This document shows positions 1 through 40,520 of a DNA stretch of 40,520 nucleotides, in pieces; position 1 is the first letter of the stretch; every line of letters starts with the position of its first letter. The notes under the pieces were generated by a model. It did not search any database. It was given only the letters and a program-made list of their open reading frames with translations, and had not been told where the DNA came from. The translations under genes and the position numbers were made by a program. This stretch comes from Thermoplasmatales archaeon. Lineage in GTDB: Archaea; Thermoplasmatota; E2; UBA202; JdFR-43. The stretch spans positions 1 to 40,520 of the forward strand of contig JACIWB010000009.1 in the NCBI GenBank assembly GCA_014361245.1, in the 5' to 3' direction.

Positions 1-1
1 A

Positions 2-172
2 ATTTTTGGAGGACTAGAAACAAAAAGATTACTATTTTCCAGATTTAAAAAAGAAGATATGAGAAGGAAACATGTAATTGGAATGGCAATTTGCCATAAC
101 CTCCAGACATATATGACTATTTTTTATCCCTATAATTTTAATTTTCTTTATGAATATGTTAAATGTAATTGA
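2..172 (+). CDS. C-terminal fragment of an unidentified protein, possibly a transposase
   Basis: An open frame enters from the left edge and stops at TGA 170-172, giving 56 residues with no start inside the window. The piece is basic and aromatic, with a Gly-Gly-Leu-Glu-Thr-Lys-Arg-Leu stretch, then Arg-Phe-Lys-Lys-Glu-Asp and a His-Val-Ile-Gly-Met segment. This looks to me like the tail of a DDE transposase, but I cannot assign a family. It is not the same protein as the transposase at 5370-6653. A short GC-richer stretch just after the stop (about 176-191) could be the terminal inverted repeat of such an element, which would place the element's edge immediately before the promoter of the next gene. 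That last step is inference. Confidence 0.4.
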   Translation: MFGGLETKRLLFSRFKKEDMRRKHVIGMAICHNLQTYMTIFYPYNFNFLYEYVKCN

Positions 173-202
173 TTTGTTCGACAACCTCATCTAAAACGAA
201 AA

Positions 203-210
203 TTATTTAA
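203..210 (+). promoter_or_regulatory. TATA-like box of the PPDK gene
   Basis: TTATTTAA lies 17-24 nt before the ATG at 227 and 23-30 nt before an in-frame ATG at 233. There is no good Shine-Dalgarno sequence, so transcription probably starts at or next to the start codon. Confidence 0.45.
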
Positions 211-226
211 GTTATTTTGTATAGGG

Positions 227-2767
227 ATGAAAATGAGATATGTTTATCTATTCGAAGAAGGAAATAAGGAGATGGCAAAAATTCTTGGAAATAAAGGAGC
301 CCATTTATGTGAGTTAGTCAGGATAGGAACTCCTGTTCCTCCTGGATTTATAATTTCAACTGATGCATGCAGGAGATATTTTGAAGAAGGTAAAATAGAG
401 GAGGATATAAAAAAAGAAATTCTCGATGCTTTGAAAAAAATTGAAAAAATGACAGGAAAAAAGTTTGGAGGAGAGGAGCCATTGCTTCTGTCTATTCGTT
501 CTGGTGCTCCTGTTTCAATGCCGGGGATGATGGATACAATAATAAACCTTGGGATTACAGATGAAATTGTTGAGAAAATGCATGATAAGAGATTCGCATA
601 TGATGCTTACAGGAGATTTCTTGCAATTTTTGGAAAAGTAGCCCTTGGTATAGATGGGAAAAAGTTTGATGAAGTACTTGAGAAGAAAAAAAGAGAGGAA
701 GGTGTTGATGAGAGCAATCTCTCTACTGAAGCTTTAAGAGAAATTGTTGAAGAATATAAGAAAATTTTTAGGGTGCCAAATCCATATGATCAACTTTTTA
801 TCGCTATTTCCGCAGTTTTCAATTCCTGGAATAATGAAAGGGCAATAAGCTACAGAAAAATTAAGAATATACCTCATAACCTTGGCACAGCGGTTGTGGT
901 TCAGGCAATGGTTTTTGGAAACATGGGCAACGACTCATATACAGGGGTTATTTTTACAAGAAATCCATCTGATGGAAACAATAAAATTTATGGAGAATTT
1001 CTTATAAATGCGCAGGGTGAGGACATAGTCAGCGGAAAAAGAACACCATTGCCAATTGAGAAATTAAGAGAAATAAATCCCTCTTTATATGAGGAAATAC
1101 GCAGTGTTGCCAAGAAAATTGAAACGCATTATAGAGATATGCAGGATATAGAATTCACTGTGGAAAGGGGAAATTTATATATTCTTCAAACAAGAAAAGG
1201 AAAGAGAACAGCAAAAGCGGACATAAAAATAGCTTTTGATATGGTGAATGAAGGAATTATAGTAAAAGAAGAAGCATTGCTAAGAATAGACACGGGCTCA
1301 CTGTCTCAACTTCTCCATAAAAGAATAAAAAAAGCAAATCGCAAAATAGCAAGTGGCCTGCCTGCCTCGCCTGGTGCGGCTGTGGGGCGGATATGCTTGT
1401 CTGCGGATGAGGCGTATGAAAAAGGTTTGCATGAAAAAATTATTTTGATTAGGGAAGAAACAAGCCCGGATGATATACATGGGGTTGTGAGGTCGCAGGG
1501 AGTTATAACAATAAGAGGGGGGCTTACTTCTCATGCAGCTGTTGTGAGCAGGGGGCTAGGTATTCCATGCATTGTTGGTTGTAACATAGAAATAAACGAG
1601 GAGAAAAAAGAAATAGTTGCAGATGGAAAAATTCTAAGAGAAGGGGATTTTATATCAATGGATGCGAGCATTGGAGAGGTTTATGAAGGAATTGCTGAAC
1701 TTGCTGATGCTGAATTTCCAGAAGAGATGAAGGCAATTCTTTCCTGGGCTGATAAAATCAGAAAAATGAAGGTTTATGCAAATGCTGATCTGCCAGATGA
1801 TGCAAAAAAAGCAATGGAATTTGGGGCGGAAGGAATAGGACTATGCAGAACAGAGCACATGTTTCTAAATCCAGCTAGGCTTGAAATCGTAAGAAAGGCA
1901 ATATTTGGAGATAAAAATTCGCTTAATAAACTTCTTGAAATGCAGAGAAAAGATTTTATTGAAATTTTTGAGATAGTTGGAGAAAAGCCAATAGTTATTC
2001 GCTTGCTTGATGCCCCACTGCATGAATTTCTGCCTAAATATGAGGAACTTTTAGAGAAAAAAATAAAAGGGGAAATGAGTGAGGAGGAAGAAGAAATATT
2101 TGAAACTGTTAGAAATTTAAGAGAGGCAAATCCAATGCTTGGGTTTAGAGGGGTAAGACTTGGAATAATGAAGCCAGAAATATATGCAATGCAGACAAGA
2201 GCAATAATTGAAGCGGCTATAAAAGTAAAGAAAAAAAGAATTCTTCCTTACATTGAAATACCTGTAGTAAGCGATGCAAATGAAATAAGAATTGCTAAGA
2301 GAATTATAGTTGATGAAATTGAAAAAATTTTTAAAGAAAAAAATGTAAGAATTAATTATAAGATAGGAACAATGATAGAATTGCCCCGAGCCTGCCTTGT
2401 TGCTGATGAAATTGCAAAAGAAGTTGATTTCATTTCCTTTGGAACAAATGATTTGACACAAACAACTTTTGGATTTAGTAGGGATGATGCGGAAGAAAAA
2501 TTTTTGAGAGATTATGTTGAAAGAGGAATAATCAGTGAGGATCCTTTTGCAATTCTTGATTCTAAAGGAGTTGGAGAGCTTATGAAAATTGCTATTGAAA
2601 AGGCAAGAAGGGTAAATGAAAAAATAGAAGTAGGGATATGCGGGGAGCATGGAGGGGAGGAAAAATCAATAAAATTCTGCCAATCAATAGGACTTGATTC
2701 AATAAGCTGTTCTCCCTATCGCTTGATAACAGCGAGAATATCAGCTGCAAAGGCGGTATTGAGCTAA
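227..2767 (+). CDS. ppdK: Pyruvate, phosphate dikinase (PPDK)
   Basis: Cytoplasmic enzyme that interconverts pyruvate + ATP + phosphate and PEP + AMP + diphosphate through a phosphohistidine carrier. The 846 residues match the family's usual 850-900. The N-terminal ATP-grasp domain covers about 1-340, with early Gly-Asn-Lys-Gly-Ala. The swivelling phosphohistidine domain covers about 365-480, with GGLTSHAA placing the catalytic His at 436. The C-terminal PEP/pyruvate TIM barrel covers about 490-846, with GTNDLTQTTFGFSRDD and GICGEHGG, whose Cys805 is the catalytic acid/base. The ATG at 227 is used here; an in-frame ATG at 233 fits the TATA-like box equally well. The gene stands alone. With the PEP carboxykinase at 22230 it suggests active PEP metabolism; the direction in vivo cannot be read from sequence. 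Confidence 0.97.
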   Translation: MKMRYVYLFEEGNKEMAKILGNKGAHLCELVRIGTPVPPGFIISTDACRRYFEEGKIEEDIKKEILDALKKIEKMTGKKFGGEEPLLLSIRSGAPVSMPGMMDTIINLGITDEIVEKMHDKRFAYDAYRRFLAIFGKVALGIDGKKFDEVLEKKKREEGVDESNLSTEALREIVEEYKKIFRVPNPYDQLFIAISAVFNSWNNERAISYRKIKNIPHNLGTAVVVQAMVFGNMGNDSYTGVIFTRNPSDGNNKIYGEFLINAQGEDIVSGKRTPLPIEKLREINPSLYEEIRSVAKKIETHYRDMQDIEFTVERGNLYILQTRKGKRTAKADIKIAFDMVNEGIIVKEEALLRIDTGSLSQLLHKRIKKANRKIASGLPASPGAAVGRICLSADEAYEKGLHEKIILIREETSPDDIHGVVRSQGVITIRGGLTSHAAVVSRGLGIPCIVGCNIEINEEKKEIVADGKILREGDFISMDASIGEVYEGIAELADAEFPEEMKAILSWADKIRKMKVYANADLPDDAKKAMEFGAEGIGLCRTEHMFLNPARLEIVRKAIFGDKNSLNKLLEMQRKDFIEIFEIVGEKPIVIRLLDAPLHEFLPKYEELLEKKIKGEMSEEEEEIFETVRNLREANPMLGFRGVRLGIMKPEIYAMQTRAIIEAAIKVKKKRILPYIEIPVVSDANEIRIAKRIIVDEIEKIFKEKNVRINYKIGTMIELPRACLVADEIAKEVDFISFGTNDLTQTTFGFSRDDAEEKFLRDYVERGIISEDPFAILDSKGVGELMKIAIEKARRVNEKIEVGICGEHGGEEKSIKFCQSIGLDSISCSPYRLITARISAAKAVLS

Positions 2768-2781
2768 AAATTTCTAAAAAA

Positions 2782-2860
2782 TTTATATAATCTACTTTAT
2801 TTTTTTATTAAGTTGGAGGTTATGGAGAAGGAAAAATTGCCAAGTAATATTTCTTCTTGA
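2782..2860 (+). other. Intergenic TATA-like box, GGAGGT and 12-codon ORF
   Basis: The 188-nt gap between PPDK and aRF1 holds a T-run (2800-2806) that may end PPDK transcription, a TATA-like TTTATATAA at 2782-2790, a perfect GGAGGT at 2815-2820 and an ATG at 2822 opening a 12-codon frame that stops at 2860. The GGAGGT is only 1 nt from the ATG, too close for normal initiation, so this may be a small untranslated RNA, a remnant or chance. I saw no C/D-box or H/ACA signature. Confidence 0.2.
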
Positions 2861-2926
2861 TGGCTTAATATTAACAATTCTAGGCAGTGCTCTGAGGAAA
2901 GGAAAATGAGAAAATAGGATACAAAA

Positions 2927-2937
2927 ATATTTAAAAA
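2927..2937 (+). promoter_or_regulatory. TATA box of the aRF1 gene
   Basis: ATATTTAAAAA is centred about 24 nt before the ATG at 2956. No ribosome-binding site lies between them, the pattern of a leaderless archaeal transcript. Confidence 0.6.
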
Positions 2938-2955
2938 CAATCTTCTTTTGCAATA

Positions 2956-4155
2956 ATGCTTGGTAAAAAAGATAAATTCGTACTTAAAAAGAAAATAGAA
3001 GAGCTAAGAGCAATTAGAGGACAGCATACAGAGCTTATTTCCCTTTATATTCCCCCTTCCCGCCAGATAAGCGATGTAATGGCTTATTTAAGGAATGAAT
3101 ATTCAGAATCAACAAATATAAAATCAAAGCAGACACGTAAAAATGTTCTTTCAGCAATTGAAGGAATAATGGCAAGGTTAAAATATTTTAAATCTCCTCC
3201 CCCAAATGGTTTAATTTTTTTTGTTGGTATGGTTGGTGAGCCACCAAAACTTTTTGCTGAAGTTATTGAGCCGCCCGTTCCCATAAATACATATCTTTAT
3301 AGATGCAACTCCCAGTTTTATCTGAAACCACTTGAAGAAATTATAGAAGAAAAAGATGTTTATGGCCTGCTTTTAATCGATAGAAGAGAATGCACAATCG
3401 GTTTTTTACAGGGTAGTAGAATCGAAGCTGCAGCTTATATGACATCCCGTGTGCCAGGCAAGCACGGCAAAGGGGGGCAGAGCCAGCGCAGATTTGAAAG
3501 GCTAACTGAAATAGCGGCACATGAGTGGTTTGTTAAAGCTGGAGAAAAAGCATCTCAACTTTTTCTTGAAAAAAATGTTAAAGGCGTGATGGTTGGAGGG
3601 CCTGGCCCAACTAAAAGAGAGTTTGTTAATGGAAATTATCTTGACTATAGAATAAAGGAAAAAATAATTGGGCTATATGATACTGGTTATACTGATGAAT
3701 ATGGATTGAGAGAGCTTATAAGTTCTGCATCAAATGATATAGAGGAGCTTGATATTGTTAAAGATAGAAAAATTATGCAAAGATTTCTTGAAGAAATAAG
3801 GAAGAGCAGTGGCTTGGCAATATATGGCGAAGAAGAAGTGAAAAATGCTCTTATGGCTGGCATGCTCAATGTGCTTTTGATTTCATCAGAACTTGAAAGA
3901 TATAAGGTTAAGGCGCATTGTACAAGTTGTGGATATGATTTTGAAGGAATTGTTGAAAAATTGAATTTTCAATGTCCAAAATGCAATGGTAACATGGAAA
4001 TAATTGAAAAAAAGGATATAATTGAAGAATACGCAGAACTTGCTGAAAAGTCATCTACTGAAATGGAAATAATAAGCAGGGAAAGTGAGGAAGGGGAAAT
4101 ATTGTATAGAGCATTTAATGGAATAGCTGGTATATTAAGATACAAGGTAGAATAA
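2956..4155 (+). CDS. prf1: Peptide chain release factor subunit 1 (aRF1)
   Basis: Recognises all three stop codons in the ribosomal A site and triggers hydrolysis of peptidyl-tRNA. The 399 residues show every family hallmark. Domain 1 has the NIKS motif at 54-57 and the YxCxxxF motif at 115-121, both used for stop-codon reading. Domain 2 has the universal GGQ at 173-175 in the peptidyl-transferase-reaching loop. Domain 3 contains a zinc ribbon (Cys322, Cys325, Cys340, Cys343). NIKS together with GGQ separates it from the mRNA-surveillance paralogue Pelota. The TATA box about 24 nt upstream implies a leaderless mRNA. It is monocistronic or shares a transcript with the small zinc-finger gene 28 nt downstream, although that gene has its own TATA-like box. 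An intact NIKS motif fits standard decoding of UGA as stop, relevant to the in-frame TGA at 12765. Confidence 0.98.
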   Translation: MLGKKDKFVLKKKIEELRAIRGQHTELISLYIPPSRQISDVMAYLRNEYSESTNIKSKQTRKNVLSAIEGIMARLKYFKSPPPNGLIFFVGMVGEPPKLFAEVIEPPVPINTYLYRCNSQFYLKPLEEIIEEKDVYGLLLIDRRECTIGFLQGSRIEAAAYMTSRVPGKHGKGGQSQRRFERLTEIAAHEWFVKAGEKASQLFLEKNVKGVMVGGPGPTKREFVNGNYLDYRIKEKIIGLYDTGYTDEYGLRELISSASNDIEELDIVKDRKIMQRFLEEIRKSSGLAIYGEEEVKNALMAGMLNVLLISSELERYKVKAHCTSCGYDFEGIVEKLNFQCPKCNGNMEIIEKKDIIEEYAELAEKSSTEMEIISRESEEGEILYRAFNGIAGILRYKVE

Positions 4156-4183
4156 GTTAAATATTAGCTTTCTATATTATTTT

Positions 4184-4348
4184 ATGGGTTGCTACATATG
4201 CGGGGCAAAAACAAGCAATTTCTGCAATCATTGCTATAAACCAATATGCAATGAACATTCCTATTTTATAGAGTCTTTATTTTCCTATCTATGTGAGACT
4301 TGTTACAATTCATATATTAATGGCTCTCAGAATGTTGTTTCTGAATAA
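4184..4348 (+). CDS. Small zinc-finger protein, 54 aa, unknown role
   Basis: A short frame starting ATG at 4184 and ending TAA at 4346-4348. It has eight spaced zinc-ligand candidates: Cys3, Cys6, Cys14, Cys17, Cys22, His25, Cys37 and Cys40, i.e. C-x2-C-x7-C-x2-C-x4-C-x2-H-x11-C-x2-C. That many paired ligands in 54 residues cannot be chance and implies a two-zinc fold, perhaps cross-braced as in B-box or HIT-type fingers. A TATA-like TTAAATATTA at 4157-4166 is centred about 23 nt before the ATG, fitting a leaderless mRNA. The 3' end overlaps the convergent OB-fold gene by 32 nt. Small fingers of this kind often mediate protein or nucleic-acid contacts; no specific function can be assigned. 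Confidence 0.75.
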   Translation: MGCYICGAKTSNFCNHCYKPICNEHSYFIESLFSYLCETCYNSYINGSQNVVSE

Positions 4349-4973
4349 TTTTGCTGAAACTTGTTGCACATATTTTTCCATTTCTTTTATAAATCCATAA
4401 TAAAATAACATCACTTCCCTCATTTATTTTGCTCACATCTTTTGCTCTTTCATCAAATAAATAAATTTCCTTTCCATCAACAATAATTTTTCTTGAAAAT
4501 TTTTCATAATTTTCATCAATAAATAAGTTCGTCGGAAATTTTTTTTCAATTTTTCCTTTGAGGCAGAAAATTCCATCTCCCTCCTCGAATTTAATTTTTG
4601 TCTCAATTTTTTTATCTATTTTGCTTATACTACCAAATTTTCCAACATTTATTTCAAGCCCATATATACCTGTTCTTGCAATTCCATTTGCAATTCTTAC
4701 ACAATCTCCTTCATTCAAATAATTTAAAATTTTTTTATTTTCATCCCAAAGCTTTAGAACACAATGCCCACTCTCATCTCCTATAACTGCGATGGCTTTT
4801 TTTTCATAAATTTTTCCCTTGCTTTCAATTTTTGCATCTATTGCAACATTTCCTTCCGCTTCCTTTATCTTTTTCCTCTCTATCAATTTATTTTTCTCCA
4901 TTAAAAGCAATCTCGCTGTTTCTTCATCTATAAGCCAATCAAATTTTTCAATCTCAGTTTCTATTTCATTCAC
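4317..4973 (-). CDS. OB-fold (RPA-like) nucleic acid-binding protein
   Basis: 218 residues starting at a GTG; no ATG lies near the N-terminus. A short helical, acidic N-terminal segment (1-38) is followed by a first OB-fold at about 40-118. This has the pattern seen in archaeal RPA/single-strand-binding proteins: a strand ending in Ala-Val-Ile-Gly-Asp, then Val-Leu-Lys-Leu-Trp-Asp-Glu, then Gly-Asp-Cys-Val-Arg-Ile. A second, weaker OB-like unit spans about 130-205. It probably binds single-stranded DNA or RNA. It is convergent with and overlaps the small zinc-finger gene, and its 5' end is back to back with the SemiSWEET gene. Length and single clear OB unit are shorter than full RPA, so it may be an accessory subunit. 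The exact start is less certain than the frame. Confidence 0.75.
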   Translation of the reverse strand: MNEIETEIEKFDWLIDEETARLLLMEKNKLIERKKIKEAEGNVAIDAKIESKGKIYEKKAIAVIGDESGHCVLKLWDENKKILNYLNEGDCVRIANGIARTGIYGLEINVGKFGSISKIDKKIETKIKFEEGDGIFCLKGKIEKKFPTNLFIDENYEKFSRKIIVDGKEIYLFDERAKDVSKINEGSDVILLWIYKRNGKICATSFSKIIQKQHSESH

Positions 4974-5020
4974 AAAGCTATGACATCAATATTTTTTATT
5001 TTTTCTAAATTTTCAGAAAG

Positions 5021-5030
5021 ATATTTAATC
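5021..5030 (+). promoter_or_regulatory. TATA box of the SemiSWEET gene
   Basis: ATATTTAATC is centred about 24 nt before the ATG at 5049. This spacing is the main reason for choosing 5049 over the in-frame ATG at 4980. Confidence 0.5.
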
Positions 5031-5048
5031 GCTAAAAACTACATTTCC

Positions 5049-5300
5049 ATGAATTCAGCAATAATTGGATTATTTGCTGCAACCCTTACAACAATCTCAT
5101 TCATCCCTCAGGTTATAAAAACATTTAGGCTGCGCAGGGCGGAGGACATTTCTCTTGCGATGTATGTTTTATTCTGCACTGGTATATTTCTTTGGCTTGT
5201 TTATGGTGTTTTGATAAAAGATTTCCCAATAATTTTGGCGAATTCAATTACACTTATTTTGTCTCTTACAATTCTATTTTTCAAAATAAAGTATGGGTGA
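5049..5300 (+). CDS. SemiSWEET / PQ-loop (MtN3-like) membrane transporter
   Basis: 83 residues forming one triple-helix bundle, the size of prokaryotic SemiSWEET sugar transporters, which work as dimers. Three hydrophobic segments lie at about 3-22, 34-54 and 60-79. The PQ-loop appears as Phe-Ile-Pro-Gln-Val with the Pro-Gln at 20-21, followed by the basic loop Thr-Phe-Arg-Leu-Arg-Arg. Asn65 falls in helix 3, where family members line the substrate path. The frame is open back to an ATG at 4980, but the extra 23 residues do not fit the family and the TATA box points to 5049. The stop codon is now TGA created by the insertion sequence; the pre-insertion stop was TAG, preserved at 6751-6753 beyond the element, so the protein is unchanged. 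Substrate unknown. Confidence 0.85.
   Translation: MNSAIIGLFAATLTTISFIPQVIKTFRLRRAEDISLAMYVLFCTGIFLWLVYGVLIKDFPIILANSITLILSLTILFFKIKYG
5286..5295 (+). repeat. Target-site duplication, left copy
   Basis: ATAAAGTATG directly precedes the left inverted repeat and is repeated exactly at 6739-6748 after the right inverted repeat. Confidence 0.85.
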
Positions 5301-5306
5301 TGTAGC
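5296..5306 (+). repeat. IS left terminal inverted repeat
   Basis: GGTGATGTAGC, an exact inverted match to 6728-6738. Its first bases GGTGA also complete the Gly codon and supply the new TGA stop of the SemiSWEET gene. Confidence 0.85.
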
Positions 5307-5369
5307 ATTATCATTGAAAATTTAATGATCTTCTATTCTTTCATTTTCTATTGATTTAATGGGAATTTA

Positions 5370-6653
5370 TCACACCGAAAATTGAATAATTGATGGTTTT
5401 TCTATGTCATTCAGCATAAGATTTCCATCCATTATATTTGAGAATTTGAAATTGCTATGTAAATGAGCAAAGCTTTCTGTTGGCTTACCGTTCCTAAATA
5501 CATATACACTATCCATTAAAAGAATGAGCAAAATCTTTCCTATTAATCCATCTAAATTTGAATATGAGGTTCTTAAATTCCATTTTATTCTCCAGTTTCC
5601 TCCTTCTATAGCATTTGTAGATAAAGCCCCAATAAATTCATCATCTTCTACCAAATCTGGATAAATTTTCTTCATTGTTTCGGTTATTTCTCCCTTAAAT
5701 TCTTCAAATATATAATGTAACATTTCATGAAATTCGTTTGGATGAATTTCTTTTTCTAATTCTTTTATTTCCTTACTCTGGATTATTTTCCTAAAACGAT
5801 GGACTATACATAATATAGGATTAGCATTTTTATAGGAAGGATTTCCATCTGTACAAATAGAGGTAACTCTTTCTAATGGCAAGAAAAGAATCCTTGCCAC
5901 CAACCAATTAAAAGAGGAGGGACAGCAAATCATTGATGAAAAAGATTGTAGATGAGGTAAATAAGATGTTGCAACACAAAATCCATCTGGATAATTTTTT
6001 ATTTTTTTATTTCCCTCCCATTTCTTTATCCTATTTTCCTCTTTCATCTTTTTCTTTGCCCCTCTTATAGGAGGATACGTTTCATCTGCAACTGCATCAT
6101 ATTTTTCATCTGGATATCTTTTTCTTAATTCTTCAACATTCTTCACATTAAACAAAATTTTCAGTATATTTACTCCTATATCTTCTCCAAATGCCCCTAT
6201 ACCCGCTATTTCCTTTGCCCTCTTTCCAAATTTCTGGCAATATCTTTTTACTGTATCTCTATCTACTTGTATTCCAAATTGCGTCAATACATTTTCAACT
6301 CTATTATATGGCATTGAAGCTGTCATCCATAAACATAGGTCAACTATAGGCTTTCCATATTTACATCCTTGATAGAAAGGTGTATTTGATGCAACAAAGA
6401 ATTTATTGCAGTTTTTGCATCTAAATACTCCTATTTTAACATCTATTTCTTTAAATCCATTTTCTTTTATTAAAATACAAAATGTCTTTTTTCTAAAACT
6501 GTGTAGATAAAAATTCTTTGATTTGCAGTGGGGGCATCTTTCTGCTTCATCGTATTTTTTCCCGTCATATTCTTTTTCTAAAAATGTTTGTATAGCCTTT
6601 ACTAAGATATTAGGAGAAAGCTTACACAATTTTTTCTTCTTAGGGTGTTGCAT
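5370..6653 (-). CDS. DDE transposase of the insertion sequence
   Basis: 427 residues from the ATG at 6651-6653. The frame is open to a TTG at 6668, but a purine-rich GGGAGGGG lies just before the ATG at the right spacing, so I chose the ATG. An N-terminal zinc finger (Cys40, Cys43, Cys79, Cys82) probably binds the terminal repeats. The catalytic triad is likely Asp190 (in Ala-Asp-Glu-Thr-Tyr), Asp269 (Cys-Thr-Asp-Gly-Asn) and Glu350 (Asn-Ala-Ile-Glu-Gly-Gly-Asn-Trp), the order and spacing of an RNase H-fold DDE enzyme. The frame is uninterrupted, so the protein is probably functional. It fills almost the whole element, leaving about 74 bp on the left and 85 bp on the right. Confidence 0.9.
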   Translation of the reverse strand: MQHPKKKKLCKLSPNILVKAIQTFLEKEYDGKKYDEAERCPHCKSKNFYLHSFRKKTFCILIKENGFKEIDVKIGVFRCKNCNKFFVASNTPFYQGCKYGKPIVDLCLWMTASMPYNRVENVLTQFGIQVDRDTVKRYCQKFGKRAKEIAGIGAFGEDIGVNILKILFNVKNVEELRKRYPDEKYDAVADETYPPIRGAKKKMKEENRIKKWEGNKKIKNYPDGFCVATSYLPHLQSFSSMICCPSSFNWLVARILFLPLERVTSICTDGNPSYKNANPILCIVHRFRKIIQSKEIKELEKEIHPNEFHEMLHYIFEEFKGEITETMKKIYPDLVEDDEFIGALSTNAIEGGNWRIKWNLRTSYSNLDGLIGKILLILLMDSVYVFRNGKPTESFAHLHSNFKFSNIMDGNLMLNDIEKPSIIQFSV

Positions 6654-6727
6654 TTTTTCCCCTCCCAACTAATTTACCTATAAGAAAATTCTATAAAAAT
6701 ACTTTACCAAATTTTTTCAGTAACTAC

Positions 6728-6738
6728 GCTACATCACC
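6728..6738 (-). repeat. IS right terminal inverted repeat
   Basis: GCTACATCACC, the exact reverse complement of 5296-5306. On the minus strand the similarity extends into a GAAAA run shared with the left end. Confidence 0.85.
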
Positions 6739-6748
6739 ATAAAGTATG
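6739..6748 (+). repeat. Target-site duplication, right copy
   Basis: ATAAAGTATG, identical to 5286-5295. It is followed by GGTAG, the displaced original end (Gly codon plus TAG stop) of the SemiSWEET gene. Confidence 0.85.
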
Positions 6749-6758
6749 GGTAGAAAAA

Positions 6759-6766
6759 TTTATATA
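6759..6766 (+). promoter_or_regulatory. TATA box of the PadR gene
   Basis: TTTATATA is centred about 27 nt before the ATG at 6790. It supports that start over the upstream in-frame ATG at 6766, which would lie inside the promoter. Confidence 0.5.
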
Positions 6767-6777
6767 TGTTATTTGAT

Positions 6778-6791
6778 ATATCTTGTGATAT
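6778..6791 (+). promoter_or_regulatory. Candidate operator palindrome at the PadR start
   Basis: ATATC-TTGT-GATAT is a perfect inverted repeat with 5-bp arms. It lies between the TATA box and the start codon and overlaps the first two bases of the ATG. PadR proteins usually repress their own operon by binding a dyad at the promoter, so autoregulation is plausible. Short AT-rich palindromes also arise by chance. Confidence 0.3.
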
Positions 6792-7248
6792 GTTTGAAGA
6801 TAAAGATTTAAAAATAAAAGAAGCAATAAAACTCATGCTTTTGAATTGTATAAAAGAAAGAAAAATGCATGGGTACGCTCTTATGAAAAAAATATCGGAG
6901 GAAAGAGGAAAAAAAACAAGCACTGGAGTTATTTATCCAATGCTTGCTGAGCTTGAAGAAGATGGTTTAATAAAATCTGAAAAAGATAAACAGAATAAAA
7001 AATTTTACAAATTAACAATTAAAGGTTTGAGATATCTAAATAGAAGGAAAGAAAAATTGAAGGAAATAACTGAACATATGAATAAAATAAGGGAATTCGA
7101 GAAAATGGGGGCGGGGCAGTTGAGAGATGCATTAAGGACTGCATTTATTAAATTTGATATTTTAAATGAAAAGCAGAAAAAAAGGATATCAAAAATTTTA
7201 AAAAATGCATCAAAAGAGATTAGATATATAGTTGAATTCGGTGAGTAA
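6790..7248 (+). CDS. PadR-family transcriptional regulator
   Basis: 152 residues from ATG 6790. The N-terminal winged-helix domain (about 5-85) has the PadR pattern: a helix with Leu-Leu-Asn-Cys-Ile, then Met-His-Gly-Tyr-Ala-Leu, the recognition region with Gly-Val-Ile-Tyr-Pro-Met-Leu-Ala-Glu-Leu-Glu, and the wing ending Phe-Tyr-Lys-Leu-Thr. A basic C-terminal helical part follows, likely for dimerisation. It ends 2 nt before the ABC ATPase gene, so regulator and exporter form one operon. In this arrangement PadR proteins typically repress the exporter until a ligand, often a toxic compound, releases them. The insertion sequence ends just upstream but leaves the TATA box intact. Confidence 0.88.
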   Translation: MFEDKDLKIKEAIKLMLLNCIKERKMHGYALMKKISEERGKKTSTGVIYPMLAELEEDGLIKSEKDKQNKKFYKLTIKGLRYLNRRKEKLKEITEHMNKIREFEKMGAGQLRDALRTAFIKFDILNEKQKKRISKILKNASKEIRYIVEFGE

Positions 7249-7250
7249 AA

Positions 7251-8210
7251 ATGCATGCAATAGTTGTTGAGAATTTAACGAAGAGATTTGGAGAAATTGT
7301 TGCAGTAAATAATGTTTCATTTAAAGTAAATAAAGGAGAAATTTTCTCGTTTCTTGGCCCGAATGGGGCAGGAAAAACAACAACAATTCATATTCTTGTC
7401 ACCATTTTAAAGCCTAATTCGGGCTCTGCCTTTGTTGCGGGGCATGATGTTGTAAAAGAAGCAAAAGAAGTGAGGAAAAAGATAGGGATAGTTTTTCAGG
7501 ACCCAAGCCTTGACACAAATTTAACTGCATATGAGAATCTATACATTCATGGCGGAATATATGGATATCATGGCCCTCAATTGAAAAATAAGATAGATGA
7601 GTTGCTAAAATTTGTTGAACTTGAAAATTTTAAAAATAAGGTGGTTAAGACATTCAGCGGGGGCATGGCGAGGCGGCTGGAGGTAGCAAAAGCTTTAATT
7701 CATGAACCAGAAATTCTCTTTTTGGATGAGCCGACAATTGGGCTGGACCCCCAGACAAGGGCTAGGATATGGGAATATATAGAGAAGCTAAGAGGGGAGA
7801 AGGATATAACAATATTTCTCACAACCCATTATATGGATGAAGCTGAGCAATTATCGGATAGAATAGCGATAATAGATAAGGGGAAAATAATCGCTCATGA
7901 TACACCAGAAAATCTGAAAAGCATGTTAGGAGAGGACATTATTTACATAAATGCAGAAAATCCAGAATGTTTTGATGAAGATTTTGCAAAGGATTGCAAA
8001 ATTTTGGAGGATGGAAGAATTAAGATAAGTGTTAATAATGCAAGTTCAGCAATTCCAAAAATTTTTGAAATAGCTCAGAAGAAAGGGATAAGAATAAATA
8101 ATATAACATATCACAAACCAACCCTCAATGATGTTTTTATTCACCTTACTGGAAAGGAGATGAGGGATAAAGAAAATTCATCGCAAATTATAAGGAGGAG
8201 ATTTAGATGA
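7251..8210 (+). CDS. ABC exporter ATP-binding protein (DrrA-like)
   Basis: 319 residues, the ATPase of an ABC-2 type exporter. Walker A is Gly-Pro-Asn-Gly-Ala-Gly-Lys-Thr-Thr at 36-44, the signature Phe-Ser-Gly-Gly-Met is at 135-139, Walker B Ile-Leu-Phe-Leu-Asp-Glu at 155-160 and the switch His in Leu-Thr-Thr-His-Tyr near 192. A C-terminal extension (about 225-305) follows the core, as in DrrA/CcmA-type drug and antibiotic exporters. The start lies 2 nt after the PadR stop, and the stop codon overlaps the permease start in ATGA (8207-8210), indicating coupled translation. The transported substrate cannot be inferred. Confidence 0.95.
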   Translation: MHAIVVENLTKRFGEIVAVNNVSFKVNKGEIFSFLGPNGAGKTTTIHILVTILKPNSGSAFVAGHDVVKEAKEVRKKIGIVFQDPSLDTNLTAYENLYIHGGIYGYHGPQLKNKIDELLKFVELENFKNKVVKTFSGGMARRLEVAKALIHEPEILFLDEPTIGLDPQTRARIWEYIEKLRGEKDITIFLTTHYMDEAEQLSDRIAIIDKGKIIAHDTPENLKSMLGEDIIYINAENPECFDEDFAKDCKILEDGRIKISVNNASSAIPKIFEIAQKKGIRINNITYHKPTLNDVFIHLTGKEMRDKENSSQIIRRRFR

Positions 8211-8971
8211 GAGCTTTCCTTAGCATGGTTTACAGGCAGATAAAAAGATTCTGGCGTGGCAAATCAAGAGTTATAGGTGCAATAATAAATCCTCTGATAT
8301 GGCTTGTTTTCTTCGGGCTTGGATGGAGCAAGGTTTTTGATTCGCCTATGGCAAAGCAGATTTTTGGGGGAATTGATTACATCTCATTTCTTGCCCCAGG
8401 TCTTATGACTATGGGCTTATTTACTGCATCATTTATCAGTGGCGTAACTGTTATATGGGATAAACAATTTGGATTTTTGAAAGAAACACTTGTTGCTCCT
8501 GCCTCAAGAAAAAGCATAATTGGTGGTAGAATAGTTGGAGATGCTTTTATTTCCTTAATTCAGGGTTTTATAATCCTTTTATTCACTTTTCCACTTGCAA
8601 AATCCCTTAAAATCAGTGGATTTGCTCCAGTATTGCTTGTTGGCTTCATTCTTTCAATTGCAATTTCATCACTTGGAGTTAGTTTATCTCTAAAAATGGC
8701 GAGCATGGAAGGTTTTCAGATGATAATGATGGTTGTAATGATGCCATTGATTTTTTTAAGCGGGGCAATTTATCCTATTGATACAATGCCTAAATGGATG
8801 CAATATGTTGCCCATGTAAATCCCTTAACTTATGCAGTTGATGCATCCCGCAACCTCCTTTTAGGAATTTCAAAATTCTCTCTTCTCCTTGATTTCTCTG
8901 TTCTATCGATAATAGCACTTGTTTTTCTCACTACAGCAATGCTCCTCTTTGAAAAAGCAACAATTGAATAG
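8207..8971 (+). CDS. ABC-2 type exporter permease (DrrB-like)
   Basis: 254 residues with about six hydrophobic segments (near 22-42, 58-80, 102-128, 136-160, 166-188 and 225-247). It carries the ABC-2 family loop Phe-Leu-Lys-Glu-Thr-Leu-Val-Ala-Pro-Ala-Ser-Arg after the second helix. The Phe-Leu-Ser-Gly-Ala-Ile-Tyr-Pro-Ile and Val-Asn-Pro-Leu-Thr-Tyr segments are typical of the C-terminal half. It pairs with the ATPase gene it overlaps by 4 nt; two permeases and two ATPases would form the transporter. Its TAG stop (8969-8971) directly abuts the 3' end of the convergent tRNA-Ser gene, leaving no room for a terminator between them. Confidence 0.95.
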   Translation: MRAFLSMVYRQIKRFWRGKSRVIGAIINPLIWLVFFGLGWSKVFDSPMAKQIFGGIDYISFLAPGLMTMGLFTASFISGVTVIWDKQFGFLKETLVAPASRKSIIGGRIVGDAFISLIQGFIILLFTFPLAKSLKISGFAPVLLVGFILSIAISSLGVSLSLKMASMEGFQMIMMVVMMPLIFLSGAIYPIDTMPKWMQYVAHVNPLTYAVDASRNLLLGISKFSLLLDFSVLSIIALVFLTTAMLLFEKATIE

Positions 8972-9053
8972 CGCTGGGAGCAGGATTCGAACCTGCGATG
9001 GCTTGCGCCAAGCGGCTCTCGAGGCCGCCGCCTTTCCGCTAGGCTATCCCAGC
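8972..9053 (-). tRNA. tRNA-Ser (anticodon CGA)
   Basis: On the minus strand the acceptor stem GCTGGGA pairs with TCCCAGC. The T arm is GCAGG-TTCGAAT-CCTGC. The anticodon stem GCGGC/GCCGC encloses loop CTCGAGA, anticodon CGA, reading UCG. A long variable arm with stem TGGC/GCCA and loop GCAA marks it as a class II tRNA. The discriminator is G and CCA is not encoded. No intron. It is convergent with the ABC permease and divergent from the ubiquitin-like gene. Confidence 0.95.
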
Positions 9054-9057
9054 ATAA

Positions 9058-9068
9058 TTTTAATATTT
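9058..9068 (+). promoter_or_regulatory. TATA box of the ubiquitin-like gene
   Basis: TTTTAATATTT is centred about 27 nt before the ATG at 9090, again with no ribosome-binding site between. It lies in the 36-nt gap between the divergent tRNA-Ser and this gene. Confidence 0.5.
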
Positions 9069-9089
9069 GTGATTTTTATTAACCTTACT

Positions 9090-9287
9090 ATGGAAGTTGA
9101 GGTTGAGACAAGAGAAGGGAAAAGGAAGGTTGAGATAAGCAAGGATGCAACTGGTGAGGAGCTGCTATCTATACTCGGAATGATACCAGATTCTTCTCTT
9201 ATAATTGTTGATGGGAAGCCTTTGCCTTATACTGAAAAGATTAGAGGGAAAAAAATAAAAATAATAAATGTTGCTACTGGTGGATAG
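9090..9287 (+). CDS. Ubiquitin-like sulfur carrier / SAMP-type protein
   Basis: 65 residues in a beta-grasp pattern: strands at about 2-6 and 12-16, a helix at 21-30, strands near 36-40 and 55-60. It ends in Ala-Thr-Gly-Gly exactly at the stop codon. A C-terminal Gly-Gly is the functional hallmark of ThiS, MoaD, Urm1 and archaeal SAMP proteins, which are adenylated by an E1-like enzyme and then carry sulfur or become attached to lysines. The segment Val-Asp-Gly-Lys-Pro-Leu-Pro is typical of the archaeal family. The ATG at 9090 is chosen because a longer frame would read through the antisense tRNA-Ser; the TATA box agrees. The last base of its TAG stop is the first base of tRNA-Glu, so the two probably share a transcript. 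No E1 partner is in the window. Confidence 0.85.
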   Translation: MEVEVETREGKRKVEISKDATGEELLSILGMIPDSSLIIVDGKPLPYTEKIRGKKIKIINVATGG

Positions 9288-9359
9288 CTCCCGTGGTGTA
9301 GCGGCCAATCATATCGGCCTCTCGAGCCGAAGACCCGGGTTCAAATCCCGGCGGGAGCA
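9287..9359 (+). tRNA. tRNA-Glu (anticodon CTC)
   Basis: Acceptor stem GCTCCCG/CGGGAGC, T arm CCGGG-TTCAAAT-CCCGG, and anticodon stem TCGGC/GCCGA around loop CTCTCGA, anticodon CTC, reading GAG. The discriminator is A and CCA is not encoded. Its 5' base is the G of the preceding gene's TAG stop, so its 5' end must be made by RNase P from a joint transcript unless a promoter lies inside the upstream ORF. Confidence 0.95.
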
Positions 9360-9412
9360 TTAAACTCTGACTAAAAATAAAATTTTATAAATCCTATGTT
9401 AGCTTTAAAATC

Positions 9413-9478
9413 ATGGATTTTCTGAACTATGCACGCATTTTGGCAAATTTGTTAGCAGAAATTGCTTATTTGAAATAG
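9413..9478 (+). other. 21-codon ORF with its own TATA-like box, in a 226-nt gap
   Basis: The gap 9360-9585 holds a TATA-like TTTTATAAAT at 9383-9392, centred about 26 nt before an ATG that opens a 21-codon, mostly helical frame. Just before the stop, another frame continues with 14 helical, basic codons to a stop at 9508. This could be a tiny leaderless gene or the frameshifted remnant of a larger helical protein. I recognise no family. Confidence 0.25.
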
Positions 9479-9558
9479 CAAGAAAGGCGGAGCATAAATA
9501 TAAAAAATAAGAAAGCGATTGAAAAAATATTAAAATTTAGAGAAGGTTTTCAGCAAGC

Positions 9559-9567
9559 ATTATAAAT
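9559..9567 (+). promoter_or_regulatory. TATA box of the PAF-AH-like gene
   Basis: ATTATAAAT is centred about 23 nt before the ATG at 9586, in the leaderless spacing seen for many genes here. Confidence 0.5.
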
Positions 9568-9585
9568 GTTTTTTAAATTAAGGGC

Positions 9586-10974
9586 ATGAAGCTAGAGAAA
9601 TTTGTTGCCTTAATGCTAATCCCTCTTTTTATCCCGCCAATTAGTGGAAATGATGAAATAATTTCAGATTGGGCGGATGGGTATTTCACCGGTATAGCAA
9701 AGATGAATAATAATACTTTGGGAAATGTTGAAGGATATATATGGTTAGGAAGAAATGATTTCAGCGGAAATATTTCAGGAATATTTAAAGGAAAGAAGGA
9801 AATTAAATTTGAAGGATTTTTTTATAAAAGCCTTATTTTGTGTAAGCCATTTTTTGGAATTTTAAAAAGAGATGAAAAGAATTTTCAGGCATTTTTTATT
9901 ACATTAAATGGATTTATTACTGTAGAAGGAGGATATTATGCTTCATTTTTACCAAAGCCAAGAGGAAATTATAGCATAGGAGTTAGAGAAATTCATCTTG
10001 TAGATTATGAAAGAGAGGAAAAGCTTACGGAAATAGAAGGTGATAGAAGGGAAATGATGCTTTATTTATGGTATCCAACTGAGGAAAGTGAAGGAATGGA
10101 ATATGAATACATGGGAAAAGAAACATTTAAATGGCTTTTAAAGCAATCCTATCTTTTCTGGATTCCAGAAAATAGTTATGAATATGTAAAAACCCACTCA
10201 TTTCTTGATGCTAAAATTGCTGATGGAGTTTTTCCCCTTATAATATTTTCGCATGGCTATAGAGGATATCCCTCAATGTATACTTCAATGATTGAAGAGA
10301 TTGTAAGCCATGGTTTTGTGGTCGCTGGCATATGCCATCCGCATATAGCGGGCATAACTGTATTTCCAGATGGAAGAAAAATAGAATTCACGGATTTATC
10401 ATCTTACAATGAGAGTTATAGAAACTGGTGGCTGGAAACTGCTTTTAATGAAGTAATCGGTGACATAAATTATGTAATAGATTATCTGCTTAAAGAATTC
10501 CCTGAAAATATAGATGGAGAAAACATAGGAATATACGGGCATTCATTTGGAGGAGGCGCCGCCCTTGCTATGTGCGCGGATGAGCGAATAAAGGCGGGGC
10601 TTGCAATGGATGGCTATTTCAGAAACAGCAAGGTGGAGAAGCCATTTTTTATGTTTTTTGTTGAGGGCAGATTTGAAAATGATGAGTTTTTGCAGGGTTT
10701 ATGGGAAAATTCAAGCATTGCTTTTACCGCTATTGTAAATGGCTCTGCTCATTATGATTACACTGATTTGCCTGTTTTGCTTCCTCATTTTGCTCCTAAT
10801 ATTCCTAAATATATTATACCGGGATTTGGAAGAATAGAAGGAAAAAGAATAGTTAATATTGTAAATAAATTCACTCTTGCATTTTTTAATGTTTATTTGA
10901 AAGGAGAGAGCATTGAAGAAATAATTTCGCTTTCAGATGAATTTGAGGAAGTTTTATTTTATTATAAATTTTAA
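9586..10974 (+). CDS. Secreted PAF-acetylhydrolase-like alpha/beta hydrolase
   Basis: 462 residues with an N-terminal signal peptide (hydrophobic 7-19, Ile-Pro-Pro-Ile-Ser-Gly cleavage region). Residues about 25-125 form an unassigned beta-rich part. From about 130 the protein resembles platelet-activating factor acetylhydrolase/dienelactone hydrolase: a strand leading to Phe-Ser-His-Gly-Tyr-Arg-Gly (oxyanion region), then the nucleophile elbow Gly-His-Ser-Phe-Gly with Ser320. Asp342 (Ala-Met-Asp-Gly-Tyr) and His389 (Gly-Ser-Ala-His-Tyr) fit the other two triad positions. It probably hydrolyses an ester outside the cell; the substrate is unknown. The stop overlaps the stop of the convergent protease gene by 4 nt. 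Confidence 0.88.
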   Translation: MKLEKFVALMLIPLFIPPISGNDEIISDWADGYFTGIAKMNNNTLGNVEGYIWLGRNDFSGNISGIFKGKKEIKFEGFFYKSLILCKPFFGILKRDEKNFQAFFITLNGFITVEGGYYASFLPKPRGNYSIGVREIHLVDYEREEKLTEIEGDRREMMLYLWYPTEESEGMEYEYMGKETFKWLLKQSYLFWIPENSYEYVKTHSFLDAKIADGVFPLIIFSHGYRGYPSMYTSMIEEIVSHGFVVAGICHPHIAGITVFPDGRKIEFTDLSSYNESYRNWWLETAFNEVIGDINYVIDYLLKEFPENIDGENIGIYGHSFGGGAALAMCADERIKAGLAMDGYFRNSKVEKPFFMFFVEGRFENDEFLQGLWENSSIAFTAIVNGSAHYDYTDLPVLLPHFAPNIPKYIIPGFGRIEGKRIVNIVNKFTLAFFNVYLKGESIEEIISLSDEFEEVLFYYKF

Positions 10975-12470
10975 TCTTGAAAATGTGTTAAGCTTAAAGT
11001 TCCCCAGTCATCGAAATCATTCATTCCATGGCTTCCATCTGAATAATCAACAAGGATGTAAGTATAGCGATAGTTCATGCAACTTTTATATGGAGTATAT
11101 TTCCAGTAAGCCCACTTCCAGGGATAAATTGTATCATCATTATCCACTCCAGGATTCCATATGGCAAGAGAATGACCTGTTTCATGCATGAAAACACTTG
11201 CATATACTATATCCCTATCTACAAAAAATAATTGCCTGCATTTTTCCTCTATATATTTTGTTGAAATCTGCCACATATCTCTTTTTACCGCATAGCCATT
11301 AAATCCAGCATCATAAACAATAACCGCATAATGAAATACACCTTTCCTCCATAAGCTTTGATTATCGTGCAAGAAATATTTGGTATAATAATTATCTAAA
11401 TCTTTTCCAGTTACAGATAGCTTAAAAGGCAGTTTTTCCCCTCCCCCCATGCATCCATCATCAAGATGATAAACTATGTTATGCTTATCATAAGCGGTTC
11501 TTAGCATTTCCTTTGCACCATCTGGAAGAACACTTTCCTTTGTTCCATTTCCAGCTTCCATCTGGTCAATTTCGATAAATAAATCCTTTCTGAAAGGATC
11601 GGAGCCCCACTGGCTTGTTAAATATTCTTCATAATTATCCAATCCATCCTCATCTGGGTCAAGATTTTTGTGGTCATTCCATACAAGAGGGCTGTATTCC
11701 CATCTATCTTCAATGCTTCCATTCCACCAGTTATAGCGGAAATAATGCCCCCATTTATATTCCCATTCAATTGGTATGCCATCATTATCCATATCCTCTC
11801 CTCTATTATCTTTTGTCGGGTCAGTATGAAACACATTTACCTCAATCCAGTAAGGAATACTATCCCCATCATAATCATTCTGATAAATTGAGAAGCCAAT
11901 CTCGCAATCCTTGTTATTCTGATAAATGCTGTTATCATCGCACCCATTCAGGCGCCCGTAGCCACTCAAATCTTTGTTCCAGTAGCTTGGTGGGGGGTTG
12001 AAATCGTCGCCAAACCAGTGGCCGGATTTTATGCTGTATGTTAAATTTATATCCATGCTGTATGGGTAATCATCTATATTATCGCTTATATCGCACAGCT
12101 TATCAACAATGTCATCATCCCAGAGCTGAATCACTATATTAACAAATTCTACATCATCTGGAACATTCGCTTTTGCTGACCATTTTTCATATACATATTT
12201 TTGATTTTTCCAGACAGGGCTTGTAAATTCCTCGCCATTTATGAAAACCTTTACATAAAAGTCAGGGTCGCTGAATTCATCTATTTTATCTATTGTTCTT
12301 CCAAGATATTTTGTTTCAAGTGAGCGAATATAGTCTATTTCAACAGTTACTTCTATATCAACAAGCGGGTCAAAATCTTCTGAAATATTGCCTATTTTTT
12401 CCTTGTATAGGGAAATATTCAAAGGTAATAAAAACATCGCAGACAAAATTAGCGTAACTATCTTTTTCAT
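10971..12470 (-). CDS. Secreted zinc metalloprotease-like protein with calcium-binding repeats
   Basis: 499 residues with a clear signal peptide (Lys-Lys then hydrophobic 4-18). Residues about 30-160 are beta-rich. Acidic Asp/Asn-Gly loops resembling thrombospondin type 3 or EF-hand-like calcium sites follow at about 205-290, including DYDGDSIP, DMDNDGIP and DPDEDGLDNYEEY. The C-terminal part has the zinc-binding HExxH motif His-Glu-Thr-Gly-His at 429-433, and Ser-Cys-Met-Asn-Tyr about 30 residues later could be the Met-turn of a metzincin. The third zinc ligand is not evident, so the exact family is open. A TATA-like box at 12491-12500 lies about 26 nt before the start. Calcium-stabilised exported proteases are common in organisms feeding on protein. 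Confidence 0.78.
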   Translation of the reverse strand: MKKIVTLILSAMFLLPLNISLYKEKIGNISEDFDPLVDIEVTVEIDYIRSLETKYLGRTIDKIDEFSDPDFYVKVFINGEEFTSPVWKNQKYVYEKWSAKANVPDDVEFVNIVIQLWDDDIVDKLCDISDNIDDYPYSMDINLTYSIKSGHWFGDDFNPPPSYWNKDLSGYGRLNGCDDNSIYQNNKDCEIGFSIYQNDYDGDSIPYWIEVNVFHTDPTKDNRGEDMDNDGIPIEWEYKWGHYFRYNWWNGSIEDRWEYSPLVWNDHKNLDPDEDGLDNYEEYLTSQWGSDPFRKDLFIEIDQMEAGNGTKESVLPDGAKEMLRTAYDKHNIVYHLDDGCMGGGEKLPFKLSVTGKDLDNYYTKYFLHDNQSLWRKGVFHYAVIVYDAGFNGYAVKRDMWQISTKYIEEKCRQLFFVDRDIVYASVFMHETGHSLAIWNPGVDNDDTIYPWKWAYWKYTPYKSCMNYRYTYILVDYSDGSHGMNDFDDWGTLSLTHFQD

Positions 12471-12490
12471 GCTTGGAAAAATCAGGCTGG

Positions 12491-12500
12491 TATAAATATT
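12491..12500 (-). promoter_or_regulatory. TATA box of the metalloprotease gene
   Basis: Read on the minus strand as AATATTTATA, centred about 26 nt before the ATG at 12470. It again implies a leaderless message. Confidence 0.5.
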
Positions 12501-12605
12501 TTATTGGTGAAAATTTATTATTTAAAAGCCTGAAAAATATCTCTTCCATAGAAAATGCAAAAGTGAAAAATTCGTTATTTTTTTTAAAAAATTTTAAAAA
12601 AAAAA

Positions 12606-12651
12606 TTTATAAATTTGTAATATATTTAGGTTCGAGACGTAATAAAAGGTG
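12606..12651 (+). promoter_or_regulatory. TATA box and Shine-Dalgarno of the interrupted DUF11 gene
   Basis: TTTATAAAT at 12606-12614 predicts a transcript start near 12636. AGGTG at 12647-12651 lies 5 nt before the ATG at 12657. This leadered start, followed by a signal peptide, is the reason to place the gene start upstream of the in-frame TGA. Confidence 0.5.
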
Positions 12652-12656
12652 TTAAG

Positions 12657-15600
12657 ATGAAGAAATTGTTGTTAATCGGGGTAGCGGGGCTTGTTGTTGG
12701 TTATGGTGTTTTTGGATTAATTTTTGAAATATTGAGCCAGCCGCCATCTGGCTGGCCGAGTTCATGAACATGGATTGATACAGATCCTAATGAGAATGGA
12801 GCACAGGATAATCGCAGAGATGTTGAATATGCTTATATAGCGATGGATGATGAGTATTTATATCTAAGGCTGTGCTGTTATGCCCAGCCCAATTTTACTA
12901 TAGAAAAAGACGCAAGGTATAAATGGTTTATAGATTTAAATGGGGATGGAAGCATTCAGGGAGGAAATATAATAGGAGGAGAGTATATGTTTTTTGTTGA
13001 GGATACAAATAATGATGGAATTGGAGATGTTTATCTTCTCAATGATACGGATGGAGACGGAATGTTTAGTGAGTGGGAAGGAAATTATAGCGGAGGGCTG
13101 ATAACAAATAGTAGCATTGCTGGGTATGAAATAATTGGAAACTGTGTGCTTTTGTATTTAAGTTGGGATGCTATAGGAAACCCTTATCCTTTTTATTTAC
13201 TCGCCTGGGCAACAGACCAAGAAAATCCTAACCTTGAGCAAATGCCAACAACTGATGGCCCCGATTCAGCAGATATTCCATTTGGACCATTTTTCCCGCC
13301 ATATGTCTATTTGAGTATAGAAAAGAATGATAATCCTGACCCTGTTTATGCGGGAGGGATATTAAATTATACTATCTGGGTTAATAACACAGTAGGGATA
13401 AATCTTACAAATGTAACAGTGATAGAAACATATGATTCAAATGTAACCTTTAACTCATCAAACCCAGCGCCAACGCAAGGAAATAACACATGGATATTCA
13501 ATTTATCTGTTAATTCTTCATGGAGCGTAAATATAAGCGTAGTTGTTAATTCATCTCTGCCAAATGGAACAATACTGCATAACTATGTAAATGTAACTTA
13601 TGGAAATTTATCAAATTTAACAGGAATATATAATCAAACATGGGAGAATACAACAGTTGTTTCTCTTCCAATTAATCCAGGCATAAGCATAACAAAAGAA
13701 GCATATCCAGATATAATTCATAGTGGCGAATCTGTAACATATTATCTAAACATAACAAATACTGGAGATGTTAATTTAACAATAACAAGCATAATTGATA
13801 ATCAGAGCCTTTGTTTTTCATATAGCTCTGGAGACGATGGAGATAATATTTTTGAACCAGGAGAAACATGGATATATGTAAATACAACATCAATAAGCAT
13901 TGATACATGGAATAAAGTAAATGTAACTGCGGAAGATAGCTTAGGAAAAGAAGTATATGATGAGGCAAGTGCATATGTTAATGTAATAAATCCAGGCATA
14001 GATGTTGAGAAATATGTAAGCAATGATAATTCAACATGGCAAGAAAGCATAACAATTAATTCTGGAAGCATTGCATACTGGAAGATTGTTGTAACAAACA
14101 CTGGAGATTGTATTTTATACAATGTATGGGTAAATGATAGTGGAAATAATATAAATGTTGGAACTCTTGGAATAGGAGAAAGCAGAACATTTTACTGGAA
14201 TAGTAGCTATACAGAAGATTTTACAAATGTTGTAAATGCAAGAGGAGAAGATGAATTAGGATATGAAGTAACAGACAGCGATACTGCAAGTATTGATGTT
14301 ATAGAAGGTGCGCCTAATATTTATGACCCGAAAATAGCGGAAGATATAGATGGCTTGCCTCTTGAGCCTGGTGATGTGATAAGGTATACCGCATGGATTA
14401 ATAATACTGGTAATGCGTCATCAAATGATAATCCTGGAAATGAATTTGAGGATGAGATTCCAGCATGCACCACCTATGTTACTGGCTCACTTGAAATAAA
14501 TGATATTCCAAACGATGATGATATATCAGATGGAATTGGATACGATGCAATAAACAATAAAATAATATGGAATGGAATTATTCCTGCAAATGGGTCAATA
14601 AAAATAAGTTTCATGGTTAGGGTTAATCTCAACGCAACTTGCTCAATCATTTCAAATCAAGGTGTGGTTTTTTATGATAGCGATGGGGATGGCATAAATG
14701 ACGCCACCCAGCCAACAGATGACCCGAGCACATCGGAGGAAAATGACCCGACTAATTTAAGGATAGATATTTATCCACCATGGTCATGGATTGTTGTAAA
14801 AGAAGACCCCGCTCAATTTGTGCCAAAAATGTGCACAGTTAATATTTATGCTGCTGATGATGCAAGCCCATGGAAGATTTTCTATGTGATATATGATGGA
14901 AATAACAGCAGAGAGATAAGAGAGGGAGAATGGAATACAACAGTGATTTTTTTCTTGTTCTTTACTGAAGAAAGAAACTTTACCATAGAATATTGGGCAA
15001 TTGATGCCTCTGGTAAAGAAGAAACTCCTCACAATTTTGCCTCTTACAGTGTTGATTTTACTCCTCCATCATTTGAAATACATTTCAGTGGCTTGTATGA
15101 AAAATCTGAAGATAGATACTATATTCCTTCTACTGCGGTTATATCATTTTATGCTTATGATACAGGAAGTGGAGTTGATAGAATAGAGTATAAAATAGAT
15201 GATGGAAGTTGGATTAAATATACATCTTCCTTCAGACTAAGCGAAGGATTGCACAAGATATATGTGAATGTATGGGATAAATTAAATAACAGATATTTTG
15301 AGGAATTTAAAGTGCAAGTAGGAGGTTGCGAACCAATAACAAAATGTGTTCTTGATCCTCCTTTACCAGATGGGGACAATGGATGGTATAAAACACCAGT
15401 TAAAGTTGAATTAGAGGCATCTGATAATGGAAGCGGAATTGCAAAAACTTTTTATAAAATAGATGGGAAGGAGTGGATTGAATATAATGGTGCTTTTATT
15501 CTTCAGGATGGCAAACACAGTTTATTCTTCTACAGTATTGATAAAGCGGGCTTCGTTGAGGAAATAAAGAAAATCAGCATAAATATTGATATGTTTGCTC

Positions 15601-15932
15601 CAGAGATAAAAATTGAAAAGCCAAAAGCATGGCTATATATAGGAGATCATAAAATAATACCTCTTGTTGGCAATAAAGCAATAGTAATAGGTAAAATCAC
15701 CATAAATATAGCTATAGAAGACATAAAAACATCTGGTATTGAAGCCACTTATCTTTATATTGATGGGCGCATCGTTGCGCAAGGAAAAACAGAGATAAAT
15801 TATACATTAAATGAAAAAATGTATGGCATTCACAAAATGAAAATAGTTTCAGCTGATTTAGCAGGAAATATTGCGGTTAAGGAGATGTATCTCTTTATAT
15901 TAAACCCAAAAATTAGATTTAATAACCCATAA
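12657..15932 (+). CDS. Secreted DUF11/Ig-repeat protein with an in-frame TGA at codon 37
   Basis: From ATG 12657 the frame encodes a signal peptide (Lys-Lys-Leu-Leu-Leu-Ile-Gly, hydrophobic 3-25), reaches TGA at 12765-12767 (codon 37), then stays open in the same frame to TAA at 15932, 1091 codons in all. Without readthrough the first usable ATG is 12843, which would give 1029 residues with no signal peptide. After the TGA a beta-rich calcium-site domain covers about 38-220 (DLNGDGS, DTNNDGIGD, DTDGDGMF), possibly a CBM9/DOMON-like fold. DUF11/CARDB-type repeats span about 220-550, a further domain 550-700, and Ig-like repeats about 705-1085. No dockerin or membrane anchor is seen. A TGG-to-TGA change would explain the stop. 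It is a broken gene, a sequencing error or a recoded gene. Confidence 0.8.
12765..12767 (+). other. In-frame TGA separating signal peptide from mature protein
   Basis: Codon 37 of the frame from 12657. It sits between the Trp-Pro-Ser-Ser end of the export region and the Thr-Trp-Ile-Asp-Thr-Asp start of the mature domain. TGA is used as an ordinary terminator elsewhere in the window (for example 8208-8210 and 34438-34440). Confidence 0.85.
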
Positions 15933-15939
15933 ATGAATA

Positions 15940-15949
15940 AATTTAAAAG
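15940..15949 (+). promoter_or_regulatory. TATA box of the dockerin/cohesin operon
   Basis: AATTTAAAAG is centred about 26 nt before the ATG at 15970. It probably drives both the dockerin and cohesin genes, since no promoter-sized gap separates them. Confidence 0.5.
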
Positions 15950-15969
15950 CTTGTAAATAATTTACCTTA

Positions 15970-18900
15970 ATGAAATTAAAGAAATTTGCATATTTGTTTA
16001 TAATATTGTTAATCTGCATAATTTTATACAGAGGGGGGGCGATTGATAATATCCCTCCAGTAACAATAAAAAGTTTTCAGGGAGCAATATATGAAATGGA
16101 TGGAATTGAATGGATAAGCAATTCAACAATTATATGGCTCAATTCAACAGATGCTGGAACAGGAGTAAAATATTTATACTATGAAATATGGGCGGACATA
16201 AACAATGATGGAATAATAGATGTAATGATAGAAAACAGGACAGTAAATGATAACTCACCTCAGGATATGGACAGCACTCTCAAAAAAATATCTGTAAAAG
16301 TAATAATAAATAGTGAATGCCTGCATAAACTCGAATTTTACTCTGCTGATTGGGCGGGAAATGTTGAAAAGCATGGCGCTTACTTATATAAAGAATGGAA
16401 CTATGCCTTAGGGTTTAATGTTGTTCATGCACCAAATGGATGTGTGTTTGGCTCATCTCCTGCAATTGCAAATTTATCAGGAGATAAAAAGCTTGAAATA
16501 GTATGTGGAAGCGATGAAATAACTAATTTTTATCCAGAAATAAATGCTACTGCGAGAGGAATATGGAGATGTTTTAGTTACAATGGAAGCATATTATGGG
16601 CTCTTGATACAAAAACAGATGAATCAAGGAGCTCGCCTGCTATTTTTGATTTGGATGGCGACGGAAAGTTAGATATTGTTGGAGGCACAACAAGCGGGTG
16701 GCTTCTTGAAGTAATCAATTATAATGGAACATTTAAATGGACATTCCCTCATGTAACCGCAAATGCAACAGGTGGAAATTATGTATGGCATTCTTCTCCA
16801 GCAATAGGTGAGTTAAATGAAAGTGTTGGTGGATTGGAAATTGTAATAGGAAACAATCCATTTAAAAATTTGTGGTGCTTTGATGGAGATAACAGCGATG
16901 GAATTGATGAAGGATTTACCTTGCCTCTTAATGGAGATGGCACTTCTCCCTATTTCCCAGGTTATCCAAATCACATTGGTTATGAAGGAACTGATTGGGA
17001 TGTTCTATGGGTTTTCAATACTTCTGGAAATATTATATCAACTCCTTCAATTGGAGATGTAGATAATGATGGAAAAAATGAAGTAATCTTTGGCTCTGCT
17101 GATGGAAAAGTTTATATATTAAATGGCTCAAATGGCTTGCAGGAATGGAATTTTACAACAGGAGGAGAAATTTATTCATCTCCCGCCATTGCGGACATTG
17201 ATGTAGATGGCTATATGGAAATTTTAATCGGCTCTACAGATGGAAAATTTTATTGCCTGCAATGGAATGGCTCAAATGGCTTGCAGGAATGGAATTTTAC
17301 AACAGGAGGAGCAATTTATTCATCAGCAGCTGTCGGAGACATAAACGCAGATGGTTTTTATGAAATAATATTTGGCTCGAATGATGGCAAACTTTATTGC
17401 TTAGCAAGGAATGGGACAATGCTGTGGAATTTTACAACAGGAGGAGCAATTTATTCATCTCCCGCCCTCGCCTTGCCGGATGCGGGCGCATTTGCTATGG
17501 AATGGCGGATGTTCAGGGGAAATGAGAGGAGGAGCGGGTTGTATGGGGGCTCTGGGAGGCTTGATATATTTGTTACATCCGAGGATAAATATCTGTATGA
17601 GATTGACTGCAATGGAAAACTTGTTGATAAATTTTTGACAAACGGGAGAATAAGAACTTCTCCAGCGGTTGCGGATGTGGATGGAGATGGTCTGCTTAAT
17701 GTGCTATTTTATGACTGGGGGAGAGAAAATGCGAGCAATGATACCTTTTGGTGCTTGGAAAGAGGGGTTAAGAATGTTAATATTTTAAGAGTAGATGTTT
17801 TGCCTCCTGTTACAAACAAAACAGTTCTAAGTGAAGATATTTATAATATAACAAAAGAAACTGATATATGGCTGAATGCAACTGATGCGGGAAATTGTAA
17901 ATCTGGAGTTAAATATCTTTATTATGAAATATGGCATGATAGCAACTGGGATGGGATAGTGGATACGATGGTAAAAAATGCGACAATTTATGATAATACT
18001 CCGTATGATAAAAACCCGAATTTTGGAGAAATATCTGTTTTGATAAATCTAACAAATGGTGGAATAAATGAGATAAGATGGTTCTCAGTGGATAATGTTG
18101 ATAATAAGGAGACAAAGCATACTCAAAAGCACAATGTTATAACAGGTATGCCATTGCTTACAATAACAAAGCATGATAGCATTGATCCAGTAAATCCAGG
18201 AAGCTATTTGAATTACACAATAAATGTAACAAATACAGGAAGTGAGAACGCAAGCAATGTAATTGTTACTGAAACATATGATAGCAATGTTATTTTCATT
18301 TCATCAAATCCTCCAGCAAGCTCTGGAAATAATGTATGGAATTTGGGAACAATAAGCGTAGGAGAAAGCAAAATAATAAACATAAGAGTTCAGGTTAAAA
18401 GCCCGTTGCCAAATGGAACAATACTGCATAACTATGTAAATGTAACATGCTTGCAAGGAGCATTTAATCAAACATGGGAAAATACAACAGTTGCATCTCC
18501 CTCACTTGTTATAACAAAAGAGAGCCTAACTGATTTTGCTGAGGCGGGGGCAAATATTTCATATAGAATAAGAGTAAAGAATAACGGGCTGGTGAGTGCG
18601 ACAAATGTAGTTGTAAGAGAATTATATGATAGCAGGGTAACGCTAGTATATGCATTTCCTATGCCCTCCTCTGGCTTTGATACATGGTTTATACCAACTC
18701 TTGTGCCCTCTGCATCCTATGAAATTTTGTTGAAGGTGAGGGTTGCGAGTAATGTAAGCGGTGGTTCAATTATCGTAAATTATGTAAATGTAACATGCTC
18801 GGAAAATGCGTATGGAGAGGCTTATGCATACACACCTGTTGTTTCAGAGCCACCCTATACTTACAAAAGATTTAATGGCACTGTTTTTAATGTTTCAAGT

Positions 18901-19686
18901 TATGGAAACTATGTTGTGCATTACATTCTTTCAAATACAACCATAGATTTAGTAGCAATTGATAATGGTTCTGGAGTCAATAAAACATTTTATAGAATAT
19001 TTAAATTTGAGGATGGATGGAAATTGCTTTTTGACTGGAGAGAATATAATGGCTCATATCCATATCGCCCGATAAATCTCTCGCAACTCGGCATCTTGTA
19101 TGGCTATTCTCCATGTGGAAAATATGAAATTGAATTTTACAGCATTGATAATGTTGGAAATGTTGAACAAATAAGATGGAATGATGTTTTTGTTGATTGC
19201 TTCAATCCTTATTCAATTATTGAGCCAATTCCTTATCTAACATATTCTTCAAGTATAGAAATAAGAGTTAATGCAAGTGATATAGGTGTTGGGATAGGAA
19301 AGGTTGCTTTGTATTATAGATATAGCGTAGATAATTCAACTTGGACAAACTGGCTTTTATATGGAGAAAAAACGAGCAACTTTACATGGATTTTCAATGC
19401 AAATCAGAGTGGCTATTATCAATTCTATTCAGTTGCTTATGATTTACTTGGATTGCATGAGCCATTGCCAAATGCAAGCACAATTCCAAAAGCATATTGC
19501 AAGGTATATAGACCATGGGATGTTAATTCAGATGGAAGGGTAAATGCGGAAGATATTTTCTTTGTCCTCACTCACTGGATGCAGACGCCAAGCCATCCGC
19601 AATGGGATGAAAGAGCGGATGTAAATAAGGATGGTATCGTTGATGTTGATGATATTATAGAGATAATAAAGCACTGGATTGGTTAA
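15970..19686 (+). CDS. Secreted propeller/DUF11 protein with C-terminal dockerin
   Basis: 1238 residues. Signal peptide at about 1-24. An Ig-like domain (24-143) is followed by a beta-propeller-like region (about 144-527) of FG-GAP/PQQ-type blades with repeated Asp-x-Asp-x-Asp-Gly loops and Ser-Ser-Pro-Ala-Ile strands. Next come an Ig-like unit (about 610-720), two DUF11 repeats (about 730-957) and another Ig-like part. The last 58 residues are a type I dockerin: two calcium loops, DVNSDGRVNAED and DVNKDGIVDVDD, each followed by a helix. Dockerins bind cohesins, and the next gene, 1 nt after the stop, encodes one. The protein is therefore probably displayed on the cell through that partner. 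The propeller may bind a ligand; no catalytic motif is seen. Confidence 0.9.
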   Translation: MKLKKFAYLFIILLICIILYRGGAIDNIPPVTIKSFQGAIYEMDGIEWISNSTIIWLNSTDAGTGVKYLYYEIWADINNDGIIDVMIENRTVNDNSPQDMDSTLKKISVKVIINSECLHKLEFYSADWAGNVEKHGAYLYKEWNYALGFNVVHAPNGCVFGSSPAIANLSGDKKLEIVCGSDEITNFYPEINATARGIWRCFSYNGSILWALDTKTDESRSSPAIFDLDGDGKLDIVGGTTSGWLLEVINYNGTFKWTFPHVTANATGGNYVWHSSPAIGELNESVGGLEIVIGNNPFKNLWCFDGDNSDGIDEGFTLPLNGDGTSPYFPGYPNHIGYEGTDWDVLWVFNTSGNIISTPSIGDVDNDGKNEVIFGSADGKVYILNGSNGLQEWNFTTGGEIYSSPAIADIDVDGYMEILIGSTDGKFYCLQWNGSNGLQEWNFTTGGAIYSSAAVGDINADGFYEIIFGSNDGKLYCLARNGTMLWNFTTGGAIYSSPALALPDAGAFAMEWRMFRGNERRSGLYGGSGRLDIFVTSEDKYLYEIDCNGKLVDKFLTNGRIRTSPAVADVDGDGLLNVLFYDWGRENASNDTFWCLERGVKNVNILRVDVLPPVTNKTVLSEDIYNITKETDIWLNATDAGNCKSGVKYLYYEIWHDSNWDGIVDTMVKNATIYDNTPYDKNPNFGEISVLINLTNGGINEIRWFSVDNVDNKETKHTQKHNVITGMPLLTITKHDSIDPVNPGSYLNYTINVTNTGSENASNVIVTETYDSNVIFISSNPPASSGNNVWNLGTISVGESKIINIRVQVKSPLPNGTILHNYVNVTCLQGAFNQTWENTTVASPSLVITKESLTDFAEAGANISYRIRVKNNGLVSATNVVVRELYDSRVTLVYAFPMPSSGFDTWFIPTLVPSASYEILLKVRVASNVSGGSIIVNYVNVTCSENAYGEAYAYTPVVSEPPYTYKRFNGTVFNVSSYGNYVVHYILSNTTIDLVAIDNGSGVNKTFYRIFKFEDGWKLLFDWREYNGSYPYRPINLSQLGILYGYSPCGKYEIEFYSIDNVGNVEQIRWNDVFVDCFNPYSIIEPIPYLTYSSSIEIRVNASDIGVGIGKVALYYRYSVDNSTWTNWLLYGEKTSNFTWIFNANQSGYYQFYSVAYDLLGLHEPLPNASTIPKAYCKVYRPWDVNSDGRVNAEDIFFVLTHWMQTPSHPQWDERADVNKDGIVDVDDIIEIIKHWIG
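17124..17466 (+). repeat. Near-identical propeller-blade repeats
   Basis: A segment reading roughly Gly-Leu-Gln-Glu-Trp-Asn-Phe-Thr-Thr-Gly-Gly occurs at about 17124-17187, 17269-17325 and, shortened, 17424-17466. The copies are almost identical in DNA and about 145-150 bp apart, so they are recently duplicated or homogenised coding repeats. Confidence 0.8.
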
Positions 19687-19687
19687 T

Positions 19688-22018
19688 ATGAAATTTCTAA
19701 CTGCGCTTCCAATCATCTTCTCTATTACAATATCTTCTGGATGCATCGCTTATAATCTGATAAAGGTGGATGCTCCCCGAATCATTCAACCAAATGAAGA
19801 ATTTGAAGTTTATATCAATATAACGCCATGCGAAGCAATTGCGGGGGCGCAGTGCAATTTTTCGTTCAATAAAGATGTTTTAATTGCTGAAGATATTATA
19901 AACGGAGGAATTTTTGAATACTGGGCAAATGATATATATGAAAATTTTACAAGAATAGATAATCAGAATGGCAGTATTTATAACATTGTTGCATTTTCTT
20001 CTAATTCAACCAATAGCGAGGGAATATTTGCGAGAATTGTATTTTTAGCTAAAGGCGAAGGTAATTCCTGGCTTGATATAGTGGATGCTGTAATATCGGA
20101 TGAGGAAGGAAATAAAACAATTATAGAGGTAATCAATGGAAGCATTTTTGTTGATGCAACTCCACCGAATATAACATTTTATTCTCCAAATGAATTTTTC
20201 AGTAGAAACATATCATTGATATGGGGGGCAAAAGATAATTATTCTCCGGAAGAAAAAATATTTTATTCATACTCCCTTGATGGAGGAGAATGGAGTGAAT
20301 GGAATAATTCGAATGAAACATTTTTTGAGCTTGATGCTGGAAATTATACTTTCATGTTAAAGGCAAAAGATGAAGCGGGAAATTTAAGATATGAAAACTT
20401 CTCTTTTTGTGTTAGAGATAACTCGCCACCAGAGATAAAAAATTTAAAAATTTATAAAATAAATGGCAGTGTTAATATATCATGTGATATATCAGACGAC
20501 TTTGGTATTCAGGAAGTTTTTTTAATCTTAAATGGAATAAATTATTCAATGGAGAAAAATGAGAATTATTTTTTTAATTCATCTCTTCCATCTGGAATAT
20601 ATAACTATACAATAGTTGCGATAGATAAAAGCGGTAATAAAAATACTTCAGATGGAAATTTTTCTATAAACTCGCCACCAGATAAACCATCTTTGATTAG
20701 CCCATCTAATGGAACAACAAATGTTGGTATAAATACAATTTTATCCTGGCAATGTAGCGATGTTGATGGAGATATTTTAACTTATGATATTTATTTTGGA
20801 ACTTTTTCAAATCCTCCATATAAAGAAACTGTTTCAAATACAAATTATAATCCAGGAACATTAAGCTATTCAACTACTTACTACTGGCGAATAGTAGCAA
20901 AAGATGGAGAATATGAGAATTCATCAGATATATGGCAATTTACAACCATGGCATATACTCCTCCAACTCCTCCACCTCCAGCAAATTTACCCCCTGCTTG
21001 CTCATTGAATGCAAATGTCAGTTATGGATATGCTCCTCTCTATGTTAATTTCATAATGAATGGAAGTGATAGCGATGGAAGCATAATAGCATGGGAGCTT
21101 GATGTAGATAATGATGGAATAGCTGAATATAGTGGCAATTCATTGCCTTCGACAAAATCGCATATCTATGCTATTTCTGGAAATTATACCGCAAAATTAA
21201 CTGTTAGGGATGATAAAGGAGCGATTTCAACATCAAATATTTCAATATTTGTTAGAGCAAATATTTCGGTTGATTTTGAATTTATTCCAATAAGACCTGC
21301 GCCTGGTGTAAGGGTGAATTTTTATTCGCTTGTGGAAGCAATAAATTATACCTGGCAATTTGGGGACGGAAGCATTGCCTATGGGAAAAATGTGAGCCAT
21401 TCATTTGCAAGAGATGGAAAATATAGAGTGAAGCTGAATGTTTCTGATGGATTTTATTATTATGAGAAAAATTATACGGTGGATGTGGTTATTCCAGATT
21501 TTTATGTTGAAGCGAGATATTTGCCGGAGAAGCCTAAAAAAGGGGAAAAAATAACCATATTTTTGAATATAAATAATGATGGAGGATATTCTGAAAATGT
21601 AAAATGCTCTGTTTTTCTTGATGGAAAGGAGCAATTCTTTAGCTTCAATATATCTGAAAAATATGAAAAAGAGATTTATGCTCAAGGAATAAGCAAAATA
21701 AAGATTTTTGTCGATCCAGAAAATGAAATAGAGGAAAAAAATGAAGGAAATAACGAGCTTGAATTTTCAATAAAATATGCTGGCATTAATCTTATCTATT
21801 TAGCAATTATTCCATTTATTGCAATTGTTGCCCTTTCCTATCTATTATTAAGAAAGAAAAAAGTTGTTATCGAGGAGGAAAGGATTGAAAAATGCTCTGT
21901 TTGCCTTGGCTTATTTAAGGAGGAGGCTAATATTATAAGATGCGATTGTGGAGCATTGTATCATAAAAGCTGTGCCAAAAGAGTAAAAAATTGCATAAAT
22001 TGCGGTAAAAAACTTTAA
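19688..22018 (+). CDS. Membrane-anchored cohesin protein with cytoplasmic RING-like zinc finger
   Basis: 776 residues from ATG 19688, 1 nt after the dockerin gene's stop. Signal peptide 1-21. A cohesin domain covers about 22-155, with the alternating strand pattern Ala-Gly-Ala-Gln-Cys-Asn-Phe-Ser-Phe, Val-Leu-Ile-Ala-Glu-Asp, Gly-Ile-Phe-Ala-Arg-Ile-Val-Phe. Two Ig-like units (about 160-330), a fibronectin type III-like unit (330-430), two PKD domains (about 435-600; the second has Trp-Gln-Phe-Gly-Asp-Gly) and a CARDB domain (about 605-697) make a stalk. One membrane helix lies at 700-721 with a basic stop-transfer. The tail has Cys736, 739, 752, 754, His759, Cys762, 769 and 772, a C4HC3 RING-like pattern. 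Topology puts the cohesin outside and the zinc finger inside. It is likely the cell anchor for the dockerin proteins. Confidence 0.9.
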   Translation: MKFLTALPIIFSITISSGCIAYNLIKVDAPRIIQPNEEFEVYINITPCEAIAGAQCNFSFNKDVLIAEDIINGGIFEYWANDIYENFTRIDNQNGSIYNIVAFSSNSTNSEGIFARIVFLAKGEGNSWLDIVDAVISDEEGNKTIIEVINGSIFVDATPPNITFYSPNEFFSRNISLIWGAKDNYSPEEKIFYSYSLDGGEWSEWNNSNETFFELDAGNYTFMLKAKDEAGNLRYENFSFCVRDNSPPEIKNLKIYKINGSVNISCDISDDFGIQEVFLILNGINYSMEKNENYFFNSSLPSGIYNYTIVAIDKSGNKNTSDGNFSINSPPDKPSLISPSNGTTNVGINTILSWQCSDVDGDILTYDIYFGTFSNPPYKETVSNTNYNPGTLSYSTTYYWRIVAKDGEYENSSDIWQFTTMAYTPPTPPPPANLPPACSLNANVSYGYAPLYVNFIMNGSDSDGSIIAWELDVDNDGIAEYSGNSLPSTKSHIYAISGNYTAKLTVRDDKGAISTSNISIFVRANISVDFEFIPIRPAPGVRVNFYSLVEAINYTWQFGDGSIAYGKNVSHSFARDGKYRVKLNVSDGFYYYEKNYTVDVVIPDFYVEARYLPEKPKKGEKITIFLNINNDGGYSENVKCSVFLDGKEQFFSFNISEKYEKEIYAQGISKIKIFVDPENEIEEKNEGNNELEFSIKYAGINLIYLAIIPFIAIVALSYLLLRKKKVVIEEERIEKCSVCLGLFKEEANIIRCDCGALYHKSCAKRVKNCINCGKKL

Positions 22019-22050
22019 AAATTAATATAAGGGAAATGCATACAAAATAA

Positions 22051-22125
22051 GGGCCCGTAGCTTAGCCAGGTTGGAGCGCCCGGCTGATAACCGGGAGGTC
22101 CGGAGTTCAAATCTCCGCGGGCCCA
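22051..22125 (+). tRNA. tRNA-Ile (anticodon GAT)
   Basis: Acceptor stem GGGCCCG/CGGGCCC, T arm CGGAG-TTCAAAT-CTCCG, and anticodon stem CCCGG/CCGGG around loop CTGATAA, anticodon GAT, reading AUC/AUU. The D arm begins AGCTTAGCCAGG. The discriminator is A, CCA is not encoded and there is no intron. It lies 32 nt after the cohesin gene. Confidence 0.96.
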
Positions 22126-22126
22126 C

Positions 22127-22131
22127 TTTTT
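22127..22131 (+). terminator. T-run terminator after tRNA-Ile
   Basis: TTTTT begins 2 nt after the discriminator base. A short T-run is sufficient for termination by archaeal RNA polymerase. Confidence 0.4.
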
Positions 22132-22229
22132 CCCTTGCACAGCTTGATTTAGAAGTAAAAATGGGAGAGATGCCCTGAAGAAAAATAAAAATTCTGGAAA
22201 ATATTGTATATGAAAAAATAATTACGAAT

Positions 22230-23900
22230 ATGCATATAAAAAATCCAAGTGATGATTTCTTCAAAGAATTCCTCAAGCCATATTATGCCCTAACTTCAGA
22301 TGGGCAGTATCTTTTTGCATCCCGCCAGAAGGGGCGCCTGCCAGACAGAGTTTTTTACATGGCGGAAAGGCTCGGGAAGGGGCAGAAAAGGTTTGATGAA
22401 GAGGAAGGAAAGGAAATTTTCAGGATTGTTGAAAAATATATTAAAAATGCGGATGTTATAGAAATTGATGGTTGTTATGGGGATGAATGGAAGACCGGTG
22501 TAAAAGTTTTTGTTAGCATTGAAAATCCTCATTCTGGATATGTTGCCTGGATGGGAAAACAGATGCTCTTTCCTTTTGAAGGAAATGCAAACTGCTTTAA
22601 TTTTATTATACCGGAAGGGTTGCCAGAAGCAAAGGAAATAAGCAAGAATTATAAGGAGCCAATCTCTCTATTTGATTTAACTGAAGCAAATAAGGATATA
22701 AGGAAAGTTGTTAATATTGGAATTGATTATTTTGGGGGAGCGTTCAAGAAGCCAAATCTAACAATGGTATGGAATAGAGCGGAAATGCAGGGAATGATTT
22801 CATATCATGCGGGATGTTATGATGGAACAATTATAAAAGGGCTTAGCGGGACAGGAAAAACAACCCTTACAATTGGCAATGATATTGAGCAGGATGATGC
22901 TCTTGTTGGATTGCCAATTTGTAAAAATGGAAAGATTGAAAAAATAAAGCTTGTGGGGCTTGAGGCGGCGAGTTTTGCAAAATCTGAGGGAATAGATGAA
23001 AGCTCGCCGGAATGGCGGGGGCTTGTTTCATCTCTAAATGGCGAAGTTGTTATTGCTTTGAATATTGATTGCGAAGGGGTTGAATTTGTTCTTGAAAAAG
23101 TTGGGGAGCATGAAGCTCTTGTTCCAAAAGGAAAGGCGGGGAAGTTAAAGTGCAAATCATATGAAAAGAGCAAGACAACAAATGGAAGATTTATTTTTAA
23201 ATTCAGTATTCTTAATAAGAACTGGAAAAAAGAAAAATATCTCAGGGCGGAGGGGCTTAGCTTCAGGAGATATGATATTCTTGAACCAATCCTGAGGGTT
23301 ATTGAACCAGAAATGGCGGTTGCTTTTGACAGTGCATGCGAAACAGTAATAACTTCAGCAATTGAAGGAGGAGCGGGAAAGAGGGTAAGAAGGTATGCAG
23401 CAACTGATTTCATGGCGGGCGAGCAGGCAAGCCAGGCATGGCTCAAGCTGAAAGCTTATTCTGATATCGGGCTTGATAGGCTTGTATTTTTTGTTGTGAA
23501 TACTGGATATGTTGGGCAGTGCGATGTTGAAGGAAAAAAGATTTGCGAGGGAGAGAAAATAAAAGTAGAGGAGACAAAAAGGCTGATATCTCTTGTTGTT
23601 GAAGGAAAGGTAAGGAGATGGGTTCGCAATCCAGTTTTTGGGTATCTGCTTCCTGAGCCGAGGGAAATTGATGAATATATTGATAATTTTTCTGAAAGGT
23701 TCAATTTGCTTCGCTTTTATAGCTCAAAAGAAATTGCTGATTTTTACAGGAGGGATATTGAGGAGAGGAGCAATTTTCTGAAAGAAATTTTTGAAGGACA
23801 GGAAAAAGAAAAAGAGCTAAAAGGAGTAATAAATTTTTGGAATAATTTTCAGCCTGATGAAGAAAAAATAAAGGAATTTTATGAAGAAAATTATCGATAG
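22230..23900 (+). CDS. pckA: Phosphoenolpyruvate carboxykinase, ATP-type
   Basis: 556 residues. Interconverts oxaloacetate + ATP and PEP + CO2 + ADP, the first committed step of gluconeogenesis. The P-loop Gly-Leu-Ser-Gly-Thr-Gly-Lys-Thr at 204-211 is the form found in ATP-dependent enzymes; GTP enzymes have a different, Cys-containing loop. Asp222/Asp223 follow as the probable kinase-2 metal site. Arg-rich Gly-Lys-Arg-Val-Arg-Arg-Tyr and Asn-Thr-Gly-Tyr-Val-Gly-Gln near 385-435 lie in the C-terminal catalytic half. It is a divergent, archaeal-looking member of roughly normal length (usual 520-540). A TATA-like stretch (about 22198-22211) about 26 nt upstream supports the ATG at 22230. With PPDK it gives two routes to PEP. 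Confidence 0.9.
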   Translation: MHIKNPSDDFFKEFLKPYYALTSDGQYLFASRQKGRLPDRVFYMAERLGKGQKRFDEEEGKEIFRIVEKYIKNADVIEIDGCYGDEWKTGVKVFVSIENPHSGYVAWMGKQMLFPFEGNANCFNFIIPEGLPEAKEISKNYKEPISLFDLTEANKDIRKVVNIGIDYFGGAFKKPNLTMVWNRAEMQGMISYHAGCYDGTIIKGLSGTGKTTLTIGNDIEQDDALVGLPICKNGKIEKIKLVGLEAASFAKSEGIDESSPEWRGLVSSLNGEVVIALNIDCEGVEFVLEKVGEHEALVPKGKAGKLKCKSYEKSKTTNGRFIFKFSILNKNWKKEKYLRAEGLSFRRYDILEPILRVIEPEMAVAFDSACETVITSAIEGGAGKRVRRYAATDFMAGEQASQAWLKLKAYSDIGLDRLVFFVVNTGYVGQCDVEGKKICEGEKIKVEETKRLISLVVEGKVRRWVRNPVFGYLLPEPREIDEYIDNFSERFNLLRFYSSKEIADFYRRDIEERSNFLKEIFEGQEKEKELKGVINFWNNFQPDEEKIKEFYEENYR

Positions 23901-23911
23901 ATTTATTAAAT
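23901..23911 (+). promoter_or_regulatory. TATA-like box of the HEPN/MNT operon
   Basis: ATTTATTAAAT overlaps nothing but the base after the PEPCK stop. Its centre is about 20-23 nt before the in-frame ATGs at 23926 and 23929 and only 8 nt before 23914, which questions the longest start. Confidence 0.4.
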
Positions 23912-23913
23912 GA

Positions 23914-24333
23914 ATGAATATAAAAATGATGGATAAAAATATAAAAGAAGGAATGAGGTGGCTCCTGCAGGCGGAAATGGATTTAAAAACAAGCAGGGAT
24001 TGCTTAAAAGATGAAAATTATTATGCAAGCGTATTTTTCTCCCAGCAATCCGCAGAGAAGGCATTGAAAGGTTTTTTATATTCTAAGGGTTATAGAGCAA
24101 TAATAACTCATTCAATTATTGATTTGCTTAAAGAAATATCAGAAATTGAAGAAAATTTCGAAAAATTTTTTGATTTTGGAAAGGAACTGGATCGCCACTA
24201 TATAGCGTCTCGTTATCCAAATTTTTATCCTTCAGGAGCTCCATTTGAATTTTATAACAAGGAGGTGGCGGAAAAATGCATAAGTTATGCAGAGTCGATA
24301 TTAAAAGAAGTAAAGAAATACTTGAAGGAATAG
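23914..24333 (+). CDS. HEPN domain protein (partner of MNT nucleotidyltransferase)
   Basis: Up to 139 residues. The helical HEPN fold is recognisable from Trp-Leu-Leu-Gln-Ala-Glu-Met-Asp-Leu, then Tyr-Tyr-Ala-Ser-Val-Phe-Phe-Ser-Gln-Gln-Ser-Ala-Glu-Lys-Ala-Leu-Lys, then Arg-His-Tyr-Ile-Ala-Ser-Arg-Tyr-Pro. An Arg61-x4-His66 pair resembles the R-x4-6-H motif of HEPN RNases, though its position in the fold needs checking. HEPN/MNT pairs act as toxin-antitoxin modules: the HEPN RNase is the toxin and the nucleotidyltransferase modifies or restrains it. ATGs at 23914, 23926 and 23929 are in frame; the promoter favours the later two. The gene overlaps its partner by 58 nt. Confidence 0.88.
   Translation: MNIKMMDKNIKEGMRWLLQAEMDLKTSRDCLKDENYYASVFFSQQSAEKALKGFLYSKGYRAIITHSIIDLLKEISEIEENFEKFFDFGKELDRHYIASRYPNFYPSGAPFEFYNKEVAEKCISYAESILKEVKKYLKE
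24259..24266 (+). promoter_or_regulatory. Strong Shine-Dalgarno for the MNT gene inside the HEPN gene
   Basis: AAGGAGGT lies 9 nt before the ATG at 24276, within HEPN coding sequence. It fixes the start of the downstream gene and allows translation of both proteins from one message. Confidence 0.65.
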
Positions 24334-24635
24334 AAAAATATAAGGAAAAGATTATTAAAATTTTAAAGCCAGAAAAAATAATTTTGTTTGGTTCCTTTGC
24401 GAGAGGTGATTTTAATGAAGGCTCAGATATTGATATAGTTGTTATTGCGGAATGGAAAGAAAATTTTCTTGATAGAATAAAAATTTTGATGGATTTAAAT
24501 GATTATAGCCTACCAGTTGAAGCAATTGGCTATACAAAAGAAGAATTTGAAAAAATGAAGGAAGAAAAAAATCCTTTTATTTTAAATATTCTTGAAGAAG
24601 GAAAAATAATTTATGAAAAAACAAGCAAGATTTAA
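24276..24635 (+). CDS. MNT-type minimal nucleotidyltransferase
   Basis: 119 residues of the minimal nucleotidyltransferase family (DNA polymerase beta superfamily). The active-site motif Gly39-Ser40 followed by Asp51-x-Asp53 in Gly-Ser-Asp-Ile-Asp-Ile-Val is intact; the third acidic residue is probably Glu92 or a near neighbour. In characterised HEPN/MNT systems the nucleotidyltransferase adenylylates the HEPN toxin and so neutralises it. The ATG at 24276 is set by an AAGGAGGT sequence. It overlaps the HEPN gene by 58 nt and ends 9 nt before the next promoter, so the pair is a closed two-gene operon. Confidence 0.9.
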   Translation: MHKLCRVDIKRSKEILEGIEKYKEKIIKILKPEKIILFGSFARGDFNEGSDIDIVVIAEWKENFLDRIKILMDLNDYSLPVEAIGYTKEEFEKMKEEKNPFILNILEEGKIIYEKTSKI

Positions 24636-24643
24636 AAAGGTTA

Positions 24644-24692
24644 AATTTATATATTTTTTATTGATTTATTTTTTACCCAAAGGGGGATAAAA
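24644..24692 (+). promoter_or_regulatory. Promoter and leader of the beta-helix operon
   Basis: AATTTATATATT at 24644-24655 predicts a transcript start near 24675. AGGGGGAT at 24681-24688 places a G-run ribosome-binding site 6 nt before the ATG. The final 19 bases up to and including the first codons match the leader of the gene at 34516. Confidence 0.6.
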
Positions 24693-27600
24693 ATGAAAGG
24701 AAAATACTGGATATACGGGCTGATTTTGTTTGGGTTAGTGATAGCTTTGAGCTGTGCTGTAAAAGGAGCAACAATAGATGTGAGCCAGCCAAAGGCATTA
24801 ACTGATGATGAAGGAGCGGACTGGTCAGCGGATATTTTAAAAATAGGCTCTGATTACTGGCTTTTCTATACGCACAATGATACAGTTAAAAATCATGCTG
24901 ATGGTGTGGGCTCTGAATATTGCAAATATTCAATAAAGTATAGAACCGCATCTTCAATTGATGGTTTGCTAACAGCAACTCCTCAAACTATACCAAATTC
25001 AAATCCCCTACCGAGAGGAAGAATTGTATCCGCGGTCTATTATAACGATGAAATATGGGTTTTCCATGCAGATGGTGGTTCAGGAAGCGGAATATATTAT
25101 TATAAATATTCTTCTGGAACATGGAGCGGTCCGAATGCTCTTGGAAGCGAGTTAAGCGGTGCATCCACAGCTGGCGAGGTAGATGCAATAATTGCAAATA
25201 ATATGATATATCTTTTCTATCCTAACGCAGCTGGATTGCAGGTTGCAAGCTATGATGGCACTTGGCATCATAATGCAACAATAGCTACTTCTGCTTATAT
25301 ACCAGAAGCAATATATGATGGAAATAACTTCTATGTTGTTTGGACTGCCCAGCATCATATAAATATTTCTTCCTCATCTGATGGAAATACCTGGACAACA
25401 GCTGGATCAATTGCAGATCCTGGAATAGGAGCATATGATGCTTGGGATCCAACTATTGCAAAATTGGATGGCACATTCTATATGTTTTATGCCCCTTATG
25501 ATTGGACTGGAGGAAATAATAGACAATGGTTAGGTGGTAAAACATCAACAGATCCGATAAATACTACTTCATGGAGTGATGAAAAAGTTGTTACATGTGC
25601 ATGCTATGGAAGCAATCAATGGTGGGATTTACAGCCAATAACATATGTTGAAGGAAATAACTTATATTTAATTTACCAGACAGAGGGAGATAATCATGCA
25701 ATAGGGGATGCAGATATAGTATATTATCTGATTGATTGGGATGTAAGCCATGACCACTATGAGGCAATTCAGCCCGCAATAGATGCGGCAAGCAATGGAG
25801 ATACAATAAAAGTTAATGAAGGAACATATTATGAAAATATTGTAATAAATAAAGAAATAATTTTAGTTGGAGACCCAGTAATAGATGCTCATGGAGGAGT
25901 TGGAATAAGCATTGAAGCAAATAACACACTTGTTGAAAATTTTACAATATATAATGGCTCAATTGGAATTTATGTACATAATGAATCATTTATAATTCAA
26001 AATGTTACAATAAACAATTGCACAGCATATAAATGCCTAACAAACGAAAGTTATGGGATTAATCTTCATAATGTTAGCAATAGCTGGGTAAACAATACAC
26101 AAGTAAATGATACACTTTGTGGTATGGTGCTCAATAATTCCCTATATATCAATGTCACAGATTGCACCGCTTATAATAACACTGTAGCGGGGATATATTT
26201 ATATTATTCAAACTCCAACAATATAACAAATTGCACTGTTTATAATAATACTGGTATACAAGGATACGGCATTTATCTCTATCATTCCTCAGATAACAAC
26301 ATAACAGATTGCAATGTTTATAACAATTTCCACGGTATCCATCTCTTTTATTCTTCAAATAATAACATAATTTCAAACGATGTTTATAACAATTCTGGGG
26401 ATGGAATCTTTGTGGCATCTTCTTCAAACCATATAATTTCAAACGATGTTTATAACAATTCCAATGGTATCAATATAACTGGTTCTATCTCATTTTACAA
26501 TAACATAATTTCAAACGATGTTTATAACAATTCTGGGGATGGCATCTGTCTATATTCGTACTCAACTCATAATAACATAACTTCAAACTATGTTTATAAC
26601 AATTCCAACGGTATCTACCTGGATTATTCTTCAAATAATAACATAATTTCAAACTATGTTTATAACAATTCCAATGGTATCTACCTCCGTATTTCCTCAA
26701 TTTCTAACAATATAACAGATTGCAATGTTTATAACAATTCTTATGGCATTGAAATTGGCTCTTCTTCAAATCATAACACTTTAACAGGCTGTAATGCTTA
26801 TAATAATACTTGGTATGGCATAAAAATTTCTTCTTCCTCAAATAACAATATAACTGGCTGTAATGTTCATAACAATACTTACAATGGAATTTATATAACT
26901 TCTTCTCACTGGAACAACATTACCTCAAATACCATACACTTTAATAATCAAATAAACTCATCAGGTAATGCGGGTTTGAATTTATTCAAATCTGAAAATA
27001 ATACCGCAATAGGCAACATTATTCATAATAATCCATGGTATGGTGTAATTTTAGAACAAAGCCATAACAATACATTTAGTTTAAATGAAATCATCAACAA
27101 TTGCGGGGGCGTGGCGGGCGTTGTGCTGTATGATGGAGATTATAATATTTTTGATACAAATAATATTTCAGAAAATACTGGAGATGGAATTGAGATGTAT
27201 GAGTCTGATTATAATAAGATAAACAATAGCACAATAAGTGGAAACAACTACAATGGGACATATCTTCACTTCTCACATAGAAATGAAATTACCAATAGCA
27301 CAATAAAAGAAAATAATCAAGATGGAATATATCTTTATGGCTCAGAGAATAATACCATAGCAAACTGCAATATATCCGGGCATCCTGCTAATGCTGGTAT
27401 TTATTTAGGATACGATTCCAATACCAACAAAATCTTGGAATGCAACATTTCGAGCAATGATTATGGAATCTATATCCATTCATCCCACTATAACAATATA
27501 ACAGATTGCGATGCTTATGAAAACAATAATGGGACCTGTCTCGATGCTTCCCATTACAATATTTTGAATAATTGTAATATTTACAACAACACCTATTATG

Positions 27601-29888
27601 GAGTATATCTAGAATCGATATCAAACAACAACAATATCTCTTATTGCAATTTCTCTGGAAATGGAGATGCTGATATATATGTCTCTGGAAATGATAATGA
27701 AATTTTCTTCTGTCAATTTTCATCTTATCCAACAAATGCATCGGTTCTCAGCTATAGTGGAAGCTTCAGCCTTAAAGGAGTTGATTCTCCGCCATCTGAT
27801 CCTGATGACTGGAGGAATATAGGCAAATATATTGAAGCAAATGGTGACAGTTGGATAAACCTATCAATTTATTATGAAGATGAAACATATGAAAACTGTT
27901 ATGAAATGTGGAAATACAGTATGGCGGGAGGCTGGCTCAGGGGAGAATGGTATGAGAGCAAGGGAGTAAATACCGCAGAAAATTATGTCTGGGCAAATAT
28001 AACATCATTCAGCATATTTGCTCCATTAATTGAAACAGTTCCACCAGTAACAACGAAAGAAATAGGAGAACCAGAATATGATGAATGGGTAAATTATTCA
28101 ACACCTATATGGCTGAATGCAACAGATGAAGAAAGTGGAGTAAATGGCACATATTATAGAATATATTTCAATGGGCAATGGCATCCTTTAAATGGCAATG
28201 ATGTTTATTGTGGAAATAGCAATATAACTGAAATTGATGGAACATACTTCTACATCTATTTCCTTAATGGCTCAATTAACTTTGGACCAATTCATTTCCA
28301 TGAAGAATGCGAGCATATTATTGAATTCTTCAGCATAGACAATGCGGGAAATGTTGAAACCACGCATAATCAGACACACTATGTTGATAATACCCCACCA
28401 ACAACAACATTAACATTTGGAACACCATATTATACTGATGGAACAGATGAATGGATAACTTCAGCAACACAAATTACATTGACTGCAACAGATGCTCCAG
28501 ATTGTGCATGTGGAGTATATAAGATATATTATCGCATAAATGGTGGCTCATGGATTGAATATACCGCTCCATTTACAATTCCAAGTGAATGCACTCATAC
28601 AATTGAATATTATGCAGTTGACTATCTTGGAAATACTGAAACAGCAAAGAGCATAACAGTAAAAGTAGATAATACCCCGCCAACCATAACAAAAGAATTT
28701 GAAGGAGCAAAATACAATCAGCATATAACCTCCCAAACAACAATTTATGTAAATGCAACAGATGCTGGCTTATGCCCAGTTGGTTCAGTTTATTTAAATG
28801 TATCAATTTATTCATTCGAAACTGAGGAATGGACATATTATGAAACAGAGGTTGAAAGTGGAACCGCAACCCTTAGCTTTACAATTCCAGAAGAATGCGA
28901 GCACTGGATAAATATAACCGCAATAGATGACCTTGGCAACACTGCATATGATAATCAAACTGTTTATGTTGATAACAGCGCACCTTTTGCAGATGTTGAT
29001 GAAATAGATCCATACTGTCAACTCGTGAATGAAGAAAATCCAGTTACAATAACCGCAACCGCTTATGATTTACCGGATGGTGATTGTGGAGTTGGAATAG
29101 CATACATTACTCTTTACTACAGATTTTCAAGATATAATTCCTCAAATATGTCGAGATGGACTGAATGGATAGAATATGAAACAATATATAATGAGCCATG
29201 GAGCTGGGAATTTAACGCTCCAGAGGGAGCGGGCTACTATCAGTTCTATACTGTTGCATATGACTTCCTCGGGCATCATGAAGAATTGCCGGATGAAAAT
29301 ACAGCACCTGAAGCAATGCTATGCGTGAAATACACCCATACCTATACATTATATCCAAATTGGAACATGATAACAATTCCAGTTAAAAATGAATTCATAA
29401 CAAATGCGGAAGAGCTGGGCAATTTCTTAAATAGCCAGGATTGCGGTGTTACAGTTATTGTTAAATTCGATGCAAAAGAGCAGAAATACATTTCAAGGGT
29501 TATAGGAATTTCAGGAGAAAACTTTGCCATAACCCCTGGAGAGGGCTACTGGATATTTACAACACTTGATGAGTCAAAAGAATTTTCAATTGAAGGCTGC
29601 TTAATAGAAGAAAAAGAGATAAACATCTCGCTGTATATTGGCTATAATTTAATAGGATGGGCAAATATTGAAGATACATATGCAGGCATTCTCGCAGATA
29701 ATATACCAAACTGCACAAAAGTAGATAGATGGGATGCATCTAACCAGGAATGGAAAACTGGATATATCAGAGAGGTAGGAGAGGTAGATTTCAATATCTA
29801 CATTGGTGATGGAGTATTTGTATTCAGAAACAAAGGCGGTGTAATAGCATGGGATGGCGGAAGAAGCTTCTTATCATTGCCTCTCTAA
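24693..29888 (+). CDS. Secreted parallel beta-helix (NosD-like) surface protein
   Basis: 1731 residues. Signal peptide about 1-28. Residues 30-345 look like a five-bladed glycosidase- or sialidase-type propeller (Asp-Tyr-Trp-Leu-Phe-Tyr, Gly-Thr-Phe-Tyr-Met-Phe-Tyr blades), but catalytic residues cannot be assigned. A NosD/PbH1 right-handed beta-helix follows at about 350-1015, opening with Ile-Gln-Pro-Ala-Ile-Asp-Ala-Ala and running in 22-24-residue coils rich in Asn, Tyr and Asn-Asn-Ile-Thr. Cys-paired Ig-like domains lie at about 1112-1545. The C-terminal 180 residues hold two Tyr-Asn-Leu-Ile-Gly-Trp/Trp-Asn-Met-Ile-Thr type repeats. There is no dockerin or membrane helix. It begins a three-gene operon. 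Beta-helices often bind or cleave polysaccharide, or act as adhesins; which applies here is unknown. Confidence 0.9.
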   Translation: MKGKYWIYGLILFGLVIALSCAVKGATIDVSQPKALTDDEGADWSADILKIGSDYWLFYTHNDTVKNHADGVGSEYCKYSIKYRTASSIDGLLTATPQTIPNSNPLPRGRIVSAVYYNDEIWVFHADGGSGSGIYYYKYSSGTWSGPNALGSELSGASTAGEVDAIIANNMIYLFYPNAAGLQVASYDGTWHHNATIATSAYIPEAIYDGNNFYVVWTAQHHINISSSSDGNTWTTAGSIADPGIGAYDAWDPTIAKLDGTFYMFYAPYDWTGGNNRQWLGGKTSTDPINTTSWSDEKVVTCACYGSNQWWDLQPITYVEGNNLYLIYQTEGDNHAIGDADIVYYLIDWDVSHDHYEAIQPAIDAASNGDTIKVNEGTYYENIVINKEIILVGDPVIDAHGGVGISIEANNTLVENFTIYNGSIGIYVHNESFIIQNVTINNCTAYKCLTNESYGINLHNVSNSWVNNTQVNDTLCGMVLNNSLYINVTDCTAYNNTVAGIYLYYSNSNNITNCTVYNNTGIQGYGIYLYHSSDNNITDCNVYNNFHGIHLFYSSNNNIISNDVYNNSGDGIFVASSSNHIISNDVYNNSNGINITGSISFYNNIISNDVYNNSGDGICLYSYSTHNNITSNYVYNNSNGIYLDYSSNNNIISNYVYNNSNGIYLRISSISNNITDCNVYNNSYGIEIGSSSNHNTLTGCNAYNNTWYGIKISSSSNNNITGCNVHNNTYNGIYITSSHWNNITSNTIHFNNQINSSGNAGLNLFKSENNTAIGNIIHNNPWYGVILEQSHNNTFSLNEIINNCGGVAGVVLYDGDYNIFDTNNISENTGDGIEMYESDYNKINNSTISGNNYNGTYLHFSHRNEITNSTIKENNQDGIYLYGSENNTIANCNISGHPANAGIYLGYDSNTNKILECNISSNDYGIYIHSSHYNNITDCDAYENNNGTCLDASHYNILNNCNIYNNTYYGVYLESISNNNNISYCNFSGNGDADIYVSGNDNEIFFCQFSSYPTNASVLSYSGSFSLKGVDSPPSDPDDWRNIGKYIEANGDSWINLSIYYEDETYENCYEMWKYSMAGGWLRGEWYESKGVNTAENYVWANITSFSIFAPLIETVPPVTTKEIGEPEYDEWVNYSTPIWLNATDEESGVNGTYYRIYFNGQWHPLNGNDVYCGNSNITEIDGTYFYIYFLNGSINFGPIHFHEECEHIIEFFSIDNAGNVETTHNQTHYVDNTPPTTTLTFGTPYYTDGTDEWITSATQITLTATDAPDCACGVYKIYYRINGGSWIEYTAPFTIPSECTHTIEYYAVDYLGNTETAKSITVKVDNTPPTITKEFEGAKYNQHITSQTTIYVNATDAGLCPVGSVYLNVSIYSFETEEWTYYETEVESGTATLSFTIPEECEHWINITAIDDLGNTAYDNQTVYVDNSAPFADVDEIDPYCQLVNEENPVTITATAYDLPDGDCGVGIAYITLYYRFSRYNSSNMSRWTEWIEYETIYNEPWSWEFNAPEGAGYYQFYTVAYDFLGHHEELPDENTAPEAMLCVKYTHTYTLYPNWNMITIPVKNEFITNAEELGNFLNSQDCGVTVIVKFDAKEQKYISRVIGISGENFAITPGEGYWIFTTLDESKEFSIEGCLIEEKEINISLYIGYNLIGWANIEDTYAGILADNIPNCTKVDRWDASNQEWKTGYIREVGEVDFNIYIGDGVFVFRNKGGVIAWDGGRSFLSLPL
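26274..26760 (+). repeat. Tandem beta-helix coil repeats
   Basis: Near-identical DNA units containing TTTATAACAATTC recur about every 66-84 bp, for example at 26361-26395, 26431-26460 and 26499-26533. Each encodes one coil with Asn-Asp-Val-Tyr-Asn-Asn-Ser. Unit length keeps the reading frame. Confidence 0.85.
28407..28682 (+). repeat. Ig-like module shared with the downstream dockerin gene (copy 1)
   Basis: This coding segment is highly similar in DNA to 32872-33150, including long identical runs around the Cys-Ala-Cys-Gly-Val codons and the Thr-Val-Lys-Val-Asp-Asn-Thr-Pro-Pro linker. Confidence 0.75.
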
Positions 29889-30514
29889 CCCTCTTTCCTT
29901 CTTTTGTTTTTGCATCCAATCCATTGGTTATATATGGATATGTTTATTATGAAGGAAATTTTATCAATGGCATAGAAATTGAAGCGGTTAATAATGAAAG
30001 TGGAGAAAAATTATTTGCTGTCAGCGAGAATGGTGCATATGTTTTAACTTTTGGAAATCCTCCCTACAGCTGGAAAATAGGTGATAAAATAATTTTAAAG
30101 GCGAGAGGAAAAGGAAATTATTCATGCCTATATGGGTATAAAGAAATAACAATTTCATCCGATGCTCCATTACAGGTGGATTTATCTCTTGATGTTGATT
30201 TAAATCCAAACTTTGTTTATACTCCTTCTCAGCCAAAAGCAGGAGAAAATATTTCCTTTATAGATAATTCAATTGGAACAATTTTAAATTATACATGGCA
30301 GTTTGGAGATGGAAACATAAGCTATGAAAAAAATCCAAAGCATGCATATGAAAAAGAAGGAAAATATAATGTAAATCTAACAGTTTCCTGCGGTGGCTTC
30401 AGCAAAAGCATTTCAAAAGAAATAATTGTCTCAGAGAAAAAGGAAAGAACCCCTGGATTTGAATTCATTGCCTTAATTTTTGCAATATTTATTGTGATAA
30501 GAAAATGGAAATGA
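29849..30514 (+). CDS. PKD-domain surface protein with PGF-CTERM-like tail
   Basis: 221 residues; the start overlaps the end of the beta-helix gene by 40 nt. Signal peptide 1-22. A CarboxypepD_reg/CNA-B-like beta domain covers about 25-112 and a PKD domain about 116-193, with Trp-Gln-Phe-Gly-Asp-Gly. The C-terminus is Thr-Pro-Gly-Phe-Glu, one hydrophobic helix and a final basic Arg-Lys-Trp-Lys. That order resembles the PGF-CTERM signals processed by archaeosortases, and the protein may be lipid-anchored after cleavage. A plain membrane anchor is the alternative. It overlaps the next gene by 10 nt, so the three genes are co-translated. Confidence 0.82.
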   Translation: MGWRKKLLIIASLTLFPSFVFASNPLVIYGYVYYEGNFINGIEIEAVNNESGEKLFAVSENGAYVLTFGNPPYSWKIGDKIILKARGKGNYSCLYGYKEITISSDAPLQVDLSLDVDLNPNFVYTPSQPKAGENISFIDNSIGTILNYTWQFGDGNISYEKNPKHAYEKEGKYNVNLTVSCGGFSKSISKEIIVSEKKERTPGFEFIALIFAIFIVIRKWK

Positions 30515-33500
30515 AAAAAATTGCTCTTTTTATTTCATTCATTCTCATAGCAAACCTAATTTTTGCCCAACCTAGCACACCTTACACTATTTTGATTTAT
30601 GTTTATTTATATGGTTTGCCAGTCAGCAATGCGACAGTTATTGTAACCGAACTTGCAACAAATGAAAGCGGAATCGCAGATCAGGAGGGAGAAGGGCTTT
30701 ACGGAATTAATTTAGGAAATTTCGAGCATGGATGGAGTGTAGGCGACTATGTTCTTATAGAAGTTTTTTATGATGAATATTATGTGAGCGCAACAATAGT
30801 TTTAACCAACGAAGGCTATTCTGTTGTAAATATTTCATTGAGAGATAATACCCCGCCAGTTGCAAACAATGACAGCTACACTACAAATGAAGATATTGTT
30901 TTAATTATAAATGCACCTGGCATACTTGGAAATGATTATGATGCAGATGGAGATACTTTAACCGCTGTATCAGTAAGCAATCCAACTCATGGAAGTTTAA
31001 CATTCAATTCAAATGGCTCATTTTTATATACTCCAAATTCAAATTATTATGGAACAGATTCATTTACATATAAAGCATATGATGGATTTGGTTATTCAAA
31101 CATTGCAACAGTTTATATTACAATAAACAGCATAAATGATGCACCTGTTGCAAATGATGATTATGCAAGCATGGAAGAAGATAATTCCATAATTATTTCA
31201 GTTCTCTCAAATGACTATGATATAGATGGAACAATAAATGAAAGCAGTTTAAGAATAATTCAAAATGCCTCACATGGAAATATAACAGTAAATTCAAATG
31301 GAACAGTAACATATACTCCAGAAGAAAATTATTATGGAAATGATTCCTTTAAATACAGATTTATGGATAATGGAAATACCTGGAGCAATACTGCAAATGT
31401 TTATATAAATATCTCGCCAGTAAATGATAAGCCAACCGCATATTTAATCAGCCCTGAAAATAATTCAGTTAATATAAACATAAATGCAACATTAGCAGTT
31501 CATTTAATTGATATAGATAGCAATAGCATGAGCGTTAAATTTTATGGTCGCAAGTTAGGAAATTCAACATGGCAATTTTTAGGAATAAATACAGATGTTG
31601 CAAATGATAGCAATACTTCATTAATCTGGTATAATCTTCAATATAATACAACATATGAATGGTATGTAGTTGCAAATGATAGCATTGCTGAAAATTCATC
31701 AGATATATGGAGATTTACAACACAAGCTATAAATACTCCACCAGTTGCAAATGATGACAGCTATTCAACAGACGAAGATATCGCTTTAACTGTAAATACT
31801 CCGGGAGTATTAGAAAATGATAATGATATAGATGGAGATAATTTAACTGCAATTCTTGTAAGCAATCCAAATCATGGAACTGTTGTTTTGAATTCAAATA
31901 GCTCATTCACATATACTCCAAATTCAAATTATCATGGAACAGATTCATTTACATATAAAGCATATGATGGAATCGCTTATTCAAATATCGCAACTGTTTA
32001 TATTACAATAAACAGCGTAAATGATGCTCCAGTTGCAAATGATGATTATGCAAGCACAGATGAAGATACACCAGTTTTGATAAATTTATCCGCAAATGAT
32101 TATGATATAGATGGAAATATAAATTTAACCAGTATAACAATAACTCAATCCCCATCTCATGGAAGCGTAAATGTTCATTCAAATGGAACAGTAACATATA
32201 CACCTTCATTGAATTATTATGGTTCGGATTCATTCAAATATAAAGCAAAGGATAATGATGGAGCAGATAGCAACATTGCAACAGTAACAATAACAATAAA
32301 CAGCACAAATGATGCTCCTTTTGCAAATTTCACCTATGAGCCATTGAATCCAATCATAGGGCAATTAATTTATTTCAACAGCACTTCATATGATATAGAT
32401 GGCTACATTGTAAATTGGACATGGAATTTAGGGGATGGAAATTTTGCTTATGAAGAAAATGTCACGCATGTTTATAGCGGGGCAGGAATTTACAATGTTA
32501 CCCTGATTGTCAGGGATGGCGATGGCGCCACCTCAAGCATTGTAAAAGAGATTGTAATTCAGGTAGGTGATTTAATCCCTCCATTAACAACATTAACATT
32601 TGGAACACCACACTATTATGATGGAACATATCACTGGATTACTTCAGCAACACAAATTACATTAACCGCAACAGATGGAGAAAGCGGGGTAAAAGCAACA
32701 TATTACAGGATATGGTATGATGGTTCATGGAGTGACTGGACTACATATACAGAATCATTTACTTTAGCAGACGAGTGTTTGCATTACATTGAGTATTATT
32801 CTGAAGATAAAGCGGGAACAATCGAAGATGTGCATAATCAAACTGTTTATGTAGATAATACCCCACCAGAAACAACATTGACATTTGGAACACTACACTA
32901 TTATGATGGAACATATCACTGGATTACTACTTCCACACAAATTACATTAACCGCAACAGATGCTCCAGATTGTGCATGTGGAGTAGATAAGATATACTAT
33001 TACATTGATGCCTTGCCAGCAATTGAATATACCGCTCCATTTACAGTTACTACAACAGGAGTGCATACAATTTATTATTATAGCGTTGATAATCTTGGAA
33101 ATACTGAAACAACAAAGAGCATAACAGTAAAAGTAGATAATACCCCGCCAGATATAATTCTTGAAATAGGAGAACCAAAATATAATGAATATGTCAGATC
33201 AACAACTCAATTCAATTTATCCGCAATTGATGAAGGAAGCGGAATAGCATTTTTAGAATATCGCATATTTTATGAAAATTGGAGTGAATGGAAGCAAGAA
33301 GAAAATTTTAAATTGCAGGGAGAGGGAATTCATTATCTTGAAATAAGGGCAATTGATAATCTGGGAAATACCGCATATGAAAATGAAACATATTATGTTG
33401 ATGACAGCCCACCATCTTCGCGTGTAGATGAAATAATTCTATATGAGCAGGAAGAAATTCCATTCAATATCAGCATTGTTGATATTGAAGACGATGGAGC

Positions 33501-34440
33501 GGGAGTATGCAGGGTAGAGGCATATTATTCATACAGCGAGAATAATATAACATGGAGTGAATGGCGATTATATACAACATTTTTTATACCCTATGAGCAG
33601 AGATATAATGTATCAAATCAAACAATCAGCTTCGATGCTCCAGAAGGGGTTGCATTTTATCGCTTCATAAGCATTGCATATGATTGCCTTGAAAATAAAG
33701 AATTGCCACCATATTATCATGGCACATATGATGCGGAGTGCTTCTTCAATGCTTCAATTTTTATAAGATTTGGAATGCCAAAATATGGTGAATGGATTTC
33801 ACCTTTTACACCGATTAATATTTCAATGAAGAGAGAAGGAAATATATATTACAGAATATATCATGAAGGATGGCATCCGCAGGAGGGCTTTTATTTATAT
33901 TCTGGAAATTTCACCATTAATTTCAGTGGAACAAGCTATATAGAATTTTATGGTGATGGTTTGCCAGTAAGAAATGCAACAGTTAAGGTAGATGTTTCAG
34001 CTCCAGAAACTTTTATCTTATCGGAATTTTTTGTTGTTTCACCTTTGCTTATTGAATGCAATGCATATGATAATGAAAGCGGTTTAAAATGCGTTGAATT
34101 TTATTATCAATATAGCTATGATAATTTTACATGGAGCGATTGGAAGCTTGAAAGCATTGATTACAGCATGCCCTATACCTGTATTTTCAGTGAAATTGGA
34201 TTTTATAATATTTCAACTGTTGGAATAGATAATGTTGATAATTTTGAAGGGAGTGAAACAAAAGCTTCTGTAAGAATTTTCAATCCGGATTTCAACAATG
34301 ATGGTTTGGTAAATGTTCAGGATTTGGTTATAATTGCAAAAAATTTTGATGGAAATGAAGCAAAATTTGATATAAATGGTGATGCAACTGTTGATTTAAA
34401 TGATACAAGGCTTATTTTTGAATTCTGGCATAAGAGATGA
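30505..34440 (+). CDS. Secreted cadherin-like/Ig/PKD protein with C-terminal dockerin
   Basis: 1311 residues. ATG at 30505 or 30511; signal peptide to about 22. A CarboxypepD_reg-like domain lies at 25-112. Tandem cadherin-like/Big_9 repeats (about 117-305 and 415-600) have Pro-Pro-Val-Ala-Asn-Asn-Asp-Ser-Tyr and Asn-Asp-Tyr-Asp-x-Asp-Gly calcium sites. A fibronectin type III-like unit lies between them and a PKD domain at about 605-688. Cys-paired Ig-like repeats cover 690-1250. The end is a type I dockerin: DFNNDGLVNVQD and DINGDATVDLND, each followed by a helix, at about 1257-1311. It is the second dockerin in the window and is likely bound by the cohesin protein encoded at 19688. No catalytic motif is seen; a structural or adhesive role is likely. 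Confidence 0.9.
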   Translation: MEMKKIALFISFILIANLIFAQPSTPYTILIYVYLYGLPVSNATVIVTELATNESGIADQEGEGLYGINLGNFEHGWSVGDYVLIEVFYDEYYVSATIVLTNEGYSVVNISLRDNTPPVANNDSYTTNEDIVLIINAPGILGNDYDADGDTLTAVSVSNPTHGSLTFNSNGSFLYTPNSNYYGTDSFTYKAYDGFGYSNIATVYITINSINDAPVANDDYASMEEDNSIIISVLSNDYDIDGTINESSLRIIQNASHGNITVNSNGTVTYTPEENYYGNDSFKYRFMDNGNTWSNTANVYINISPVNDKPTAYLISPENNSVNININATLAVHLIDIDSNSMSVKFYGRKLGNSTWQFLGINTDVANDSNTSLIWYNLQYNTTYEWYVVANDSIAENSSDIWRFTTQAINTPPVANDDSYSTDEDIALTVNTPGVLENDNDIDGDNLTAILVSNPNHGTVVLNSNSSFTYTPNSNYHGTDSFTYKAYDGIAYSNIATVYITINSVNDAPVANDDYASTDEDTPVLINLSANDYDIDGNINLTSITITQSPSHGSVNVHSNGTVTYTPSLNYYGSDSFKYKAKDNDGADSNIATVTITINSTNDAPFANFTYEPLNPIIGQLIYFNSTSYDIDGYIVNWTWNLGDGNFAYEENVTHVYSGAGIYNVTLIVRDGDGATSSIVKEIVIQVGDLIPPLTTLTFGTPHYYDGTYHWITSATQITLTATDGESGVKATYYRIWYDGSWSDWTTYTESFTLADECLHYIEYYSEDKAGTIEDVHNQTVYVDNTPPETTLTFGTLHYYDGTYHWITTSTQITLTATDAPDCACGVDKIYYYIDALPAIEYTAPFTVTTTGVHTIYYYSVDNLGNTETTKSITVKVDNTPPDIILEIGEPKYNEYVRSTTQFNLSAIDEGSGIAFLEYRIFYENWSEWKQEENFKLQGEGIHYLEIRAIDNLGNTAYENETYYVDDSPPSSRVDEIILYEQEEIPFNISIVDIEDDGAGVCRVEAYYSYSENNITWSEWRLYTTFFIPYEQRYNVSNQTISFDAPEGVAFYRFISIAYDCLENKELPPYYHGTYDAECFFNASIFIRFGMPKYGEWISPFTPINISMKREGNIYYRIYHEGWHPQEGFYLYSGNFTINFSGTSYIEFYGDGLPVRNATVKVDVSAPETFILSEFFVVSPLLIECNAYDNESGLKCVEFYYQYSYDNFTWSDWKLESIDYSMPYTCIFSEIGFYNISTVGIDNVDNFEGSETKASVRIFNPDFNNDGLVNVQDLVIIAKNFDGNEAKFDINGDATVDLNDTRLIFEFWHKR
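32872..33150 (+). repeat. Ig-like module shared with the upstream beta-helix gene (copy 2)
   Basis: Highly similar to 28407-28682. A third, partial copy (Leu-Thr-Phe-Gly-Thr-Pro-His-Tyr-Tyr onward) lies just before it at about 32585-32680 in the same gene. Confidence 0.75.
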
Positions 34441-34455
34441 GGGCTAAAAAAATAG

Positions 34456-34515
34456 AAATTTATATAAATAGCGAATATATTTCTCCTAACGATGCAATCT
34501 ATTAGGGGGATAAAA
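34456..34515 (+). promoter_or_regulatory. Promoter and leader of the giant surface-protein gene
   Basis: AAATTTATATAAATA at 34456-34470 predicts a start near 34488. AGGGGGAT at 34504-34511 is a G-run ribosome-binding site 6 nt before the ATG. The last bases are identical to the leader at 24681-24692. Confidence 0.6.
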
Positions 34516-37500
34516 ATGAAAGAAAAAAATGTGATAGGTAGTTTGGTGTTGAGAAAGGGTATAGTGGCTGCAATAGCAATCCTTTTGCTTGGAATAGGCA
34601 GTATGATGATACTTGAAACAAAAGCAAGGACTGATCCATGTGTTATAACTGGATATGTATATGCTGAAGATGGTACACCATTGCAGGGGGCTACTGTAAA
34701 GATAAGAGATGAAAATACCGGTGCATGGGGAGAAAATATAACAGATGAGAGCGGTATGTATAGCATCACTCTTGGAGGAGGACCATCATCTCCGCCATGG
34801 ATGGAATGGTTTGATGGCGATGGCTTGCTTGCAACCGCTACTTATAATGGAAGGGAGGGAAAGGCTTTCAGATATATTGATGCAAGCGAAATTGATAGCC
34901 AGGGATATATGTGGCTGAACATAACTCTTGGAATACCTGTTACAACAAAAACAGTTGGTGAGCCAGAATTTATAAAATATGATTATGATGATGGCTTGCA
35001 GAATTATGGCTATCTTGTTTCTCCGAAAATAAATGTTACCGCGGATACCGCTTCGCTATCTTTCTGGACATGGTGGCAGATTGAAGGAGCAGCTCCAGCA
35101 GAATATGATTTAATGAATGTATATATATCAACTGATGGAGGATATAACTGGAGTTTGCTTACAAAGCCAGGAGGAAATCCATCCGCTACTTTAAATCCAG
35201 CAGAAGATCCAGTTGGAGGAACAGAATTTAATTATTATGGTTCATCTGGCTTCAATACAACTCCTTCATGGGTATATGAAACATTTGATATATCCGAATT
35301 TGTTCCAAATGAAATTGTAATAATATTTGGATTTGATACAGGTAATGAGCTTTATAACTACTGGGAAGGATGGTATATAGATGATATAAGGATAACTGAA
35401 TTTGGAGGAAATATTCCATTCAGCGATGATGTTGAGAATGGTGTTGGAAACTGGACATATACTGGCTACTGGCATATAAGTGAGCACAGGAGCAAATCAT
35501 CAAGCCATTCATGGTATTATGGAATTGAAAAGAGTTATGTAACAAGCAATACTTTATTCACTCTTGAGGCTGAAGGAGATTACAATGCAATATATTATAG
35601 AATAAATAATGGAGATTGGATTGAATATGATGAGCCATTTAATCTTCCTGAAGAATGCATGCATTACATTGAATTCTATGCGGAAAATGGAAGCAATAGT
35701 GAGCCAGTCCATAATCAAACTCATTATGTAGATAACAGCGCTCCAGTGAGCAACTACTACTTTGGAGAGCCAAATTCAGTTTTAAATTATGCTGGGCATA
35801 ATTACACAGCAATTAAGATATGCACACCAATGATAATAGAAGCATATGATTTGCCGGAAGAATGTAGGGCGGGTGTTGAATGGCTCAATTATTCAGTATG
35901 GTGGAATCAAAATGAGCCAAATAACTATACACAGATTAAGCAAGTAAGTGTGCATGATAATGATGTGAATGATACTGATAAGAGAGTTGGCTTCATTAAA
36001 GTTGAAATTCATTTCGATGAAGAATGCTTCCATGAAATAAAATGGCAGATGGTTGATTATCTCGGCCATATATCTCAACAGTATTCAGTTGATATAGCGG
36101 TTGATGCTACGCCACCGACAATAAATAAAACAATTGGAGAGCCGAAATATTTAGATGCCAATGGATGGCTGTGGGTAAATTGCTCAACTCCTTTCTGGTT
36201 TAATATAACCGATGGAGGATGTGGAGGAGGCGTCGGCGTATGGAAATTTGGAATGAACATTTACTGGAATGAAACAAGGGTTCCAGAAGGGCAACAGCAA
36301 CTATTCACCCTTGTTGAGCAGATTGTTGTTGAGGATAATCTTGCTGAAATAACAATGCAACTTTATAATGAAACTGATAATGAAACTCTCATTTTAAATA
36401 CTACAACAACAGAGCTTGATGAACTGCTGGCAAATCCATTGGATTCAACATGGTATAGCAATGGCAATGAATATACTCTTATTGAATGGAATGACAATGG
36501 AAATGGAACTCTTGATTATTGCGATTATATAAATCTTGATGCTTCACAGCTAAAATGGCATGTTGAAAATATAACAATTGTTGTAGAGGACTTAAATCCA
36601 GAATATGGAAAGATTTCATATCTATTCAGATTCTGCGACCTGCCGGAAAACTATACAGAATGCTTCCATGAGCCAGAGATATGGGCAATTGACTATGTTG
36701 GCAACAATTATTCATTTAAAGAAAAGGATATGGTTGATTGCACACCTCCATCAATATTAAAGAATGCGGAGAAAGTTGTTAAAGCACAGCAAACACAGAT
36801 GAATACTAGTTCATATACAAATATACCTGATTGTCAGAGCTTCAAAGCCCCATGGAGCTATATAGATGCGGTGAGTGTCTATGTAAATGGAACATTTGAT
36901 GGATATAATCTCACATACATAGAAATTTATAATGATAATAATGGCACGCCAGGAGCAAAACTTGCGGAATCAGAATACATAGCTTTAAGTGGAAATCAGT
37001 CCAGATGGCTCCAGTTCCACCTGCTGGAGAGATTGTATGTAGAGCATAACGCTACTTACTGGATTAAACTTATTTATAATGGCACAGACGTGAAATGGGA
37101 GGCGCAAAACAATTATCCATCGCCTGGTCCATATCCAGATGGATTTGCAATAGTAGATGGGGAGACAAACTATTCATGGGACTTCACATTCAGGATTGAA
37201 TATTATCCAATTTATCCGTATGATTATCTCAATTGCACATATCTTACAAGTGAGGCAATTCTTGACCTATCTTCATGGGATGAGGGATGCATGGGTGGAG
37301 TAGGATTACAAAGCTTGATGTATAGAATATATGTAGATGAAACAGAAACATGGCATCCAATAAGCAATGACGATACATATTGTGGAAATTATAATATTAC
37401 ATATGTGGATGGGGCATACTGGTATGTTGCAAAGAACAGCACCGTTACCTTTACAGATATAAGCTTCCATGAAGAATGCAAGCATATATTGCAGATGAGA

Positions 37501-40500
37501 GCGGAAGATTATGTTGGAAATGTTCGCATTGTAAATCAAACTCATTATGTTGATAATAGCCCGCCAGAGCTTGAAGTTGAATATCCAGATGAGCATGGCT
37601 TCTATTATGATGAGCAAACTGGAAAGATGTTTGTAAGAGCATGCAAGGAATTTTATCTTAACTTAACTGATAAGCCAGAATGTGGCGTGAGATGGCGTGA
37701 TTTCGTATTCTATTTCAGATATGAATATACAAACTTCACAACTCCTTATATAGAGAAGCATCCAGTGAATATGAACGATAATCAATATGGAGAGGTTGTG
37801 AATATAAGTGGTGAGCTATGGTGGGAGATTATTCCAAACAATTCTTCAATTGCTCTGCATTTCTTTGAGGAATGCTATCACAAGATATATTATTTCTATA
37901 ATGCGAGCGACTGGCTTGATAATTCAATAGTAAGTGATGTGAAAGTAGAGGAAATTTATGTAGATGAATTTGAGCCAGAAGTAAGCAAGGAGCATCCATG
38001 GTGCTATAAAGATGAGGAATCAATATATCTGCATCCAATAGACTCTTATTATTATGAAGAACTCTATCCAGAATATGGAAGAAAATATCAGTGGATAAAT
38101 GAGTTCGTGAAAGATGGAAACTGGTGGTATGCAGTGATGTATGATGAGAAATATGATGTGTATCGTTTATATCAATATGAGCCAATAGCATATACATTGT
38201 ATCTGTATAATGAGACAAATGGTTACATGTATCTGGTATATTATGGAGGAGAAGAGCCATTCAGCGAGGGCTCATTATGGCATGAAGTATATCCGAATTA
38301 TTGCAACATCTATGAACTTGTTTATTACGATACAACAGTAATATTGAAAAACCAGACAGGAGCAGAATCAGAATGGAGTGTGGAAAATGATTTTGATGAT
38401 TATACTGCATATACCGCATATATCTACAATGAAACAAATGATGAATACATGTATATTGAATATGTTGGAGGAGAAGACCCATTCAGCGAGGGCTCATTAT
38501 GGCATGAATTATATCCAGAATTCAGCAACTATTATGTTTTGACTTATTATGATGCAGAAACCGGCATGATAATATTAAATAATACAAAGACAGGAAAAGA
38601 ATCAGAGTGGTATATTGAATATTATACTGATGGAGATATTAAACTCAAGCCAGTTTCATATATAAGGGCATGTGATAGAATCAATTTAACCGCAAAGGAT
38701 ATGCCCGACTACCTTGTATTTGTAGATCAATTCCAGACAGAAGGAAATAATCTCGATACCTTGCAAGCTCTTGATGCAACTCCATGGCCATGGGATGCAC
38801 AGACATTCAAACCAAATGCAAGTTATTTAAATGCAACCGCCTTATATCTCAAATGGATAGAGGATGTTGATGTAACAGTTTATATTCATGATTCGAGCTT
38901 CAATGTTCTGGCGAATGCAACAACGCATTTAACTGGCATAGGCGAGGACTGGGTAATATTTGAATTCGAGCCAGGAATAAGTGTAACTCCAAATGCAACC
39001 TATTACATCGAAGCCCACGGCTCGCCCGCGAGCGCCGCATCGTGGTATTTCAATCAGCTTGATTTATATACAAGAGGAAAAGCATGGATTAGCGGTGAAG
39101 AGAAAGAAGGATATGACTGGAAATTCCAGATAATGGCATACATGCCAAATCCATGTGCAAGTGGAATAGAGGGAATATACTATGCATATGAAATTGGATG
39201 GGATGATGATGAAGCTTATTTCAACCATCATCCAATGAATGAAACAGATGCCCCGCATGGAGAAAAAATTGTAAATATAACTCAATATTATGATTGGGAA
39301 GAAATTGATGAATACTTCAATGGCTACTGGCTATGGTATGAATATGATGAAAATGTAGGAATACATTTCTATGAAGAATGTGTGCACTGGCTCTATTACT
39401 GGGCAAAGGATAATGTATGCCATCACACGCCAGTTTATATGCAGGTTTATGAAGTAGATAATCAAACACCAGTAGTAATAAAAGAGCATCCAGAACATGG
39501 ATATTATACGCCTGTTGAAATAGTAGTTGATGAAACATTTGAAAATGAAACTAATTGGCTTGAAGGAACATTCCATGTAAGAGATGCATGGTATTGGGAT
39601 TATGCAGATGGATGGAGACCAGGACAATATGTAGATAAGATACAATACATAAACTTCACAATATACAACAATGATATGACCCATGATTTATTGCTACGCC
39701 TGCACATTGAAGAAATTGTTGGTGACGAAGGAATAACTCTTGAAAATGGAAGTGATGTGAATTATAAGATATATACAATAAATGTTCCCGCTGGTTCATC
39801 TCTTGTTTATACTGTGCCTGTCTATGATAATCTTGAATTCATGAGATGGGGAGTATGGAGATGGTGGGCGGAAGTAGAGAATGTAACTCAATATCTGAGG
39901 GCGGGAGCAAGAATTAATTTAAGTGCTTATGATGTTGGCGAACATCAATCTGGCATACAGGGCATATATTACAGATATGAATGGAATGGAAGCTTTTATC
40001 CGCAGGAAGGACATCCCGCTGCAAGAAATGGAAGCGAATTACAGCCTGATGTTCCAGAAATAGCAAACTACTGGTGGTTTGTTTATGATGATAGCAAAGG
40101 TATAGTATTCAATGAAGAATGCGAGCATGATTTGTATTACTTTGCAAAAGATAGAGCATGCCATAACAGCACATTACATCATCAGACATATTATGTAGAT
40201 GCCTCCGAGCCAGTAATAGAAGAAACATTACCAGAGCATGGAGCAATTGGAAATACAACAACTTCATTGTATGAGGGCTTTGAAGCACCATTTGGAAATG
40301 GATGGGCGGTTGTAAATGGTGTTGGAAGCACATGGAGCATAAAATCAGAAGAACCACTGTTCCTCTGGCAGGATAGCGATGTTGCTTATTCTGGAAGATA
40401 TGCGGCGATGGCATGGACATATAACTCGCCATGTGCATGGCTGATAACTCCAAGGATAACAATTCCAGAAGATGGAAATCTTACATTCTGGTATAAAGTT

Positions 40501-40520
40501 TATTATGGTGGATCAGCTGG
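34516..40520 (+). CDS. Giant secreted surface protein, >2001 aa, truncated by the window edge
   Basis: The frame from ATG 34516 appears open to the last base: I read codons in frame at points along it and saw no stop. Signal peptide about 1-37 (hydrophobic Ile-Val-Ala-Ala-Ile-Ala-Ile-Leu-Leu-Leu). A CarboxypepD_reg domain covers about 43-120 (Val-Ile-Thr-Gly-Tyr-Val-Tyr). A MAM/immune-inhibitor-A-like beta domain follows at about 150-330 (Leu-Ser-Phe-Trp-Thr-Trp-Trp, Ile-Ser-Thr-Asp-Gly-Gly). Many Ig-like units carry Glu-Glu-Cys-x-His. At about 1915-2001 a cleaved-adhesin/choice-of-anchor J-like domain is entered (Glu-Gly-Phe-Glu, Trp-Leu-Ile-Thr-Pro, Leu-Thr-Phe-Trp-Tyr-Lys). The true C-terminus, and any dockerin or anchor, lies beyond the window. 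It has its own leadered promoter. Confidence 0.88.
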   Translation, partial: MKEKNVIGSLVLRKGIVAAIAILLLGIGSMMILETKARTDPCVITGYVYAEDGTPLQGATVKIRDENTGAWGENITDESGMYSITLGGGPSSPPWMEWFDGDGLLATATYNGREGKAFRYIDASEIDSQGYMWLNITLGIPVTTKTVGEPEFIKYDYDDGLQNYGYLVSPKINVTADTASLSFWTWWQIEGAAPAEYDLMNVYISTDGGYNWSLLTKPGGNPSATLNPAEDPVGGTEFNYYGSSGFNTTPSWVYETFDISEFVPNEIVIIFGFDTGNELYNYWEGWYIDDIRITEFGGNIPFSDDVENGVGNWTYTGYWHISEHRSKSSSHSWYYGIEKSYVTSNTLFTLEAEGDYNAIYYRINNGDWIEYDEPFNLPEECMHYIEFYAENGSNSEPVHNQTHYVDNSAPVSNYYFGEPNSVLNYAGHNYTAIKICTPMIIEAYDLPEECRAGVEWLNYSVWWNQNEPNNYTQIKQVSVHDNDVNDTDKRVGFIKVEIHFDEECFHEIKWQMVDYLGHISQQYSVDIAVDATPPTINKTIGEPKYLDANGWLWVNCSTPFWFNITDGGCGGGVGVWKFGMNIYWNETRVPEGQQQLFTLVEQIVVEDNLAEITMQLYNETDNETLILNTTTTELDELLANPLDSTWYSNGNEYTLIEWNDNGNGTLDYCDYINLDASQLKWHVENITIVVEDLNPEYGKISYLFRFCDLPENYTECFHEPEIWAIDYVGNNYSFKEKDMVDCTPPSILKNAEKVVKAQQTQMNTSSYTNIPDCQSFKAPWSYIDAVSVYVNGTFDGYNLTYIEIYNDNNGTPGAKLAESEYIALSGNQSRWLQFHLLERLYVEHNATYWIKLIYNGTDVKWEAQNNYPSPGPYPDGFAIVDGETNYSWDFTFRIEYYPIYPYDYLNCTYLTSEAILDLSSWDEGCMGGVGLQSLMYRIYVDETETWHPISNDDTYCGNYNITYVDGAYWYVAKNSTVTFTDISFHEECKHILQMRAEDYVGNVRIVNQTHYVDNSPPELEVEYPDEHGFYYDEQTGKMFVRACKEFYLNLTDKPECGVRWRDFVFYFRYEYTNFTTPYIEKHPVNMNDNQYGEVVNISGELWWEIIPNNSSIALHFFEECYHKIYYFYNASDWLDNSIVSDVKVEEIYVDEFEPEVSKEHPWCYKDEESIYLHPIDSYYYEELYPEYGRKYQWINEFVKDGNWWYAVMYDEKYDVYRLYQYEPIAYTLYLYNETNGYMYLVYYGGEEPFSEGSLWHEVYPNYCNIYELVYYDTTVILKNQTGAESEWSVENDFDDYTAYTAYIYNETNDEYMYIEYVGGEDPFSEGSLWHELYPEFSNYYVLTYYDAETGMIILNNTKTGKESEWYIEYYTDGDIKLKPVSYIRACDRINLTAKDMPDYLVFVDQFQTEGNNLDTLQALDATPWPWDAQTFKPNASYLNATALYLKWIEDVDVTVYIHDSSFNVLANATTHLTGIGEDWVIFEFEPGISVTPNATYYIEAHGSPASAASWYFNQLDLYTRGKAWISGEEKEGYDWKFQIMAYMPNPCASGIEGIYYAYEIGWDDDEAYFNHHPMNETDAPHGEKIVNITQYYDWEEIDEYFNGYWLWYEYDENVGIHFYEECVHWLYYWAKDNVCHHTPVYMQVYEVDNQTPVVIKEHPEHGYYTPVEIVVDETFENETNWLEGTFHVRDAWYWDYADGWRPGQYVDKIQYINFTIYNNDMTHDLLLRLHIEEIVGDEGITLENGSDVNYKIYTINVPAGSSLVYTVPVYDNLEFMRWGVWRWWAEVENVTQYLRAGARINLSAYDVGEHQSGIQGIYYRYEWNGSFYPQEGHPAARNGSELQPDVPEIANYWWFVYDDSKGIVFNEECEHDLYYFAKDRACHNSTLHHQTYYVDASEPVIEETLPEHGAIGNTTTSLYEGFEAPFGNGWAVVNGVGSTWSIKSEEPLFLWQDSDVAYSGRYAAMAWTYNSPCAWLITPRITIPEDGNLTFWYKVYYGGSA
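38248..38518 (+). repeat. In-frame internal duplication in the giant gene
   Basis: A run encoding Pro-Phe-Ser-Glu-Gly-Ser-Leu-Trp-His-Glu occurs at about 38248-38296 and 38470-38518, nearly identical in DNA and 222 bp (74 codons) apart. Flanking codons are also similar, so a 74-residue unit has been tandemly duplicated. Confidence 0.8.

Follow-up and report, generated by a model that had tools for sequence, protein, structure and literature searches.

A recurring archaeal dockerin–cohesin gene pair with a RING-tailed membrane anchor and a possible link to ubiquitin-like conjugation

The window, a 40,520-nt stretch of DNA from a Thermoplasmatales archaeon (GenBank assembly GCA_014361245.1, contig JACIWB010000009.1), derives from a genome of 1.48 Mb in 105 contigs. 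Two adjacent forward-strand genes in it encode a secreted dockerin protein and a membrane-anchored cohesin protein (Table 1). The dockerin protein is laid out as a signal peptide, an FG-GAP-type beta-propeller, two DUF11 domains, Ig-like regions, and a dockerin at its C-terminus. The propeller region also matched the Pfam model Beta-prop_ACSF4, at 109.8 bits, below that model's own cut-off of 133. The dockerin occupies residues 1184–1234 (Dockerin_1, PF00404, 37.4 bits, cut-off 22.9). Both of its calcium loops, DVNSDGRVNAED and DVNKDGIVDVDD, are intact, with the D/N pattern in each repeat, and positions D4, N6, D8, D15, D37, and D48 were invariant in the alignment.

Table 1. Features of the dockerin–cohesin locus, with positions in the window
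Feature	Position	Strand	Basis
TATA-like promoter element TTTAAAAG	15942–15949	+	Upstream of dockerin gene; conserved in two diverged copies
Secreted 1238-aa dockerin protein	15970–19686	+	ORF, Pfam, hydrophobic N-terminus
Beta-propeller / FG-GAP repeat region	16993–17676	+	FG-GAP_3, 72.4 bits (cut-off 26.9)
Dockerin domain (type I) with both calcium loops intact	19510–19683	+	Dockerin_1, alignment
Membrane-anchored cohesin protein (776 aa), RING tail in the cytoplasm	19688–22018	+	ORF, Pfam, orthologues
Cohesin domain	19769–20146	+	PF00963; AF2 model of G020 orthologue
Extracellular stalk: Ig-like (Y_Y_Y, Big_13), two PKD, one CARDB	20200–21763 (start approximate)	+	Pfam above cut-off
Single transmembrane helix, then RKKK	21791–21847	+	Hydropathy; helix in AF2 model
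Cytoplasmic C4HC3 RING finger	21887–22015	+	Prok-RING_1, ligand conservation, AF2, Foldseek

The cohesin of the second protein spans residues 28–153 (35.5 bits, cut-off 24.1). In the AF2 model of the orthologue from a related genome, G020, this domain had a pLDDT of 97–98, and its best match in the PDB was the Archaeoglobus fulgidus cohesin 2xdh (Foldseek E 2.5e-11). A transmembrane helix at residues 702–720 precedes the RING finger, and the RKKK that follows the helix predicts, by the positive-inside rule, a cytoplasmic C-terminus. An earlier note on this DNA had proposed a dockerin at the end of the first protein and a cohesin in the second, the latter being a membrane-anchored partner that would keep dockerin proteins at the cell surface. 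Both Pfam profiles scored above their cut-offs, and hydropathy predicted one transmembrane helix, in agreement with that description. Dockerin–cohesin binding was modelled on a surrogate because the window's two genes lie in different frames: the in-frame G020 orthologues were fused, with the intervening TAG read as Gln. In the resulting AF2 model, the dockerin was placed at low confidence (pLDDT approximately 46–68); the cohesin-only alignment gave it no depth.

The dockerin stop codon (19684–19686) and the cohesin ATG (19688–19690) are separated by a single nucleotide, as the earlier note had stated. The TATA box that it had placed upstream of 15970 was likewise found: TTTAAAAG is identical in a second copy of the locus on C40 (79% identity over the locus) and in that of the sister species G001 (82.5%), while the sequence farther upstream diverges between copies. 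A single promoter plausibly serves both genes, which most likely form one transcription unit. Sites found by a sigma-70-type promoter scan, whose model is unsuited to archaea, were no commoner than in shuffled sequence.

The cytoplasmic tail of the anchor carries a RING finger, which the earlier reading of the window had overlooked together with its link to ubiquitin-like genes. Prok-RING_1 matched the C-terminal 88 residues alone at 32.3 bits (cut-off 29.1) and the whole protein at 27.9 bits, just under the cut-off. The eight zinc ligands of the C4HC3 cross-brace are invariant in 13 sequences from the order, a set in which some members are fragments at contig ends and one, from G001, is without a cohesin. 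AF2 gave a pLDDT of approximately 83–93 over the domain. By sequence profile, the closest solved RINGs were RNF165/Arkadia (E about 1e-5); by fold, Foldseek matched the RING E3s Arkadia, RNF13, and RNF165 with high probability but weak E values, the best being 0.02. At the positions that contact E2 in such domains, Ile or Val occurs at C1+2 in 13 of 13 sequences and Pro at C7+1 in 10 of 13; the window's own RING has Ile at the latter. Using two RING models, confident RING-class matches in the genome were limited to the anchor and a second copy on C73, a third Prok-RING_1 match, on C8, being weak and below the cut-off (18.2 bits). Genomes of the order that yielded no strong RING match may lack the gene or may be incompletely assembled.

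The same genome encodes a ubiquitin-like protein (Ubl), an E1-like protein, an E2, and a JAMM protease. On C10, the Ubl gene overlaps that of the E2 and is followed by that of the protease. The E2 scored 59.0 bits (cut-off 27) and has the HPN motif and a downstream Cys; the protease scored 57.8 bits (cut-off 22.5) and has the HSH...D motif. The Ubl scored 18.5 bits against Pfam ubiquitin, under the 25.4 cut-off, and is therefore identified by its place in the cluster and by the diglycine in its C-terminus, ...PDPVGG plus eight residues. The E1-like protein, encoded on C38, shares 60% identity with the E1 whose gene lies beside a Ubl–E2–JAMM cluster in a related genome, G019. The RING gene lies apart from the Ubl–E2–JAMM cluster in the window's genome, and the Ubl and E2 may be cognate to the anchor's RING.

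We evaluated this association in 389 Thermoplasmatota genomes. The RING family, counted with membrane RINGs and long soluble RING proteins pooled, was found in 86 genomes and E2 in 80; they occurred together in 62, with 18 genomes having E2 only (odds ratio 41, Fisher P 1.6e-35, at the level of genomes and ignoring shared ancestry). At the level of families, the RING was found in 29, E2 in 27, and both in 24 (P 1.4e-7). E2 was not detected in the remaining 24 of the 86 RING genomes, which include five whole families. In five genomes, RING and E2 genes are within 1.3 kb of each other. In two of these, G062 and G078, which belong to two other families, a gene for an ectodomain–TM–RING protein lies directly upstream of E1 in an E1–Ubl–E2–JAMM cluster. 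RING domains are found here on Thermoplasmatota membrane proteins with adhesin-like ectodomains, alongside genes for Ubl, E1-like protein, E2, and JAMM protease.

The dockerin-then-cohesin order seen in the window recurs. The 22 genomes of this uncultured order of Thermoplasmata contain 69 dockerin matches, of which 28, spread over 16 genomes, are followed on the same strand by a cohesin at most 1 kb downstream. Given the genome sizes and the number of cohesins, 0.13 such pairs would be expected, so the adjacency is not due to chance; the pairing is an order-wide habit and not a curiosity. Among the named relatives are the AUK isolates, JdFR-43, and SpSt-1185, which are metagenome-assembled genomes of Thermoplasmata. 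Three kinds of locus recur in the order. System I is that of the window: a beta-propeller/DUF11 dockerin protein followed by a cohesin protein with a RING tail. In System II, a giant dockerin protein is followed first by a membrane protein with two cohesins and then by a protein with a single cohesin. System III comprises a beta-helix/PKD protein, a fibronectin-type dockerin protein of approximately 830 residues, a membrane protein with two cohesins, and frequently one more protein, which matches DUF7289 in the example from the window's own genome. The window holds a real, recurring archaeal cohesin–dockerin arrangement with an unexpected RING-tailed anchor. A cohesin–dockerin fusion generated by joining C40 to C46 was rejected: the 125-nt overlap falls within a repeated segment, and a matching C-terminal half lies on C73.

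Based on these data, our preferred reading, to which we give an even chance, is that the two proteins form a docking pair at the cell surface, non-enzymatic in nature, with the anchor as a candidate E3-like transmembrane protein. The secreted beta-propeller/DUF11 protein would be retained at the cell surface by calcium-dependent binding of its dockerin to the cohesin at the anchor's outer end. The docked cargo would be a surface protein without enzymatic activity that probably serves in adhesion or in the capture of ligands. The RING tail would recruit the genome's E2, so that the anchor would act in an E3-like manner at the membrane; clustering of its ectodomain might control it. Surface retention is the best reading because a membrane cohesin directly follows a secreted dockerin and because this order recurs; docking of the dockerin protein at the surface is likely, presumably on the adjacent cohesin. 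In Thermoplasmatota, the RING family co-occurs with genes for ubiquitin-like conjugation and in some cases lies beside them, so an E2-recruiting, E3-like role is proposed for the tail; such a role is plausible. E2 binding, ligase activity, and a signal across the membrane are what we infer in that part of the model. In a further form of the model, docking of the dockerin would control the cytoplasmic RING, which would direct E2-dependent Ubl conjugation; the anchor would then be an archaeal transmembrane E3-type receptor, one of a wider ectodomain–TM–RING class in Thermoplasmatota. We consider this form unlikely.

The protein could instead be purely a surface tether whose RING plays no part in ubiquitin-like conjugation and serves as a structural zinc finger or as an anchor point in the cytosol. 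Consistent with this, the membrane cohesins that belong to systems II and III in the same genomes end after the transmembrane helix in plain basic tails without a RING, and the five families that lack a detected E2 have the RING family nonetheless. Against it stand the strong RING–E2 co-occurrence, the clustering of the genes, the largely conserved E2-contact residues, and the genome's lack of any other confident RING-class domain in our search. On balance, we regard a pure tether as a tentative possibility on the doubtful side. It is more doubtful still, and in our view quite unlikely, that the adjacent cohesin and dockerin serve other partners in the genome rather than each other. Such partners could be found among its seven cohesin and about six dockerin matches. 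In addition, no neighbouring dockerin was found beside the RING-cohesin genes of seven relatives in the stretches read. In the sister species, the dockerin gene persists but is followed only by a decayed cohesin start, and the TM–RING protein carries a different N-terminus. The window's particular pairing is thus not fixed across the order. The 1-nt spacing, the one conserved promoter element, and the repeated dockerin-then-cohesin order nevertheless argue for the neighbours being partners.

The earlier note had also called the locus cellulosome-like. The part of this description that stood is the membrane cohesin encoded after a secreted dockerin, in a recurrent order. The modules themselves, together with multi-cohesin proteins in some relatives (L101, L103), would be in keeping with a true enzyme complex. 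By contrast, neither a glycoside hydrolase nor any other kind of catalytic domain turned up in the dockerin proteins that were scanned, and the window's anchor has one cohesin and no carbohydrate-binding module, so that there is no scaffoldin array. A cellulosome was rejected for want of enzyme domains on the scanned dockerin proteins; we consider an enzyme complex of this type highly improbable.

To our knowledge, the role of archaeal cohesin–dockerin modules is not settled, and no RING tail is known on the cohesin of A. fulgidus. The window pair offers a testable role for such modules, and the RING tail ties the question to the origin of ubiquitin signalling. The non-cellulosomal A. fulgidus cohesin and its dockerin partners are likewise archaeal and not cellulolytic, but the stalk and partner proteins of the window pair differ from theirs. 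ANME archaea have many cohesin and dockerin proteins; according to a section of PMC9012536, their role is unsettled, a function in fixing proteins to the cell surface has been suggested, and ABC-transporter binding proteins and S-layer proteins are among the cargo. No TM–RING anchor like the one found here is described in that section.

As regards the conjugation genes, James et al. 2017 (PMC5654768) describe an operon of Caldiarchaeum subterraneum in which genes for ubiquitin, E1-like, E2-like, a small RING E3, and a JAMM protease are clustered. The pro-ubiquitin bears a short tail beyond GG, and the cascade was reconstituted using the small RING protein. The window's genome is similar in having a Ubl with a short tail past GG and E1-like, E2, and JAMM genes. 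It differs from that operon in that the RING belongs to a membrane protein whose ectodomain is large and whose gene lies outside the Ubl–E2–JAMM cluster. Archaeal clusters are surveyed in the supplement of James et al. 2017, partial ubiquitin toolkit genes have been described in one marine group II euryarchaeote (Grau-Bove et al., PMC4327156), and ubiquitin-like clusters of Thermoplasmatota may have been noticed earlier. Within the open-access literature searched, no report was found of Thermoplasmatota membrane RINGs with adhesin-like ectodomains alongside Ubl, E1-like, E2, and JAMM genes.

The arrangement of an ectodomain, one transmembrane helix, and a cytosolic RING is shared with the eukaryotic PA-TM-RING ligases, such as RNF13 and RMR1, whose ectodomain is unrelated to that of the anchor; the likeness is one of layout and not of membership. 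Similarly, the TMEM132 family of animals and other holozoans combines cohesin-like and Ig domains outside the cell with a single transmembrane helix, as in the window's anchor, and its cytoplasmic tail carries phosphatase and WAVE-complex motifs in place of a RING (PMC6030884).

Nucleotides 9.5-40 kb of the window were present in a second version, with about 74-79% nucleotide identity, on three other contigs of the same genome: C40 (L015), C73 (L127) and C46 (L018). The identity between C40 and the sister species, G001, was 81-82%, slightly above that between C40 and the window. The second version may have arisen by an ancient duplication or may belong to a relative binned together with this genome. 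The gene at 12657-15932, which lies upstream of the dockerin gene, is interrupted in frame by a TGA codon at 12765; the corresponding codon of the C40 copy is TGG. Its reading frame in the window is otherwise open. This TGA is either a natural nonsense mutation or a sequencing error.

In G001 (L078 3443-6430), the start of a cohesin, decayed, directly follows the dockerin gene, and the TM-RING portion is retained with a different N-terminus. Among the other genomes compared, a G359 protein (L206 5043-8753) has an ectodomain of Kelch propeller and Ig, then a TM and a RING tail, and is a further ectodomain-TM-RING protein. In Calditenuaceae proteins (L156-L158 9557-10135), CBS-type repeats, identified by eye, precede a RING-like finger resembling the RING family of the window's cohesin anchor.

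At five loci, a cohesin and a dockerin are fused in a single protein, approximately 8 residues apart; these proteins could assemble head-to-tail. Single archaeal proteins with four cohesins, tandem or spaced (L101 6848-8833, L103 1459-6989), are scaffoldin-like. The window itself has a weak second dockerin match, below the cut-off.

Cohesin-dockerin fusions in compared stretches and the weak match in the window
Feature	Position	Location	Score
Cohesin-dockerin fusion	L103 711-1370		
Cohesin-dockerin fusion	L104 9349-12423		
Cohesin-dockerin fusion	L105 5430-6212		
Cohesin-dockerin fusion	L106 2262-3758		
Cohesin-dockerin fusion	L107 4278-5162		
Weak dockerin match	Window 34288-34410	End of cadherin/PKD protein 30505-34440	17.4 bits

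Finally, a small beta-grasp-like ORF ending in GG (window 9090-9287), between tRNA-Ser and tRNA-Glu, appears by eye to be of the SAMP/MoaD type.

Follow-up and report, generated by a model that had tools for sequence, protein, structure and literature searches.

A cohesin-bearing archaeal surface protein with a predicted cytosolic RING-like finger, a candidate E3-like receptor for a ubiquitin-like system

Why should a protein that carries a cohesin domain outside the cell end in a zinc finger on the inside? The question is raised by a gene in the window, by which we mean the whole 40,520-nucleotide stretch of contig JACIWB010000009.1 from a Thermoplasmatales archaeon that was analyzed (genome G000 below). 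A sequence-only reading had described its product as an exported cohesin domain on a PKD/CARDB stalk, followed by one membrane helix and a 41-residue intracellular tail with eight metal ligands. All these parts turned out to be present (Table 1), and the architecture of the receptor is near certain. The cohesin domain (PF00963) scored 35.5 bits against a cut-off of 24.1 in Pfam (E = 1.3e-8) and 41.1 bits in the genome scan, behind an N-terminal hydrophobic export signal, while the CARDB domain of the stalk reached 37.9 bits (cut-off, 22.7) and PKD domains were likewise matched by Pfam. The membrane helix, placed at residues 700-721 by that reading, was seen by hydropathy a few residues further on. 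The eight ligands lay exactly where claimed, in the order C736-x2-C739-x12-C752-x-C754-x4-H759-x2-C762-x6-C769-x2-C772. An alternative in-frame start, TTG, is found at 19679. In a contig scan of named genomes, residues 330-430 of the stalk gave a single partial match, to a Bacteroidales MAG.

Table 1. Features of the cohesin-finger locus in the window and of the ubiquitin-like system elsewhere in the same genome
Feature	Position	Strand	Evidence or detail
Putative upstream partner gene, 1238 aa: FG-GAP/beta-propeller, DUF11 repeats, C-terminal type I dockerin	15970..19686	+	Pfam
Type I dockerin, residues 1184-1234	about 19519-19671	+	Two Ca-loop motifs, DVNSDGRVNAED and DVNKDGIVDVDD
Cohesin-TM-RING receptor gene, 776 aa	19688..22018	+	ATG 19688, stop 22018; Pfam, translation
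Export signal, N-terminal; hydrophobic stretch FLTALPIIFSITI	19688..19753	+	Hydropathy
Cohesin domain, residues 28-153	19769..20146	+	Pfam Cohesin
Predicted extracellular stalk: Ig-like domains, two PKD, CARDB (residues 603-692)	20147..21763	+	Pfam
Single membrane helix, residues 705-723	21800..21856	+	Hydropathy; AlphaFold2 helix
Predicted cytosolic RING-like finger, C736-C772	21893..22003	+	Pfam Prok-RING_1; AF2; Foldseek; spacing
Ubl-E2-JAMM operon of the window's genome	G000:C10, L078 5496-6851		
E1 orthologue of the window's genome	G000:C38, L093 3612-4394		

Since the protein has an N-terminal hydrophobic segment and one C-terminal helix with the basic cluster RKKK directly after it, its ectodomain is predicted to lie outside and its C-terminal ~50 residues inside the cell, as the intracellular tail of the earlier description implies. 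By a positive-inside count, more Lys/Arg followed the helix than preceded it in all 13 tails compared. A frameshift that artificially joined the tail to the rest is excluded, because tail, helix, and ectodomain share one frame in independent genomes. At the level of sequence, this supports the description of a cohesin ectodomain joined by one membrane helix to a RING-like finger in the cytosol. The C terminus consists of the helix and the finger, and neither an S-layer-homology domain nor a sortase anchor, the endings of scaffoldins, was detected there by Pfam and hydropathy.

We then determined how widely this arrangement occurs, using a profile (A1) built from 13 fingers. The finger was present in 14 of the 22 genomes of the order (E <= 2e-23), usually together with a cohesin, and in none of the 58 genomes elsewhere in the class; matches were one per genome, with the single exception of the window's own. 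In the relatives it forms the C-terminal end of long open reading frames, and the C4HC3 spacing, which had been proposed from the window alone, was identical in all 13 tails. An identical spacing in every tail, together with a finger in 14/22 genomes versus 0/58, argues that it is more than a chance pattern. The search for the same architecture in archaeal genomes showed a cohesin-type N terminus, a membrane helix, and the finger, with both ends conserved, in seven genomes belonging to the family and in two from a second family of the order. Full or nearly full proteins starting cohesin-like were found in G004, G008, G010, G012, G013, and G016 (same family) and in G019 and G020 (other family). 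When four of them were scanned, Pfam Cohesin was confirmed in G008, G019, and G020 but not reported for G004, for which the assignment rests on the alignment.

The two ends of the protein and its middle have been conserved to very different extents. In an eight-way orthologue alignment, the mean pairwise identity was 63% for the finger, 40% for the cohesin, and 19% for the stalk, which also varies in length and is poorly conserved in sequence. Over the last 45 codons, the comparison of the window with the sister species G001 gave a dN of 0.11 and a dS of 1.02, and that with a second copy on contig C73 gave 0.06 and 0.89, respectively. With dN/dS at about 0.06-0.11, purifying selection on the finger is strong, whereas the stalk is drifting. 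The second copy is part of a duplicate of much of the window region, ~77-82% identical, that lies on three short contigs of the same genome (C40, C73, and C46; L069, L034, and L072) and includes the dockerin gene, the cohesin start, and the finger tail; it represents either a co-binned sister species or a segmental duplication.

The nature of the finger was addressed by profile scores and structure prediction. The isolated tail scored 34.0 bits with Prok-RING_1 (PF14446), above the cut-off of 29.1 (34.2 bits in the genome scan and 27.9 inside the full-length protein), and the eight ordered metal ligands of that family are invariant in the 13 tails. With zf-RING_2 it fell slightly short (26.3 against 27.3 bits). 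A PHD or C1 identity was rejected, the isolated tail giving 16.9 and 18.8 bits, respectively, well under the cut-offs. Besides the copy on C73, no other match above the cut-off was found when the genome was scanned with Prok-RING_1. AlphaFold2 modeled the finger block of the 13 tails with a pLDDT of 85-93, plus the membrane helix, and the best Foldseek matches of the tail model in the PDB were the RING domains of RNF165, Arkadia, RNF12, and RNF13 (probability, 0.99-1.00; TMt up to 0.67). The best E value was only 0.015, as the domain is small. A PHD chain appeared first at rank 28. The predicted fold is RING-like, in agreement with the RING-type pattern suggested by the ligand spacing, and the match in fold, by itself, suggests that two zinc ions would be held in a cross-brace. 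The ligands, however, run C4HC3, whereas a classic RING has His as its fourth ligand.

The residues around the ligands were then compared with those through which RING domains engage an E2. In the first Cys pair, the E2-contact position is hydrophobic, CSVC in the receptor and Val or Ile (CxVC/CxIC) in 13/13 tails. The Trp of the helix after ligand 6 is missing, Val or Ile standing there in a short C-x6-C loop, and so is the linchpin Arg/Lys next to ligand 8, where Gly directly follows the last Cys (Asn in one copy). Most of the 13 tails have Lys/Arg one residue beyond the linchpin position. The invariant non-ligand residues of the finger are G, K, GA, A, and R.

Outside the cell, a likely partner is encoded immediately upstream. 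Dockerins of type I are the natural ligands of cohesins, and the adjacent gene ends in one, with two Ca-loop motifs and a Dockerin_1 score of 37.4 bits against a cut-off of 22.9 in Pfam (37.8 bits in the genome scan). Its stop codon (19684-19686) is separated from the cohesin ATG by a single base. Dockerin ends adjoin cohesin starts at C1, C40, and C49 of the window's genome as well, and in G020, of another family, a DUF11-dockerin gene directly precedes the cohesin-TM-finger gene. From the adjacency here, at the other loci of the genome, and in G020, we infer that this cohesin would bind the upstream dockerin, so that a cohesin-dockerin lock probably ties the partner to the receptor on the outside of the cell. 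In most other relatives, a reading of the gene neighborhoods, made without a Pfam scan of the neighbors, placed the receptor gene amid unrelated genes with no evident dockerin neighbor; the pairing is therefore likely at the window locus but apparently not universal. The finger protein of G001 has a different N-terminal domain, which points to an apparent ectodomain swap in this sister species; past its dockerin gene, a cohesin gene start appears to be interrupted by stops (L035 9755-10430). Elsewhere in the window (30505-34440), a 1311-aa repeat protein has a weak dockerin-like C-terminal end (17.4 bits, under the cut-off) and is followed by a giant, secreted-looking open reading frame that extends past the window edge.

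On the inside, the window's genome encodes a ubiquitin-like modifier (Ubl) with the ubiquitin fold, an E2 (HPN...C), an Rpn11-like JAMM protease, and an E1, a set conserved across most of the order. The E2 and JAB domains scored 59 and 57.8 bits in Pfam (cut-offs, 27 and 22.5, respectively). In all 15 loci read, the Ubl-E2-JAMM operon is compact, and in five of them (G007, G011, G017, G019, and G021) an E1 of the ThiF family lies directly upstream. The E2 keeps the HPN motif, the conserved Cys, and the Pro-Tyr of loop 4, and is devoid of the loop-7 Pro, a feature of UbcH5-type enzymes; the JAMM motif is of the HSH-x-GYSSFMS type, followed by Asp. The C terminus of the Ubl is Gly-Gly, to which some genomes add a few residues that would have to be trimmed, and the AlphaFold2 model of the Ubl matched ubiquitin and NEDD8 best (Foldseek E, 2e-7; TM, about 0.86-0.90). 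The E2 was found in 16 of the 22 genomes of the order, in 3 of the 58 others of the class, and in none of 14 control genomes. No NCBIfam model matched the Ubl or the E2. Assignment to Bil or another PADLOC defense system was rejected, as no PADLOC match was obtained for the Ubl or E2, and those obtained for the E1 and JAMM were mainly to general E1-E2/JAB models. A SAMP-type, E2-free modifier as the only system was ruled out for the operon, because the Ubl adjoins a true E2; a separate pair of MoeB/ThiF-like and MoaD/ThiS-like genes is also present on C10.

Do the finger and the E2 occur together? Class-wide, the E2 was present in 9 of 14 finger-bearing and in 10 of 66 other genomes (Fisher p=4e-4, uncorrected for relatedness), and within the order alone a positive association was absent (p=0.35). 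Among the 12 near-complete genomes of the order, four have the E2 without the receptor, and the reverse, a receptor but no E2, holds for one, G020 (92% complete). The receptor gene lies outside the Ubl operon. In another class, a contiguous E1-Ubl-E2-JAMM locus (L199 7528-9532; 137 bits for the E2, 88 for the Ubl, and 102 for the JAMM) was found in G172, a single complete genome picked because it bears the finger and consists of a single contig, and for which we had expected a finger without an E2.

The dockerin neighbor and the E1/Ubl/E2/JAMM set, neither of which the sequence-only reading had pointed out, together offer a concrete candidate partner for the tail. The gene product would be a single-pass surface receptor, whose N-terminal cohesin, spaced from the membrane by the Ig/PKD/CARDB stalk, would bind the dockerin of the upstream propeller protein and thereby lock this secreted binding module onto the cell surface. 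Through the stalk and the one membrane helix, it would be joined to a Prok-RING_1-type finger in the cytosol, which would most likely recruit the E2 of the cell's ubiquitin-like system. Binding or assembly outside could then bring Ubl conjugation to the cytosolic face of the membrane, with the receptor itself or its neighbors as targets. We infer binding of the E2 by the finger, and promotion of transfer, from several observations: the tail passes Prok-RING_1, its model best matches RING E3 domains, including that of the transmembrane ligase RNF13, it keeps the Val/Ile contact, the E2 keeps the loop-4 Pro-Tyr, finger and E2 co-occur class-wide, and G172 has both. Against this stand the C4HC3 order, the loss of the helix Trp and the linchpin (two features that aid catalysis in RING ligases), the genomes of the order that have only one of E2 and receptor, and the position of the receptor gene outside the Ubl operon. 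Both sides of the contact are thus non-standard, a finger without Trp and linchpin facing an E2 without the loop-7 Pro. As the contact features are partly kept and partly lost, recruitment of the E2 with an E3-like action, which would make the protein an archaeal analogue of transmembrane RING ligases, is a tentative reading to which we give somewhat less than an even chance. The probabilities attached to the competing readings overlap, so they should not be added up.

A non-catalytic role of the finger is a reading to which we give a somewhat lower chance. The finger could be an adaptor, a binuclear treble clef like PHD or C1, through which the receptor is clamped onto a scaffold in the cytosol or onto cytosolic proteins with a finger of this kind, serving mechanical anchoring or clustering and not Ubl transfer. 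Its C4HC3 order and L4-x4-L5 spacing resemble those of PHD and C1 fingers, both of which are weak profile matches (with PHD also in the Foldseek list, low as its rank is), and the missing Trp and linchpin Arg fit this role. The wider distribution of the finger bears on it too. It was found in 84 of 390 genomes sampled across the phylum, either at the C-terminal end following a membrane helix (L111; L116), in short proteins where an N-terminal helix precedes it (L119, L120, and L128), or capping giants of 1500-3200 aa in other lineages (L109, L110, L112, L123, and L124). The giants have no predicted helix and are accordingly taken as cytosolic, and a finger that such giants share with other proteins may serve protein interactions in general. 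On the other hand, the PHD and C1 scores are far under their cut-offs while that of Prok-RING_1 is above, the best structural matches are RING ligases, and the genome holds a full Ubl/E1/E2 set, with Prok-RING_1 above the cut-off only here and in the C73 copy.

It is less probable, and on the whole unlikely, that the true E3 of the system is another protein, the receptor being at most a substrate or unrelated. The candidate is a small Cys-rich protein encoded upstream of gyrB, 90-115 aa long with four Cys pairs, which adjoins gyrB in 3/3 genomes read (L050 around 2300-2465, on G000:C8; L049 10343-10648; and L051). It weakly matches Prok-RING_1 and is also present in some finger-negative genomes, e.g., G007, and the E2 persists where the receptor is missing; yet its spacing, C-x2-C-x8-C-x2-C-x13-C-x2-C-x4-C-x2-C, is unfit for a RING, and its Prok-RING_1 score is far under the cut-off (E about 0.001-0.01). 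Least probable of all is that the tail acts mainly as a zinc module with a structural or regulatory task (stop-transfer, stability, or redox or zinc sensing) on a mere surface anchor with no relation to the Ubl system: the receptor gene does lie outside the Ubl operon, and anchoring alone can suffice for such proteins, as further cohesin proteins from this genome have a C-terminal hydrophobic helix with a basic tail but no finger (L067 4236-7190 and L068 1049-4438), but anchoring alone would not demand the strong purifying selection seen on the finger, invariant non-ligand residues included, while the stalk drifts, and RING or treble-clef domains facing the cytosol are usually interaction modules.

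Returning to the E3-like reading, we compared the receptor with known systems. To our knowledge, Prok-RING_1 has not been described on a cohesin-bearing, exported, single-pass receptor, and a literature search for cohesin plus RING in archaea found no paper. Only the combination is new, since the finger is covered by a known Pfam family and is also carried, more widely in the phylum, by other proteins; the receptor finger fits the ligands and spacing of Prok-RING_1 and is placed here at the extreme C terminus of a surface protein. As far as we know, the coupling of surface binding to ubiquitin tagging by transmembrane RING ligases is regarded as eukaryotic. Members of the PA-TM-RING family have an exported ectodomain, one membrane helix, and a cytosolic RING. 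The receptor has the plan of these and other transmembrane RING E3 proteins (RNF13, GRAIL, and RNF43/ZNRF3), with an export signal, one membrane helix, and a predicted cytosolic RING-like finger, but its ectodomain is made of cohesin, PKD, and CARDB and not of PA, a domain that was absent from the Pfam matches of the receptor, and its finger is C4HC3 without the helix Trp and linchpin Arg. The likeness is one of architecture and does not imply common descent of the whole protein.

The nearest archaeal system is that of Candidatus Caldiarchaeum subterraneum, which likewise comprises a Ubl, an E1, an E2, an Rpn11-like JAMM, and a RING-type candidate E3, srfp (PMC5654768, PMC6043591). While srfp is small and encoded in the operon, the candidate E3 described here is membrane-bound and encoded elsewhere. 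The srfp protein needs I30, W58, and R69, and the loop-4 Pro-Tyr of the E2 is essential in that system (PMC5654768); in the receptor finger, the equivalent of I30 is kept as Val/Ile, that of W58 is Val/Ile, and the linchpin is lost. Operons of prokaryotes that combine Ub, E1, E2, and JAMM but encode no E3 are on record, with E3-like RING proteins described only for C. subterraneum and Asgard archaea (PMC6043591), and the operon of the window's genome looks like one of this E3-less group. With regard to the ectodomain, non-cellulosomal cohesin and dockerin proteins of Archaeoglobus fulgidus and ANME archaea are extracellular and not tied to cellulose, and archaeal pairs bind strongly and specifically (PMC9012536); the anchors named in the section on them are S-layer or sortase based, with no mention of a cytosolic zinc finger such as the receptor has. 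The TMEM132 family (PMC6030884) resembles the receptor in carrying cohesin and Ig domains on a single-pass membrane protein that links outside to inside. It differs in being eukaryotic, in having PP1-docking and WIRS motifs and no RING in the tail, and in having no known dockerin ligand.

If the finger serves the E2, the receptor would be a candidate for the E3 that these operons lack (PMC6043591), a gap that could be closed by a finger whose gene lies apart from the operon. Archaeal ubiquitin-like tagging would then be placed at the cell membrane, as a prokaryotic counterpart to receptor-linked ubiquitylation. Even without E3 activity, archaeal cohesin-dockerin pairs could reach into the cell, beyond decorating its surface. 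A second type of ectodomain on the same plan is found in G360 (L116 1043-4750), in which a Kelch propeller and Ig domains precede the membrane helix and the finger. A bolder reading, with a chance again somewhat under even, is that archaeal receptors with swappable ectodomains, cohesin here and Kelch in G360, use the RING-like finger as an E3 for outside-in Ubl tagging, putatively outside the Asgard archaea, and so provide the missing E3 of the Ub-E1-E2-JAMM operons.

Several other genes were noted in the window. Downstream of the receptor gene, a 556-aa protein (22230-23900) distantly matches ATP-type PEP carboxykinase (60 bits) and has syntenic homologues in G001 and on C73. A HEPN protein with an overlapping nucleotidyltransferase (23914-24635) forms a typical HEPN-MNT toxin-antitoxin pair. 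The window also encodes a release factor of the eRF1 family, which marks the DNA as archaeal.
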